From NCBI RefSeq assembly GCF_045679555.1, contig NC_092091.1, positions 74,463,580 through 74,527,579 of the forward strand: a stretch of 64,000 nt of DNA, given 5' to 3'. The stretch is from Salvelinus alpinus (Eukaryota > Chordata > Actinopteri > Salmoniformes > Salmonidae). The position numbers were made by a program, and so were the translations under genes. Below, one piece after another: positions 1 to 64,000 of this stretch. Within the stretch, counting starts at the first letter, position 1, and each line of letters starts with the position of its first letter. The notes under the pieces were generated by a model. That model saw nothing but the letters and a program-made list of their open reading frames with translations, was not told the DNA's origin and did not search any database.

Positions 1-449
1 TTTCAAGCAGGAACTGTTCAATTGTTACATCATCATCATCAAGAAGGTCTCCATGTGTGAAGAGAACCATGCTGTATTTTGATGCTTCATCACCAAAGAA
101 TCTCTGAATTATCTCCACAGTTTCCTTTTCCTCTTTAGTGAATCTTGCCAGCTTGATCACAATCAGGAACACATTGGGACCAGGAGCAGAAAAAGAGATG
201 CATTTAGCAATCCTTTTCAGTGACTCCTCATTGGACAATGTAGTATCAAACAACCCTGGGGTGTCAATAACAGCTACACTTTGCTCACCCACCTTCCCTC
301 TTCTCTTGTCACAGTTTTTTGTCTGAGAAATAGAGGACATTTTTGATGGGAAAGCTTTATTCCCTAGAATGGTGTTTCCTGCAGCACTTTTCTGGTCTTC
401 CCGACCAGAACAATGCGGAACTCCTCATTTTGTGTAAGCAGTTTGATTC
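1..449 (-). pseudogene. GIMAP-like exon 2 fragment with P-loop frameshift
   Basis: The minus strand matches the 5' part of exon 2 of the intact GIMAP gene at 45,662-46,743 almost base for base and runs off the left edge. The splice acceptor AG is still present before position 449. The segment that should encode the G1/P-loop GKTGAGKS (around 397-405) has lost 7 nt relative to the intact copy, so the frame changes straight after GKT and the GTP-binding loop cannot form. The downstream DTPG and 'VFLVVIQL' regions remain recognisable. This is a GIMAP paralogue broken by one frameshift. The rest of the exon is outside the window, so further damage cannot be judged. Confidence 0.85.
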
Positions 450-965
450 CTGTTGGATAACAAGAACACTTGTTACATTTTTAAGAGGTCTAGACTTCAT
501 GTACTGCTTGTTAGCACATTTTGAGTAATGGCAAAAACAATTTGTTTCACACTTCTTCTTAACACAAAGCAGTACTTCATGGTCTGCACAAAATAATCTG
601 TGAGCATCGCCTCTACAGATGCAGGATCTTAATTTTAGCCTGTTTGCTACAGTAGGAAAATAGTCCTGCAGCAATAGGAAATGTGAATTATTATATGGAT
701 TATAATAAATGGGCATTTTTGTCGGGGTTGACATATTGTTCGTTAGGGAAAATCAAGTCTGAACTTTCAAAGTGGACATTAGAAACTTTAGAGTACTTAA
801 AACGCAAATCCAATACAATTTTGCAATTGCTGCTGTGCAGGAAAACCTTCAGCATCAAAATATTTATCAAATTAAGATCCTACATCTGTATGTGCTAAAC
901 TGTTTTTATGCCATTATAATTTTTTTGCTAAGTTGACTCTGATCAAATACAAAGCAATCTCTTGG

Positions 966-968
<3 letters not shown>
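450..968 (-). other. Remnant of GIMAP intron 1
   Basis: This stretch is nearly identical to 46,744-47,275, inside intron 1 of the intact GIMAP gene. It shows that the fragment at 1-449 came from a genomic duplication, not a retrocopy. The similarity ends in a TA repeat at about 969; in the intact gene a solo LTR begins at the equivalent place. No coding potential is seen. Confidence 0.8.

Positions 969-1014
<46 letters not shown>
969..1014. repeat. (TA)n microsatellite
   Basis: About 22 TA dinucleotides. They sit exactly at the junction between GIMAP intron sequence and the truncated Tc1 element, so they mark a rearrangement breakpoint. Confidence 0.95.
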
Positions 1015-1016
<2 letters not shown>

Positions 1017-1907
1017 CCTGCAATGACAACAAGCTCAGTCTGATGATGCTGTGACACACTGCCCCAGACCATGACAGACCCTCCACCTCCAAATTGATCC
1101 TGCTCCAGAGTACAGGCCTAGGTGTAATGCTTATTCCTTTGACAATAAACACGAATCCAACCATCACCCCTGGTGAGAGAAAACCGCGACTCGTGAAGAG
1201 CACTTTTTGCCAGTCCTGTCTGGTCCAGTGATGGTGGGTTTGTGCTCATAGGTGATGTTGTTGCCGGTGATGTCTGGCGTGGACCATGCCTTACAACAGA
1301 CCTACAAGCCCTCAGTCCAGCCTTTCTCAGCCTATTGCGGACAGTCTGAGCACTGATGGAGGGATTGTGCGTTCCTGGTGTAACTTGGGCAGTTGTTGTT
1401 GCCATCATGTACCTGTCCCACAGGTGTGATGTTCAGATGTACCGATCCTGTGCAGGTGTTGTTACACGTGCCACTGCGAGGACGATCAGCTGTCCGTCCT
1501 GTCTTCCTGTAGTGTTGTCTTAGGCGTCTCACAGTACGGATATTGCAATTTATTGCCCTGGCCACATCTGCAGTCCTCATGCCTCCTTGCAGCATGCCTA
1601 AGGCACGTTCACGCAGATGAACAGGGACCCTGGGCATCTTTCTTTTGGTGTTTTTCAGAGTCAGTAGAGAGGCCTCTTTTGTGTCCTAAGTTTTCATAAC
1701 TGTGACCTTAATTGCCAATCGTCTGTAAGCTGTTAGTGCCTTAACGACTGTTCCACAGGTGCATGTTCATTAATTGTTTATGGTTCAATGAACAAGAATG
1801 GGAAACAGTGTTTAAACCCTTTACAATGAATATCTGTTTAGTTATTCGGATTTTTACGAATTATCTTTGAAAGACATGGTCCTGAAAAAGGGACGTTTCT
1901 TTTTTTG
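1013..1907 (-). mobile_element. Tc1/mariner-like element, left-truncated
   Basis: The minus strand encodes the N-terminal part of a Tc1-type transposase: a helix-turn-helix region starting MPRVPVHLRERALGML at 1,637 with ARAINCN and a GRTADRPRSG linker, then a broken middle part to about 1,118. The downstream flank ends in the gaaaaagggacgtttc terminus common to this family. The catalytic C-terminal part (SPDLNPIEH in the other copy) is missing because the element is cut at the TA repeat. The same element is longer at 52,915-54,193, offset 52,285 bp. Inactive. Confidence 0.85.
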
Positions 1908-2339
1908 CAGATTTTAGGATTTATTAAATAATAAAGCATTTGACCTCTCAATAAGGGCTTCATTCATAAAAAAGTTATACTTAAATCCAAACTGGTTCTC
2001 CAGCAGATTAGTGAGAATGGCTAACCCTATGATAAAGAATGACCTTTTCCATTTATTCAGATTACAACCTCTCACTATCGGTTATTTTGAAAATGAAATT
2101 AACAAGCCATAGAAAGTTGGTTTGTAATTTCAGTTTAATCCACCTGAAAAGACAGAGCAAATAATACAACAAATATTATGGTTCAACTCAAATATACTAA
2201 TTGATAAAAAACATGAAATATATATATTTAAGTATAATCTTTGTAAATGATATCCTAAATAGGTGGTGGAGTTATGTCACACATGCAGCTAACACAAATA
2301 TATGAAATGTCTGCTCTACCCAGAACTACGACCAACTAA
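1908..2339. other. Non-coding duplicated flank
   Basis: AT-rich DNA without a convincing gene, repeated at 54,194-55,171. The right copy carries a 542-bp solo LTR after the position equivalent to about 2,131; here the empty site is intact. Confidence 0.7.
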
Positions 2340-2873
2340 TTGCAGCATTACCACAAACATGGAAAAAGGCATGTGGAAGGGGGGAAAAGTAAGGAACTTG
2401 TCTGTCGGCACTGCAATAAAGACCAAAATTGGTTAAAGAAAATTGTGGTAAATGAAAAAGTATACAAGTTTAATTTAAGGACCAAAAAAATGGCAGCTGT
2501 GCCATATAGACTGCAAAATAGTTGGGAAGAGATTTTCGATGTTCCGATTCCAATGCCTATGGTTTATGAACCGATACACAAAACAACGCTGGACTTCAAA
2601 ACTTCTATTTCAATTCTGATACAAAATTCTTTCAACCAATAGAACGATATACATATGAGGGATACAACCATCCCAGATCTGCAGATTTTGCTGCGAAGAG
2701 ACAGAATCATGAGATCATTTGTTTTGGTACTGCCCATATGTAACTTGTTTTTGGTCACAGGTTCAGGAAAGGCTGAAGAATTGCAAAGAATATATGGCGG
2801 ATTTGAAAGAATGCAGACAATTACATTGATGGAAGCCACAAAATACCTGCAAATTAAATTCTACAATGTGTGA
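2340..2873 (+). pseudogene. Unrecognised protein-like segment, decayed
   Basis: An open stretch at 2,340-2,642 encodes a basic sequence with a CRHCNK motif (Cys-x2-Cys, zinc-knuckle-like) and later NSWEEIFDVPIPMP. The likely continuation, with RYTYEGYNHPRSADF, lies in another frame from about 2,610 to 2,745, so the reading frame is broken. The second copy at 55,172-55,701 differs by small indels, including loss of 12 nt after MAAV, and also needs a frame change. I do not recognise the family. It could be an exon or retrocopy of a cellular gene, or part of a transposon protein. It abuts the first 21-bp minisatellite. Confidence 0.45.
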
Positions 2874-2934
2874 CTTAATAAATAATTACTGACAAATGGA
2901 TCAACCAAATCAGGAAGGTGTAACCATGGCAGGG

Positions 2935-3075
2935 TCAGGTGGGACGATAAGAGATACAGGAGGGGTGATAGGAGGGACAGGAAGAGAGATAGGAAATACA
3001 AGAGGTGTGAGAGGAGAGACAAGCGGGGTAATAGGAGAGACAAAAGGGGTAATAGGAGAGATATTAACAAGGACG
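2935..3075 (+). repeat. 21-bp minisatellite, short array (V1)
   Basis: Roughly six degenerate units of the family gacaggaggggtgatagga (period 21 with the flanking g residues). It is preceded by the conserved lead-in ggaaggtgtaaccatggcag and followed by the E-unit right end at 3,112. It is the shortest array, matching V9 at 55,756. Confidence 0.85.
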
Positions 3076-3111
3076 GGAAAGTGAGGAAGTTGATACATTT
3101 CGTAAATTGTT

Positions 3112-3526
3112 TCTGGTTCTGTCACGGCTGTTGAAAGATGAGGACCAAGGTGCAGCATGGTAAGCGTACATTTTCTTGATTTAATCAAAATGACGCCAAA
3201 CAAAACAATAAACACTACAAAAGCAAACTGTGAAGCTCAAAGGCAAAGTGCCCTAAACAAAGTAAACTTCCCACAAACACAGGTGGGAAAAAGGGTACCT
3301 AAGTATGGTCCCCAATCAGAGACAACGATAGACAGCTGTCCCTGATTGAGAACCATACCCGGCCAAACACAAAGAAATAGAAATCATAGAAAACACAAAA
3401 CATAGAATGCCCACCCCAACTCACGCCCTGACCAAACCAAAATAGAGACATAAAAAGGATCTCTAAGGTCAGGGTGTGACAGGTTCGTCCACAACTTGTT
3501 TCCTGCTTGTAGCAGGACGCGTTTAA
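3112..3526 (+). repeat. E-unit right inverted-repeat end, split by a solo LTR
   Basis: The conserved right end (ctggttcgtccacaacttgt then ttcctgcttgtagcaggacg) is interrupted: 3,112-3,119 lies left and 3,482-3,526 right of the LTR at 3,120-3,481. The inverted counterpart appears at the left end of other E units, for example 5,219-5,262. Confidence 0.75.
3120..3481 (-). mobile_element. Solo LTR, 362 bp, TSD ggttc
   Basis: It begins tgtcacgg and ends gtgtgaca, with a perfect 5-bp target duplication ggttc at 3,115-3,119 and 3,482-3,486. Read on the minus strand it has the TG...CA termini of an LTR. The same insertion lies at 55,946-56,307, so it predates the left/right duplication. No internal retroviral-type genes are present. 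Confidence 0.8.
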
Positions 3527-4539
3527 CCTTTCTGGCGCAGCCGTTCCGCTAGCTACCCACCTCGACAACATCCGGTGAAATTGCAGAGCGCCAAATTCAA
3601 AATACAATAAACGAATATTAAACATTCATGAAAATACAAGTGTCATACATGATTCTTTAGCTTAGAATCTTGGCAAACTAATCTCATCGGCGGATTTCAA
3701 AAAGGCTTTACGGCAAAAGCACAGAATTCGATTATCTGAGGTCAGCGCCCCACAACAGCATATTATCCAAACAAGCACAGGCGTCACAAAATCGAAAATA
3801 AAGACAAAATAAGTCACTTACCTTTGAAGATCTTCCTCTGATCGCAATCACAAGAGTCCCAGGAACACAATGAATTGTCATTTTGTTCGATAAAGTCCTT
3901 CTTTATATGCCTTATAGTCCATTTAGTAGGCGTCATTGAGTTCAGTAATCCACCCTTTCAGAATGCAGACATAGGAGTTCGAAAAGTTACCAGTAAAGTT
4001 TGTCCAAACAAATCAAACGACGTGTCTAATTCATTATTAGGTACTCTAATATCTAAATAAACAATAATATTTCATACGGAGCGAACTATTTTCAATAGTA
4101 AAGGAAAAGAACGCAGTGCGCTCCCTCGGCCACGCGCGCAATGAGACTAGCTTTGCCATAGAGCTCCCTGAGGATAAACAACTATTCCTCGTTGGTTTTT
4201 CTAAAAACAAGCCTGAAACCATGTATAAAGACTTGACATCTAGTGGAAGCCATAGGAACAGCATTTTGGGAGGCAGAAGTCTTTGTTTTCAACAGCTTAA
4301 CCTTTGAATTGGCTGGCAGGTCAACAGAAATAAAATGTGTCCTCGGGTTTTCGCCTGTCAATCAGTTCTGTTATACCCACATACATCATTTTAACAGTTT
4401 TAGAAACTGTAGAGTGTTTTCTATCCAATACTACCATGCATATGCATATCCTAGCTCCTGCGCCTGAGTAACAGGTAGCTTACTTTGGGCAACTCAGTCA
4501 TCCAAACTTCCGAATACTGTCCCCTATCCCTAACAAGTT
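3527..4539. mobile_element. 1.0-kb non-autonomous element with TTAA target duplication
   Basis: TTAA stands at 3,523-3,526 and again at 4,540-4,543. Other copies of the host sequence have a single uninterrupted gcgtttaaaggaatg here, which is an empty site. TTAA duplication is typical of piggyBac and Kolobok transposons. No transposase is visible, so it would depend on a helper. The copy at 56,354-57,359 shares the insertion. Confidence 0.7.
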
Positions 4540-5218
4540 TTAAAGGAATGTTCTATCTACCTATAAGTCACATGATTTTTTTAGATAATGTTTATATAGT
4601 GAGGGTTTGTAATGCAAGTCGAGATATCCTTGGATGAATGTCAACAAGATGCATGACCGACATTGTTAAAAGAACCACACATACCTAAACAAACATTGGG
4701 TGTATGACTTTTGGCTCTTTGCCACCTGGAACACAACAACGGTTACAGTACCACACCCTCCTCATAACCACCAGGAAACTAAGGCTTTAAGTAAATCTAA
4801 ACATGTATCTTTCATTTACAATCTGTAAAAACTATGGGAATAGAAATGTTCAGAACTTTTGTGAAAAATCACAGCACAGTTGATAAATATACACAAATAG
4901 AAATCAAAGCTGGATGATGTTCAGAGACAGATGGGAGGGGTTGAGAGGAGCTGAAGGGTGGGACTAACAGTAACAAGATAGTCAAATATACTGTGTCAGT
5001 AAAGTGTATATAGTATGTGTAAGCTGGAAGCCTAAGTGTTGTTGTCCATTAGTTTACTCCAACTAGGGGAGGTGTGGAAGGGTCAGCGGAAAATATCAAA
5101 GTTAAAATATAATATATGTGGGGGATTTGTAATTACGCAGACAATTACATTGATGGAAGACACAATCTACCTGCAATATTAAAGCTCATCTACCAGAAAC
5201 AAGAAAAGAAAACCCACC
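4540..5218 (+). repeat. Spacer S of the tandem array, copy 1
   Basis: About 680 bp of non-coding DNA that recurs between E units. Landmarks are ctctaactataagtcacatg-like sequence, gtaatgcaagtcgaga, cctaaacaaacattgggtgt and ttacattgatggaag. Further copies, some truncated, are near 6,541, 10,153, 15,902, 17,074, 18,238, 19,676, 20,311, 57,364 and 58,882. No gene is seen. Confidence 0.8.
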
Positions 5219-6541
<1,323 letters not shown>

Positions 6542-6664
6542 GTTTAAAGGAATGTTCTCTCTAACTATAAGTCACATTATTTTTTTTAGGTAATGCTTCG
6601 ATTGTGAGGGTGTGTAATGCAAGTCGAGATGTCCTTGGACGAATTTTTCATATATTTTTTCCCC
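6542..6664 (+). repeat. Truncated spacer S
   Basis: The first about 100 bp of the spacer (aaggaatgttctctctaact onward), cut after gtccttggacgaattttt by the 3' end of a minus-strand LINE. Confidence 0.7.
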
Positions 6665-7059
6665 CCCCTTTATTTAACCAGGTAGGCCGGTTGAGAACAA
6701 GCACTCATTTACAACTGCGACCTGGCCAAGATAAAGCAAAGTAGTGCGACACAAACAACACAGAGTTACACATGGGATTAACAAATGTATGGTTAATAAT
6801 ACAATAGAAAAATATGAATATAGTGTGTGCAAATGAAGTAAGGAGGTAAGGCATTAAAAAGGCCAATAGTGGAAAAGTAATTACAATTTAGCAATTTACA
6901 CTGGAGTGATATATGTGCAGATAAGGATGTGCAAGTGGCAATACTGGTGTGCAAAAGAACAGAAAAACAAAAACGAATATGTGGATGAGGTAGGAAGGTT
7001 TTTGGATGGGCTATTTACAGATGGACTGTGAACAGCTGCAGCGATCGGTAAGCTGCTCT
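6665..7059 (-). mobile_element. LINE fragment A, 3' part
   Basis: On the minus strand this is the 3' end of the LINE family found nearly complete at 11,591-15,576 (shared tttatttaaccaggtaggc and aagataaagcaaag). It is interrupted at 7,060 by LINE B and resumes at 8,544. Confidence 0.8.
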
Positions 7060-8543
<1,484 letters not shown>

Positions 8544-9110
8544 TGCTCTGACAGCTGACGCTTAAAGTTAGTGAGGGAGATATAAGTCTCCAACTTAAGT
8601 GATTTTTGCAATTCGTTCCAGTCATTGGCAGCAGAGAACTGGAAGGGGGCCGAAGGAGGTGTTTGCTTTGGGGATGACCAATGAAATATACCTGCTGGAG
8701 TGCGTGCTGCAAATGGGTGTTGCTATGGTGACCAGTGAGCTGAGATAAGGCGGAGCTTTACCTAGCAAAGACTTACTGATGACCTGGAGCCAGTGGGTTT
8801 GGCGACGGATATGTAGCGAGGACCAGCCAACGAGAGCATACAGGTCACAGTGGTGGGTAGTATATGGAGCTTTGGTGACAAAACGGATGGCACTGTAATA
8901 GACTGCATCCAATTTGCTGAGTAGAGAGTTGGAGACTATTTTGTAAATGACATCGCCAAAGTCAAGGATCGGTAGGATAGTCAGTTTTACGAGGGTATGT
9001 TTGGCTACATGAGTGAAGGAGGCTTTGTTTGCGAAATAGCTGCATGAGAAGGCCTGCAAGACCGTGCAAAAAATGGGCAAAAATTGAGAGATTTTATTTA
9101 ACATTGTCAC
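8544..9110 (-). mobile_element. LINE fragment A, continuation
   Basis: Minus-strand sequence encoding the C-terminal part of the reverse-transcriptase protein, with KHTLVKLTILPILDFGDVI and RFVTKAPYTTHHCDLY, closely matching the protein encoded at 12,038-14,101. It is the upstream part of the fragment split by LINE B and ends abruptly near 9,110. Confidence 0.8.
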
Positions 9111-9738
9111 ATCCAAGATGATGGAGGTCAAATGTACACCTTCTATCTGAAACACCCACAATACGGTCACCCGTAATGACCATATTCCCAAGCATCTCCA
9201 TGCAGTCCGACTTTGATTTTGTGCCACCAGGGTCACAATAATATACCCCCTCTCTGAATGTCCGAGTGTGACCCCCTACCCATGGGTTACTGCAGCTAGT
9301 GTTGCCAGCACTGCCACTGCTTGGGTGGGGGCAACCCACCGGAATCCCCACCGGCTAGGTACAAGGTCGTCAAGGTTCTCATTAGCAGCTTTGAGAATGT
9401 CCTTGTATATTATGCTCTCCCTTTAGGGGGCTTTGGCTTTGCAGGACCAACCCTGCCAAGCAGGCTCAGAATCTTGAAGAGGCAGTGCTGCTCTAGGTCT
9501 CTGACCGCATTTTGCCTGCATTCAGACCACTTACAGCAGGCCCATAAAACAGTTAGGGACTTCTCCTTAGTATCTGGGTCATTCAGGTGGGTGTCTAGGG
9601 TATAGGGCCATGGACCGTACCACTAAAATAGGATCATAAATAATTAGATATAATTTATTTAAAAAATGTAGTTCCCCATGATAGGACAATAAATAAATAA
9701 GACGTATAATTCATTATAAAAGTATATCCATCATCTGA
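9111..9738. other. Unassigned segment
   Basis: No gene is recognised. The minus strand has a short protein-like stretch around 9,440-9,610 (THLNDPDTKEKSLTVLWACC) without a supported start or splice sites. It may be a piece of another transposon or a displaced exon. Confidence 0.4.
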
Positions 9739-9743
9739 ACAAC

Positions 9744-10147
9744 TGTAACGTCAGCCTTCCTCCTCTTCGTCTGAAGAGGAGGTGTAGCAGGGATCGGACC
9801 AAGACGCAGCGTAGCTCGTGTTCAACATGTTTTTAATAAACAAGACAAAACTGTGAACACTACAAATAACAAAATAACAAACGTGGCAAACCGAAACAGC
9901 CCTATCTGGTGCAGAGAAAACACAGAAACAGGAAACAACCACCCAAAAATCCCAACACAAAACAAGCCACCTATATATGATTCCCAATCAGAGACAACAC
10001 AAAACATCTGCCTCTGATTGAGAACCATATTAGGCCAAACATAGAAACAGACAAACTAGACACACAACATAGAATGCCCACCCAGCTCACGTCCTGACCA
10101 ACACTAAAACAAGCAAAACACACAAGAACTATGGTCAAAACGTGACA
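9744..10147 (-). mobile_element. Solo LTR, 404 bp, TSD acaac
   Basis: Termini are tgtaacgtc and acgtgaca. A perfect 5-bp duplication acaac lies at 9,739-9,743 and 10,148-10,152. On the minus strand it has a tatataggtgg TATA-like box in the middle. It is about the same family as the LTR at 47,288-47,686. Confidence 0.85.
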
Positions 10148-10152
10148 ACAAC

Positions 10153-10306
10153 ATTGGAAGCCCTCTCTTGCAGGACACGTTTAAAGGAATGTTCTCTCTA
10201 AGTATAAGACGTGATTTTTTTTAGAGGGTTTGTAATGCAAGTTGAGATGTCCTTGGATGAATGTCAACAAGATGCATGACCGATGTTGTTAAAAGACCCA
10301 CACATA
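10153..10306 (+). repeat. Spacer S fragment, left of the nested Tc1
   Basis: Begins cttgcaggacacgtttaaag and continues with the S landmarks up to the TA target of the Tc1 element. The spacer resumes at 15,902 with cctaaacaaacattgggtgt. Confidence 0.75.
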
Positions 10307-10523
10307 CAGTGGGGCAAAAAAGTATTTAGTCAGCCACCAATTGTGCAAGTTCTCCCACTTAAAAAGATGAGAGAGGCCTGTAATTTTCATCATAGGTACA
10401 CTTCAACTATGACAGACAAAATGAGGGAAAAAAAATGCAGAAAATCACATTGTAGGATTTTTAATGAATTTATTTGCAAATTATGGTGGAAAATAAGTAT
10501 TTGGTCAATAACAAAATTTTATC

Positions 10524-11540
10524 TCAATACTTTTTTATATACCCTTTGTTGGCAATGACAGAGGTCAAACGTTTTCTGTAAGTCTTCACCAGCTTTTCAC
10601 ACACTGTTGCTTGTATTTTGGCCAATTCCTCCATGCAGATCTCCTCTAGAGCAGTGATGTTTTGGGGCTGTTGCTGGGCAACACGGACTTTCAACTCCCT
10701 CCAAAGATTTTCTATGGGGTTGAGATCTGGAGACTGGCTAGGCCACTCCAGGACCTTGAAATGCTTCTTACGAAGCCACTCCTTCGTTGCCCGGGCGATG
10801 TGTTTGGGATCATTGTCATGCTGAAAGACCCAGCCACGTTTCATCTTCAATGCCCTTTCTGATGAAGGAGGTTTTCACTCAAAATCTCACGATACATGGC
10901 CCCATTCATTCTTTCCTTTACACGGATCAGTCGTCCTGGTCCCTTTGAAGAAAAACAGCCCCAAAGCATGATGTTTCCACCCCCATGCTTCACAGTAGGT
11001 ATGGTGTTCTTTGGATGCAACTCAGCATTCTTTGTCCTCCAAACACGACGAGTTGAGTTTTTACCAAGAAGTTCTATTTTGGTTTCATCTGACCATATGA
11101 CATTCTCCCAATCTTCTTCTGGATCATCCAAATGCTCTCTAGCAAACTTCAGACGGGCCTGGACATGTACTGGCTTAAGCAGGGGGACACGTCTGGCACT
11201 GCAGGATTTGAGTCCCTGGCGGCGAAGTGTGTTACTGATGGTAGGCTTTGTTACTTTGGTCCCAGCTCTCTGCAGGTCATTCACTAGGTCCCCCCGTTCT
11301 GGGATTTTTGCTCACCGTTCTTGTGATCATTTTGACCCCACGGGGTGAGATCTTGCGTGGAGCCCCAGATCGAGGGAGATTATCAGTGGTCTTGTATGTC
11401 TTCCATTTCCTAATAATTGCTCCCACAGTTGATTTCTTCCAACCAAGCTGCTTACCTATTGCAGATTCAGTCTTCCCAGCCTGGTGCAGGTCTAAAATTT
11501 TGTTTCTGGTGTCCTTTGACAGCTCTTTGGTCTTGGCCAT
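10524..11540 (-). pseudogene. Tc1-family transposase, two frame breaks
   Basis: Three overlapping minus-strand frames make one protein: 11,277-11,540 (N-terminal helix-turn-helix, [19 protein letters not shown]), 10,847-11,284 (middle, [13 protein letters not shown] and [13 protein letters not shown]) and 10,524-10,850 (HDNDPKHIA and [14 protein letters not shown]). The DDE-type acidic residues are visible in WSDETK, DNDPKH and NPIENLW. Two small frameshifts, near 11,280 and 10,850, inactivate it. The family cuts and pastes DNA at TA sites. Confidence 0.85.
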
Positions 11541-12037
11541 AGTGGAGTTTGGAGTGTGACTGTTTGAGGTTGTGGACAGGTGTCTTTTATTTATTTTATT
11601 TTATTTAACCTTTATTTAACCAGGTAGGCAAATTGAGAACACGTTCTCATTTACAATTGCGACCTGGCCAAGATAAAGCAAAGCAGTTCGACACATACAA
11701 CAACACATAGTTACACATGGAGTAAAACAAACATATAGTCAATAATACAGTGAAAAAAAAATAAGTCTATATACAATGTGAGCAAGTGAGGTGAGATAAG
11801 GGAGGTGAAGGCAAACAAATATATGTATAAATAAATAAAAATATAAAAGGCCATGGAGGCGAAGTGAGTACAACACAGCAAGTAAAATAAAAACTAAAAA
11901 AACACTGGAATGGTTGGTTTGCAGTGGAAGAAAGTGCAAAGTAGAGACAGAAATAATGGGGTGCAAAGGAGCAAAATAAATTAATAAATAAATACAGTAG
12001 GTAAAGAGGTAGTTGTTTGGGCTAAATTGTAGATGGG

Positions 12038-14101
12038 TTATGTACAGGTGCAGTAATCTATGAGCTGCTCTGACAGCTGGTGCTTAAAGCTAGTGAGGGA
12101 GATAGGTGTTTCCAGTTTCAGAGATTTTTGTAGTTCGTTCCAGTCATTGGCAGCAGAGAACTGGAAGGAGAGGCGTCCAAAGGAAGAATTGGTTTTGGGG
12201 GTGACTAGAGAGATATACCTGCTGGAGCGCGTGCTACAGGTAGGTGCTGCTATGGTGACCAGCGAGCTGAGATAAGGGGGGACTTTACCTAGCAGGGTCT
12301 TGTAGATGACCTGGAACCAGTGGGTTTGGCGACGAGTATGAAGCGAGGGCCAGCCAACGAGAGTGTACAGGTCGCAGTGGTGGGTAGTATATGGGGCTTT
12401 GGTGACAAAACGGATGGCACTGTGATAGACTGCATCCAATTTATTGAGTAGGGTTTTGGAGGCTATTTTGTAAATGACATCACCGAAGTCGAGGATTGGT
12501 AGGATGGTCAGTTTTACAAGGGTATGTTTGGCAGCATGAGTAAAGGATGCTTTGTTGCGGAATAGGAAGCCAATTCTAGATTTGACTTTGGATTGGAGAT
12601 GTTTGATGTGAGTCTGGAAGGAGAGTTTACAGTCTAACCAGACACCTAGGTATTTGTAGTTGTCCACATATTCTAAGTCAGAGCCGTCCAAAGTAGTGAT
12701 GTTGGACAGGCGGGCAGGAGCAGGCAGCGATCGGTTGAAGAGCATGCATTTGGTTTTACTTGTATTTAAGAGCAGTTGGAGGCCACGGAAGGAGAGTTGT
12801 ATGGCATTGAAGCTCGCCTGGAGGGTTGTTAACACAGTGTCAAAAGAAGGGCCAGAAGTATACAGAATAGTGTCGTCTGCGTAGAGGTGGATCAGGGAAT
12901 CACCAGCAGCAAGAGCGACATCATTGATGTAAACAGAGAAGAGAGTCGGTCCAAGAATTGAACCCTGTGGCACCCCCATAGAGACTGCCAGAGGCCCGGA
13001 CAACAGACCCTCCGATTTGACACACTGAACTCGATCAGAGAAGTAGTTGGTGAACCAGGCGAGGCAATCATTAGAGAAACCAAGGCTGTCGAGTCTGCCA
13101 ATGAGGATGTGGTGATTGACAGAGTCAAAGGCCTTGGCCAGGTCAATGAATACGGCTGCACAGTATTGTTTCCTATCGATGGCGGTTACGATATCGTTTA
13201 TGACCTTGAGCGTGGCTGAGGTGCACCCATGACCAGCTCTGAAACCAGATTGCATTGCGGAGAAGGTGTGGTGGGATTCGAAATGGTCGGTAATCTGTTT
13301 GTTGACTTGGCTTTCGAAGACCTTAGAAAGGCAAGGTAGGATAGATATAGGTCTGTAGCAGTTAGGGTCAAGGGTGTCCCCCCCTTTGAAGAGGGGGATA
13401 ACCGCAGCTGCTTTCCAATCTTTGGGGATCTCAGACGACACGAAAGAGAGGTTGAAGAGGCTAGTAATAGGGGTGGCAACAATTTCAGCAGATAGTTTTA
13501 GAAAGAAAGGGTCCAGATTATCTAGCCCGGCTGATTTGTAAGGGTCCAGATTTTGCAGCTCATTTAGAACATCAGCTGACTGTATTTGGGAGAAAGAGAA
13601 ATGGGGAAGGCTTGGGCGAGTAGCAGAGGGGAGGGCAGTGCTGTTGTCCGGGTTAGGGGTAGCCAGGTGGAAAGCATGGCCAGCCGTAGAAAAATGCTTA
13701 TTGAAATTCTCAATTATAGTGGATTTGTCGGTGGTGACAGTGTTTCCTATCTTCAGAGCGGTTGGAAGCTGGGATGAGGTATTCTTATTCTCCATGGACT
13801 TTACGGTGTCCCAGAACTTTTTTGAATTTGTGTTGCAGGAAGCAAATTTCTGCTTGAAAAAGCTAGCCTTGGCTGTTCTAACTGCCTGTGTATATTGGTT
13901 TCTGGCTTCCCTGAAAAGTTGCATATCACGGGGGCTGTTCGATGCTAATGCAGAACGCCATAGGATGTTTTTCTGTTGGTTAAGGGCAGTCAGGTCAGGA
14001 GAGAACCAAGGGCTATATCTGTTCCTGGTTCTAAATTTCTTGAATGGGGCATGCTTATTCAAGATGGTGAGGAAGGCATTTTTAAAAAAATGACCAGGCA
14101 T
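12038..14101 (-). CDS. LINE reverse transcriptase part of ORF2
   Basis: 687 codons open on the minus strand. The reverse-transcriptase core is seen as CYRPISILPCLSKVFE, QSGFRAGHGCTSATL, AVFIDLAKAFDSVNH, GVPQGSILGPTLFSVYIND and the catalytic YADD (encoded at 12,872-12,883), followed by the thumb and a C-terminal part ending CTCT. It copies the element's RNA at a nicked target. Its first residues (PGHFFKNAF) continue the endonuclease frame if one T is removed from a seven-T run at about 14,089, so it was originally one protein with the next entry. No internal stop is present. Confidence 0.9.
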   Translation of the reverse strand: MPGHFFKNAFLTILNKHAPFKKFRTRNRYSPWFSPDLTALNQQKNILWRSALASNSPRDMQLFREARNQYTQAVRTAKASFFKQKFASCNTNSKKFWDTVKSMENKNTSSQLPTALKIGNTVTTDKSTIIENFNKHFSTAGHAFHLATPNPDNSTALPSATRPSLPHFSFSQIQSADVLNELQNLDPYKSAGLDNLDPFFLKLSAEIVATPITSLFNLSFVSSEIPKDWKAAAVIPLFKGGDTLDPNCYRPISILPCLSKVFESQVNKQITDHFESHHTFSAMQSGFRAGHGCTSATLKVINDIVTAIDRKQYCAAVFIDLAKAFDSVNHHILIGRLDSLGFSNDCLAWFTNYFSDRVQCVKSEGLLSGPLAVSMGVPQGSILGPTLFSVYINDVALAAGDSLIHLYADDTILYTSGPSFDTVLTTLQASFNAIQLSFRGLQLLLNTSKTKCMLFNRSLPAPARLSNITTLDGSDLEYVDNYKYLGVWLDCKLSFQTHIKHLQSKVKSRIGFLFRNKASFTHAAKHTLVKLTILPILDFGDVIYKIASKTLLNKLDAVYHSAIRFVTKAPYTTHHCDLYTLVGWPSLHTRRQTHWFQVIYKTLLGKVPPYLSSLVTIAAPTCSTRSSRYISLVTPKTNSSFGRLSFQFSAANDWNELQKSLKLETPISLTSFKHQLSEQLIDYCTCT

Positions 14102-15521
14102 CCTCTACTGACGGGATGAGATCAATATCCTTCCAGGATACCCCGGCCAGGTCGATTAGAAAGGCCTGCTCGCTGAAGTGTTTCAGGGAGCGTTTGACAG
14201 TGATGAGTGGAGGTCGTTTGACCGCTGACCCATTACGGATGCAGGCAATGAGGCAGTGATCGCTGAGATCTTGGTTGAAAACAGCAGAGGTGTATTTGGA
14301 GGGCAAGTTTGTTAGGATGATATCTATGAGGGTACCCGTGTTTACGGAATTGGGGTGGTACCTGGTAGGTTCATTGATAATTTGTGTGAGATTGAGGGCA
14401 TCAAGCTTAGATTGTAGGGTGGCTGGGGTGTTGAGCATGTTCAAATTTAGGTCGCCTAGCAGCACGAGCTCTGAAGATAGATGGGGGGCAATCAGTTCAC
14501 ATATAGTGTCCAGAGCACAGCTGGGGGCAGAGGGTGGTCTATAGCAGGCGGCAACGGTGAGAGACTTGTTTTTAGAGAGGTGGATTTTTAAAAGTAGAAG
14601 TTCAAATTGTTTGGGAACAGACCTGGATAGTATAACAGAACTCTGCAGGCAGTCTTTGCAGTAGATTGCAACACCGCCCCCTTTGGCCGTTCTATCTTGT
14701 CTGAAAATCTTGTAATTGGGGATGAAAATGTCTGAATTTTTGGTGGTCTTTCTAAGCCAGGATTCAGACACGGCTAAAACATCCGGGTTGGCAGAGTGTG
14801 CTAAAGCAGTGAACAAAACAAACTTAGGGAGGAGGCTTCTAATGTTAACATGCATGAAGCCAAGGCTATTACGGTTACAGAAGTCATCAAAAGAGAGCGC
14901 CTGGGGAATAGGAGTGGAGCTAGGCACTGCAGGGCCTGGATTCACCTCTACATCACCAGAGGAACAGAGGAGGAGTAGGATAAGGGTACGGCTAAAAGCT
15001 ATGAGAATTGGTCGCCTAGAGCTACTAGAGCAGAGAGTAAAAGGAAGTTTCTGGGGGCGATAAAATAGTTTAAAGGAATAATGTACAGACAAAGGTATGG
15101 TAGGATGTGAATACAGTGGAGGTAAACCTAGGTATTGAGTGATGATGAGAGAGATATTGTCTCTAGAAACATCATTGAAACCAGGTGATGTCATCGCATA
15201 TGTGGGTGGTGGAACTGAGAGGTTGGATATGGTATAGAGAGCAGGGCTAGAATCTCTACAGTGAAATAAGCCAATAAACACTAACCAGAACAGCAATGGA
15301 CAAGGCATATTTACATTAAGGAGAGGCATGCTAATCGAGTGATCAATAAGGGTCCAGTGAGTAGAGGTTGGTTGGGGTCGTGGCGATCCAGACAGCTGGC
15401 CGGGTATATGGCTATCGGTAGCAGCATAGGATGGAGGTCTGTTTGTAGATACCTCGTGCGTTTCCGTCGGTAGGTTAGTGGGGTTCCGTGTAGTGGGGTT
15501 CCGTGTGGTAGAGGGGATCAA
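14082..15521 (-). CDS. LINE endonuclease part of ORF2 with 2A-like motif
   Basis: 479 codons on the minus strand. The N-terminal about 185 residues are Ser/Pro/Thr-rich with hydrophobic stretches. At about residues 188-196 (14,932-14,958) stands GDVEVNPGP, which fits the 2A ribosome-skipping consensus D-V/I-E-x-N-P-G-P. The apurinic-endonuclease-like domain follows: FMHVNIRSLLPK, AVSESWL, LLGDLNLN and DIILTNLPSKYTSA with SDHCLIA (Asp-His of the active site). It ends WSFF-stop in the seven-T run, one base out of frame with the reverse transcriptase. APE-type LINEs with N-terminal 2A motifs are known; activity here is inferred. Confidence 0.85.
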   Translation of the reverse strand: MIPSTTRNPTTRNPTNLPTETHEVSTNRPPSYAATDSHIPGQLSGSPRPQPTSTHWTLIDHSISMPLLNVNMPCPLLFWLVFIGLFHCRDSSPALYTISNLSVPPPTYAMTSPGFNDVSRDNISLIITQYLGLPPLYSHPTIPLSVHYSFKLFYRPQKLPFTLCSSSSRRPILIAFSRTLILLLLCSSGDVEVNPGPAVPSSTPIPQALSFDDFCNRNSLGFMHVNIRSLLPKFVLFTALAHSANPDVLAVSESWLRKTTKNSDIFIPNYKIFRQDRTAKGGGVAIYCKDCLQSSVILSRSVPKQFELLLLKIHLSKNKSLTVAACYRPPSAPSCALDTICELIAPHLSSELVLLGDLNLNMLNTPATLQSKLDALNLTQIINEPTRYHPNSVNTGTLIDIILTNLPSKYTSAVFNQDLSDHCLIACIRNGSAVKRPPLITVKRSLKHFSEQAFLIDLAGVSWKDIDLIPSVEDAWSFF

Positions 15522-15901
15522 TCCAAATTGGCAAAATAGATATAGTGACCCAAGGAAAAATATACTGATACTTTTACTTTTATACTGATAACAAGTTCAA
15601 ACAGGTGCCATTAATACAGGTAACGAGTGGAGGACAGAGGAGCCTCTTAAAGAAGAAGTTACAGGTCTGTGAGAGCCAGAAATCTTGCTTGTTTGTAGGT
15701 GACCAAATACTTATTTTCCACCATAATTTGCAAATAAATTCATTAATAATCCTACAATGTGATTTTCTGCATTTTTTTTTCTCATTTTGTCTGTCATAGT
15801 TGAAGTGTACCTATGATGAAAATTACAGGCCTCTCTCATCTTTTTAAGTGGGAGAAGTTGCACAATTTGTGGCTGACTAAATACTTTTTTGCCCCACTGT
15901 A

Positions 15902-16347
15902 CCTAAACAAACATTGGGTGTATGACTTTTGGTTCAGAACTTTTGTGAAACATCACAGCACAGTTGATAAATATATGCAAATAGAAATCAAAGCTGGGTG
16001 ATGTTCAGCGATAGATGGGAGGGGTTGAGAGGAGCTGAAGGGTGGGACTAACAGTAACAAGATTGTCAAATATACTGTGTATGTATATAGTATGTATAAG
16101 CTGGAAACCTAAGTGTTGTAAGTAGAAGCCTAAGTGTTGTTGTCCATTAGTTTACTCCAGTTTGGGGAGGTGTGGAAGGGGCAGCGGAAAATAACAAAGG
16201 AAAAAATGTAATACATATATTTTACATATTTACAAAAAATACATGGGGGATTTGTAATCTAGCAGACAATTACATTGATGGAAGCCACAATCTACCTGCA
16301 ATATTAGAGCTTATCTACCAGAAACAAGAAAAGAAAAAACGCACGCT
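15902..16347 (+). repeat. Spacer S, right part
   Basis: Continues the spacer interrupted by the nested Tc1 and reaches the left end of the next E unit. It contains the landmarks cagttgataaatat, gttgttgtccattagtttac and ttacattgatggaagccaca. No gene. Confidence 0.75.
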
Positions 16348-17073
16348 GTTACAAGCAGGAAACAAGTTATGGACGAACCAGAAATGTGGTCATGTCAACC
16401 CTGGATGATGCATGTGTGACTTGTTCACCTGTTTGGCACATTGGAACATTCTAACCTTTTAGGACATGAACAGGCAGAACAGGTTTTATAAGCAAAGCAT
16501 AGTTCCATTGTTTTCAGGAAGGTGTTACCATGGTGATAGGTGTGACAGGAGGCAGACTCAGGGCAAATATCCAATGTTCTCCATCTGAGAAATATGCCCT
16601 TAAAATAGTGGAGTGGTAGACTGTCTATTACAAATTAAAAACTACAATGTCTGACTTAATAAATAATTACTGACATGGATCAACCAAATCAGGAAAGTGT
16701 AAGCATGGCAGGGACAGGTGGGATGATAAGAGAGACATGAACGGGGGCAGGAGGAGTGATAGGAGGGACAAGAGGGGTGATAGGAGGGACAGGATGGGTG
16801 ATAGGAGGGACAGGAGGGGAGATTGTAGGGACAGGAGGGAAGATAGGAGAGAAAGGAAGGGTGATAGGAGGGACAAGAAGGGTGATAGGAGGGACAGGAG
16901 GGAAGATAGGAGGGGCAGGAGGGATGATAGGAGGGACAGGAATGGTGATAGGAGGGACAAGAGGGGTGATCGGAGAGATAATAACAAGTAGGGGAAAGTG
17001 AGGAAGGTGATACACTTCGTAAAATGTTTATGGTTCGTCCACAACTTGTTTCCTGCTTGTAGCAGCACGCGTT
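16348..17073 (+). repeat. E unit with 21-bp minisatellite V3
   Basis: Inverted ends at 16,348-16,390 and 17,031-17,073 enclose conserved DNA and a minisatellite at about 16,711-16,985 (about 13 units). Structure as the unit at 5,219 but 0.73 kb long because the array is shorter. Confidence 0.8.
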
Positions 17074-17199
17074 TAAAGGAATGTTCTCTCTAACTATAAG
17101 TCACATTATATTTTTTAGATAATGTTTCTATTGAGAGGGTGTGTAATGCAAGTCGAGATGTCCTTGGATGAATGTCAAAAAGATGTATAACCGACGTTG
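17074..17199 (+). repeat. Spacer S, interrupted
   Basis: The first 126 bp of the spacer up to ccgacgttg. It resumes at 17,592 with ttaaaagacccacacatac and is cut again near 17,680 by minisatellite V4. Confidence 0.7.
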
Positions 17200-17591
17200 T
17201 GTCAGGTTGTGGGCCACTGGTGCATGGAATCGGGCGCAGAAGAGCAGAGATGAGTGCACAAGGTATTTATTCCACGAACAGCACCAGTATAAAACAAATA
17301 CTAAAGGTGCGCGAAATTACCTATCACTCGTAAATAACGGGCTAATAACGAACCCGGCAAACAAAACCAGCCAACAAGTAACGACCTGAACATATATACA
17401 AACACGCACACAAACATGGGGGAAACAGAGGGTTAAATAAGGAACATGTAATTGGGGTATTGAAACCAGGTGTGTAGAAAACAAAGACAAACAAATGGAA
17501 AATAAAAAGTGGATTGGCGATGGCTAAATGGCCGGTGATGTCGACCGCCGCTCAAACAAGGAGAGGGACCGACTTCGGGGGAAGTCGTGAC
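17200..17591 (-). mobile_element. Solo-LTR-like insertion, about 392 bp
   Basis: Begins tgtcaggttgtggg and ends gaagtcgtgac inside the spacer. Other spacers read gacattgttaaaag at this point without a gap. The minus strand has AATAAA (complement of tttatt at about 17,265). No target duplication is visible and the last base of the expected tgaca end is missing, so the right edge has probably been trimmed. Confidence 0.6.
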
Positions 17592-17689
17592 TTAAAAGAC
17601 CCACACATACCTAAACAAACATTGAGTGGATGACTATTGGTTCGGAACTTTTGTGAAACATCACAGCACAGTTGAAAAATGTATGTCAA

Positions 17690-18237
17690 ATGGACAAGAG
17701 GGGTGATGGGAGAGACAAGAGGGGTGATAGGAGGGACAGGTGGGGTGATAGGAGGGACAGGAGGGGTGATAGGAAGGACAGGAATGGTGATAGGAGGGAC
17801 AGGAAGGGTGATAGGAGGGACAGGTGGGGTGATAAGAGAGACAGGAGGGATGATAGTAGGGGTGATAGGAGGGACAGGAAGGGTGATTTGAGGGACAGGA
17901 AGGGTGATAAGAGGGACAGGAAGGGTGATAGGAGGGACAGGAGGGGTGATTTGAGGGACAGGAAGGGTGATAGGAGGGACAGGAGGGGTGATAAGAGAGA
18001 CAGGAGGGATGATAGTAGGGGTGATAGGAGGGACAGGAAGGGTGATTTGAGGGACAGGAAGGGTGATTTGATGGACAGGAAGGGTGATAGGAGGGACAGG
18101 CAGGGTGATTTGAGGGACAGGAGGGGTGATAAGAGGGACAGGAAGGGTGATAGGAGGGACATGAGGGGTGATAAGAGGGACAGGAGTGATAGGAGAGATA
18201 ATAACAAAGATGGGAAAGTGTTTCCTGCTTGTAGCAG
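17690..18237 (+). repeat. 21-bp minisatellite V4 with truncated right end
   Basis: About 24 units from 17,690 to 18,205, then only the inner part of the E right end (tttcctgcttgtagcaggac). The left inverted end and conserved inner DNA are missing, so this is a partial E unit fused directly to spacer sequence. Confidence 0.85.
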
Positions 18238-18951
18238 GACGCGTTTAAAGGAATGTTCTCTCTAACTATAAGTCACATGATTTTTTTAGATAATGTTTAT
18301 ATAGTGAGGGTTTGTAATGCAAGTTGAGATGTCCTTGGATGAATGTCAACAAGATGCATGACCGACATTGTTAAAAGAACCACACATACCTAAACAAACA
18401 TTGGGTGTATGACTTTTGTCTCTTTGCTACCTGGAACACAACAATGGTTTCAGTACCACACCCTCCTCATAACCACCAGGAAACTAAGGCTTTAACTTAA
18501 TCTAAACATGTATCTTTCATTTGCAATCTGTAAAAACTATGGGAATAGAAATGTTCAGAACTTTTGTGAAACATCACAGCACAGTTGATAAATATATGCA
18601 AATAGAAATCAAAGCTGGATGATGTTCAGAGACAGATGGGAGGGGTTGAGAGGAGCTGAAGGGTGGGACTAAAAATAACAAGATAGTCAAATATACTGTG
18701 TCAGTAAAGTGTATATAGTATGTGTAAGCTGGAAGCCTAAGTGTTGTTGTCCATTAGTTTACTCCAGTTTGGGGAGGTGTGGAAGGGTCAGCGGAAAATA
18801 ACAAAGGAAAAAATGTAATACATATATTATACATATTTACAATAAAATACATGGGGGATTTGTAATCTAGCAGACTATTACATTGATGGAAGCCACAATC
18901 TACCTGCAATATTAGAGCTCATCTACCAGAAACAAGAATAGAAAACCCACC
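18238..18951 (+). repeat. Spacer S, complete copy
   Basis: About 714 bp, uninterrupted, from gcgtttaaaggaatgttctc to the next left inverted end. It is the best left-block reference for the spacer. No open frame of note. Confidence 0.8.
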
Positions 18952-19675
18952 CTGTTACAAGCAGGAAACAAGTTATGGACGAACCAGAAATGTGGTCATG
19001 TCAACCCTGGATGATGCATGTGTGACTTGTTCATCTGTTTGGCACATTGGAACATTCCAGTCTTTTAGGACATGAACAGGCAGAACTGGTTTAATAAGCA
19101 AAGCATAGTTCCATTGTTTTCAGTAAGGTGTTCCCATGGTGAAAGGAGGGACAGGAGGCAGACTAAGGGCAAATATTCAATGTTCTCCATCTGAGTAAAA
19201 TGCCCTTAAAATAGTGGAGTGGTAGACTGTCTATTACAAATTAAAAACTACAATGTCTGACTTAATAAATAATTACTGACATGGATCAACCAAATCAGGA
19301 AGGTGTAACCATGGCAGGATGATAAGAGAGACAGGAGGGGTGATAGGAGGGGCAGGAGGGATGATAGGAGGGACAGGAAGGGTGATAGGAGGGACAAGAG
19401 GGGTGATGTGAGAGACAGCAAGGGTGATAGGAGGGACAGGAGGGGTGATGGGAGGGACAGGAAGGGTGATAGGAGGGACAGGAGGGAAGATAGGTGGAAC
19501 AGGAGGGGTGATGGAAGAGACAGGAATGGTGATAGGAGGGACTAGAGGGATGATAGGAGAGACAAGAGGGGTGATAGGAGAGATAATAACAAGGAGGGGA
19601 AAGTGAGGAAGGTGATACACTTCGTAATGTGTTTCTGGTTCGTCCACAACTTGTTTCCTGCTTGTAGCAGGACGC
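18952..19675 (+). repeat. E unit with 21-bp minisatellite V5
   Basis: Inverted ends at 18,952-18,996 and 19,632-19,675. The array at 19,316-19,590 has about 13 units and shares unit order with the start of V10 at 58,415, so this unit is orthologous to the right-block E unit. Confidence 0.8.
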
Positions 19676-19904
19676 GTTTAAAGGAATGTTCTCTCTAACT
19701 ATTTCACATGATTTGTTTTAGAAAATGTTTATATAGTGAGGGTTTGTAATGCAAGTCGAGATGTCCTTGGATGAATGTCAACAAGATGCATGACCAACTT
19801 TGTTAAAAAACCAACACATACCTAAACAAACATTGGGTGTATGACTTTTGGTTCAGAACTTTTGTGAAACATCACAGCACAGTTGAAAAATGTATGTCAA
19901 ATGG
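19676..19904 (+). repeat. Truncated spacer S
   Basis: About 230 bp of spacer ending at cagcacagttgaaaaatgta, fused to minisatellite V6 in the same way as at 17,680. V4 and V6 therefore share a junction and are probably duplicates of one event. Confidence 0.7.
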
Positions 19905-20310
19905 ACAAGAGGTGTAATGGGAGAGACAAGAGGGGTGATAGGAGGGACAGGTGGGGTGATAGGAGGGACAGTAAGGGTGATAGGAGGGACAGGTGGGGTG
20001 ATAAGAGAGACAGGAGGGGTGATAGTAGGGGTGATCAGAGGGACAGGAAGGGTGATAGGAGGGACAAGAGGGGTGATTTGAAGGACAGGTGGAGTGATAA
20101 TCGAGACAGGAGGTGTGATAGTAGGGGTGATCGGAGGGACAGGAAGGGTGATAGGAGGGACAGGAAGGGTGATAGGAGGGACAGGAAGGGTGATAGGAGG
20201 GACAGGAGGGATGATAGGAGAGATAATAACAAGGAGGGGAAAGTGAGGAAGGTGATACACTTCGTAATGTTTCTGGTTCGTCCACAACTTGTTTCCTGCT
20301 TGTAACAGGA
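19905..20310 (+). repeat. 21-bp minisatellite V6 with E right end
   Basis: About 16 units to 20,238, then the full right inverted end (ctggttcgtccacaacttgt) at 20,273. No left inverted end. Last minisatellite of the left array. Confidence 0.85.
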
Positions 20311-20850
20311 CGCGTTTAAAGGAATGTTCTCTCTAACTATAAGTCACATAATTTTTTTTAGATAATGTTTATTTAGTGAGGGTTTGTAATGCAAGTCGAG
20401 ATGTCCTTGGATGAATGTCAACAAGATGCATGACTGACATTGTTAAAAGACCCACACATACCTAAACAAACATTGGGTGTATGACTTTTGGCTCTTTGCC
20501 ACCTGGAACACAACAATGATTTCAGTACCACATCCTCCTCACAACCACCAGGAAAGTAAGGCTTTAAGTAAATCTAAACATGTATCTTTCATTTACAATC
20601 TGTAAAAAATATGGGAATAGAAATGTTCAGAACCTTTGTGAAAAATCACAGCACAGTTGATAAATATATGCAAATAGAAATCAAAGCTGGATGATGTTCA
20701 GAGACAGATGGGAGGGGTTGAGAGGAGCTGAACGGTGGGACTAAAAATAACAAGATTATCAAATATACTGTGTCAGTAAAGTGTATATAGTATGTATAGG
20801 CTGGAAGCCTAAGTGTTGTTGTCCATTAGTTTACTCCAACTAGGGGAGGG
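20311..20850 (+). repeat. Spacer S, terminal copy
   Basis: The last spacer of the left array. It passes without a break into lower-copy DNA at about 20,850 and corresponds to 58,882-59,415. Confidence 0.75.
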
Positions 20851-22250
20851 GTGTAAACCCAGTACAAAGTAAATTCACACTCACATAACCACGGTTCAAT
20901 GACCTTAAAGGTGCATTCAGCTGACTGAGAAAACAACTTACGCAACACATTCATTTTTTCAAGACGCCAACAAATGTGTTGTTTTTTTCTCATTCTGCTT
21001 TGTGTTACCAAGGACACAGATTTTATAACGTGACTAACTGCCAAGAGAATACATAAGTGTGTCTCTGGTATGGCATTCCTGACAGACACCATGGCCTTAC
21101 AGTATAAAAAAACACTGAGGAATGTAGTGACCTACTGTCTAACACCTGACATATCTACTCATCTACACTCCAAATCCTGGTAAATAACCTGTATAGTCTA
21201 CTTTATGTAGCCTTCAAGAGGGATATGTTGGTCACATTCACATTCTTCACTTTATTGAGTGCTTGCATGTCTTCTGTTTGACACCAAATTATATCTGGTA
21301 CATTGTCCTGTCTTTATACAGTATACTGTATATTCTGGTAATGGGAAACATGTGTAGTTTTCACTTTTGGTTCCTTGACAAAAGCATATTTAAAAATAGA
21401 ATATGATGATGAAGGGGTGAGGTTTGAATATAAAGGGCAGCATTTTCTGTGAGCACTGATGGTCTGTGAGAAGCTGATGATTATTTAGTCAGATTTAATG
21501 TGTAAATAGTGGGATTGCCCCCAATGCAATCAGCAAGTTGTTATAATCCAAACATATTTATTTAAAATGCTCTGTTTCTTTATAAAAAGGGGGTTTTGAT
21601 ATTTCGCTGTGGATAAGTGTCTTCTTACGGAGACAAGTAAGAGTTGTTTTGAAGCCATGCATTTATACACGTGTCTTGTTTTACTTTGTATAAAATAATA
21701 AAATGCAGTAGGACAGGATCTTTCTACATGTGTCTCCGTCCATGATAATATATCACAGTCTCAAGGTTAATGAATGAACAGGTTATAGAGCAAACATCGC
21801 AATTATCACAACACATAGGTTTAAATCTGCTGTTTGGGGGGGGGGGGGGGTTCTTTCCTAGTGATTTTACCCACACCACTACACATACAGTACAAACTCC
21901 AGTCAGCCACACTGGAATTGAATAAAACCGACACCATCTCAGCTTCTGTGTGTATTTTTTGTAAAGCTGATATTTACTATGGTTTGGGTTTGGACAGACA
22001 GAAATTATACAAGTGTAACAGAGTGTAAATGTTTAATAAAGTGTTTAATACATTTTTAAATGAAGAAGACACAAACCATTAAAGCAATATTTTGCCAGCA
22101 TCAATACAATGTCCATGAAAATAAGCAGCCATTGTTTACTGTACATTTTACAACACCTGATGGATGCAACAAAAACAAGTGGTCAAGTTGAGTTTTCAGT
22201 GACCCTTTACTTTACAGTGCCATGAAATAGTTCTGAATTTAATATTAACT
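20851..22250. other. Lower-copy non-coding segment with a possible promoter
   Basis: Collinear with 59,416-60,790. A TATA-like box (acagtataaaaaaacact) near 21,098 is followed by about 70 bp and then caaatcctggtaaata, which could be a short non-coding exon with a splice donor near 21,179. Another TATA-like gaatataaagggcag is at about 21,428. No coding exon can be tied to them. A run of about 17 G at 21,835 is about 9 G in the other copy. Confidence 0.35.
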
Positions 22251-22800
22251 ATTTGCTCTTAGATAGTCATTCATCAAGCTCCCAAGGAGGGAATGGGAGA
22301 TGTATTATGTATACTGTAAAGGGGAGTCATGCTGTAGTTCATGTCTTATGTAGGCTGACAGGCAGAAACAAATGCCGTCATTCAGGGAAATATAACATTC
22401 TTGACTCTCAAAATGTGCAAAACCCAAGTCAATATTCATCACTAAGAGTCACAAGCAAAACCTTTGTTCATCCTGTAAGTAGTTAAGCTAAAGGACATTT
22501 CTGAACATCCTGTCCTGTAAATTGTGAGAGGAGATAAGAGTTAATGTCTGGGGTTCTCTGTCTTGGCTGAAGAGCTTGGCAGCCCTCCAGTGTTACCAGG
22601 TAGAATGTCTTCTTTTTCCCCCTTTTTCCAGCCAGGCCAACCTTCACCCTTTGCCAGTTCTTCAAGAATTCTTTCTACTTTTTTCATGGTTTAATTTTGA
22701 GTGCCCTCTAGTGGCTGTAATAATATGGTTAATCCCCTTAATTTGCCACGGTAATTTGCCACAGTTTTAAAAACACTTTGCATTGTACAGTCTACAATCA
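22251..22800 (-). other. Conserved segment with short minus-strand frame
   Basis: The minus-strand stretch 22,483-22,665 reads with NWQRVKVGLAGKRGKKKTF and is kept with few changes at 36,884-37,066 and 61,034-61,228. I do not recognise it and no splice sites define it. It may be a remnant exon or simply low divergence between duplicates. Confidence 0.35.
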
Positions 22801-23289
22801 GCTTCATGGTTCTATGTCTCTCATTGTAAACACAGTTGTTATTTCAGAAAGTTGGCTATTGCAGACATAAGCCTATGCCATATTATTGACTGTTTAAGAG
22901 TATTATCAAGGCAGGATTGCAGTTGCAGCTTTAGAAATAATGTATTGATAACTCAAACATCATGTTTTGGTCAAGTCAAGTCAAATACTTTATATACCAT
23001 TTAGAAGTATTCATATTACTGTAGGTCTATTATATACAACACATTCAGTATTATGTCAAGAAAGAGAATAACAGAAAAACAGTTACTTATTCTGTGACTG
23101 AAAATGCTGTAAATATCAAATGTAGTGTTACATGTCATTTTATTTTGGTGTTCAGTTCCTTATATCCACATTGAATTTCACAGCCATTTTGTCTGTGGTT
23201 AAAGAAGAAAGACAACAATCTATTTTACATACCAAGTTATTTCAATGTATTAAATGAATGATGAACTGCCTATTCTTTGTGGCAGTTAT

Positions 23290-23430
23290 ACTGTCACAAC
23301 ATTTTTTTACCCCAAAAGGTTATTTGAGGAACCATTAAAGGGGGTTATTTGAAGAACTTCGGGGTTCCCCCATAGCTTAAATTTGAAGAACCCCTAATAG
23401 ATCTTCCAGGAATCTTTTTTTTTGTGTAGT
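23290..23430. mobile_element. Possible MITE remnant
   Basis: Inverted, self-similar sequence (accccaaaaggttatttgag ... aatttgaagaacccctaata) with poly-T edges, present also at 61,855-61,990. It looks like a small non-autonomous DNA element, but no target duplication is clear. Confidence 0.4.
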
Positions 23431-23814
23431 GCCATCTGGATGATGTGGCACGCAACCATTGGTTGATGCAATGCAACGCCTGAGCATTTAGTCAGACAGG
23501 AACTCAACCATGCTCTCTGCTGCATGATAAAACGTAGCTTTCTAGTCAGTCAGGGAATTTCTGGTAAATTATGTTCTCTGCTACAGCCAAGGAGAGATTT
23601 TCTCCTGTATTTGCTTTGCATGGATAAAAGACAATGGGCGCGTTCCAGTGGATCACTTTTGTCAAGTCGGCCTTTAAGTGTGTTGAATAATGGTGATAGA
23701 AATTGCCCAACTTGCGACTACATGACAACTGCATGAACTTTACAAAAACCATGAGATCAAAGGTCATAAAGTTTTGTCTGTAGTCACAGATTAACCATTA
23801 CACATATATTATAT

Positions 23815-24022
23815 TTAACTAGACAAGTCAGTTAAGAACAAATTCTTATTTACAATGACAGCTTACCCCGGCCAAACACGGACGATGCTGGGCCAATTGT
23901 GTGCCGCACTATGAGACTCCCAATCACGGCCGGTTGTGATACAGCCTGGAATCGAAACAAGGTCTGTAGTGACGCCTCTAGCACTGAGATGCAGTGCCTT
24001 AGACCACTGCGTCACTCAGGAT
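23815..24022 (-). mobile_element. tRNA-derived SINE
   Basis: The minus strand carries an A-box-like ggtctaaggcactgcatctc region and a B-box ggttCgattcc-type motif, and ends in gttaaatataatatat. It matches the plus-strand SINE at 50,010. It is shared with 62,377-62,584 but absent from the third copy at about 37,372, where cattatattgaccag runs through. It therefore inserted after that copy split off. Confidence 0.85.
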
Positions 24023-24164
24023 TCCCTTGCCCAGATACTCCAGCTGCTCTAACAATGGAAAGAAATGTATTCAAAAATAGAAGGCAGTCGGGAGGAGGCA
24101 AGATCAGGTGGGACCATTCCAGCCAATGACAGGACAGACACACGTGTGAACACCAGACACAACT

Positions 24165-24357
24165 CCTATATAAAGTGTTTTTTCTCAAAGTTCCTGGGAT
24201 GTCACGTGTCCTACTTATATCAGTACACTCCTAACAACCTTATCATTACAAAACGTCTAGTCGATCAAATACGCCAAAGTAGCAAATAAGCCATTCCATT
24301 TTTTGTTGACTAAACTCAACACTCTCATTGACCTCCATACAAACATTCCTCGCTTGG
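24165..24357 (+). promoter_or_regulatory. Candidate TATA promoter and non-coding first exon
   Basis: cctatataaagtgtttt at 24,168 is a good TATA box. About 180 bp downstream, attcctcgcttggtgagc gives a consensus splice donor at about 24,356. Both are kept in the copies at 37,510-37,690 and 62,730-62,920. The predicted acceptor is ctctctgctgcag at about 24,846. The transcript's product is unknown. Confidence 0.4.
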
Positions 24358-24382
24358 TGAGCAACATTTTTTTTAAAGCCAC

Positions 24383-24777
24383 TGTCACGAGAATTTCTAG
24401 TTCCAATGATATTAACTCAAAACTCACTATATACTTTGACCAATTCCCCGGTTAATAGAAGAATTGGACAAAGTCCCAGAAGTCTGCAAAGGTAAGTTCT
24501 TTATTCAGAGAGCTCTAAAAATCATACCATGGACATTTGGTTGGGTGGGGAGACCTCTTTCCCTGTTATCAGTTTCACAGTGGTCACAAGTTGTCTGCCA
24601 CAGTTCCTTGTCTGTTAACAGTTCCTCTTTTCCTATGCACATACATTCAAGCCATTTATACAGTGACAGGGTGGAATACTGTTAGTTATTGTCTGAACAT
24701 TACTTTAAACGTATAAATCATTTAGTCATTATCTTACTATTACCTTAAACATATAAATCATATGAATTACTATAACA
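24383..24777 (-). mobile_element. Solo LTR, 395 bp, TSD gccac
   Basis: Termini tgtcacgag and actataaca, with gccac at 24,378-24,382 and 24,778-24,782. On the minus strand an AATAAA signal lies at about 24,500. The equivalent place in the third copy (about 37,710) has a single gccac, a perfect empty site. Also present at 62,945-63,338. It lies in the putative intron of the promoter/exon above. Confidence 0.85.
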
Positions 24778-24846
24778 GCCACCTGCTGGAGAAGACAGAT
24801 TTTGGGCCAGTTAACCGTCTCTTCACCTCTTCCTCTCTGCTGCAGT

Positions 24847-25081
24847 CGATTGCAAGTTTGTGCAGTTGCTCTTCATCAACTTCATCTTGCAACCAGCGCC
24901 TGCATTGTGGGAGTCTTCAATCATGTTGTGTTTTTTTTCGACCCACGCAAACGTGACCAAAGAAGTGACTCAAACAGGAACCAACTTTGCCATGATTCAT
25001 GTATACCGTGGATATTATGTACAAATGATTGAGATATTTGAGGCTCTCTCACCAATTGATAGTACTGCCATGTTGATCTGA
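24847..25081 (+). other. Exon-like segment, unrecognised
   Basis: After a polypyrimidine tract and ctgcag, the frame reads CKFVQLLFINFILQPAPALW (signal-peptide-like hydrophobic start) and runs to a stop after IDSTAMLI, about 76 residues. A further acceptor-like tttcatctgcag at 25,160 starts a short terminal stretch. Copies at 37,784 and 63,408 keep the splice sites, but the 37-kb copy has a frame-breaking change. No family recognised. Confidence 0.35.
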
Positions 25082-25506
25082 GCCTTGCTGGTGGAAAACC
25101 ACAACAGTGTCCAACTGTCAGCTGTTGCAGATGCACCTCCCCAGACTTTACTCCTCAACTTTCATCTGCAGTCGGTTGCTTCAGCCTTACCTCAAACAAG
25201 CCCAATATAGAGAGGGTTATGTAGAATAGCCTAGTAAACCATTCTTTCTACAGAAAGCTGCAGAGCTGTAGAATAAAGTGGACTGGTCCATATTGGTGTG
25301 AGACATACTTAATTGGCACAGCATAGGCTGATATACATCATACAAATATATATATTTTTTATATATATTTTTATATTGAGAGATCAAATAAAAAGGTATA
25401 CAAATTCTATACGTGAATGAAATTCTCTTTCACCACTTGAATTCTTTCCAAATACTGTTTCAACAGAGAGTACATGATATTACATGCAGTTTTACATTAT
25501 ACTGTT

Positions 25507-25682
25507 CGAATCAGAGGAGGCTGGTGGGAGAAGCTATAGGAGGGCGGGCTCTTTGTAATGGTTGGAATCAATGGAATGGAACCAAACACAAGGAGACAAT
25601 GTTTAACTCTGTTCCATTGATTCCATTCCAGCCATTACAATGAGCCCTTCCTCCTATAGCTCCTATCAGCCTCCTCTGGTTC
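25507..25682. mobile_element. Palindromic MITE
   Basis: Inverted ends cagaggaggctggtgggag and its complement atcagcctcctctg enclose two more mirrored blocks (cattgattccattccagcc), giving a near-complete foldback of about 175 bp. A relative is at 38,367-38,549. No coding capacity. Confidence 0.8.
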
Positions 25683-26049
25683 AGATGTATTATGAATGGT
25701 TAAAGCCCCCATGCAGGCTTTTTAATTGTATTTTTAAATCATCACTGTATGTCTAATAAATCACTGTGTGTATTTATTTAATGAAAATAAAAATGTTTTT
25801 AATCATTTATTTTCCTGAGCCTCTTTTTGCCATTTCCGTACACAGTCCTGACTGGAGGATAGAATTGTCTAAACTCTAGTAATCTCGGTTACCCAGAAGT
25901 AAAATTCCCGTGAAAGTTGTCACTTCCCATTTCACTTCTGGGGGAAATGAGGGTAACAATTGATTTCCGTTGTGTGAAGGAAGGAAGCAAAGTTCCCTCC
26001 CTTGCAAAAGGAAACTCAGCCAAATCCCGTCTGCTAATTTCACCCGTGT
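25683..26049. other. No recognised feature
   Basis: AT-rich DNA between a MITE and the start of recognisable LINE sequence. Nothing supported. Confidence 0.5.
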
Positions 26050-26517
26050 TTACGATCCGTGTGGACACACACTCAAAGTGGTTTTGATAGTACAGACTGG
26101 GATATGTTCCGGGATTCATCCGATAACATTGAGGAGTTTACCACAACAGTCACTGGCTTCATCGAAAAGTGCATACAAAATATCATCCCCACAGTGACTA
26201 TAAGAACATCCCAACCAGAAACCATGGATTACAGGCAACGTCCGTGCTGGGCTAAAGGCTAGAGCTGTCGCTTACAATGAACAGGACACAGACGCATAGA
26301 AGGAATCCCGCTACGACCTCCAACGAGACATCAAGCATGCAAAGGGACAATATAGGAGGAAGGTGGAATGATATGACACTGTCTACGGTGCTCGTCGTAT
26401 GTGGCGGGGCTTGCAGACAATAACGTATTACAAAGGGAAACCCAGCCATGAGCTGCCCATTGACGCATAACTCCCAAATGAACTAAATGCCTTTAATGCT
26501 TGCTTCGAAGAATGCAG
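26050..26517 (+). mobile_element. LINE fragment, degenerate
   Basis: Plus-strand remnant of a different non-LTR element (ctgggatatgttccgggatt, then cgtccgtgctgggctaaagg), covering the region between endonuclease and reverse transcriptase. Stops and frame breaks are frequent. It is interrupted at 26,518 and resumes at 26,657. Confidence 0.7.
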
Positions 26518-26656
26518 TGCCTTCGGAAAGTATTCAGACCCCTTGACTTTTATCCACATCTTGTTACGTTACAGTCTTATTTTAAAATGGATTAAATAAA
26601 TAAAAATCCTCAGCAATCTACACACAATACCCCATAATGATGAAGTGAAAAAAGGC
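26518..26656 (+). mobile_element. Tc1 terminal fragment
   Basis: cagtgccttcggaaagtatt at 26,519 is a known style of Tc1-like inverted end, followed by about 120 bp ending near accccataatgatgaagtga. It sits within the LINE fragment and has no transposase. Confidence 0.65.
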
Positions 26657-28378
<1,722 letters not shown>

Positions 28379-28648
28379 TATACCAGAAGCTGGAATCACA
28401 GTCTGATTTTATCCAGCAAATGCGACCCGCTTGCTTACAGCTGCACTACGGTCTGCACTAGGGTCGGACAGACTTGCTGTGTAGATTAAGATATGGCTTG
28501 AAAACATTACCTAAATCCAAGGATGAGAAATACATTGTTCCATTTTCCCATCTTCTTCGTGTGAGCAGTTTACTATCACTGTTATTCTTTGTTTTCTGCT
28601 TTGCATTTTGTATGGAAATTGGTTAATAAACAAAGTTGTTATTATCAG
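28379..28648 (+). other. Inverted copy of GIMAP 5' flank
   Basis: From about 28,560 the sequence is an inverted, diverged copy of 48,880-48,930, upstream of the intact GIMAP gene. 28,379-28,560 is unassigned. Confidence 0.55.
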
Positions 28649-29230
28649 GAGACTGAAAAGATTTGGCATGGGACCCCAGATCCTCAAAAGTTTCTACAGC
28701 TGCACCATCGAGAGCGTCCTGACCGGTTGCATCACTGCCTGGTATAGCAACTGCTCTGCATCTAACCATAAGGCGCTACAGAGGGTAGTGCGAACGGCCC
28801 AGTACATCACTGAGGCCAAGCTTCCTGCCAGCCAGGACCTATATAATAGGTGGTGTCAGAGGAACGGCCATAAAATTGTCAGAGACTCCAGTCACCCATG
28901 TTATAGACTAGTCGTCTAGTACCAAAAGGCTCCTCAACAGCTTCTACCCCCAAGCAGCCTTCGCCCCCACCTACATGTACAGATTACCTCAACTAGCCTG
29001 TACCCCTGCACACTGACTCGGTACCGGTGCCCCCTGTATATAGCCTCGTTATTGTTATTCTTATTGTGTTACTTTTTATTATTACTTTTTATTTTAGTCT
29101 ACTTGGTAAATATTTTCTTCTTCTTGAACAGCACTGTTGGTTAAGGACTTGTAAGTTAGCATTTCACGGTAAAGTCTACACTTGTTGTATTCGGCACATG
29201 TGGCAAGTAAAGTTTGATTTGATTTGATTT
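28649..29230 (+). mobile_element. 5'-truncated LINE, TSD attatcag
   Basis: Plus-strand LINE 3' end: an end-of-reverse-transcriptase region (accatcgagagcgtcctgac, ctgcctggtatagcaactg) then a long untranslated region ending tttgatttgatttgattt. A perfect 8-bp duplication attatcag lies at 28,641-28,648 and 29,231-29,238, the mark of target-primed reverse transcription. It splits the duplicated GIMAP upstream region. Confidence 0.85.
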
Positions 29231-29433
29231 ATTATCAGTATTGTCATTTGAACTATTATTATTCACATTGCAGGGCTTTCAATACCCAACCAATATAGCA
29301 AATGAGGCCACTTGAGTTGTGATGTGTTGCAGAACAATGTGTGAAACTAACAAGTGGAAAAGGATTTCAGTAAATGTATGACGGCAAAGAGAAAGCCTAT
29401 GGGTATGTCATGGGGTGGGCACTTAAGAGATCC

Positions 29434-29442
29434 TATATAAAA
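29434..29442 (+). promoter_or_regulatory. TATA box of orphan GIMAP promoter copy
   Basis: tatataaaa followed by caagtgggaagacccactct, matching in inverted orientation the promoter at 48,279-48,285 of the intact gene. Confidence 0.65.
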
Positions 29443-29502
29443 CAAGTGGGAAGACCCACTCTCACACTGTGTCTCTTTAGTATCCTTACAGGAGTATAGA
29501 AA

Positions 29503-29564
29503 CGACTACTACTACTACTATTACTATTATTACTACTACTACTACTGCTACTCCTACTACTAGT
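29503..29564 (+). repeat. (TAC)n trinucleotide repeat
   Basis: About 20 imperfect triplets (actactactattactatta) in what would be the 5' untranslated region of the orphan GIMAP exon 1. The intact gene has only about five equivalent triplets at 48,200-48,215. Confidence 0.85.
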
Positions 29565-29607
29565 GCTCTCACACAGGGCTTGAGACTGACAGATCTTCAC
29601 TCCAAAC

Positions 29608-29632
29608 ATGAACAGCAAAGTGTATCTGTCTG
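29608..29632 (+). pseudogene. Orphan GIMAP exon 1
   Basis: ATG then NSKV and a phase-1 end, followed by the consensus donor GTGAGT. It matches exon 1 of the intact gene (48,134-48,158) with one or two substitutions (YLS for SQS). Intron sequence continues to about 29,760, then gives way to the inverted minisatellite unit. No GIMAP exon 2 follows on the plus strand. Confidence 0.7.
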
Positions 29633-29784
29633 GTGAGTAGCCTTTGGTGTACAAAGATGGAAACTGAACTAAATTATTTGAAATAGAAAGGTATAGGTGA
29701 TGTTTTTTCTAATGTGCTTTTTCCTTTAAAGTATATGTATAATAATACAGCAGTGGGGAGCATTTATTTAATGTTACCCCACAC

Positions 29785-30360
<576 letters not shown>

Positions 30361-30427
30361 AGCCAAAAAGATGACAAGATAATTGACAGAGTAATTTTGT
30401 AGGCTTAATATCAAACAGACATGCCAC

Positions 30428-30600
30428 ATTTCTGGTTCGTCCACAACTTGTTTCCTGCTTGTAGAAGGGCACGGTTGCAGGAATCCTTTTCTCTAACTAT
30501 AAGTCACATGATTTCATGAGAAAATATTTCTGCAGTGAGGGTATGCAATGCAAGTCAAGGTGTCCTTGGATGCATGTCAACAAATGCATAAATGCGTCCT
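30428..30600 (+). repeat. E inverted end followed by forward spacer S
   Basis: tttctggttcgtccacaact at 30,430, then the S landmarks in forward orientation (gcaatgcaagtcaaggtgtc). Together with the reversed S at 29,790-29,915 it forms a long inverted repeat around V7. Confidence 0.75.
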
Positions 30601-31084
30601 GGTTCGAGCAACAATTAATTCAAAAACAAAGAAATACAGCAAAAGATTATTAAATAATATTTCTGCAATGAATGTACTATATTTTGTGAGCGAGTCAGAG
30701 AGAAGGCAGAAAAATTATTTGACAAGAAAAATATGATTGTTTTTTACAGGCTGTGCCTCACAATAATATTCCAGAGGCAGAGAGACTGTTGGCATTGTGT
30801 CATCCTTAGTTTGGGCAGCCATGTTAGGTTTTGGCTGCCATTTTACTGTAAATGACCATACTGCAAAAAATTATCTTGTTGTTAGCTTTTTGCATAATGC
30901 GTGATACAGCCTACAAAAACTTGATTGATTAATTATGTATCCTTTGAATACTACATGATATATAATATAATATATTTGTCATGTTATACACTTCATAAAA
31001 ACTTCCATAAAGACATTATAAATGCGTATAAATGGTTGATTCATTATTATACATTTAATAATAATGTGCAAGTATTGTACAATC
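30601..31084. other. No recognised feature
   Basis: AT-rich, no coding or repeat signal that I can support. Confidence 0.5.
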
Positions 31085-31462
31085 GAGGTGCGTAAAGCTG
31101 TTAGAGACTTACCCAGAAAGCCTCACAGCTGTTATCACTGCCAAAGGTGATTCTAACATGTAATGACTCAAAAGCATTCCGCTACACTCGCAATAACATC
31201 TGCTAACCATGTGTATGTGACCAATAAAATAAATACAATTTGATTTGGGTGCGAATACTTATGTAAATGAGATCTCTCTGTATTTCATTTTCAATAAATT
31301 AGAAAACAATTGTAGAAACATGTTTTCACTTTGTCATTATGGGGTATTGTGTGTAGATGGGTGAGTAAAAACATATATTTAATCCATTTTGAATTCAGGC
31401 TGTAACACAACAAAATGTGGAGTAAGTCAAAGGGTATGAATACTTTCTCAAGGCAATGCAAC
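31085..31462 (+). mobile_element. Tc1 3' fragment with an inserted retroelement tail
   Basis: 31,085-31,165 and 31,249-31,462 (cttatgtaaatgagatctct ... gtgtgtagatgggtgag) are Tc1 terminal sequence. Between them, gctaaccatgtgtatgtgac and aaataaatacaatttgattt form the tail of a LINE or SINE. No open frame. Confidence 0.65.
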
Positions 31463-31789
31463 TTATAAATGCCTCGTGAGCTTATTTCAACTGTCGTACC
31501 CCATCAGAACCAAAAATATAAACTTGTCATCGCTCTGTCTATGAATTTGAGAACAGTTACATTTCTCCAGGCCCGTTCAGCTCTTTGCCAAAACAGAGGC
31601 GAGATGTCCGCTTTGTTATGGATTCTTTCAGGCATGAACTGGTATGTTCAGATTGAATTAAAACAACGTTTCATGGTGGTTATTGGGAGGGTGTGCGGAA
31701 CAGTAACCATTGTTGTGTTTCAGGTGGCAGAGAGCCAGTAGTCAAACACTCACTGTTTGTTTAGGGCATAACCGTCTCTCATCACACAG
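31463..31789 (-). repeat. Inverted spacer S fragment and flank
   Basis: 31,680-31,790 is the complement of the S region aaccattgttgtgttccagg / tgtttgtttagg. 31,463-31,680 is unassigned. An open frame at 31,469-31,741 crosses both and is probably chance. Confidence 0.55.
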
Positions 31790-33430
31790 ACACTTCAGTT
31801 AAATGGAACCTTTGTGTGGGTCTTTTCACAATGTTGGTCAGCCATCTTGTTGACATTCATCCAAGGGCACCTCAACTTGCATTACACACCCTCACTGTAG
31901 AAATATTTTCTCATGAAATCATGTGATTTCACATCTCCTGTCCCTGCCATTATCTATCCTGTCCCTGCCACCGGTCCCTCCTATCACCCCCCCTGTCTCT
32001 CCTATCACCCCTCCTGTCCCACATATCACCCATCCAGTCTTACCTATCACCCCTCCCGTCTCTCCCTTCACCCCTCTAGTCTCTCATATCACCCCTCCTG
32101 TCCCACATATCACCCATCCAGTCTTACCTATCACCCCTCTAGTCTCTCCTATCACCTCTCCTGTCTTTCCTATCATCCCTCCTGTCTCTCCTGTCACCCC
32201 TCTCCCTACTCTCCTATCACCTCTCCCGTCCCTCCTATCACATCTCCTGTCCCTCCTATCACCCCTCCCGTCCCTCCTATCAACCCTCCCGTCCCTCCTA
32301 TCACCCCTCCTGTCCCTCTCCCATCACCCTTCCTGTCTGTCCTATCACCGTTCCTGTCTCTCCTATCAACACTCCTGTCCCTCCTGTCTCTCATATTGTC
32401 TCTCCTATCGCCCCTCCTACCACTCCGGTCTCTCATATCATCCCTCTTACCACTCCTGTCTCTCCTATCACCACTCTCATCTCTCCTATCACCTCTACCG
32501 TCTTTCCTATCACCTCTCCCTACTCTCTTATCACCTCTCCCATCCCTCCTATCACCCCTCCCGTACCTCCTATCACCCCTGCCCTCCATTCCTATCACCC
32601 CTCCCGTCCCTCCTATCACCCCTCCTGTCTCTCTCCCACCACTCTTCCTGTCTCTACTATCACTGGTCCTGTCTCTCCTGTCACTGTTCCTGTCTCTCCT
32701 ATCAACACTCCTGTCCCTCCTGTCTCTCATGTTGTCTCTCGTATCACCGCTCCCATCTCTCCTATCACCCCTCTCGTCTATCACCCCTCCTACCCCTCTC
32801 GTCTCTACGAACACCCCTCTCATCTCTCCTATCGACACTCCTGTCCCTCCTGTCTCTCATATTGTCTCTCCTATCACCCCTACCGTCTCTCCTATCACCC
32901 CTACCGTCTCTCCTATCACCCATACCGTCCCTCCTATCACCCCTACCGTCTCTCCTATCACCCCTACCATCTCTCCTATCACCCCTACCGTCTCTCCTAT
33001 CACCCCTACCGTCTCTAATTTCACCCCTACCGTCTCTCCTATCACCCCTACCGTCTCTCCTATCACCCATACCGTCCCTCCTATCACCCCTACCGTCCCT
33101 CCTATCACCCCTCCTGTCTCTACTATCACCCCTACCGTCTCTCCTATCACCCATACCATCCCTCCTACCACCCTCCTGTCTCTCCTATCACCCCTACCGT
33201 CTCTCCTATCACCCATACCGTCCCTCCTATCACCCCTCCTGTCTCTACTATCACACCTCCTGTCCCTTCTATCACCCCTCCTATCTCTCTCATCATCCCA
33301 CCCATTTCTCTTTCCACCCCTCCTGTCCCTGCCTTAGGTTTACATTCCTGAAAACAATAGCAGGATACTTTGCTCAAACCACTGCCAGTTCTTGTACTTA
33401 AAGATTAGTGTTCCATTGTGGTTAGACAAA
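31790..33430 (-). repeat. Inverted S/E segment with the longest 21-bp minisatellite (V8)
   Basis: Lead-in gacattcatccaagggcacc is nearly identical to 29,845, so V7 and V8 are duplicates. The array runs 31,930-33,335, roughly 67 units, with several unit types (ccgtctctcctatcacccct, tccctcctatcacccctccc) in blocks. Open frames of over 470 codons on both strands come from the 21-bp period. It ends in inner E sequence (cctgaaaacaatagcag). Confidence 0.9.
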
Positions 33431-34480
33431 ATTATTACTAGATAATTGACAGTGTCAAACAGATCCTAGATCAGCACTTCTCCTCTGAGACGTGATAAAC
33501 ACGGGCCCTGAGTTGAGTCTGCTAATGCAGCACATTCTTTAGATTTGACATACAGTTTGCATATTCCACAACAACAACAGGGAAAGTGAAAGATGAAAAG
33601 AGGAACGTATGGTGAAAGAAAAGGAGAAGTGGAAGAGTGGTCAGGATTATAAGGTCTCCTCCTGACACTCCACTGTGGTACCATGTGACTTATTTGAAGT
33701 CATATACAATTTATTTTAAACAGATGATCTTTCTTGACCTACAGAAGGCCCCACAAGGCCTTACAATACGCTAGCTATTGACCCTACAAAAGGCTAACTA
33801 GCATCCCTACAATAGGCTAGCTCGTGAGCCTACAATAGGCTAGCTAGCAACCCCACAACAGACTAGCCATATAGGGGCATTTTTTCTATCAGTGTGGATA
33901 GTTATTTTTATTTTTTTTTGGTGGGAACTTCACACGTGTGCTTTTGCTTGTTCTTTGAGGTCTAGGCCAAGTTACTGTGAAAGCACTCTGTTAGGCCAAT
34001 CCTCTGAAAAGGGCTAAGTCTCAATCAGTTATTTCTGGGATTCCTCGCATCCTATCTCCTCTCCTCTTTGTCAACCCTATTAGAAGAGAAGGTCAAGGTC
34101 CCTCCACTTGGAACATATTATCCAATGAGTTTTGTGAAGGGGGCAAGGAGAGAGGATGCGAGGACTGAAGGAAAGATTAATTGAGACAGAGCTAAGATCT
34201 CCACAGTTTCAGAGATTTAAAAGGGAAATTCAATTAAAACATAATATGATCGAATATGAAGGGGGAAGAAAAACTTCCACGTAGTGTATTATGACAGCAA
34301 CAACAAACGGTATATTTAAAGTGTCTTAGTACAACAGAATATACACATACATACCAGTATCTATAGTCATTAACTCTCATTATCTTAGCACAACCGATTG
34401 CACATGACATCTACCTACATGAACTATTACACAACTCTATAGCTCTACTCTATTCCACAGGAGGAGAGAAAGCTCAGATC
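33431..34480. other. Non-coding, with a short local tandem repeat
   Basis: Around 33,755-33,870 four imperfect copies of a 27-bp motif containing cctacaataggctagct occur. The remainder shows no gene or repeat that I can name. Confidence 0.55.
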
Positions 34481-34592
34481 CTTAGATCAGCCTTTCTTAA
34501 AGTATGGGTCGTGAAGTGTCAGAGTAAATGTATCATTATTTCATTGATTACTGGAATTGATTTGTCCAAGTACAACTGAGCTCACTGTTCAG

Positions 34593-34692
34593 TGCGCTCT
34601 CTGCTTAGCAACTGTCTCTGCTTAGCAACGCTCTCTGCTTAGCAATGGTCTCTGCTTAGCAACGGTCTCTGCTTAGCAACGGTCTCTGCTCA
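34593..34692 (+). repeat. 18-bp tandem repeat inside the hAT element
   Basis: Six copies of gtctctgcttagcaacg-like units (with cgctctctgcttagcaatg variants), the last degenerate. Confidence 0.8.
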
Positions 34693-34847
34693 GTTTAGCA
34701 GCTGCGCGTGTGGGAGATGCTCGTGTGTTTCGCGGGTTAGCGGACCCACAAGCTGCAGCGCTGTGGTTCAGCAGCAGATGATGCGCTGTCAGCCACTGAC
34801 TTGTCATTCCCACTCGTCATCAAGTCCTGACTGAGCTCAATCGTCAT

Positions 34848-34984
34848 GAAACGCAAATACAGCCATGAGTTTCTCTCTCTTGGTTTCATACAATCTTTGA
34901 GGAATAACGAGGCGCGCCCACAATGTGTTTTGTGCGGGGAAGTGCTGAGTAATGAGTCTCTCAAAACGAACAAGTTAATATAAT
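34848..34984 (+). pseudogene. hAT transposase N-terminal fragment (BED-type zinc finger)
   Basis: ATG then KRKYSHEFLSLGF and PQCVLCGEVLSNESL, the Cys-x2-Cys half of a BED-like finger as in ZBED/SCAND3-type domesticated hAT proteins. A stop (taatga) follows KTNKLI and the catalytic part is deleted. Confidence 0.65.
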
Positions 34985-35264
34985 GACACGTCCTGACCAA
35001 ACATCCACAGAAATAAGGGAGTACTCTCTCATAGTAGTAGATGTGAGTTTCTCTTTCAAACAATCCCCTGGGCTTGTACACACCTAATAGTTAACGTTAG
35101 CCAAAGCATGCTAGCTAGCTACTGATAGTGCAACCGTAAGTATCAATACAGATGAAGATGAAAAATGATCAGACCTACTGTACATCTTACTGTAGAAATT
35201 ATTTGATCATTTTTCATCTGTACTGTTAATTAGGGTTGCACTATCAAAAACAGAACCTGTGTTT

Positions 35265-35298
<34 letters not shown>

Positions 35299-35654
35299 AC
35301 TGTTAATCATCTGTGTGATGTGATCGATCAGTTTATTCGCATTCAGAATTAAAATGATTTATTGTATTTTAACAGCAACAGTTCAAGCCTAGACAGATAT
35401 GAGTGTTTTTAATGGAGAAAAATAAACATGAATAAATATTTATATGGGTATTGAAATTCATTGTTATCTGTTTTTGTTTATATTGAATTTGTTTTAGGCA
35501 TAAGGGCAATGAAATGTACCAATATTTACACATAGCTGTATATTTTCATAACCTTGGGTCCCAAATAACATAGAATTTCTAATTTGGGTCCAAGGCTGAA
35601 AAAGTTTAAGAACCCCTGCTTAGATACAGGGACAGAGTCAAAGGTGGCCCTCTG

Positions 35655-36474
35655 GTGGTTGTAGTACTAACTACAGGTACAGCTGTAGTGTTGGTGACAG
35701 AGACCTGGGTGGATGTAGTACTAACTACAGGTACAGCTGTAGTGTTGGTGACAGAGACCTGGGTGGATGTAGTACTAACTACAGGTACAGCTGTAGTGTT
35801 GGTGACAGAGACCTGGGTGGATGTAGTACTAACTACAGGTACAACTGTAGTGTTGGTGACAGAGACCTGGGTGGATGTAGTACTAACTACAGGTACAGTT
35901 ATAGTGTAGTGACAGAGACCTGGGTGGATGTAGTACTAACTACAGGTACAGCTGTAGTGTTGCTGACAGAGACCTGGGTGGATGTAGTACTAACTACAGG
36001 TACAGCTGTAGTGTTGGTGACAGAGACCTGGGTGGCTGTAGTACTAACTACAGGTACAGCTCTAGTGTTGCTGACAGAGACCTGGGTGGATGTAGTACTA
36101 ACTACAGGTACAGCTGTAGTGTTGGTGACAGAGACCTGGGTGGATGTAGTACTAACTACAGGTACAGCTGTAGTGTTGGTGACAGAGACCTGGGTGGCTG
36201 TAGTACTAACTACAGGTACAGCTGTAGTGTTGGTGACAGAGACCTGGGTGGCTGTAGTACTAACTACAGGTACAGCTGTAGTGTTGGTGACAGAGACCTG
36301 GGTGGATGTAGTACTAACTTCAGGTACATCTGTAGTGTTGGTGACAGAGACCTGGGTGGATGTAGTACTAACTACAGGTACAGCTGTAGTGTTGGTGACA
36401 GAGACCTGGGTGGATGTAGTACTAACTACAGGTACAGCTGTAGTGTTGGTGACAGAGACCTGGGTGGATGTAGA
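35655..36474. repeat. 54-bp minisatellite, about 15 units
   Basis: Unit: gtactaactacaggtacagc, tgtagtgttggtgacagag, acctgggtggat. The period is 54 bp (for example 35,661 to 35,715), a multiple of three, with very little divergence between units. One unit near 35,903 has a net one-base loss. Confidence 0.95.
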
Positions 36475-36595
36475 AGAACAGTTTTGTACAGAAATGATCA
36501 AACTCAAGTTACAAATGCTGGTAAACACTAAAATACATTCAAATACAGTCAGCAAATAAATCGCAGCACCCCAATCCTCCAAACTACTTCCTGCG
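35655..36595 (-). pseudogene. Possible mucin-like exon (Ser/Thr-rich repeats)
   Basis: On the minus strand, after an acceptor-like ccgcag at about 36,596, a frame with no ATG encodes a hydrophobic stretch (IYLLTVFECILVFTSICNLS) followed by 18-residue repeats (TQVSVTNTTAVPVVSTTS). Each repeat has an N-x-T sequon (NTT) and many Ser/Thr, the composition of an O-glycosylated mucin stalk. A one-base loss near 35,903 breaks the frame, with about four more units beyond. The other strand's VVLTTGT frame is less protein-like. It may be an exon of a membrane or secreted glycoprotein, now broken, or a minisatellite by chance in a good frame. The hAT element lies directly downstream. Confidence 0.4.
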
Positions 36596-36714
36596 GAACC
36601 GGTTGATTGAGACTCAGCAGAAAAACAGATATCTCTAGTTTAAACTGACAGGTTTAGATATTTTTATTATGTTCATTAGATTCTGCGGGGCTGTATTACT
36701 AGTATTATGTCTAT

Positions 36715-37205
36715 TGTAAAGGGGAGTCATGCTGTAGTTCAAGTCTTATGTACAATACAGAAATACATGCCTTCATTCAGGAAAATATTACATTCTTGAC
36801 TCTCAAAATGTGCAATACCCAAGTGCATCTATGTGGTTGTCACTAAGAGTCACAAGCAAAATCTTTGTTCATCCTGTAAGTAGTTAAGCTAAAGGACATT
36901 TCTGAACATCCTGTCCTGTAAATTGTGAGAGGAGATAAGAGTTCATGTCTGGTGTTCTCTGTCTTGGCTGAAGAGCTTGGCTGCCCTCCAGTGTTACCAG
37001 GTAGAATGTCTTCTTTTTCCCCCTTTTTCCAGCCAGGCCAACTTTCACCCTTTGCCAGTTCTTCAAGAATTCTTTCTACTTTTTTCATGGTTTCATTTTG
37101 AGTGCCTTCTAGGGGCTGTAATACTATGGTTAATCCCCTTAATTTGCCACGGTAAATGGCCATGGTTAGTTTTAAAAACACTTTGCATTGTACAGTCTAC
37201 AATAT
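36715..37205 (-). other. Third copy of the conserved low-copy segment, part 1
   Basis: Aligns with 22,315-22,800 and 60,880-61,370, with more differences than those two show to each other. It carries the same short minus-strand frame (NWQRVKVGLAGKRGKKKTF). Confidence 0.6.
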
Positions 37206-38340
37206 TGAAAACAATATTGAAAACGTAACGTACTTCTGTCAAGTCGGCCTTTTAATGTGTTGCATAATGCGGAAAAAATTTGTGCCTACATGACAACTGC
37301 ATAAACTTTACCAAAAACATGTGATCAAAGGTGATGGAGTTTTGACTGCAGTCACAGATTATCCATTATATTGACCAGATACCCCAGTGGCTTTAACAAT
37401 GGAAAGAAATGTCTTCAAAAATAGAAAGGAGTCAGGAGGCAAGCTCAGGTGGGACCATTCTAACCAATCAGAAGACAGACACACGTCTGAACAACAGGCA
37501 CAACTCTGATATAAAATGTTTTTCTCAAAGTTACCAGGATGTCACGTGTCCTACTTATATCAGTACACTCCTAACAACCTAAGCATTACGAAACTCAAAT
37601 AAGCCACAGGTAGCAAATACGCCTTCATTTTTTGTGAACCAAATTCAACACTCTTTCATTGACCTCCATACAAACATTCCTCGCTTGGTGAGTGAAAAAA
37701 ATAACAAAAAGCCACCTGCTGGAGAAGACAGATTTTGGGCCCAGTTATCCCTCTCTTCACCTCTTCCTCTCTGCTGCAGTCCACTGGAAGTTTGTGCTGT
37801 TGCTCTTCATCAACATCGTCTTGAAGCCAGCGCCTGCATTGTGGGAGGCTTCAGTCATGTTGTTTTTTTATTCCACCCACCAAACATGACCAAAGTGACT
37901 GAAACAGGAACCAACTTTTCCATGATTCATGTATACAGTGGATACGTACAAATGAACGTGATATTTGAGTCTCTTTCACCAGTTGATAGTACACTGTACA
38001 CACATACAGTATATTTACAGTTTGTTAGTGTGTGATACATATGGAGATGTTTATTTCTACATTACAAAGACACCTTGTATGAAGAATGGAAACACTCGAC
38101 TTTCCTCTGCAGTCGGTTACTTCAGCCTTACCCTCAAACAAGACCAACATAGAGAGGGACATGTAGAATAGCCTAGTAAACCCTTCTATCTACAGAAAGC
38201 TGTAGAGCTGGACAATACAGTGAACTGGTCCATACTGTAAATAAATAAAAATTACATTTGTACATGTGAATGAAATGTTCTTTCCACCCTTTGAATCCTT
38301 TCCAAATATTGTTTCAAACAGAGGGTGCATGACTTACATA
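37206..38340 (+). other. Third copy, part 2, with candidate promoter and exon-like pieces
   Basis: Corresponds to 23,645-25,330 with gaps. It lacks the SINE and the gccac solo LTR and so shows the ancestral state. A TATA-like gatataaaatg (37,509), donor cgcttggtgagt (37,690), acceptor ctgctgcag (37,783) and acceptor tttcctctgcag (38,112) are all retained. The exon-like frame HWKFVLLLFINIVLKPAPA is cut short by a shift. Product unknown. Confidence 0.4.
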
Positions 38341-38366
38341 AACTATCACGTTATACTGTTCAAATC

Positions 38367-38549
38367 AGAGGAGGCTGGTGGGAGGAGCTATAGGAGAACG
38401 GGCTCATTGTAATGGTTGAAATAGAATCAATGGAATGTTACCAAACACGTAAAACACATGAAAACAACGTGTTTAACCTTTTTCCATTGATTCCATTCCA
38501 GCCACTACAATGAGCCCGTACTCCTATAGCTCCTCCCATCAGCCTCCAG
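38367..38549. mobile_element. Palindromic MITE
   Basis: cagaggaggctggtgggagg at the left and its complement (cctcccatcagcctcc) at the right, with mirrored attgattccattccagcc. Relative of 25,507-25,682. It lies just upstream of the TESK1-like exons. Confidence 0.75.
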
Positions 38550-38719
38550 ACAGACACACAGTAACACCTCCCTTCACTTCATCTTGCCCTAATCGTTCAT
38601 TTCATCTCTCACACACACTCATATGCTCTCTCTCTCCTTTCTCTCTCATAGAACTGTCTGGTGCGCTGTGAGAATGGTGTGTTCACTGCAGTAGTGGGAG
38701 ACTTTAGTCTGGCAGAAAA

Positions 38720-38986
38720 GATTCCAGACTACAGGTTAGTACTGTGAGAAGATTCCAGACTACAGGTTAGTGCTGTGAGATGATTCCAGACTACAGGTTA
38801 GTGCTGTGAGAAGATTCCAGACTACAGGTTAGTGGTGTGAGAAGATTCCAGACTACAGGTTAGTGCTGTGAGATGATTCCAGACTACAGGTTAGTGCTGT
38901 GAGAAGATTCCAGACTACAGGTTAGTGCTGTGAGAAGATTCCAGACTACAGGTTAGTGCTGTGAGAAGATTCCAGACTACAGGTTA
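38720..38986 (+). repeat. 31-bp minisatellite spanning an exon/intron junction, block 1
   Basis: Unit gattccagactacag|gttagtgctgtgagaa: 15 bases are the 3' end of the kinase exon and 16 the start of the intron. About 8.6 units. The first unit is the true exon end at 38,734. Confidence 0.95.
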
Positions 38987-39150
38987 CATTACATTTACAT
39001 TTAAGTAATTTAGCAGACGCTCTTATCCGAGCGACTTACAAATTGGAAAGTTCATACATATTCATCCTGGTCCCCCCATGGGGAATGAACCCACAACCCT
39101 GGCGTTGCAAGCGCCATGCTCTACCAACTGAGCCACACGGGACCGTGTGG
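38987..39150 (-). mobile_element. tRNA-derived SINE inside the 31-bp array
   Basis: On the minus strand: tggctcagttggtagagcat (A-box) and gggttgtgggttcattcccc (B-box-like), then a 3' part ending taaatgtaaatgtaatgtaa. It interrupts the 31-bp repeat and has no intact tRNA fold or discriminator, so it is a SINE and not a tRNA gene. Confidence 0.8.
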
Positions 39151-40539
39151 TTAGTACTGTTAGTACTGTGAGAAGATTCCAGACTACAGGTTAGTACTGT
39201 GAGAAGATTCCAGACTACAGGTTAGTGCTGTGAGAAGATTCCAGACTACAGGTTAGTGCTGTGAGAAGATTCCAGACTACAGGTTAGTGCTGTGAGAAGA
39301 TTCCAGACTACAGGTTAATGCTGTGAGAAGATTCCAGACTACAGGTTAGTGCTGTGAGAAGATTCCAGACTACAGGTTAATGCTGTGAGAAGATTCCAGA
39401 CTACAGGTTAGTGCTGTGAGAAGATTCCAGACTACAGGTTAGTGCTGTGAGAAGATTCCAGACTACAGGTTAGTGCTGTGAGAAGATTCCAGACTACATG
39501 TTAGTACTGTGAGAAGATTCCAGACTACAGGTTAGTGCTATGAGAAGATTCCAGACTACAGGTTAGTGCTGTGAGATGATTCCAGACTACAGGTTAGTAC
39601 TGTGAGAAGATTCCAGACTACAGGTTAGTGCTGTGAGAAGATTCCAGACTACAGGTTAGTGCTGTGAGAAGTTTCCAGACTACAGGTTAGTACTGTGAGA
39701 AGATTCCAGACTACAGGTTAGTGCTGTGAGAAGATTCCAGACTACAGGTTAGTTCTGTGAGAAGATTCCAGACTACAGGTTAGTGCTGTGAGAAGATTCC
39801 AGACTACAGGTTAGTGCTGTGAGAAGATTCCAGACTACAGGTTAGTACTGTGAGAAGATTCCAGACTACAGGTTAGTGCTGTGAGAAGATTCCAGACTAC
39901 AGGTTAGTGCTGTGAGATGATTCCAGACTACAGGTTAGTGCTGTGAGAAGATTCCAGACTACAGGTTAGTGCTGTGAGAAGATTCCAGACTACAGGTTAG
40001 TGCTGTGAGAAGATTCCAGACTACAGGTTAGTGCTGTGAGAAGATTCCAGACTACAGGTTAGTGCTGTGAGAAGATTCCAGACTACAGGTTAGTGCTGTG
40101 AGAAGATTCCAGACTACAGGTTAGTGCTGTGAGAAGTTTCCAGACTACAGGTTAGTGCTGTGAGAAGATTCCAGACTACAGGTTAGTGCTGTGAGAAGAT
40201 TCCAGACTACAGGTTAGTGCTGTGAGAAGATTCCATACTACAGGTTAGTACTGTGAGAAGATTCCAGACTACAGGTTAGTGCTGTGAGAAGATTCCAGAC
40301 TACAGGTTAGTGCTGTGAGAAGATTCCAGACTACATGTTAGTACTGTGAGAAGATTCCAGACTACAGGTTAGTGCTGTGAGAAGATTCCAGACTACAGGT
40401 TAGTGCTGTGAGATGATTCCAGACTACAGGTTAGTACTGTGAGAAGATTCCAGACTACAGGTTAGTGCTGTGAGAAGATTCCAGACTACAGGTTAGTGCT
40501 GTGAGAAGTTTCCAGACTACAGGTTAGTGCTGTGAGAAA
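39151..40539 (+). repeat. 31-bp minisatellite spanning an exon/intron junction, block 2
   Basis: About 45 units of the same 31-bp sequence. Nearly all keep cag|gttagt, the exon end plus donor. Variants include gttaat, catgtt, and agatga or agtttc at the unit edge. The last units degenerate near 40,540. Confidence 0.95.
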
Positions 40540-40782
40540 GTTCTCCAGATTACAGGAAGACTATATGACTCGCTCCCCATATTCCCATCATGACTGCACA
40601 TATAGCCTTAAATACATCATACATTGTATTCTGTTTTTCTCTCCTGAAAAATCAATGTTCTATAAGAATGAGTTTTTTTCCTCTCCTCCAGTGACGGGGC
40701 TGATCAGCAGCCTCTGGCTGTGGTGGGCTCCCCCTACTGGATGGCCCCGGAGGTGCTGAGAGGAGAGCTCTATGATGAAAAG

Positions 40783-41063
40783 ATACTAACAGTACTCTAC
40801 TGTTTCCTGGCTGTTATCGCACTGGTCCGAGTGCATAATAAGAGGAAGCAAACACAGTAATGCAATACAATAGTACTATGCTATAATGCAATCTGGAAGG
40901 ACAACTGTTCCATGTTCCTGCTGTGTTTTTCTGGGTGTGTCTAGTGGGTCTTGCTAATATGTATATTTCTAGCAAATGACCAGACTCTTTCAAGGTGTAT
41001 TATTGTGAATATGCCAAGAGAGATGTTATTGATCAGATGTGATTGGCTGACTCTGACCCCTAG
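40783..41063 (+). other. Kinase pseudogene intron
   Basis: Between exons 40,692-40,782 and 41,064-41,145. The donor position reads atactaac instead of gt, and the acceptor tgacccctag is intact. Confidence 0.6.
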
Positions 41064-41145
41064 GTGGATGTGTTTGCTTATGGAATCATCCTGTGTGAGT
41101 TCATCGCCCAGATAGAGGCTGATCCGGACTTCCTTTCTTCCTGAG

Positions 41146-41333
<188 letters not shown>

Positions 41334-42121
41334 CCCCAGTTAATGACATGCACACAGTTAACCAATGTTTTTCCGTTTTACACGATCACACAACCCTAAA
41401 TCAAGGCTTTACTACTATCACACAACAAACGGACAGTGTATGAACAAACCCTTAACCCAACCCTTTCACCACCACTGCACAACCCCAGTAGGTCTACTAT
41501 CAAATAGCACCATAGAATATTTTTTTCCACTTTGACCCAGAAAAGAAGTACCCTCCTTTCCCTTATTGAACATAATCACATGTAACTGCTGTGGAGGACT
41601 TGAGTACTGAATCAATCTAGTACATTGTAGAGGTTCCATTCTTGTTTTAATGTTTAATGAGTAGAACTCTATCACAGTGTGTGTCTCCATTGAGTAAATA
41701 CTGTGTAGAAATACAACATGTAAATATTTTAAACCTAGTCAGACAAACTGATTTACAGCTAGTCGGCTACATTAAAAGATGATGATGATGGTTTTCTGTG
41801 TGTGCAGGACTTTGGGCTAGACGTTGGTTGCCTTTGAGAACCTGGTCGGTGACTATCGGACACCATTCCTCAACCTTGCAGTCCTCTGCTCTAATTTAAA
41901 ATACAATAACAGACAGACTGACAGACAGACATAATTGCATGCATCCATGACTCTGTGTACATACTTACTGTAAATGCATAGATTGACAACCTCAAAGCCT
42001 TGACCTTCACCTCTCCCACCGCTGCCAGTCCCTCCCCTGCACCCCCGAGCTGGGGCGAACCCTCGCCCCCCTCCTCCGGGACCCCGACCTGCAGAGCTTG
42101 GGGAAAGACGAGGAAGAAGAG

Positions 42122-43122
42122 GTGGAGGATGAAAGGAGAAGGGAGGGATGGTGGAGGATGAAAGGTGGAAGGATAAAGGAGGGATGGTGGAGGATGAAAG
42201 GAGGAAGGATAAAGGAGGGATGGTGAGGATGAAAGGAGGAAGGTTAAAGGAGGGATGGTGGAGGATGAAAAGAAGAAGGATAAAGGAGGGATGGTGGAGG
42301 ATGAAAGGAGGAAGGATAAGGGAGGGATGGTGGAGGATGAAAGGAGGAAGGAGAAGGAGAAGGGAGGGTGGAGGATGAAAGGAGGAAGGATAAAGGAGGG
42401 ATGGTGGAGGATGAAATGAGGAAGGATAAAGGAGGGATGGTGGAGGATGAAAGGAGGAAGGAGAAGGGAGGGATGGTGGAAGATGAAAGGAGTAAGGATA
42501 AAGGACGGATGGTGAAGGATGAAAGGAGTAAGGATAAAGGAGGGATGGTGGAGGATCAAAGGAGGAAGGATAAAGGAGGGATGGTGGAGGATGAAAGGAG
42601 GAAGGATAAAGGAGGGATGGTGGAGGATGAAAGGAGGAAGGAGAAGGGAGGGATTGTGGAGGATGAAAGGAGGAAGGAGAAGGGAGGGATGGTGGAGGAT
42701 GAAAGGAGGAAGGAGAAGGGAGGGATGGTGGAGGATGAAAGGAGGGAGGATAAAGGAGGGATGGTGGAGGATGAAATGAGGAAGGATAAAGGAGGGATGG
42801 TGGAGGATGAAAGGAGGAAGGATAAGGGAGGGATGGTGGAGGATGAAAGGAGGAAGGAAAAGGGAGGGATGGTGGAGGATGAAAGGAGGAAGGAGAAGGG
42901 AGGGATGGTGGAGGATGAAAGGAGGAAGGAGAAGTGAGGGATGGTGGAGGATGAAAGGAGGAAGGATAAAGGAGGGATGGTGGAGGATGAAAGGAGGAAG
43001 GAGAAGGAGGGATAATGGAGGATGAAAGGAGGAAGGATAAAGGAGGGATGGTGGAGGATGAAAGGAGGAAGGAGAAGGGAGGGATGGTGAGGGATGAAAG
43101 GAGGAAGGATAAAGGAGGGATG
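42122..43122 (+). repeat. 36-bp minisatellite in the last kinase exon
   Basis: About 28 units of gataaaggagggatggtgga, ggatgaaaggaggaag (12 codons, for example DKGGMVEDERRK). It lies between VED codons that flank it, GTG at 42,122 and GTG at 43,123. The 1,001-bp distance is not a multiple of three, so the array shifts the frame. Long frames on both strands, including PPPSLLYPSSFH on the minus strand, are products of the period. Confidence 0.95.
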
Positions 43123-43673
43123 GTGGAGGACATGTCAGATGATTCAGGGCTGCTTCTGGACCTGGACATGGTGTCTCTGGAAGAGGAAGAGGAAGAGGAG
43201 GAAGCTTTTTCTCTGGGGGAGCCTATGGACTGCAGCAGGTCTCCTGACACATTAGAGGGCGCTGTCCCAACACCAGGGAGACGTCTACTACACCCAGCCT
43301 CGTTCTCTTCCTCCTTGTTTCTGCAGCCTAACGGCTGGGGCTATCCAGTCTCCAACTCCCCTCCCCCTCCCTCCCTCATCTCCCCCATCTGGACAACAAC
43401 AACGGCTCGGCGACGGTGGTCGTCGGACGTCCGATTGGCTGGAGGGATAGCAGCTTCCGCACTGCAATCCTGGACCCCCCTGCTGGCCCCGCCCCTGAGC
43501 AAGATGAGTTAATTTCCTGTCTGGGCTGCTGTCTTATTGGATTGAGCTTTCCTTCTTTGTGCCTGAAGGAGGCGAATGGTCTCGCTCCTCTGACCGCGCC
43601 TTGTGTGCCTTGGCTGCCTCTACCGGAGGGACAGACTTAAGTAGGGCTCCCCCTAGTGGGCTGACTGACAAAG

Positions 43674-44570
<897 letters not shown>

Positions 44571-44660
44571 ATGGCACCCTATTCCCTATATAGCGTACTA
44601 CTTTGAACAAAGCCCCATGCATCCTGGTCAAAAGTAGTGCATTATATATGGAATAGGATG
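44571..44660. mobile_element. Short MITE with about 32-bp inverted ends
   Basis: ggcaccctattccctatata and the mirrored tatatggaataggatgcc enclose about 25 bp, with gtactactttg and caaaagtagtgc as inner arms. Typical of small teleost foldback MITEs. Confidence 0.7.
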
Positions 44661-45661
44661 CCAATTTGTCAGTCGGTCCCAGAGTTTAGGATTTGTTTTT
44701 CTCCCTCTGCTGGCCTGGAGGACTCAGACAGACCAGGCCACCATGGCTCACATATGTGTCTCAATAACCGTCAATGGCTTCCATTCCTCATAACCTTTAC
44801 CTCTAGGAGAAGCTATACAGGACCAGGAAAAGGTTTATATATCAACTAATATGAGGGAACTTAAAAAGATTCATGACTATTTGGCTATAGCTATTAACAT
44901 TCATAACCAGTTCTAACCAGTTAATCTATCTAGTGATCTGTAGGAAAGGAGGAGGAGGAAAGATAAATAAGACTATTGGGACGTAGCCGCTCTCCCTTAA
45001 CTGTGTTGGCCAGAGAGTCTCTTTATTACTTCACTGTTTAAACAGCATGATTTACAGAGTCTGGACAACTGTGTGCATCCATCTAAAGAATTCCACTGTT
45101 CTGTCCCATATTGATGATGTCATAATGACAATGGTATGAACACCGACCCATATGTCCATGGAACGACCGAGTCATGGAGTGTAATGCACTGAATGAAGAC
45201 GTTTTTTATTTTTTGTTGTTGATTAAAACATATTTTATTTATAATGCCAATGCATGAAAACTACCCTGAAATCACGTATGTAGCTAATTACCAGCTTTAA
45301 TAAACTGTCATGATGATTATTTGTGTTATTTTAAGAAAATATCCTCATTGAATATAAATGAAAATATTGAATGTAATCTATTGTAGCTGGCATTTGTCTA
45401 AATTCTCATTACATAATGTTTACTATTGACATAAATGGAAACAATCACAGACACAGCAGAGCCAGGTTAAATGTCATAGAGATTTATGTAAGCTATAGAA
45501 TATACATCTATAGAAGTCAATGGGTCCACAGTTACAGACTATAACATTAGAATGGCAACAGAGTACACTGTATGTAGATGCATTCAATGCAATGCAATAC
45601 AATTGTAATTACATTCAATGTGACTAAGCTTGGGACTCTCGAACAGCATTGTTTCAGATGT
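44661..45661. other. Intergenic DNA and GIMAP 3' untranslated region
   Basis: No coding feature. The 3' end of the GIMAP transcript (minus strand) must lie here. An AATAAA-type signal is present on the minus strand near 45,207 (complement of tttatt), but I cannot assign the cleavage site. Confidence 0.45.
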
Positions 45662-48158
45662 TCATTGTATACCGCAAGCACCTTTTACTGCTTTCACCAC
45701 TGGTTCAATAACTCTTTTAATAAAACCATCTATAAAGCCATTTTCTCCTTCAGCTCTCTCTCTTGCCTCCCTTTCATGTTTTTCCCTCACCTCCTTTATT
45801 TCTTTCTCTTTAGCCTCTTTTTCCAGTTTCATTTTCTCCAGTTCCTCCTCCCTGAGTCTCTGCTCTTCCTTCTCTCTCTGGATTCTCTTCTTCTCCTCTG
45901 TAATCGCTTTCTCCTGAGCTTCTTGTTTCATTTTCTTCAGTTCCTCCTCATGTCTGTGTTTCTGCTCTTTGTTCTCTCTCAGGATCCTCTCATTCTCCTC
46001 TTTAAGCTCTTTCTCCCGAGCCTCTTGTTTCATTTTTTCTTTCTTCAGTTTCTCCTCCTCTCTGCGTATCTTCTCTTCTTCCTCTCTCATGATCCTGTTC
46101 TTCTCTTCTTCAATCGCTCTCTCAGCCTTCTGGAACATCTCAGTGGTGTAGTGGCTTCCTCCATTCACCTTCACCATCTTGTTTATCTTCTCAAGCAGCT
46201 CAGTGACCTGGGAGGGATTCTTATCTTTCTTGTTGAAGACATGATATCCCCCACTGCATTGGGAATGTACACTATCCAGATCTGAATTTTTAAGCAGGAA
46301 CTGTTCAATTGTAACATCATTATCAACAAGAAGGTCTCCATTTGTGAAGAGAACCATGGTGTATTTCGATGCTTCATCACCAAAGAATCTCTTAATTATC
46401 TCCAGAGTTTTCTGCTCCTCTTCAGTGAATCTTCCCAGTTGGATCACAACCAGGAACACATGGGGACCAGGTGCAGAGAAAGAGATGCATTTAGCAATCT
46501 TTTTCAGTGACTCCTCATTGGAAAATGAAGTATCAAACAAACCTGGGGTGTCAATAACAGCTACACTTTGCTCACCCACCTTCCCTCTTGTCTTTTTACA
46601 GTCTTTTGTCTGAGAAATAGAGGAAAATGTTGATGTGAAAACTGTTTTCCCTAGAATGGTGTTTCCTGCAGCACTTTTCCCAGCTCCTGTCTTCCCGACC
46701 AGAACAATGCGGAACTCCTCATTTTGTGTAAGCAGTTGGATTCCTGTGGTTAACAAAAACACTTGTTAAATTTTTAAGAGGTCTAGACTTCATGTACTGC
46801 TTGTTAGCATATTTTGAGTAATTTGCAAAAACAATTTGTTTCACACTTCTTAATTTTAACACAAAGCAGTACTTCATGGTCTGCACAAAATAATCTGTGA
46901 GCATCGCCTCTACAGATGCAGGATCTTAATTTTACCCAGTTTGCTACAGCAGGAAAATAATGCTGCAACAACAGGAAATGTGAATTATTATATGGATTAT
47001 AATAAATGGGCATTTTTGTCGGGGTTAACATATTGTTCGTTAGGGAAAATCAAGTCTGAACTTTCGAAGTGGACATTAGAAACTTTAGAGTACTTAAAAC
47101 GCAAATCCACTACAATTTTGCATTTGCTGCTGTGCAGGAAAACCTTCAGCAACAAAATATTTATAAAATTAAGATCCTACATCTGTATGTGCTAAACTGT
47201 TTTTAGGCGATTATAATTTTTTTGGTAAGTTGACTCCCATCAAATACCAAGCAATCTCTTGGTTTTAATATATAAATAAAGGCCACATGTAACGGCAGCC
47301 TTCCTCCTCACGAGAAGAGAAGGTGTAGCAGGGATTGGACCAAGACGCAGCGTAGTTTGTGCTCAACATATTTAATAATGACGATAAACGTGAACACTTA
47401 ACAATTACAAAATAACAAAATGTGGCAAACAGATACAGTCCTAGCTGGTGCAGAGAAAACACAAAGACAGGAAACAACCACCCACAAACCCCAACACAAA
47501 ACAAGCCACCTATATATGATTCCCAATCGGAGACAACACAAAACACCTGCCTCTGATTGGGAACCATATTAGGCTAAACACAGAAACAGACAAACTAGAC
47601 ACACAACATAGAATGCCCACCCAGCTCACGTCCTGACCAACACTAAAACAAGCAAAACACACAAGAACTATGGTCAGAACGTGGCACCACAGCTCAAAAA
47701 TAAATGTCAAATCCATGTGTTCCTTTTTAGAATCATTACAGCAGGTGAGAAAGAGAATGAAAGATAGAGAAGGTCGTGCTCTAAAACAGTCATATACAAT
47801 AAGCGCATACAAGAATAAAACACATTGTTAGTTATGAATGTAAAAAAATAAAGACTTACCTAAAGTATTAATAAAACATGTTTCAATTTATTTATTTATT
47901 TTTAAATATGAATTACTCCACTGACTTGTACATTATAATGTAACTAATAATGTTAACATTTTGTGTCAACTTGAACAGGAAATAAAAGCAGTGGAGTAAT
48001 ATAAAATAATGCTCCCCACTGCTATACATCAGTATATTTCTAGAGCACATGAAGTTCAAAGGAAAAAGCACATAAAAAACAAATCAATACCATTGACTTG
48101 AGTTCCCATCTTTATAAACTAAACGCTACTCACCAGACTGAGACACTTTGCTGTTCAT
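45662..48158 (-). CDS. GIMAP family GTPase, two coding exons
   Basis: Exon 1 is 48,134-48,158 (ATG, NSKVSQS, donor GTGAGT). Exon 2 is 46,743-45,662 (acceptor cacag). The phase-1 join gives 368 residues. GTP-binding motifs: G1 GKTGAGKS at about 25-32, G3 DTPG at about 73-76, the GIMAP-specific [19 protein letters not shown] box at about 100-118, and G4-like FTNGD at about 141-145. Residues about 215-345 are a Lys/Glu-rich coiled coil ([17 protein letters not shown]). The C-terminus [19 protein letters not shown] could be a membrane-binding helix. GIMAPs form GTP-dependent scaffolds on lymphocyte membranes. There is no stop or shift. A solo LTR lies in the intron. A broken relative is at 1-449 and an orphan promoter/exon 1 at 29,434-29,632. 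The exact GIMAP number cannot be assigned. Confidence 0.93.
47288..47686 (-). mobile_element. Solo LTR in GIMAP intron 1, TSD ccaca
   Basis: Termini tgtaacggc and aacgtggca, with ccaca at 47,283-47,287 and 47,687-47,691. Same family as 9,744-10,147. It has the same orientation as the gene, so its own TATA-like box and terminator-like sequences could affect the transcript. Confidence 0.85.
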
Positions 48159-48278
48159 GTTTGCAGTGAAGATCTGTCAGTATCAAGCACTGTGTGAGAG
48201 TAGTAGTAGTAGAAGTAGTTTCTGTGCTCCTAAAAGGATACTAAAGAGATACAGTGTGAGAGTGGGTCTTCCCACTTG

Positions 48279-48285
48279 TTTTATA
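48279..48285 (-). promoter_or_regulatory. GIMAP TATA box
   Basis: TATAAAA on the minus strand, about 120 bp upstream of the start codon, followed by caagtgggaag and a (GTA)n-type short repeat. The equivalent in the inverted copy is at 29,434. Confidence 0.65.
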
Positions 48286-48359
48286 CAGGATCTCTCAGGT
48301 GCCCACGCCCTGACACACCCACAGGCTTTCTCTTAGCTTTCATACAATTTCTGAAATCC

Positions 48360-50003
48360 TTTCCCACTAGTTATGGCTGTAATACAATAGAAATGTTTTG
48401 ACTGGTCTAATATTTAACTATTCAGTCAAGTCAAATCGTAATGAACTAGTAATCGGCAGTATGTTTGGACTACTATGTTTGGACTACTAATTGAGGCCGA
48501 ATATATTCAACATGTTTGAACATTTTCGGGATGCCGTAGGTGCTCGTAGAGTGCCCGGGAGCCTATGGGAGCCATCATCCGCAAATGGGTTATGTGCTTA
48601 CACTTTACGAGACTGTGGCATTATGTTTTACTCTGGGTTTGATCTAAAGATTTGGTCAAATGTGCCGGGAGCTGATCAGGAACCTGTAGATCGTACTAAA
48701 AACGTCTAGTGTCTGCCCGGCTTTAGTTTCACATATTGTTACTCAATAAGTCACACCTTAAGTGACCTCATTTGCTATATTCTATAGGTTGGGTATTGAA
48801 AGCCCCACATTGTGAATAATAATAGTTCTAATGACAATACTAATAATATACTAATACTAATAATACCTTTATTTGTAAAGCAATTTTCATATACTTCAAA
48901 ATGCAAAGCAAAAAGCAAACAATAACAACATGGAAGATCAGTAGGCTTAACTATATGCCACCGTTAGTGTAATGAATATACAGCAGAAAAGTCTGCTTCC
49001 TCTAAGTCAAGTGGTGTTACAGAACATGTGTCTTTGCATTACAACTTCCTGCCCCCTGACACATAACGTATGTATTGTCTCATACTAAATGATTGTTCAT
49101 TTCTCTTTACTGATGATGTCTACCTATACACCCTCCACTATCTGTCTTTGGACAGTGATGCTAAATTGTTACATTTGGCTCTGTACTAGAGCATTTTGAA
49201 TTTGAGATCAATGTTCATATGAGGTGACAGTATAGAATGTCACCTTTTACTTGAAGGTATTTTCTTACATATCTGAATTACCATTTAGAAAATGAAAGCA
49301 CCTTAGAGATCTAGTCCCGCCATTTGTAAACGTCATAAGTATTTAGACAAATTTCACTTATAGTGTACCAAAGTAGTAAAAAACATAGTATTTGGTACCA
49401 TATTCCTAGCACTCAATGACTACATCAAGCTTGTGACTCTACAAACTCAATGCCTTTACAGTTTGTTGTAGTTGTGAATGGCAGAAATGCAACATTGGGC
49501 TTCAGGAAAAATGTGCTGTAAGAAAACTGTAAAATTCTATAAAAAAAATCACATCAAAATGGATGAAAAGCATTTAAATATGATGGATAATATTGTCTAA
49601 TGGTATATACATCTGAAATTAAGTCATATTTAGTCTGAAATAGACATATTTATCAACCCGTCCGATCCATGTTTTTTGAATTTCGCTATCAAAACATATA
49701 TTTTTTAAAGGAAAAACTATGTTGTGTATTTTCTATGTATGGAGAACATCTAACTTACTTCTAGTAATATTTGGTTGTCCTTTCTGGCTTCATTTGAAGA
49801 GAGAACCTCCTATCTTACTTCTTTACCAAAAAATGAATGGTCGTCAATGGCCGTATTCTGACCTCATAAACCACCATTTTAAAAAATATATTCATTTTTG
49901 CTATTTTGATGTGTAGAGGGAACATCAAAGTTAACCTTGAAGTATGTGGTTGTCCATAGTTGCTGAATGTGGAAGGGAATCAGTCTCTAACTTGTCTATC
50001 AAT
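48360..50003. other. GIMAP upstream region, no gene recognised
   Basis: 48,740-48,930 matches, inverted, the DNA at 28,560-29,330. The remainder is AT-rich. 49,140-49,500 looks like an interspersed repeat (gtattttcttacatatctga) but I cannot name it. Confidence 0.45.
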
Positions 50004-50009
50004 ATATGT

Positions 50010-50222
50010 ACTGCTGCTGAGTGGTGCACTGGTCTAAGGCACTGTAGGGTTCACTACAGACCCTGGTTCAATCCCAGGCTGCATCACAACTGGCCATGAT
50101 GGCGAGTCCATTAGGGCGGCGTACAATTGGTCTAGTGTCATCCCGGTTAGGGGAGGGTTCAGCCGGGGTAGGCTGTCATTGAAAATAGTTATTTGTTTTC
50201 ATCTGACTTGCTTAGTTAAATA
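50010..50222 (+). mobile_element. tRNA-derived SINE, TSD atatgt
   Basis: A-box-like gtggtgcactggtctaaggc, B-box ggttcaatccc, a cggcgtacaattggtctagt body and a gcttagttaaataa end. atatgt lies at 50,004-50,009 and 50,223-50,228. Plus-strand relative of the SINEs at 23,815 and 62,377. Confidence 0.85.
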
Positions 50223-50575
50223 ATATGTGAATGTGGCCTTATGTCTCAGTTTGGGAACCCTTTAAGCTGTGTTTTTGCAACACTTACAAAACTAGCTCTA
50301 GCTATGGCTCAGAGTTATTGTTTCCCAATTTCCTTTTTTTCTGCACAGCTCCTACATTTTAGAGAAGACAAGAACAAAAATGTAACGTCATGTACTTGCA
50401 TGGAAGGACTACAACATACAGTATGATTGTGTCGTGGACCAGTGTGGTGTCAGACGATGCCACAATAATCATTAATGGCACACAACAAAATGACTACTGA
50501 GAGATACATCTGGGTCTAAGTAGATTCACTATTTAGTGTTTGACATGATACTTTCGCTTAGGACTTGTACAGGAT

Positions 50576-51447
50576 CAGTGGAGGAAAAAGTACCCAATTG
50601 TAAAAGTAAAACAAAGAAAATCAGTCAAGACCTCAGAAAAGAAATTGTAGACCACAAGTCTGGTTCATCCTTGGGAGCAATTTCCAAACGCCTGAATGTA
50701 CCACATTCATTTGTACAAACAATAGTACGCAAGTATAAACACCATGGGACCACGCAGAGATCATACCGCTCAGGTAGGAGAGGCATTCTGTCTCCTAGAG
50801 ATGAACGTACTTTGGTGCGAAAAGTGCAAATCAATCCCAGAACAACAGCAAAGGACCTTGTGAAGATGCTAAAGGAAACAGGTGCAAAAGTATCTATATC
50901 CACAGTAAAACTAGTGCTATATCGACATAACCTGAAAGGCCGCTCAGAAAGGAAGAAACCACTGCTCCAAAACTGCCATAAAAAAGCCAGACTACGGTTT
51001 GCAACTACACATTTGTGGCAAAGATCGTACTTTTTATTGAAATGTCCTCTGGTCTGATGAAACTAAGGAGGCCTACAAACCTGACTCAGTTACACCAGCT
51101 ATGTCAGGAGGAATAGGCCAAAATTCACTCAACTTATTGTGGGAAGCTTGTGGAAGGCTACCCGAAACATTTGACCCAAGTTAATCAATTTAAAAGGCAA
51201 TGTTACCAAATACTAATTGAGTGTATGCAAACTTATGACCCACTGGGAATGTGATGAAAGAAATAAAAGCTGAAATAAATGATTATCTCTGCTATTATTC
51301 TGACATTTCACATTCTTAAAATAAAGTGGGGATCCTAACTGACCTAACACAGGGATTTTTTACTCAGATTAAATGTCAGGAATTGTGAAAAACTGAGTTT
51401 AAATGTATTTGGCTAAGGTGCATTTAAACTTCTGACTTCAGCTGTGT
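50576..51447 (+). mobile_element. Tc1/mariner-like element, deleted
   Basis: Plus-strand transposase N-terminal half ([38 protein letters not shown]) to about 51,045, then a jump to the C-terminal end (51,075-51,200), with the DDE core missing. The right end cttctgacttcagctg is at about 51,445. Same family as 26,966-28,378. The left end is missing. Confidence 0.8.
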
Positions 51448-51594
51448 AGTGTATTTATCTGAACTTCCAGTTGTGTTGCCTACCCTCAACATAACTGCAG
51501 TAATGGTTCAGTCCAAGCTGGGTAGAGCTCAGTGGATGTGTTGAGCTGGTCACTTGAGCTCAGATTGTTGGTTGGGTGAGGCTGTGAAGACATT

Positions 51595-52180
51595 TATATA
51601 CGTTTTTTCTTTCTCTTTTCTAACTATACATGCAGCATTTTCAAATATTTTATTGAGTTACAGCTCATATAAGGAAATCAGTCAGAAATCAGAAATGAAT
51701 TCATTAGGCCTAATCTATGGATTTCACATGACTGGGCAGGGTCGCTGCCATGGGTGGCCCTGGGAGGGCATAAGCCCACCCACTTGGGAGCCAGGCACAG
51801 CCAATCAGAAGGAGTTTTTCCCCACAAAGGTGCTTTATTACAGACAAAGAAACTTTGCCCCAGTCTGAGGTCCTGAGTGCTCTGGAGCTGGTTTTCATTA
51901 TGGATCTCTGTACTTTGCACCGTTCATCTTTTCCTCAATCCTAACAAGTCTCGCAGTCCTTCCCACTGAAAAACACACTCACGGCATGATGCTGCCACCA
52001 CCATGCTTCACCGTAGGGATGGTGCCAGGTTTCCTCTAGATGTGACGCTTGGCATTCAGGCCATAGAGTTGAATCAGGTTTTTTTGTTTCTCATGGTCTG
52101 AGAGTCTTTAGGTGCCTTTTGGCAAACTCCAAGCGCGCTGTCATGTGCCTTTCTCCGCCTGTCATTTGCATGGCTAAGTG
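51595..52180 (-). mobile_element. Two Tc1-like fragments side by side
   Basis: 51,650-51,870 is the terminal part of one family (ggcctaatctatggatttca, gagtttttccccacaaagg). 51,900-52,170 is another (gcatgatgctgccaccacca, gcttcaccgtagggatgg), encoding on the minus strand part of a transposase core. No complete ends. Confidence 0.6.
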
Positions 52181-52184
52181 AAGG

Positions 52185-52563
52185 TTATCTGAGGGTTTGC
52201 ATGCCACCAGGAAGCCAGGCTATCTCATCCCGGATGATGAAGTCTCTGCCAAGCAGGTAGTATTTGATGGTGTCTAGGGCCCACTTCACGGCCAGGCATT
52301 CAAGATCAACAACAAAGTCTCCCTCAGATAGTTTTCTGCTCACATATGCCACTGGCTTCTGTTCTTCACTTTCACCTTGGAGTAAGATGGCTCCAATGCC
52401 CACCCCTGAGGCGTCAGTCTGCACTGTGAAATACTTTTCAAAGTCTGGCCTCTGCATGACAGGATTATTGAAAAGAGCCTCTTTCATGTCAAGAAAGGCT
52501 TTCTCGTGTTTCTCCTCCCACACAACTTTGTTGGACCCAGACTTCCGGGTCAGGTCAGTTTAA
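52185..52563 (-). pseudogene. Ty3/gypsy-type pol fragment (RT/RNase H)
   Basis: The minus strand encodes about 112 residues with FTVQTDASGVGIGAILLQ and PVAYVSRKLS, the RNase H start of LTR-retrotransposon pol, and YLLGRDFIIRD. No LTRs or other pol domains adjoin it, so it is an isolated remnant. Confidence 0.8.
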
Positions 52564-52699
52564 AGTTAATCCAGTACCAACTAGCGACAAACACATCCCT
52601 ACTCAGTGGTGGTGCTACTGGCATTCACACAGTTAATTACTCTTTGTTAGTTCCCCCTTCTGTTTGAGCGACATTATTTGGTTTTCTTGCTGGGGAACG

Positions 52700-52890
52700 T
52701 AACACTGTCGTGCAACTTGTTTGCTGCTTGTAGCAGGTGGCATTTACAGGAATTATTTTCTCGAACTATAGAAAATTATTCTGCAGTGAGGGTGTGTAAT
52801 CTAATTCCAAGGTGTCCTTGGATGAATGTCAACAATATTCAACAACTGAGACATAAACTGAACAAGTTCCACAGACATGTGACTAACAGA
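52700..52890 (+). repeat. Diverged E end and spacer S fragment
   Basis: gcaacttgtttgctgcttgt and tccttggatgaatgtcaaca match the E right end and S with many changes. It lies just left of the Tc1 copy that starts the right block. Confidence 0.6.
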
Positions 52891-52914
52891 AATTGAATAA
52901 TCTGTCCCTGAACA

Positions 52915-54193
52915 AAGGGGGGGTCAAAATCAAAAGTAACAGTCAGTATCTAGTGTGGCCACCAGCTGCATTAAATACTGCAGTGCATCTCATCCTCATG
53001 GACTGCACCAGATTTGCCAGTTCTTGCTGAGAGATGTTACCCCACTGTTCCACCAAGGCACCTGCAAGTTCCCGTACATTTCTGGGGGGAATGGCCCTAG
53101 TCCTGACCCTCCGATCCAACAGGTCCCAGACATGCTCAATGGGATTGAGATCTGGGCTCTTCGCTGGCCATGGCAGAACACTGACATTCCTGTCTTGCAA
53201 GAAATCACGCACAGAACGAGCCGATTGGCTGGTGGCATTGTCATACTTTGGGGCATTGTCATACTTTGGAACTTGTCATACTTTGGAGCTTGTTGTCATT
53301 GCCTGCAATGACAACAAGCTCAGTCTGATGATGCTGTGACACACTGCCCCAGACCATGACAGACCATCCTCCTCCAAATTGATCCTGCTCCAGAGTACAG
53401 ACTTCAGTGTAACGCTCATTCCTTTGACAATAAACACGAATCCAACCATCACCCCTGGTGAGAGAAAACCGCGACTCGTGAAGAGCACTTTTTGCCAGTC
53501 CTGTCTGGTCCAGTGATGGGGGGTTTGTGCTCATAGGTGATGTTGTTGCCGGTGATGTCTGGCGTGGACCATGCCTTACAACAGACCTACAAGCCCTCAG
53601 TCCAGCCTTTCTCAGCCTATTGCGGACAGTCTGAGCACTGATGGAGGGATTGTGCGTTCCTGGTGTAACTTGGGCAGTTGTTGTTGCCATCATGTACCTG
53701 TCCCACAGTTGTGATGTTCAGATGTACCGATCCTGTGCAGGTGTTGTTACACGTGCCACTGCGAGGACGATCAGCTGTCTGTCCTGTCTTCCTGTAGCGC
53801 TGTCTTAGGCGTCTCACAGTACGGACATTGCAATTTATTGCCCTGGCCACATCTGCAGTCCTCATGCCTCCTTGCAGCATGCCTAAGGCACGTTCACGCA
53901 GATGAACAGGGACCCTGGGCATCTTTCTTTTGGTGTTTTTCAGAGTCAGTAGAGAGGCCTCTTTTGTGTCCTAAGTTTTCATAACTGTGACCTTAATTGC
54001 CAATCGTCTGTAAGCTGTTAGTGCCTTAACGACTGTTCCACAGGTGCATGTTCATTAATTGTTTATGGTTCATTGAACAAGAATGGGAAACAGTGTTTAA
54101 ACCCTTTACAATGAATATCTGTTTAGTTATTTGGATTTTTACGAATTATCTTTGAAAGACATGGTCCTGAAAAAGGGACGTTTCTTTTTTTGC
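52915..54193 (-). mobile_element. Tc1/mariner-like element, right-block copy
   Basis: Minus-strand transposase pieces: N-terminal 53,617-53,922 (RERALGMLQGGMRTADVARA), middle 53,276-53,693 and C-terminal 52,943-53,212 ([20 protein letters not shown], with the catalytic Asp/Glu region). The centre near 53,230-53,321 is scrambled: three tcatactttgg repeats and a perfect 17-bp hairpin. The end gaaaaagggacgtttc is at about 54,165-54,190. Inactive. Confidence 0.85.
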
Positions 54194-54416
54194 AGATTTT
54201 AGGATTTATTAAATAATAAAGCATTTGACCTCTCAATAAGGGCTTCATTCATAAAAAAGTTATACTTAAATCCAAACTGGTTCTCCAGCAGATTAGTGAG
54301 AATGGCTAACCCTATGATAAAGAATGACCTTTTCCATTTATTCAGATTACAACCTCTCACTTTCGGTTATTTTGAAAATGAAATTAACAAGCCATAGAAA
54401 GTTGGTTTGTAATTTC

Positions 54417-54958
54417 TGTTATGCTGGTGAATGAGGACCCAAAAGCGACTTAAAGAAACAGAGTCTTTATTCCAGGCTAAAACAAACAATGATTCTCCTG
54501 GAAATTAACATAGGCAAATCCAAAACAGGAAACCGAAATCCTCTCGTCAGTAGAGAGGAACGACTGGAGACGCGACCACAGACTGCAGGTCGCTTCAGGA
54601 GGGCACAGGCCGTAGCTGACATAGACACCTGCTCACACGCAGCATCTGAAGAAGGCAAAAACACGACAGGGCGGAACAAGGACACAGGACAGCAAACATC
54701 AAACAAGAATCCGACAAGGACAGAAGCGGAAAACAGAGGGAGAAATAGGGACTCTAATCAGAGGGCAAAATAGGGGACAGGTGTGAAAGAGTAATGAAGT
54801 AGTAGGGAAAATGAGGAACAGCTGGGAGCAGGAACGGAACGATAGAGAGAGAGAGCGAGAGAGGGAGAGAGGGAAAAAACCTAATAAGACCAGCAGAGGG
54901 AAACGAATAGAAGGGAAGCACAGGGACAAGACATGATAATAAATGACAAAACATGACA
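54417..54958 (-). mobile_element. Solo LTR unique to the right block, 542 bp, TSD atttc
   Basis: Termini tgttatgctgg and aacatgaca, with atttc at 54,412-54,416 and 54,959-54,963. AATAAA on the minus strand (complement of tttatt at about 54,466). The left block has the uninterrupted site near 2,131. It inserted after the duplication. Confidence 0.88.
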
Positions 54959-55171
54959 ATTTCAGTTTAATCCACCTGAAAAGACAGAGCAAATAATACA
55001 ACAAATATTATGGTTCAACTCAAATATACTAATTGATAAAAAACATTAAATATATATATTTAAGTATAATCTTTGTAAATGATATCCTAAATAGGTGGTG
55101 GAGTTATGTCACACATGCAGCTAACACAAATATATGAAATGTCTGCTCTACCCAGAACTACGACCAACTAA

Positions 55172-55701
55172 TTGCAGCATTACCACAAAAATGGAAAAAG
55201 GCATGTGGAAGGGGGGAAAAGTAAGGAACTTGTCTGTCGGCACTGCAATAAAGACCAAAATTGGTTAAAGAAAATTGTGGTAAATGAAAAAGTATACAAG
55301 TTTAATTTAAGGACCAAAAAAATGGCAGCTGTGCAAAATAGTTGGGAAGAGATTTTCGATGTTCCGATTCCAATGCCTATGGTTTATGAACCGATACACA
55401 AAACAACGCTGGATTCAAAACTTTGAGTTTTTCTATTTCAATTCTGATACAAAATTCCATCAACCAATAGAACGATATACATATGAGGGATACAACCATC
55501 CCAGATCTGCAGATTTTGCTGCGAAGAGACCGAATCATGAGAGCATTTGTTTTGGTACTGCCCATATGTAACTTGTTTTTGGTCACAGGTTCAGGAAAGG
55601 CTGAAGAATTGCAAAGAATATATGGCGGATTTGAAAGAATGCAGACAATTACATTGATGGAAGCCACAAAATACCTGCAAATTAAATTCTACAATGTGTG
55701 A
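55172..55701 (+). pseudogene. Second copy of the unrecognised protein-like segment
   Basis: Matches 2,340-2,873. It lacks 12 nt after MAAV and has extra bases near 55,420. From 55,359 another frame reads WIQNFEFFYFNSDTKF then RYTYEGYNHPRSADF. The CRHCNK motif is kept. Both copies need a frame change, so neither encodes a complete product. Confidence 0.45.
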
Positions 55702-55755
55702 CTTAATAAATAATTACTGACAAATGGATCAACCAAATCAGGAAGGTGTAACCAT

Positions 55756-55918
55756 TGCAGGGTCAGGTGGGACGATAAGAGAGACAGGAGGAGTGATAGG
55801 AGGGGGGATAGGAGGGACAGGAAGAGAGATAGGAGGGCCAGGGTGGGAGATAGGGAAGACAAGAGGGGTGAGAGGAGAGACAAGAGGGGTATTAGGAGAG
55901 ACAAGAGGGAGGAAGGTG
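55756..55918 (+). repeat. 21-bp minisatellite V9
   Basis: About eight degenerate units, counterpart of V1 at 2,935 but with different unit types and order. Confidence 0.85.
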
Positions 55919-55945
55919 ATACACTTCATAAAATGTTTCTGGTTC

Positions 55946-56307
55946 TGTCACGGCTGTTGAAAGATGAGGACCAAGGTGCAGCGTGGTGAGCGTACATTTT
56001 CTTTATTTAATCAAAATGACGCCATACAAAACAATAAACACTACAAAACCAAACTGTGAAACTCAAAGGCAAAGTGCCCTAAACAAAGTCAACTTCCCAC
56101 AAACACAGGTGGGAGAAAGGGTACCTAAGTATGGTCCCAATTCAGAGACAACATTAGACAGCTGTTCCTGATTGAGAACCATACCCGGCCAAATACAAAG
56201 AAATAGAAATCATAGAAAACACAAAACATAGAATGCCCACCCCAACTCACGCCCTGACCAAACCAAAATAGAGACTTAAAAAGGATCTCTAAGGTCAGGG
56301 TGTGACA
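55946..56307 (-). mobile_element. Solo LTR, 362 bp, TSD ggttc (right copy)
   Basis: Same length, termini and target duplication (55,941-55,945 and 56,308-56,312) as 3,120-3,481; an orthologous insertion. AATAAA on the minus strand at about 56,003. Confidence 0.85.
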
Positions 56308-56353
56308 GGTTCGTCCACAACTTGTTTCCTGCTTGTAGCAGGACGCGTGTTAA

Positions 56354-57359
56354 CCTTTCTGGCGCAGGCATTCCGCTAGCTGCCCACCTCTACAACATCC
56401 GGTGAAATTGCAGAGCGCCAAATGCAAAATACAATAAACGCAATATTAAACATTCATGATAATACAAGTGTCATACATGATTCTTTAGCTTAGAATCTTG
56501 GCAAACTAATCTCATCGTCAAATTTCAAAAAGGCTTTACGGCGAAAGCACAGCATTCGAGGTCAGCGCCCCACAACAGCATATTATCCAAACAAGCACAG
56601 GCGTCACAATATTGAAAATAAAGACAAAATAAGTCACTTACCTTTGAAGATCTTCCTCTGATCGCAATCACAAGAGTCCCAGGAACACAATGAATTGTCA
56701 TTTTGTTTGATAAAGGCCTTCTTTATATCCCTTATAGTCCATTTAGTAGGCGTCATTGAGTTCAGTAATCCACCCTTTCAGAATGCAGACATAGGAGTTC
56801 AAAAAGATACCAGTAAAGTTTGTCTAAACAAATCAAACGACGTGTCTAATTTATTATTAGGTACTCTAATATCTAAATAAACAATAATATTTCATACGGA
56901 GCGAACTATTTTCAATGGTAAAGGAAAAGAACGCAGTGCGCTCCCTCGGCCACGCACGCAATGAGACTAGCTTTGCCATAGAGCTCCCTGAGGATAAACA
57001 ACTATTCCTCGTTGGTTTTTCTAAAAACAAGCCTGAAACCATGTATAAAGACTTGACATCTAGTGGAAGCCATAGGAACTGCATTTTGTGAGGCAGAAGT
57101 CTTTGTTTTCAACAGCTTAACCTTTGAATTGGCTGGCAGGTCAACAGAAATAAAATGTGTCCTCGGGTTTTCGCCTGTCAATCAGTTCTGTTATACTCAC
57201 AGACATCATTCTAACACTTTTAGAAACTGTAGAGTGTTTTCTATCCAAAACTACCATGCATATGCATATCCTAGCTCCTGCGCATGAGTAGCAGGTAGCT
57301 TACTTTGGGCACATCAGTCATCCAAACTTCCGAATTCTGTCCCCTATCCCTAACAAGTT
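56354..57359. mobile_element. TTAA-target element (right copy)
   Basis: TTAA at 56,350-56,353 and 57,360-57,363. 1,006 bp against 1,013 bp on the left; one obvious difference is a missing ttatctg-type stretch near 56,560. Confidence 0.7.
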
Positions 57360-57363
57360 TTAA

Positions 57364-58052
57364 AGGAATGTTCTATCTACCTATAAGTCACATGATTTTT
57401 TTAGATAATGTTTATATAGTGAGGGTTTGTAATGCAAGTCGAGATATCCTTGGATGAATGTCAACAAGATGCATGACCGACATTGTTAAAAGAACCACAT
57501 ATACCTCAACAAACATTGGGTGTATGACTTTTGGCTCTTTGCCACCTGGAACACAACAATGGTTTCAGTACCACACCCTCCTCATAACCACCAGGAAACT
57601 AAGGCTTTAACTTAATCTAAACATGTATCTTTCATTTACAATCTGTAAAAACTATGGGAATAGAAATGTTCAGAATTTTTGTGAAAAATCACAGCACAGT
57701 TAAAAAATATACGCAAATAGAAATCAAAGCTGGATGATGTTCAGAGACAGATGGGAGGGGTTGAGAGGAGCTGAAGGGTGGGACTGACAGTAACAAGATT
57801 GTCAAATATACTGTGTATGTATATAGTATGTATAAGCTGGAAACCTAAGTGTTGTAAGTAGAAGCCTAAGTGTTGTTGTCCATTAGTTTACTCCAATTAG
57901 GGGAGGGGTGGAAGGGTCAGGGGAAAATATCAAAGAAAAAATATAATATACATGGGGGATTTGTAATTACGCAGACAATTACATTGATGGAAGCCACAAT
58001 CTACCTGCAATATTAGAGCTCATCTACCAGAAACAAGAAAAGAAAACACACC
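57364..58052 (+). repeat. Spacer S, right block copy 1
   Basis: About 690 bp, aligned with 4,540-5,218. It includes a doubled 'cctaagtgttg' region also seen at 16,110. No gene. Confidence 0.75.
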
Positions 58053-58881
58053 CTGTTACAAGCAGGAAACAAGTTATGGACGAACCAGAAATGTGGTCAT
58101 GTCAACCCTGGATGATGCATGTGTGACTTGTTCACCTGTTTGGCACATTGGAACATTCCAATCTTTTAGGACATGAACAGGCAGAACAGGTTTAATAAGC
58201 AAAGCATAGTTCCTTTTTTTTCAGTAAGGTGTTCCATGGTGAAAGGAGGGACAGGAGGCAGACTAAGGGCAAATATCCAATGTTCTCCATCTGAGTAATA
58301 TGCCCTTAAAATAGTGGAGTGGTAGACTGTCTATTACAAATTAAAAACTACAATGTCTGACTTAATAAATAATTACTGACATGGATCAACCAAATCAGGA
58401 AGGTGTAACCATGGCAGGATGATAAGAGAGACAGGAGGGGTGATAGGAGGGGCAGGAGGGATGATAGGAGGGACAGGAAGGGTGATAGGAGGGACAAGAG
58501 GGGTGATGTGAGAGACAGCAAGGGTGATAGGAGGGACAGGACGGGTGATGGGAGGGACAGGAAGGGTGATAGGTGGAACAGGAGGGGTGATGGAAGAGAC
58601 AGGAATGGTGATAGGAGGGACTAGAGGGATGATAGGAGAGACAAGAGGGGTGATAGGAGAGACAAGAGGGGTGATGGCAGGGACAGGAAGGGTGATAGGA
58701 GGGACAGGAGGGAAGATAGGTGGAACAGGAGGGGTGATGGAAGAGACAGGAATGGTGATAGGAGAGACAAGAGGGGTGATAGGAGAGATAATAACAAGGA
58801 GGGGAAAGTGAGGAAGGTGATACACTTCGTAATGTGTTTCTGGTTCGTCCACAACTTGTTTCCTGCTTGTAACAGGACACG
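58053..58881 (+). repeat. E unit with 21-bp minisatellite V10
   Basis: Inverted ends at 58,053-58,096 and 58,841-58,881. The array at 58,415-58,800 (about 18 units) begins with the same unit order as V5 and then has an internal duplication of the ggtggaacaggaggggtgat block. Confidence 0.8.
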
Positions 58882-59415
58882 TTTAAAGGAGTGTTCTCTC
58901 TAACTATAAGTCACATAATTTTTTTTAGATCATGTTTATATAGTGAGGGTTTGTAATGCAAGTCGAGATGTCCTTGGATGAATGTCAACAAGATGCATGA
59001 CTGACGTTGTTAAAAGACCCACACATACCTAAACAAACATTGGGTGTATGACTTTTGGCTCTTTGCCACCTGGAACACAACAATGATTTCAGTACCACAT
59101 CCTCCTCACAACCACCAGGAAACTAAGGCTTTAAGTAAATCTAAACATGTATCTTTCATTTACAATCTGTAAAAACTATGGGAATAGAAATGTTCAGAAC
59201 TTTTGTGAAACATCACAGCACAGTTGAAGAATATATGCAAATAGAAATCAGAGCTGGATGATGTTCAGAGATAGATGGGAGGGGTTGAGTGGAGCTGAAG
59301 GGTGGGACTAAAAATAACAAGATAGTCAAATATACTGTGTCAGTAAAGTGTATATAGTATGTATAAGCTGGAAACCTAAGTGTTGTTGTCCATTAGTTTA
59401 CTCCAACTAGGGGAG
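58882..59415 (+). repeat. Spacer S, right block terminal copy
   Basis: Aligned with 20,311-20,850 and continuing into low-copy DNA. The right array ends here after only two spacers. Confidence 0.75.
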
Positions 59416-60790
59416 GGGTGTAAACCCAGTACAAAGTAAATTCACACTCACATAACTACGGTTCAATGACCTTAAAAGTGCATTCAGCTGACTGAGAAAA
59501 CAACTTACGCAACACATTCATTCATTCAAGCCGCCAATAACTGTGTTGTTTTATTCTCATTCTGCTTTGAGTTACCAAGGACACAGATTTTACAACGTGA
59601 CTAACTGCCAAGAGAATACATAAGGGCGTCTCTGGTGTGGCGTTCCTGACAGACACCATGGCCTTACAGTATAAAAAACCCTGAGGAATGTAGTGACCTA
59701 CTGTCTAACACCTGACATATCTACTCATCTACACTCCAAATCCTGGTAAATAACTTGTATAGTCTACTTTATGTAGCCTTCAAGAGGGATATGTTGGTCA
59801 CATTCATATTCTTCACTTTATTGACTGCTTGCATGTCTTCTGTTTGACACCAAATTATATCTGGTACATTGTCCTGTCCTTATACAGTATACTGTATATT
59901 CTGGTAATGGGAAAAATGGGTAGTTTTCACTTTTGGTTCCTTGACAACAGCATATTTAAAAATAGAATATGATGATGAAGGGGTGAGGTTTGAATATAAA
60001 GGGCAACATTTTCTGTGAGCACTGAGGGTCTGTGAGAAGGTGATGATTATTTAGTCAGATTTAAAGTGTAAATAGTGGGATTGCCCCCAATGCAATCAGC
60101 AAGTTGTTATAATCCAAACATATTTATTTAAAATGCTCTGTTTCTTTAAAAAAAGGGGGTTGTGATATTTCTCTGTGGATAAGTGTCTTCTTACTGAGAC
60201 AAGTAAGAGTTGTTTTGAAGCCATGCATTTATACACGTGTCTTGTTTTACTTTGTATAAAATAATAAAATGCAGTAGGACAGGATCTTTCTACATGTGTC
60301 TCCGTCCATGATTATATATCACAGTCTGAAGGTTAATGAATTAACAGGTTATAGAGCAAACATCGCAATTATCACAACACATTGGTTTAAATCTGGCTTT
60401 TTGGGGGGGGGTTCTTTCCTAGTGATTTTACCCACACACCACTACACATACAGTACAATCTCCAGTCAACCACACTGGAATTGAATAAAACCGACACCAT
60501 CTCAGCTTCTGTGTGTATTTTTTGTAAAGCTGATATTTACTATGGGTTGGGTTTGGACAGACAGAAATTATACAAGTCTAACAGAGTGTAAATGTTTAAT
60601 AAAGTGTTTAATACATTTTTAAATGAAGAAGACGCAAACCATTAAAGCAATATTTTTCCAGCATCAATACAATGTCCATGAAAATAAGCAGCCATTGTTT
60701 ACTTTACATTTTACAATACCTGATGGATGCAACAAAAACAAGTGGTCAAGTTGAGTTTTCAGTGACCCTTTACTTTACAGTGCCATGAAA
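59416..60790. other. Lower-copy non-coding segment, right copy
   Basis: Collinear with 20,851-22,250, keeping the candidate acagtataaaaaaccctgag TATA and the caaatcctggtaaata donor-like site. No coding exon. Confidence 0.4.
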
Positions 60791-61370
60791 TAGTTCTGAA
60801 TTGAATATGAACTATTTGCTCTTAGATAGTCATTCATCATGCTCCCAAGGAGGGAATGGGAGATGTATTATGTCTACTGTAAAGGAGAGTCATGCTGTAG
60901 TTCATGTCTTATGTAGGCTGACAGGCAGAAACAAATGCCCTCATTCAGGGAAATATAACATTCTTGACTCTCAAAATGTGCAATACCCAAGTCAATATTC
61001 ATCACTAAGAGTCACAAGCAAAACGTATGTTAATTATGAAAGTAGTAAAGCTAAAGGACATTTCTGAACATCCTGTCCTGTAAATTGTGAGAGGAGATAA
61101 GAGTTAATGTCTGGTGTTCTCTGTCTTGGCTGAAGAGCTTGGCAGCCCTCCAGTGTTACCAGGTAGAATGTCTTCTTTTTCCCCCTTTTTCCAGCCAGGC
61201 CAACCTTCACCCTTTGCCAGTTCTTCAAGAATTCTTTCTACTTTTTTCATGGTTTAATTTTGAGTGCCCTCTAGTGGCTGTAATAATATGGTTAATCCCC
61301 TTAATTTGCCACGGTAATTTGCCACAGTTTTAAAAACACTTTGCATTGTACAGTCTCCAATCAGCTTCAT
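60791..61370 (-). other. Conserved segment, right copy
   Basis: Matches 22,251-22,800 and 36,715-37,205, including the short minus-strand frame at 61,034-61,228. From about 61,500 to 63,200 the offset to the left copy stays at 38,562 with at most one or two bases of indel. Confidence 0.5.
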
Positions 61371-62376
61371 GGTTCTATGTCTCTCATTGTAAACACAGTT
61401 GTTATTTCAGAAAGTTGGCTATTGCAGACATAAGCCTATGCCATATTATTGACTGTTTAAGAGTATTATCAAGGCAGGATTGCAGTTGCAGCTTTAGAAA
61501 TAATGTATTGATAACTCAAACATCATGTTTTGGTCAAGTCAAGTCAAATACTTTATATACCATTTAGAAGTATTCATATTACTGTAGGTCTATTATATAC
61601 AACACATTCAGTATTATGTCAAGAAAGAGAATAACAGAAAACAGTTACTTATTCTGTGACTGAAAATGCTGTAAATATCAAATGTAGTGTTACAAGGCAT
61701 TTTATTTTGGTGTTCAGTTCCTTATATCCACATTGAATTTCACAGCCATTTTGTCTGTGGTTAAAGAAGAAAGACAACAATCTATTTTACATACCAAGTT
61801 ATTTCAATGTATTAAATGAATGATGAACTGCCTATTCTTTGTGGCAGTTATACTGTCACAACATTTTTTTACCCCAAAAGGTTATTTGAGGAACCATTAA
61901 AGGGGGTTATTTGAAGAACTTCGGGGTTCCCCCATAGCTTAAATTTGAAGAACCCCTAATAGATCTTCCAGGAATCTTTTTTTTTGTGTAGTGCCATCTG
62001 GATGATGTGGCACGCAACCATTGGTTGATGCAATGCAACGCCTGAGCATTTAGTCAGACAGGAACTCAACAATGCTCTCTGCTGCATGATAAAACGTAGC
62101 TTTCTAGTCAGTCAGGGAATTTCTGGTAAATTATGTTCTCTGCTACAGCCAAGGAGAGATTTTCTCCTGTATTTGCTTTGCATGGATAAAAGACAATGGG
62201 CGCGTTCCAGTGGATCACTTTTGTCAAGTCGGCCTTTAAGTGTGTTGAATAATGGGGATAGAAATTGCCCAACTTGCGACTACATGACAACTGCATGAAC
62301 TTTACAAAAACCATGAGATCAAAGGTCATAAAGTTTTGTCTGTAGTCACAGATTAACCATTACACATATATTATAT

Positions 62377-62584
62377 TTAACTAGACAAGTCAGTTAAGAA
62401 CAAATTCTTATTTACAATGACAGCTTACCCCGGCCAAACACGGACGATGCTGGGCCAATTGTGTGCCGCCCTATGAGACTCCCAATCACGGCCGGTTGTG
62501 ATACAGCCTGGAATCGAAACAAGGTCTGTAGTGACGCCTCTAGCACTGAGATGCAGTGCCTTAGACCACTGCGTCACTCAGGAT
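62377..62584 (-). mobile_element. tRNA-derived SINE (right copy)
   Basis: Same insertion as 23,815-24,022, nearly identical. Confidence 0.85.
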
Positions 62585-62726
62585 TCCCTTGACCAGATAC
62601 TCCAGCTGCTCTAACAATGGAAAGAAATGTATTCAAAAATAGAAGGCAGTCGGGAGGAGGCAAGATCAGGTGGGACCATTCCAGCCAATGACAGGACAGA
62701 CACACGTGTGAACACCAGACACAACT

Positions 62727-62919
62727 CCTATATAAAGTGTTTTTTCTCAAAGTTCCTGGGATGTCACGTGTCCTACTTATATCAGTACACTCCTAACAAC
62801 CTTATCATTACAAAACGTCTAGTCGATCAAATACGCCAAAGTAGCAAATAAGCTATTCCATTTTTTGTTGACTAAACTCAACACTCTCATTGACCTCCAT
62901 ACAAACATTCCTCGCTTGG
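62727..62919 (+). promoter_or_regulatory. Candidate TATA promoter and first exon (right copy)
   Basis: cctatataaagtgtttt at about 62,730 and the donor cgcttggtgagc at about 62,918, as in the left copy. Confidence 0.4.
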
Positions 62920-62944
62920 TGAGCAACATTTTTTTTAAAGCCAC

Positions 62945-63338
62945 TGTCACGAGAATTTCTAGTTCCAATGATATTAACTCAAAACTCACTATATACTTTG
63001 ACCAATTCCCCGGTTAATAGAAGAATTGGACAAAGTCCCAGAAGTCTGCAAAGGTAAGTTCTTTATTCAGAGAGCTCTAAAAATCATACCATGGACATTT
63101 GGTTGGGTGGGGAGACCGCTTTCCCTGTTATCAGTTTCACAGTGGTCACAAGTTGTCTGCCACAGTTCCTTGTCTGTTAACAGTTCCTCTTTTCCTATGC
63201 ACATACATTCAAGCCAATATACAGTGACAGGGTGGAATACTGTTAGTTATTGTCTGAACATTACTTTAAACGTATAAATCATTTAGTCATTATCTTACTA
63301 TTACCTTAAACATATAAATCATATGAATTACTATAACA
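62945..63338 (-). mobile_element. Solo LTR, 394 bp, TSD gccac (right copy)
   Basis: Orthologous to 24,383-24,777. gccac at 62,940-62,944 and 63,339-63,343. Three to four bases differ between the copies. Confidence 0.85.
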
Positions 63339-63407
63339 GCCACCTGCTGGAGAAGACAGATTTTGGGCCAGTTATCTGTCTCTTCACCTCTTCCTCTCTG
63401 CTGCAGT

Positions 63408-63642
63408 CGATTGCAAGTTTGTGCAGTTGCTCTTCATCAACTTCATCTTGCAACCAGCGCCTGCATTGTGGGAGTCTTCAATCATGTTGTGTTTTTTTTC
63501 GACCCACGCAAACGTGACCAAAGAAGTGACTGAAACAGGAACCACCTTTGCCATGATTCATGTACACCGTGGATATTATGTACAAATGATTGAGATATTT
63601 GAGGCTCTCTCACCAATTGATAGTACTGCCATGTTGATCTGA
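63408..63642 (+). other. Exon-like segment, right copy
   Basis: Same frame and acceptor as 24,847-25,081 (CKFVQLLFINFILQPAPALW), with three or four substitutions and no stop before IDSTAMLI. Beyond it, tttcatctgcag at about 63,720 begins SYFSLTLKQAQHREGHVE then a stop, a possible last exon that is also open in the 37-kb copy but shifted in the left one. Confidence 0.35.
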
Positions 63643-64000
63643 GCCTTGCTGGTGAAAAACCACAACAGTGTCCAACTGTCAGCTGTTGCAGATGCACCTC
63701 CCCAGACTTTACTCCTCAACTTTCATCTGCAGTCAGTTACTTCAGCCTTACCCTCAAACAAGCCCAACATAGAGAGGGTCATGTAGAATAGCCTAGTAAA
63801 CCATTCTATCTACAGAAAGCTGCAGAGCTGTAGAATAAAGTGGACTGGTCCATATTGGTGTGAGACATACTAAATTGGCACAGCATAGGCTGATATACAT
63901 CATAAAAATGTTTTTTTTCAATACATATTTTTAAATTGAGTAGCAAATAAAAAGGTATATAAAATTCTATACGTGAATGAAATTCTCTTTCACCATTTGA

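What the first reader, a model, noticed from the sequence alone, without database searches (positions are those of the whole stretch)
38652..40539. A 5' splice site amplified into about 53 tandem copies
The 31-bp minisatellite unit is exactly the end of a TESK1-like exon plus the start of its intron (15 + 16 bases), so almost every unit presents cag|gttagt. The first copy is the real exon end. If the locus were transcribed, the spliceosome would face dozens of equal donors 31 bp apart. Since 31 is not a multiple of three, each choice changes the frame. I know of no named case of a donor array of this size. It is a natural test of donor choice by position.
Basis: partly seen in the sequence, partly recalled or inferred. 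Interest (0 to 1): 0.8.

Follow-up and report, generated by a model that had tools for sequence, protein, structure and literature searches.

The report
Tandem splice donors in fish kinase gene
A splice signal at the end of one exon of a salmon-family kinase gene has been copied into a row of 53 here; the local copy of the gene is dead, but one apparently complete copy nearby carries 17 such signals and could be used to test how cells choose among equal splice sites.

Summary
A 31-bp unit that spans the end of a TESK-like exon and the start of its intron repeats 53 times (window 38720-40538), and 48 of the 53 read CAG|GTTAGT (0.76 expected by chance in the whole window).

The reading needs four corrections.
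(1) It is not a single locus. The same exon end plus array was found at seven places within about 345 kb of the chromosome, with 30, 17, 24, 41, 53, 31 and 47 units.
(2) The window copy is a dead fragment: no exon found upstream of the arrayed one, next donor GT>AT, following exon frameshifted to a stop. One copy (c2, 17 donors) looks like a complete, open kinase gene. That is the useful test case.
(3) Frame is not the issue. An in-frame TGA 11 bases past donor 1 means every later donor gives the same truncated protein.

Most likely this is a neutral minisatellite born on an exon boundary and spread by segmental duplication, with donor 1 favoured in c2 by cross-exon proximity. No RNA was available, so donor use is untested. 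New member of a known kind.

The parts
38652..38734 (+). exon A of a TESK1/2-like kinase (NCLVRCENGVFTAVVGDFSLAEKIPDY), 83 nt; its last 15-17 nt are the exonic half of unit 1
38720..40538 (+). 31-bp donor array: 53 units, 48 with CAG|GTTAGT; donor 1 at 38734|38735
38745..38747 (+). in-frame TGA just past donor 1; any donor from 2 on includes it (product ends ..KIPDYRLVL)
   Evidence: sequence
38987..39150 (-). tRNA-derived SINE with UnaL2-type tail inserted in unit 9 (tRNA part 39069-39142, UnaL2 39000-39052); outer limits approximate; no such gap in the other six arrays
40534..40559 (+). diverged terminal unit without a donor (CAG|GAAG here), present in the 7 copies with small changes
40692..40782 (+). 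exon B (DGADQQPLAVVGSPYWMAPEVLRGELYDEK); followed by AT instead of GT at 40783-40784
41064..41144 (+). exon C remnant (VDVFAYGIILCEFIAQIEADPDFLSS*), frameshifted end and stop
41830..41895 (+). exon D remnant
42020..43637 (+). last-exon remnants, including the 36-bp coding minisatellite 42133-43130 (RRKEKGGMVEDE), with a stop inside

Best explanation
A minisatellite born on an exon-intron boundary. In the C6-type TESK gene of a salmonid, a 31-bp piece covering the end of exon A and the start of its intron was duplicated and expanded in tandem. The gene region was then copied around the chromosome several times, so seven arrays exist. They change length by internal duplication, loss and exchange, and are mostly neutral. 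In the window copy nothing is spliced in a useful way, because the gene fragment is dead. [quoted passage not shown] later donors would give one and the same truncated, NMD-prone message.
For: Shown: 53 units and the real exon end; seven copies on one chromosome, with all listed matches to the unit there; unit counts 30/17/24/41/53/31/47; array absent from the C11 paralogue, which has a single CAG|GTCAGT donor and a 2174-bp intron in which the unit is not seen; c4 and c7, 99.4% identical downstream over the 315 bp held for c4, differ by 6 units, with a block repeated inside c7; c5 is 99.8% like c4 and c7 upstream of the array but about 95% downstream, as exchange within arrays would leave; unit positions vary inside and outside the donor; window copy has no upstream exon found, and broken splice sites and frames; c2 has all exons found, open; every donor from 2 on gives the same TGA in 7 of 7 copies; the region is rich in minisatellites, 63 arrays in 277.7 kb. 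For a donor-1 preference: Carranza 2022 (first part of Results read) found that two identical donors in exon-defined minigenes (365-nt introns) gave the upstream donor exclusively. Of 18 salmonid proteins read, 17 join KIP(D/V)Y to (S/C)D as donor 1 predicts; whether those species carry the array is unknown.
Against: No RNA data. The same paper finds downstream donors preferred when introns are short, and in about 60% of all 4,171 events before strength is matched; c2's introns are 144 nt upstream, and 686 nt (donor 1) to 190 nt (donor 17) downstream, so the rule gives no single clear answer. One salmonid model, the partial Oncorhynchus masou P0136, reads past donor 1 to the stop, and one of the 18 (Hucho P0023) has another junction. 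Donor positions vary slightly less than other unit positions (20/2052 against 83/5016, Fisher p 0.03), though shared descent makes that test weak. Arrays are shorter in c2 and c3 (17, 24) than in the five dead copies (30-53), one-sided rank p 0.048, which could hint at constraint.
Confidence: 0.72

Rival explanations
1. The array in c2 works as a dimmer: a fraction of splicing goes to downstream donors, always yields the TGA message, and so lowers kinase output, more so with more units.
For: All alternative donors give the same premature stop; 16 of 17 c2 donors are intact CAGGTTAGT; arrays are shortest in c2 and c3; precedent that IFI6 transcripts use downstream repeat units as donors (passage of PMC4526556); one Oncorhynchus masou gene model reads past donor 1.
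Against: No RNA or species conservation to support it; identical competing donors in exon-defined minigenes gave the upstream donor exclusively; arrays in the dead copies keep mostly perfect donors too, so intact donors are no sign of function.
Confidence: 0.12
2. The arrays are bound by U1 snRNP without splicing and act as a U1 platform, for example suppressing premature 3' end formation in the intron.
For: Each intact unit pairs 8 of 9 bases with the U1 5' end (duplex -7.9 against -11.8 kcal/mol for the consensus).
Against: No sign of selection on unit number was seen; five of seven arrays sit in dead fragments; none of the other 56 of 63 minisatellites in the fetched region has a donor scoring 8 of 9.
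Confidence: 0.05
3. The array length is an assembly artefact (expanded or collapsed).
For: Raw reads are not available; tandem repeats are prone to such errors (general knowledge).
Against: Seven separate arrays with their own lengths, unit variants and, in the window, a SINE; each spans 1.9 kb or less, shorter than common long reads (general knowledge).
Confidence: 0.06

Closest known systems
Human 6-16 / G1P3 / IFI6 minisatellite (Turri, Cuin and Porter 1995, NAR 23:1854)
   Same: A minisatellite that supplies multiple splice donor sites; downstream repeat units are used as donors (title in reference lists; introduction passage of PMC4526556).
   Different: From recall, IFI6 has a 12-bp unit, about 26 copies, and gives extended isoforms; here the unit is 31 bp, arrays have 17-53 units at seven paralogous places, and every alternative donor gives a stop. 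The paper itself is not held.
Rainbow trout irak3 boundary repeats (PMC6763605, passages seen)
   Same: A salmonid gene in which the first 15-17 nt of exon 5 are repeated four times in intron 4, directly upstream of exon 5.
   Different: Acceptor side, four copies, not a large donor array.
Competing identical 5' splice sites in minigenes (Carranza, Shenasa and Hertel 2022, PMC9225289)
   Same: Asks which of several equal donors is chosen by position; abstract and first part of Results read.
   Different: Two engineered donors, not a natural array.
TESK1/TESK2 kinases of salmonids
   Same: Exons of c2 match the Salvelinus namaycush protein P0003 at 89-100% each; 96% over the part from exon A on.
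   Different: Whether those species carry the array cannot be seen from proteins.

Membership tests
Minisatellite that provides splice donors (IFI6 type) | tandem units each holding a donor consensus | tested here: met
   48 of 53 units CAGGTTAGT in the window; 224 of 243 over the seven arrays (per-copy counts, total)
Minisatellite that provides splice donors (IFI6 type) | array continuous with the true donor of an exon | tested here: met
   unit 1 is the exon A end in 7 of 7 copies
Minisatellite that provides splice donors (IFI6 type) | several of the donors used in mRNA | not testable with these tools
   no RNA data; one partial Oncorhynchus masou gene model (P0136, on a 5.6-kb contig) ends ..KIPDYRLVL, i.e. 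reads past donor 1
Functional TESK kinase gene (window copy) | complete open kinase domain with intact splice sites | tested here: not met
   no exon upstream of A found in the window; exon B donor AT; exon C frameshift
Functional TESK kinase gene (copy c2) | all exons present and open | tested here: met
   551 codons open from exon A on; upstream exons found. One search counts 2 TAG in its longer match to exon 2 of c2; the shorter match has none, so I place them past the exon edge. Splice sites of the upstream exons were not all checked
Regulated unproductive splicing | alternative choice introduces a premature stop | tested here: met
   same TGA for every donor from 2 on, 7 of 7 copies
Regulated unproductive splicing | alternative isoforms made and degraded; conserved | not testable with these tools
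   no transcripts and no other salmonid DNA held

The most novel reading that the evidence does not exclude
In the apparently complete copy c2 the 17-donor array is a working length-dependent dimmer: donor choice spreads over the array, all choices but the first are discarded by NMD, and gains or losses of units tune kinase output.
Probability: 0.1. Interest if true: 0.75.

Novelty: new member of a known kind. Interest (0 to 1): 0.45.

Why it matters
How the spliceosome picks among equal donors has, in the work I saw, been studied with pairs of donors. Here one genome holds seven natural arrays of 17 to 53 nearly identical donors behind the same exon, one of them in an apparently complete gene where only the first donor gives the full protein. 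RNA from one fish could show directly whether position alone decides. It also shows a minisatellite growing on an exon boundary.

Tried and rejected
RNA hairpins as selector: each unit can form a small hairpin around the donor, but the stretch of exon A plus the first units (38652-38858) folds no better than shuffles (z -0.54; 59 of 200 shuffles at least as good), and the units share it; dropped.

Selection on donors: donor positions vary a little less than the rest of the unit (228 inner units; first and last unit of each array and the SINE-junction unit left out), but units are not independent; not taken as evidence.

Coding constraint on c2: c2 and c3 differ by 2 synonymous and 1 non-synonymous change in the HRDLTSK exon plus A-D, too few to use; dead copies against c2 give dS 0.037-0.080 and dN 0.028-0.058 over the parts of exons A-C compared, also few changes. 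c2 against the C11 paralogue gives dS 1.25, dN 0.094, which shows long-term constraint but not the present state. A first C11 comparison used a wrong exon edge and was redone.

Array in other salmonids: only proteins are held. A search for the read-through product listed 120 of 299 proteins; scanning the 242 proteins then held found one, the partial Oncorhynchus masou model, ending RLVL. It shows the same intron start there, not the array.

Papers: 10 searches were answered; three found no paper. That I found no larger donor array in print rests on these alone.

Full report
What is there. The window lies at G000:C6:74463580-74527579 of a 2.37-Gb genome. The closest proteins are from charrs (Salvelinus, 96-97% over 96-100% of the query) and other salmonids (Salmo trutta 95-96% over about half of it), so this is a salmonid. 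At 38652-38734 is an exon of a TESK1/2-like kinase (exon A; records name the relatives TESK1-like or TESK2-like). From 38720 its last bases and the first intron bases repeat every 31 bp, 53 times, with one SINE inside. 48 of 53 units read CAGGTTAGT; shuffles of the window give 0.76 on average.

Seven loci. A search of the whole genome with exon A and its donor gave 235 matches, of which the listed ones are all on C6, with the exon at seven places between 74.254 and 74.597 Mb (8 of 8 first-look candidates scored; the tool calls such counts lower bounds). A search with array sequence alone gave 76 matches, all in these seven places (7 of 7 candidates scored). I number them c1 to c7 along the chromosome; c5 is the window. 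Unit counts are 30, 17, 24, 41, 53, 31, 47, 243 in all. GT is kept at all donors except two in c1. The C11 paralogue has one donor, CAG|GTCAGT, and a 2174-bp intron in which the unit is not seen. So the array arose in the C6-type gene before its local copies were made, or spread among them by exchange.

Live and dead copies. With a Salvelinus protein cut into exons as query, c2 (minus strand) shows the first exon, N-lobe exons, the HRDLTSK exon, A, B, C, D and the last exon. From exon A on it is open for 551 codons. c3 shows no first exon in the fetched 200 kb and has a frameshift in its last exon. c1, c4, c5, c6 and c7 show no exon before A. For c4, c6 and c7 only about 1.5 kb upstream is held, but the 583 bp compared match c5 at 99.0-99.8%. 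All five have AT in place of GT after exon B. c1, c4, c6 and c7 have a TGA in exon B; c5 does not. Exon C is frameshifted in c1, c5, c6 and c7 (not held for c4). The window copy is therefore a dead fragment.

How arrays change. Downstream of the array (to early exon C), c2 and c3 are 99.4% alike over 1124 bp, c4 and c7 99.4% over the 315 bp held for c4, c5 about 95% to the other dead copies, and the dead copies 91-93% to c2. Upstream, c5 is 99.8% like c4 and c7, and c4, c5 and c7 start their arrays with the same two variant units; the contrast with 95% downstream suggests exchange inside the arrays. c4 and c7 share most of their unit map (36 units aligned identical of 41 and 47) but differ by 6 units, with the variant block 8g-5a-8a present once in c4 and twice in c7. 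This is ordinary minisatellite turnover. The five dead copies have the longer arrays (30-53 against 17 and 24; one-sided rank p 0.048). The coding 36-bp minisatellite of the last exon is also longer in the two dead copies in which it is held in full (27.7 units in the window and 26.8 in c1, against 5.2 in c2 and in c3). The copies are related, so this is a hint only.

What donor choice would do. I joined exon A up to each donor with exon B for all seven copies. With donor 1 the c2, c3 and c5 frames stay open through exon B; c1, c4, c6 and c7 meet their exon B stop. With any later donor all seven meet the same TGA, 11-13 bases past donor 1. Each intact donor pairs 8 of 9 bases with U1, with U at +3 as the mismatch.

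Expected choice. Carranza and colleagues (PMC9225289, abstract and first part of the Results read) report a downstream preference in about 60% of all donor pairs. Among donors of near-equal strength, proximity decides: nearest across the intron when introns are short, nearest across the exon when they are long; in minigenes with identical donors and 365-nt introns only the upstream donor was used. In c2, exon A is 83 nt, the upstream intron is 144 nt, and the downstream intron runs from 686 nt (donor 1) to 190 nt (donor 17). The array itself lengthened the intron seen from donor 1. I expect donor 1 to dominate, in line with the open frame of c2, but this is inference and the short introns speak against certainty. 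Of 21 proteins read (18 salmonid, 3 outgroup), 20 join this exon to the next as donor 1 predicts; the exception is the Hucho model P0023. Of two further salmonid models, Coregonus P0185 joins as expected and Oncorhynchus masou P0136 reads past donor 1 to the stop. Whether those species carry the array is unknown.

Chance and region. The stretch is full of minisatellites: 63 non-overlapping arrays (unit 12 bp or more, 5 copies or more) in 277.7 kb of fetched C6; only the seven TESK arrays hold a donor with 8 of 9 consensus bases, while 10 others reach 7. An array landing on an exon edge in such a region is uncommon but not astonishing.

Known kinds. The 1995 title on 6-16/IFI6 and a passage on its use of downstream repeat units as donors make this a new member of a known kind, with more units (by recall of IFI6) in five of the seven arrays and in seven parallel copies. 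A rainbow trout gene has a small acceptor-side counterpart. What was not possible: RNA, raw reads, DNA of other salmonids.

Noticed in passing
window 42133-43130; C6 74289421-74289609, 74362644-74362832, 74251777-74252741: 36-bp coding minisatellite (RRKEKGGMVEDE) in the last TESK exon: about 5 units in c2 and c3, about 27 in the dead copies c1 and the window.
   Followed up: partly
window 35654-36473: A 54-bp minisatellite (15 units, 96%) whose unit holds CTACAG|GTACAG, a weaker donor-like site; no TESK exon was matched there.
   Followed up: no
window about 38361-38547: Inverted-repeat element (MITE-like by my own reading, no search) just upstream of exon A in the five dead copies, where c2 and c3 have the intron and the HRDLTSK exon.
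   Followed up: no
window 38968-39180: SINE insertion in unit 9, seen only in the window array, followed by a 9-bp tandem duplication TTAGTACTG.
   Followed up: partly
L049 (C11 53541501-53545500): In the C11 paralogue exons B and C are one exon, while the C6 copies, and apparently C23 and C30, have an intron there.
   Followed up: no
C6 74391592-74408512: A 63-bp repeat with about 271 copies, 16.9 kb.
   Followed up: no
C6 74211493-74211771 and 74977202-74977297: Further TESK last-exon fragments outside the seven loci; no array there in the listed matches.
   Followed up: partly
protein P0136: Partial Oncorhynchus masou TESK model ends KIPDYRLVL, i.e. reads past donor 1 to the same stop; on a 5.6-kb contig.
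   Followed up: partly
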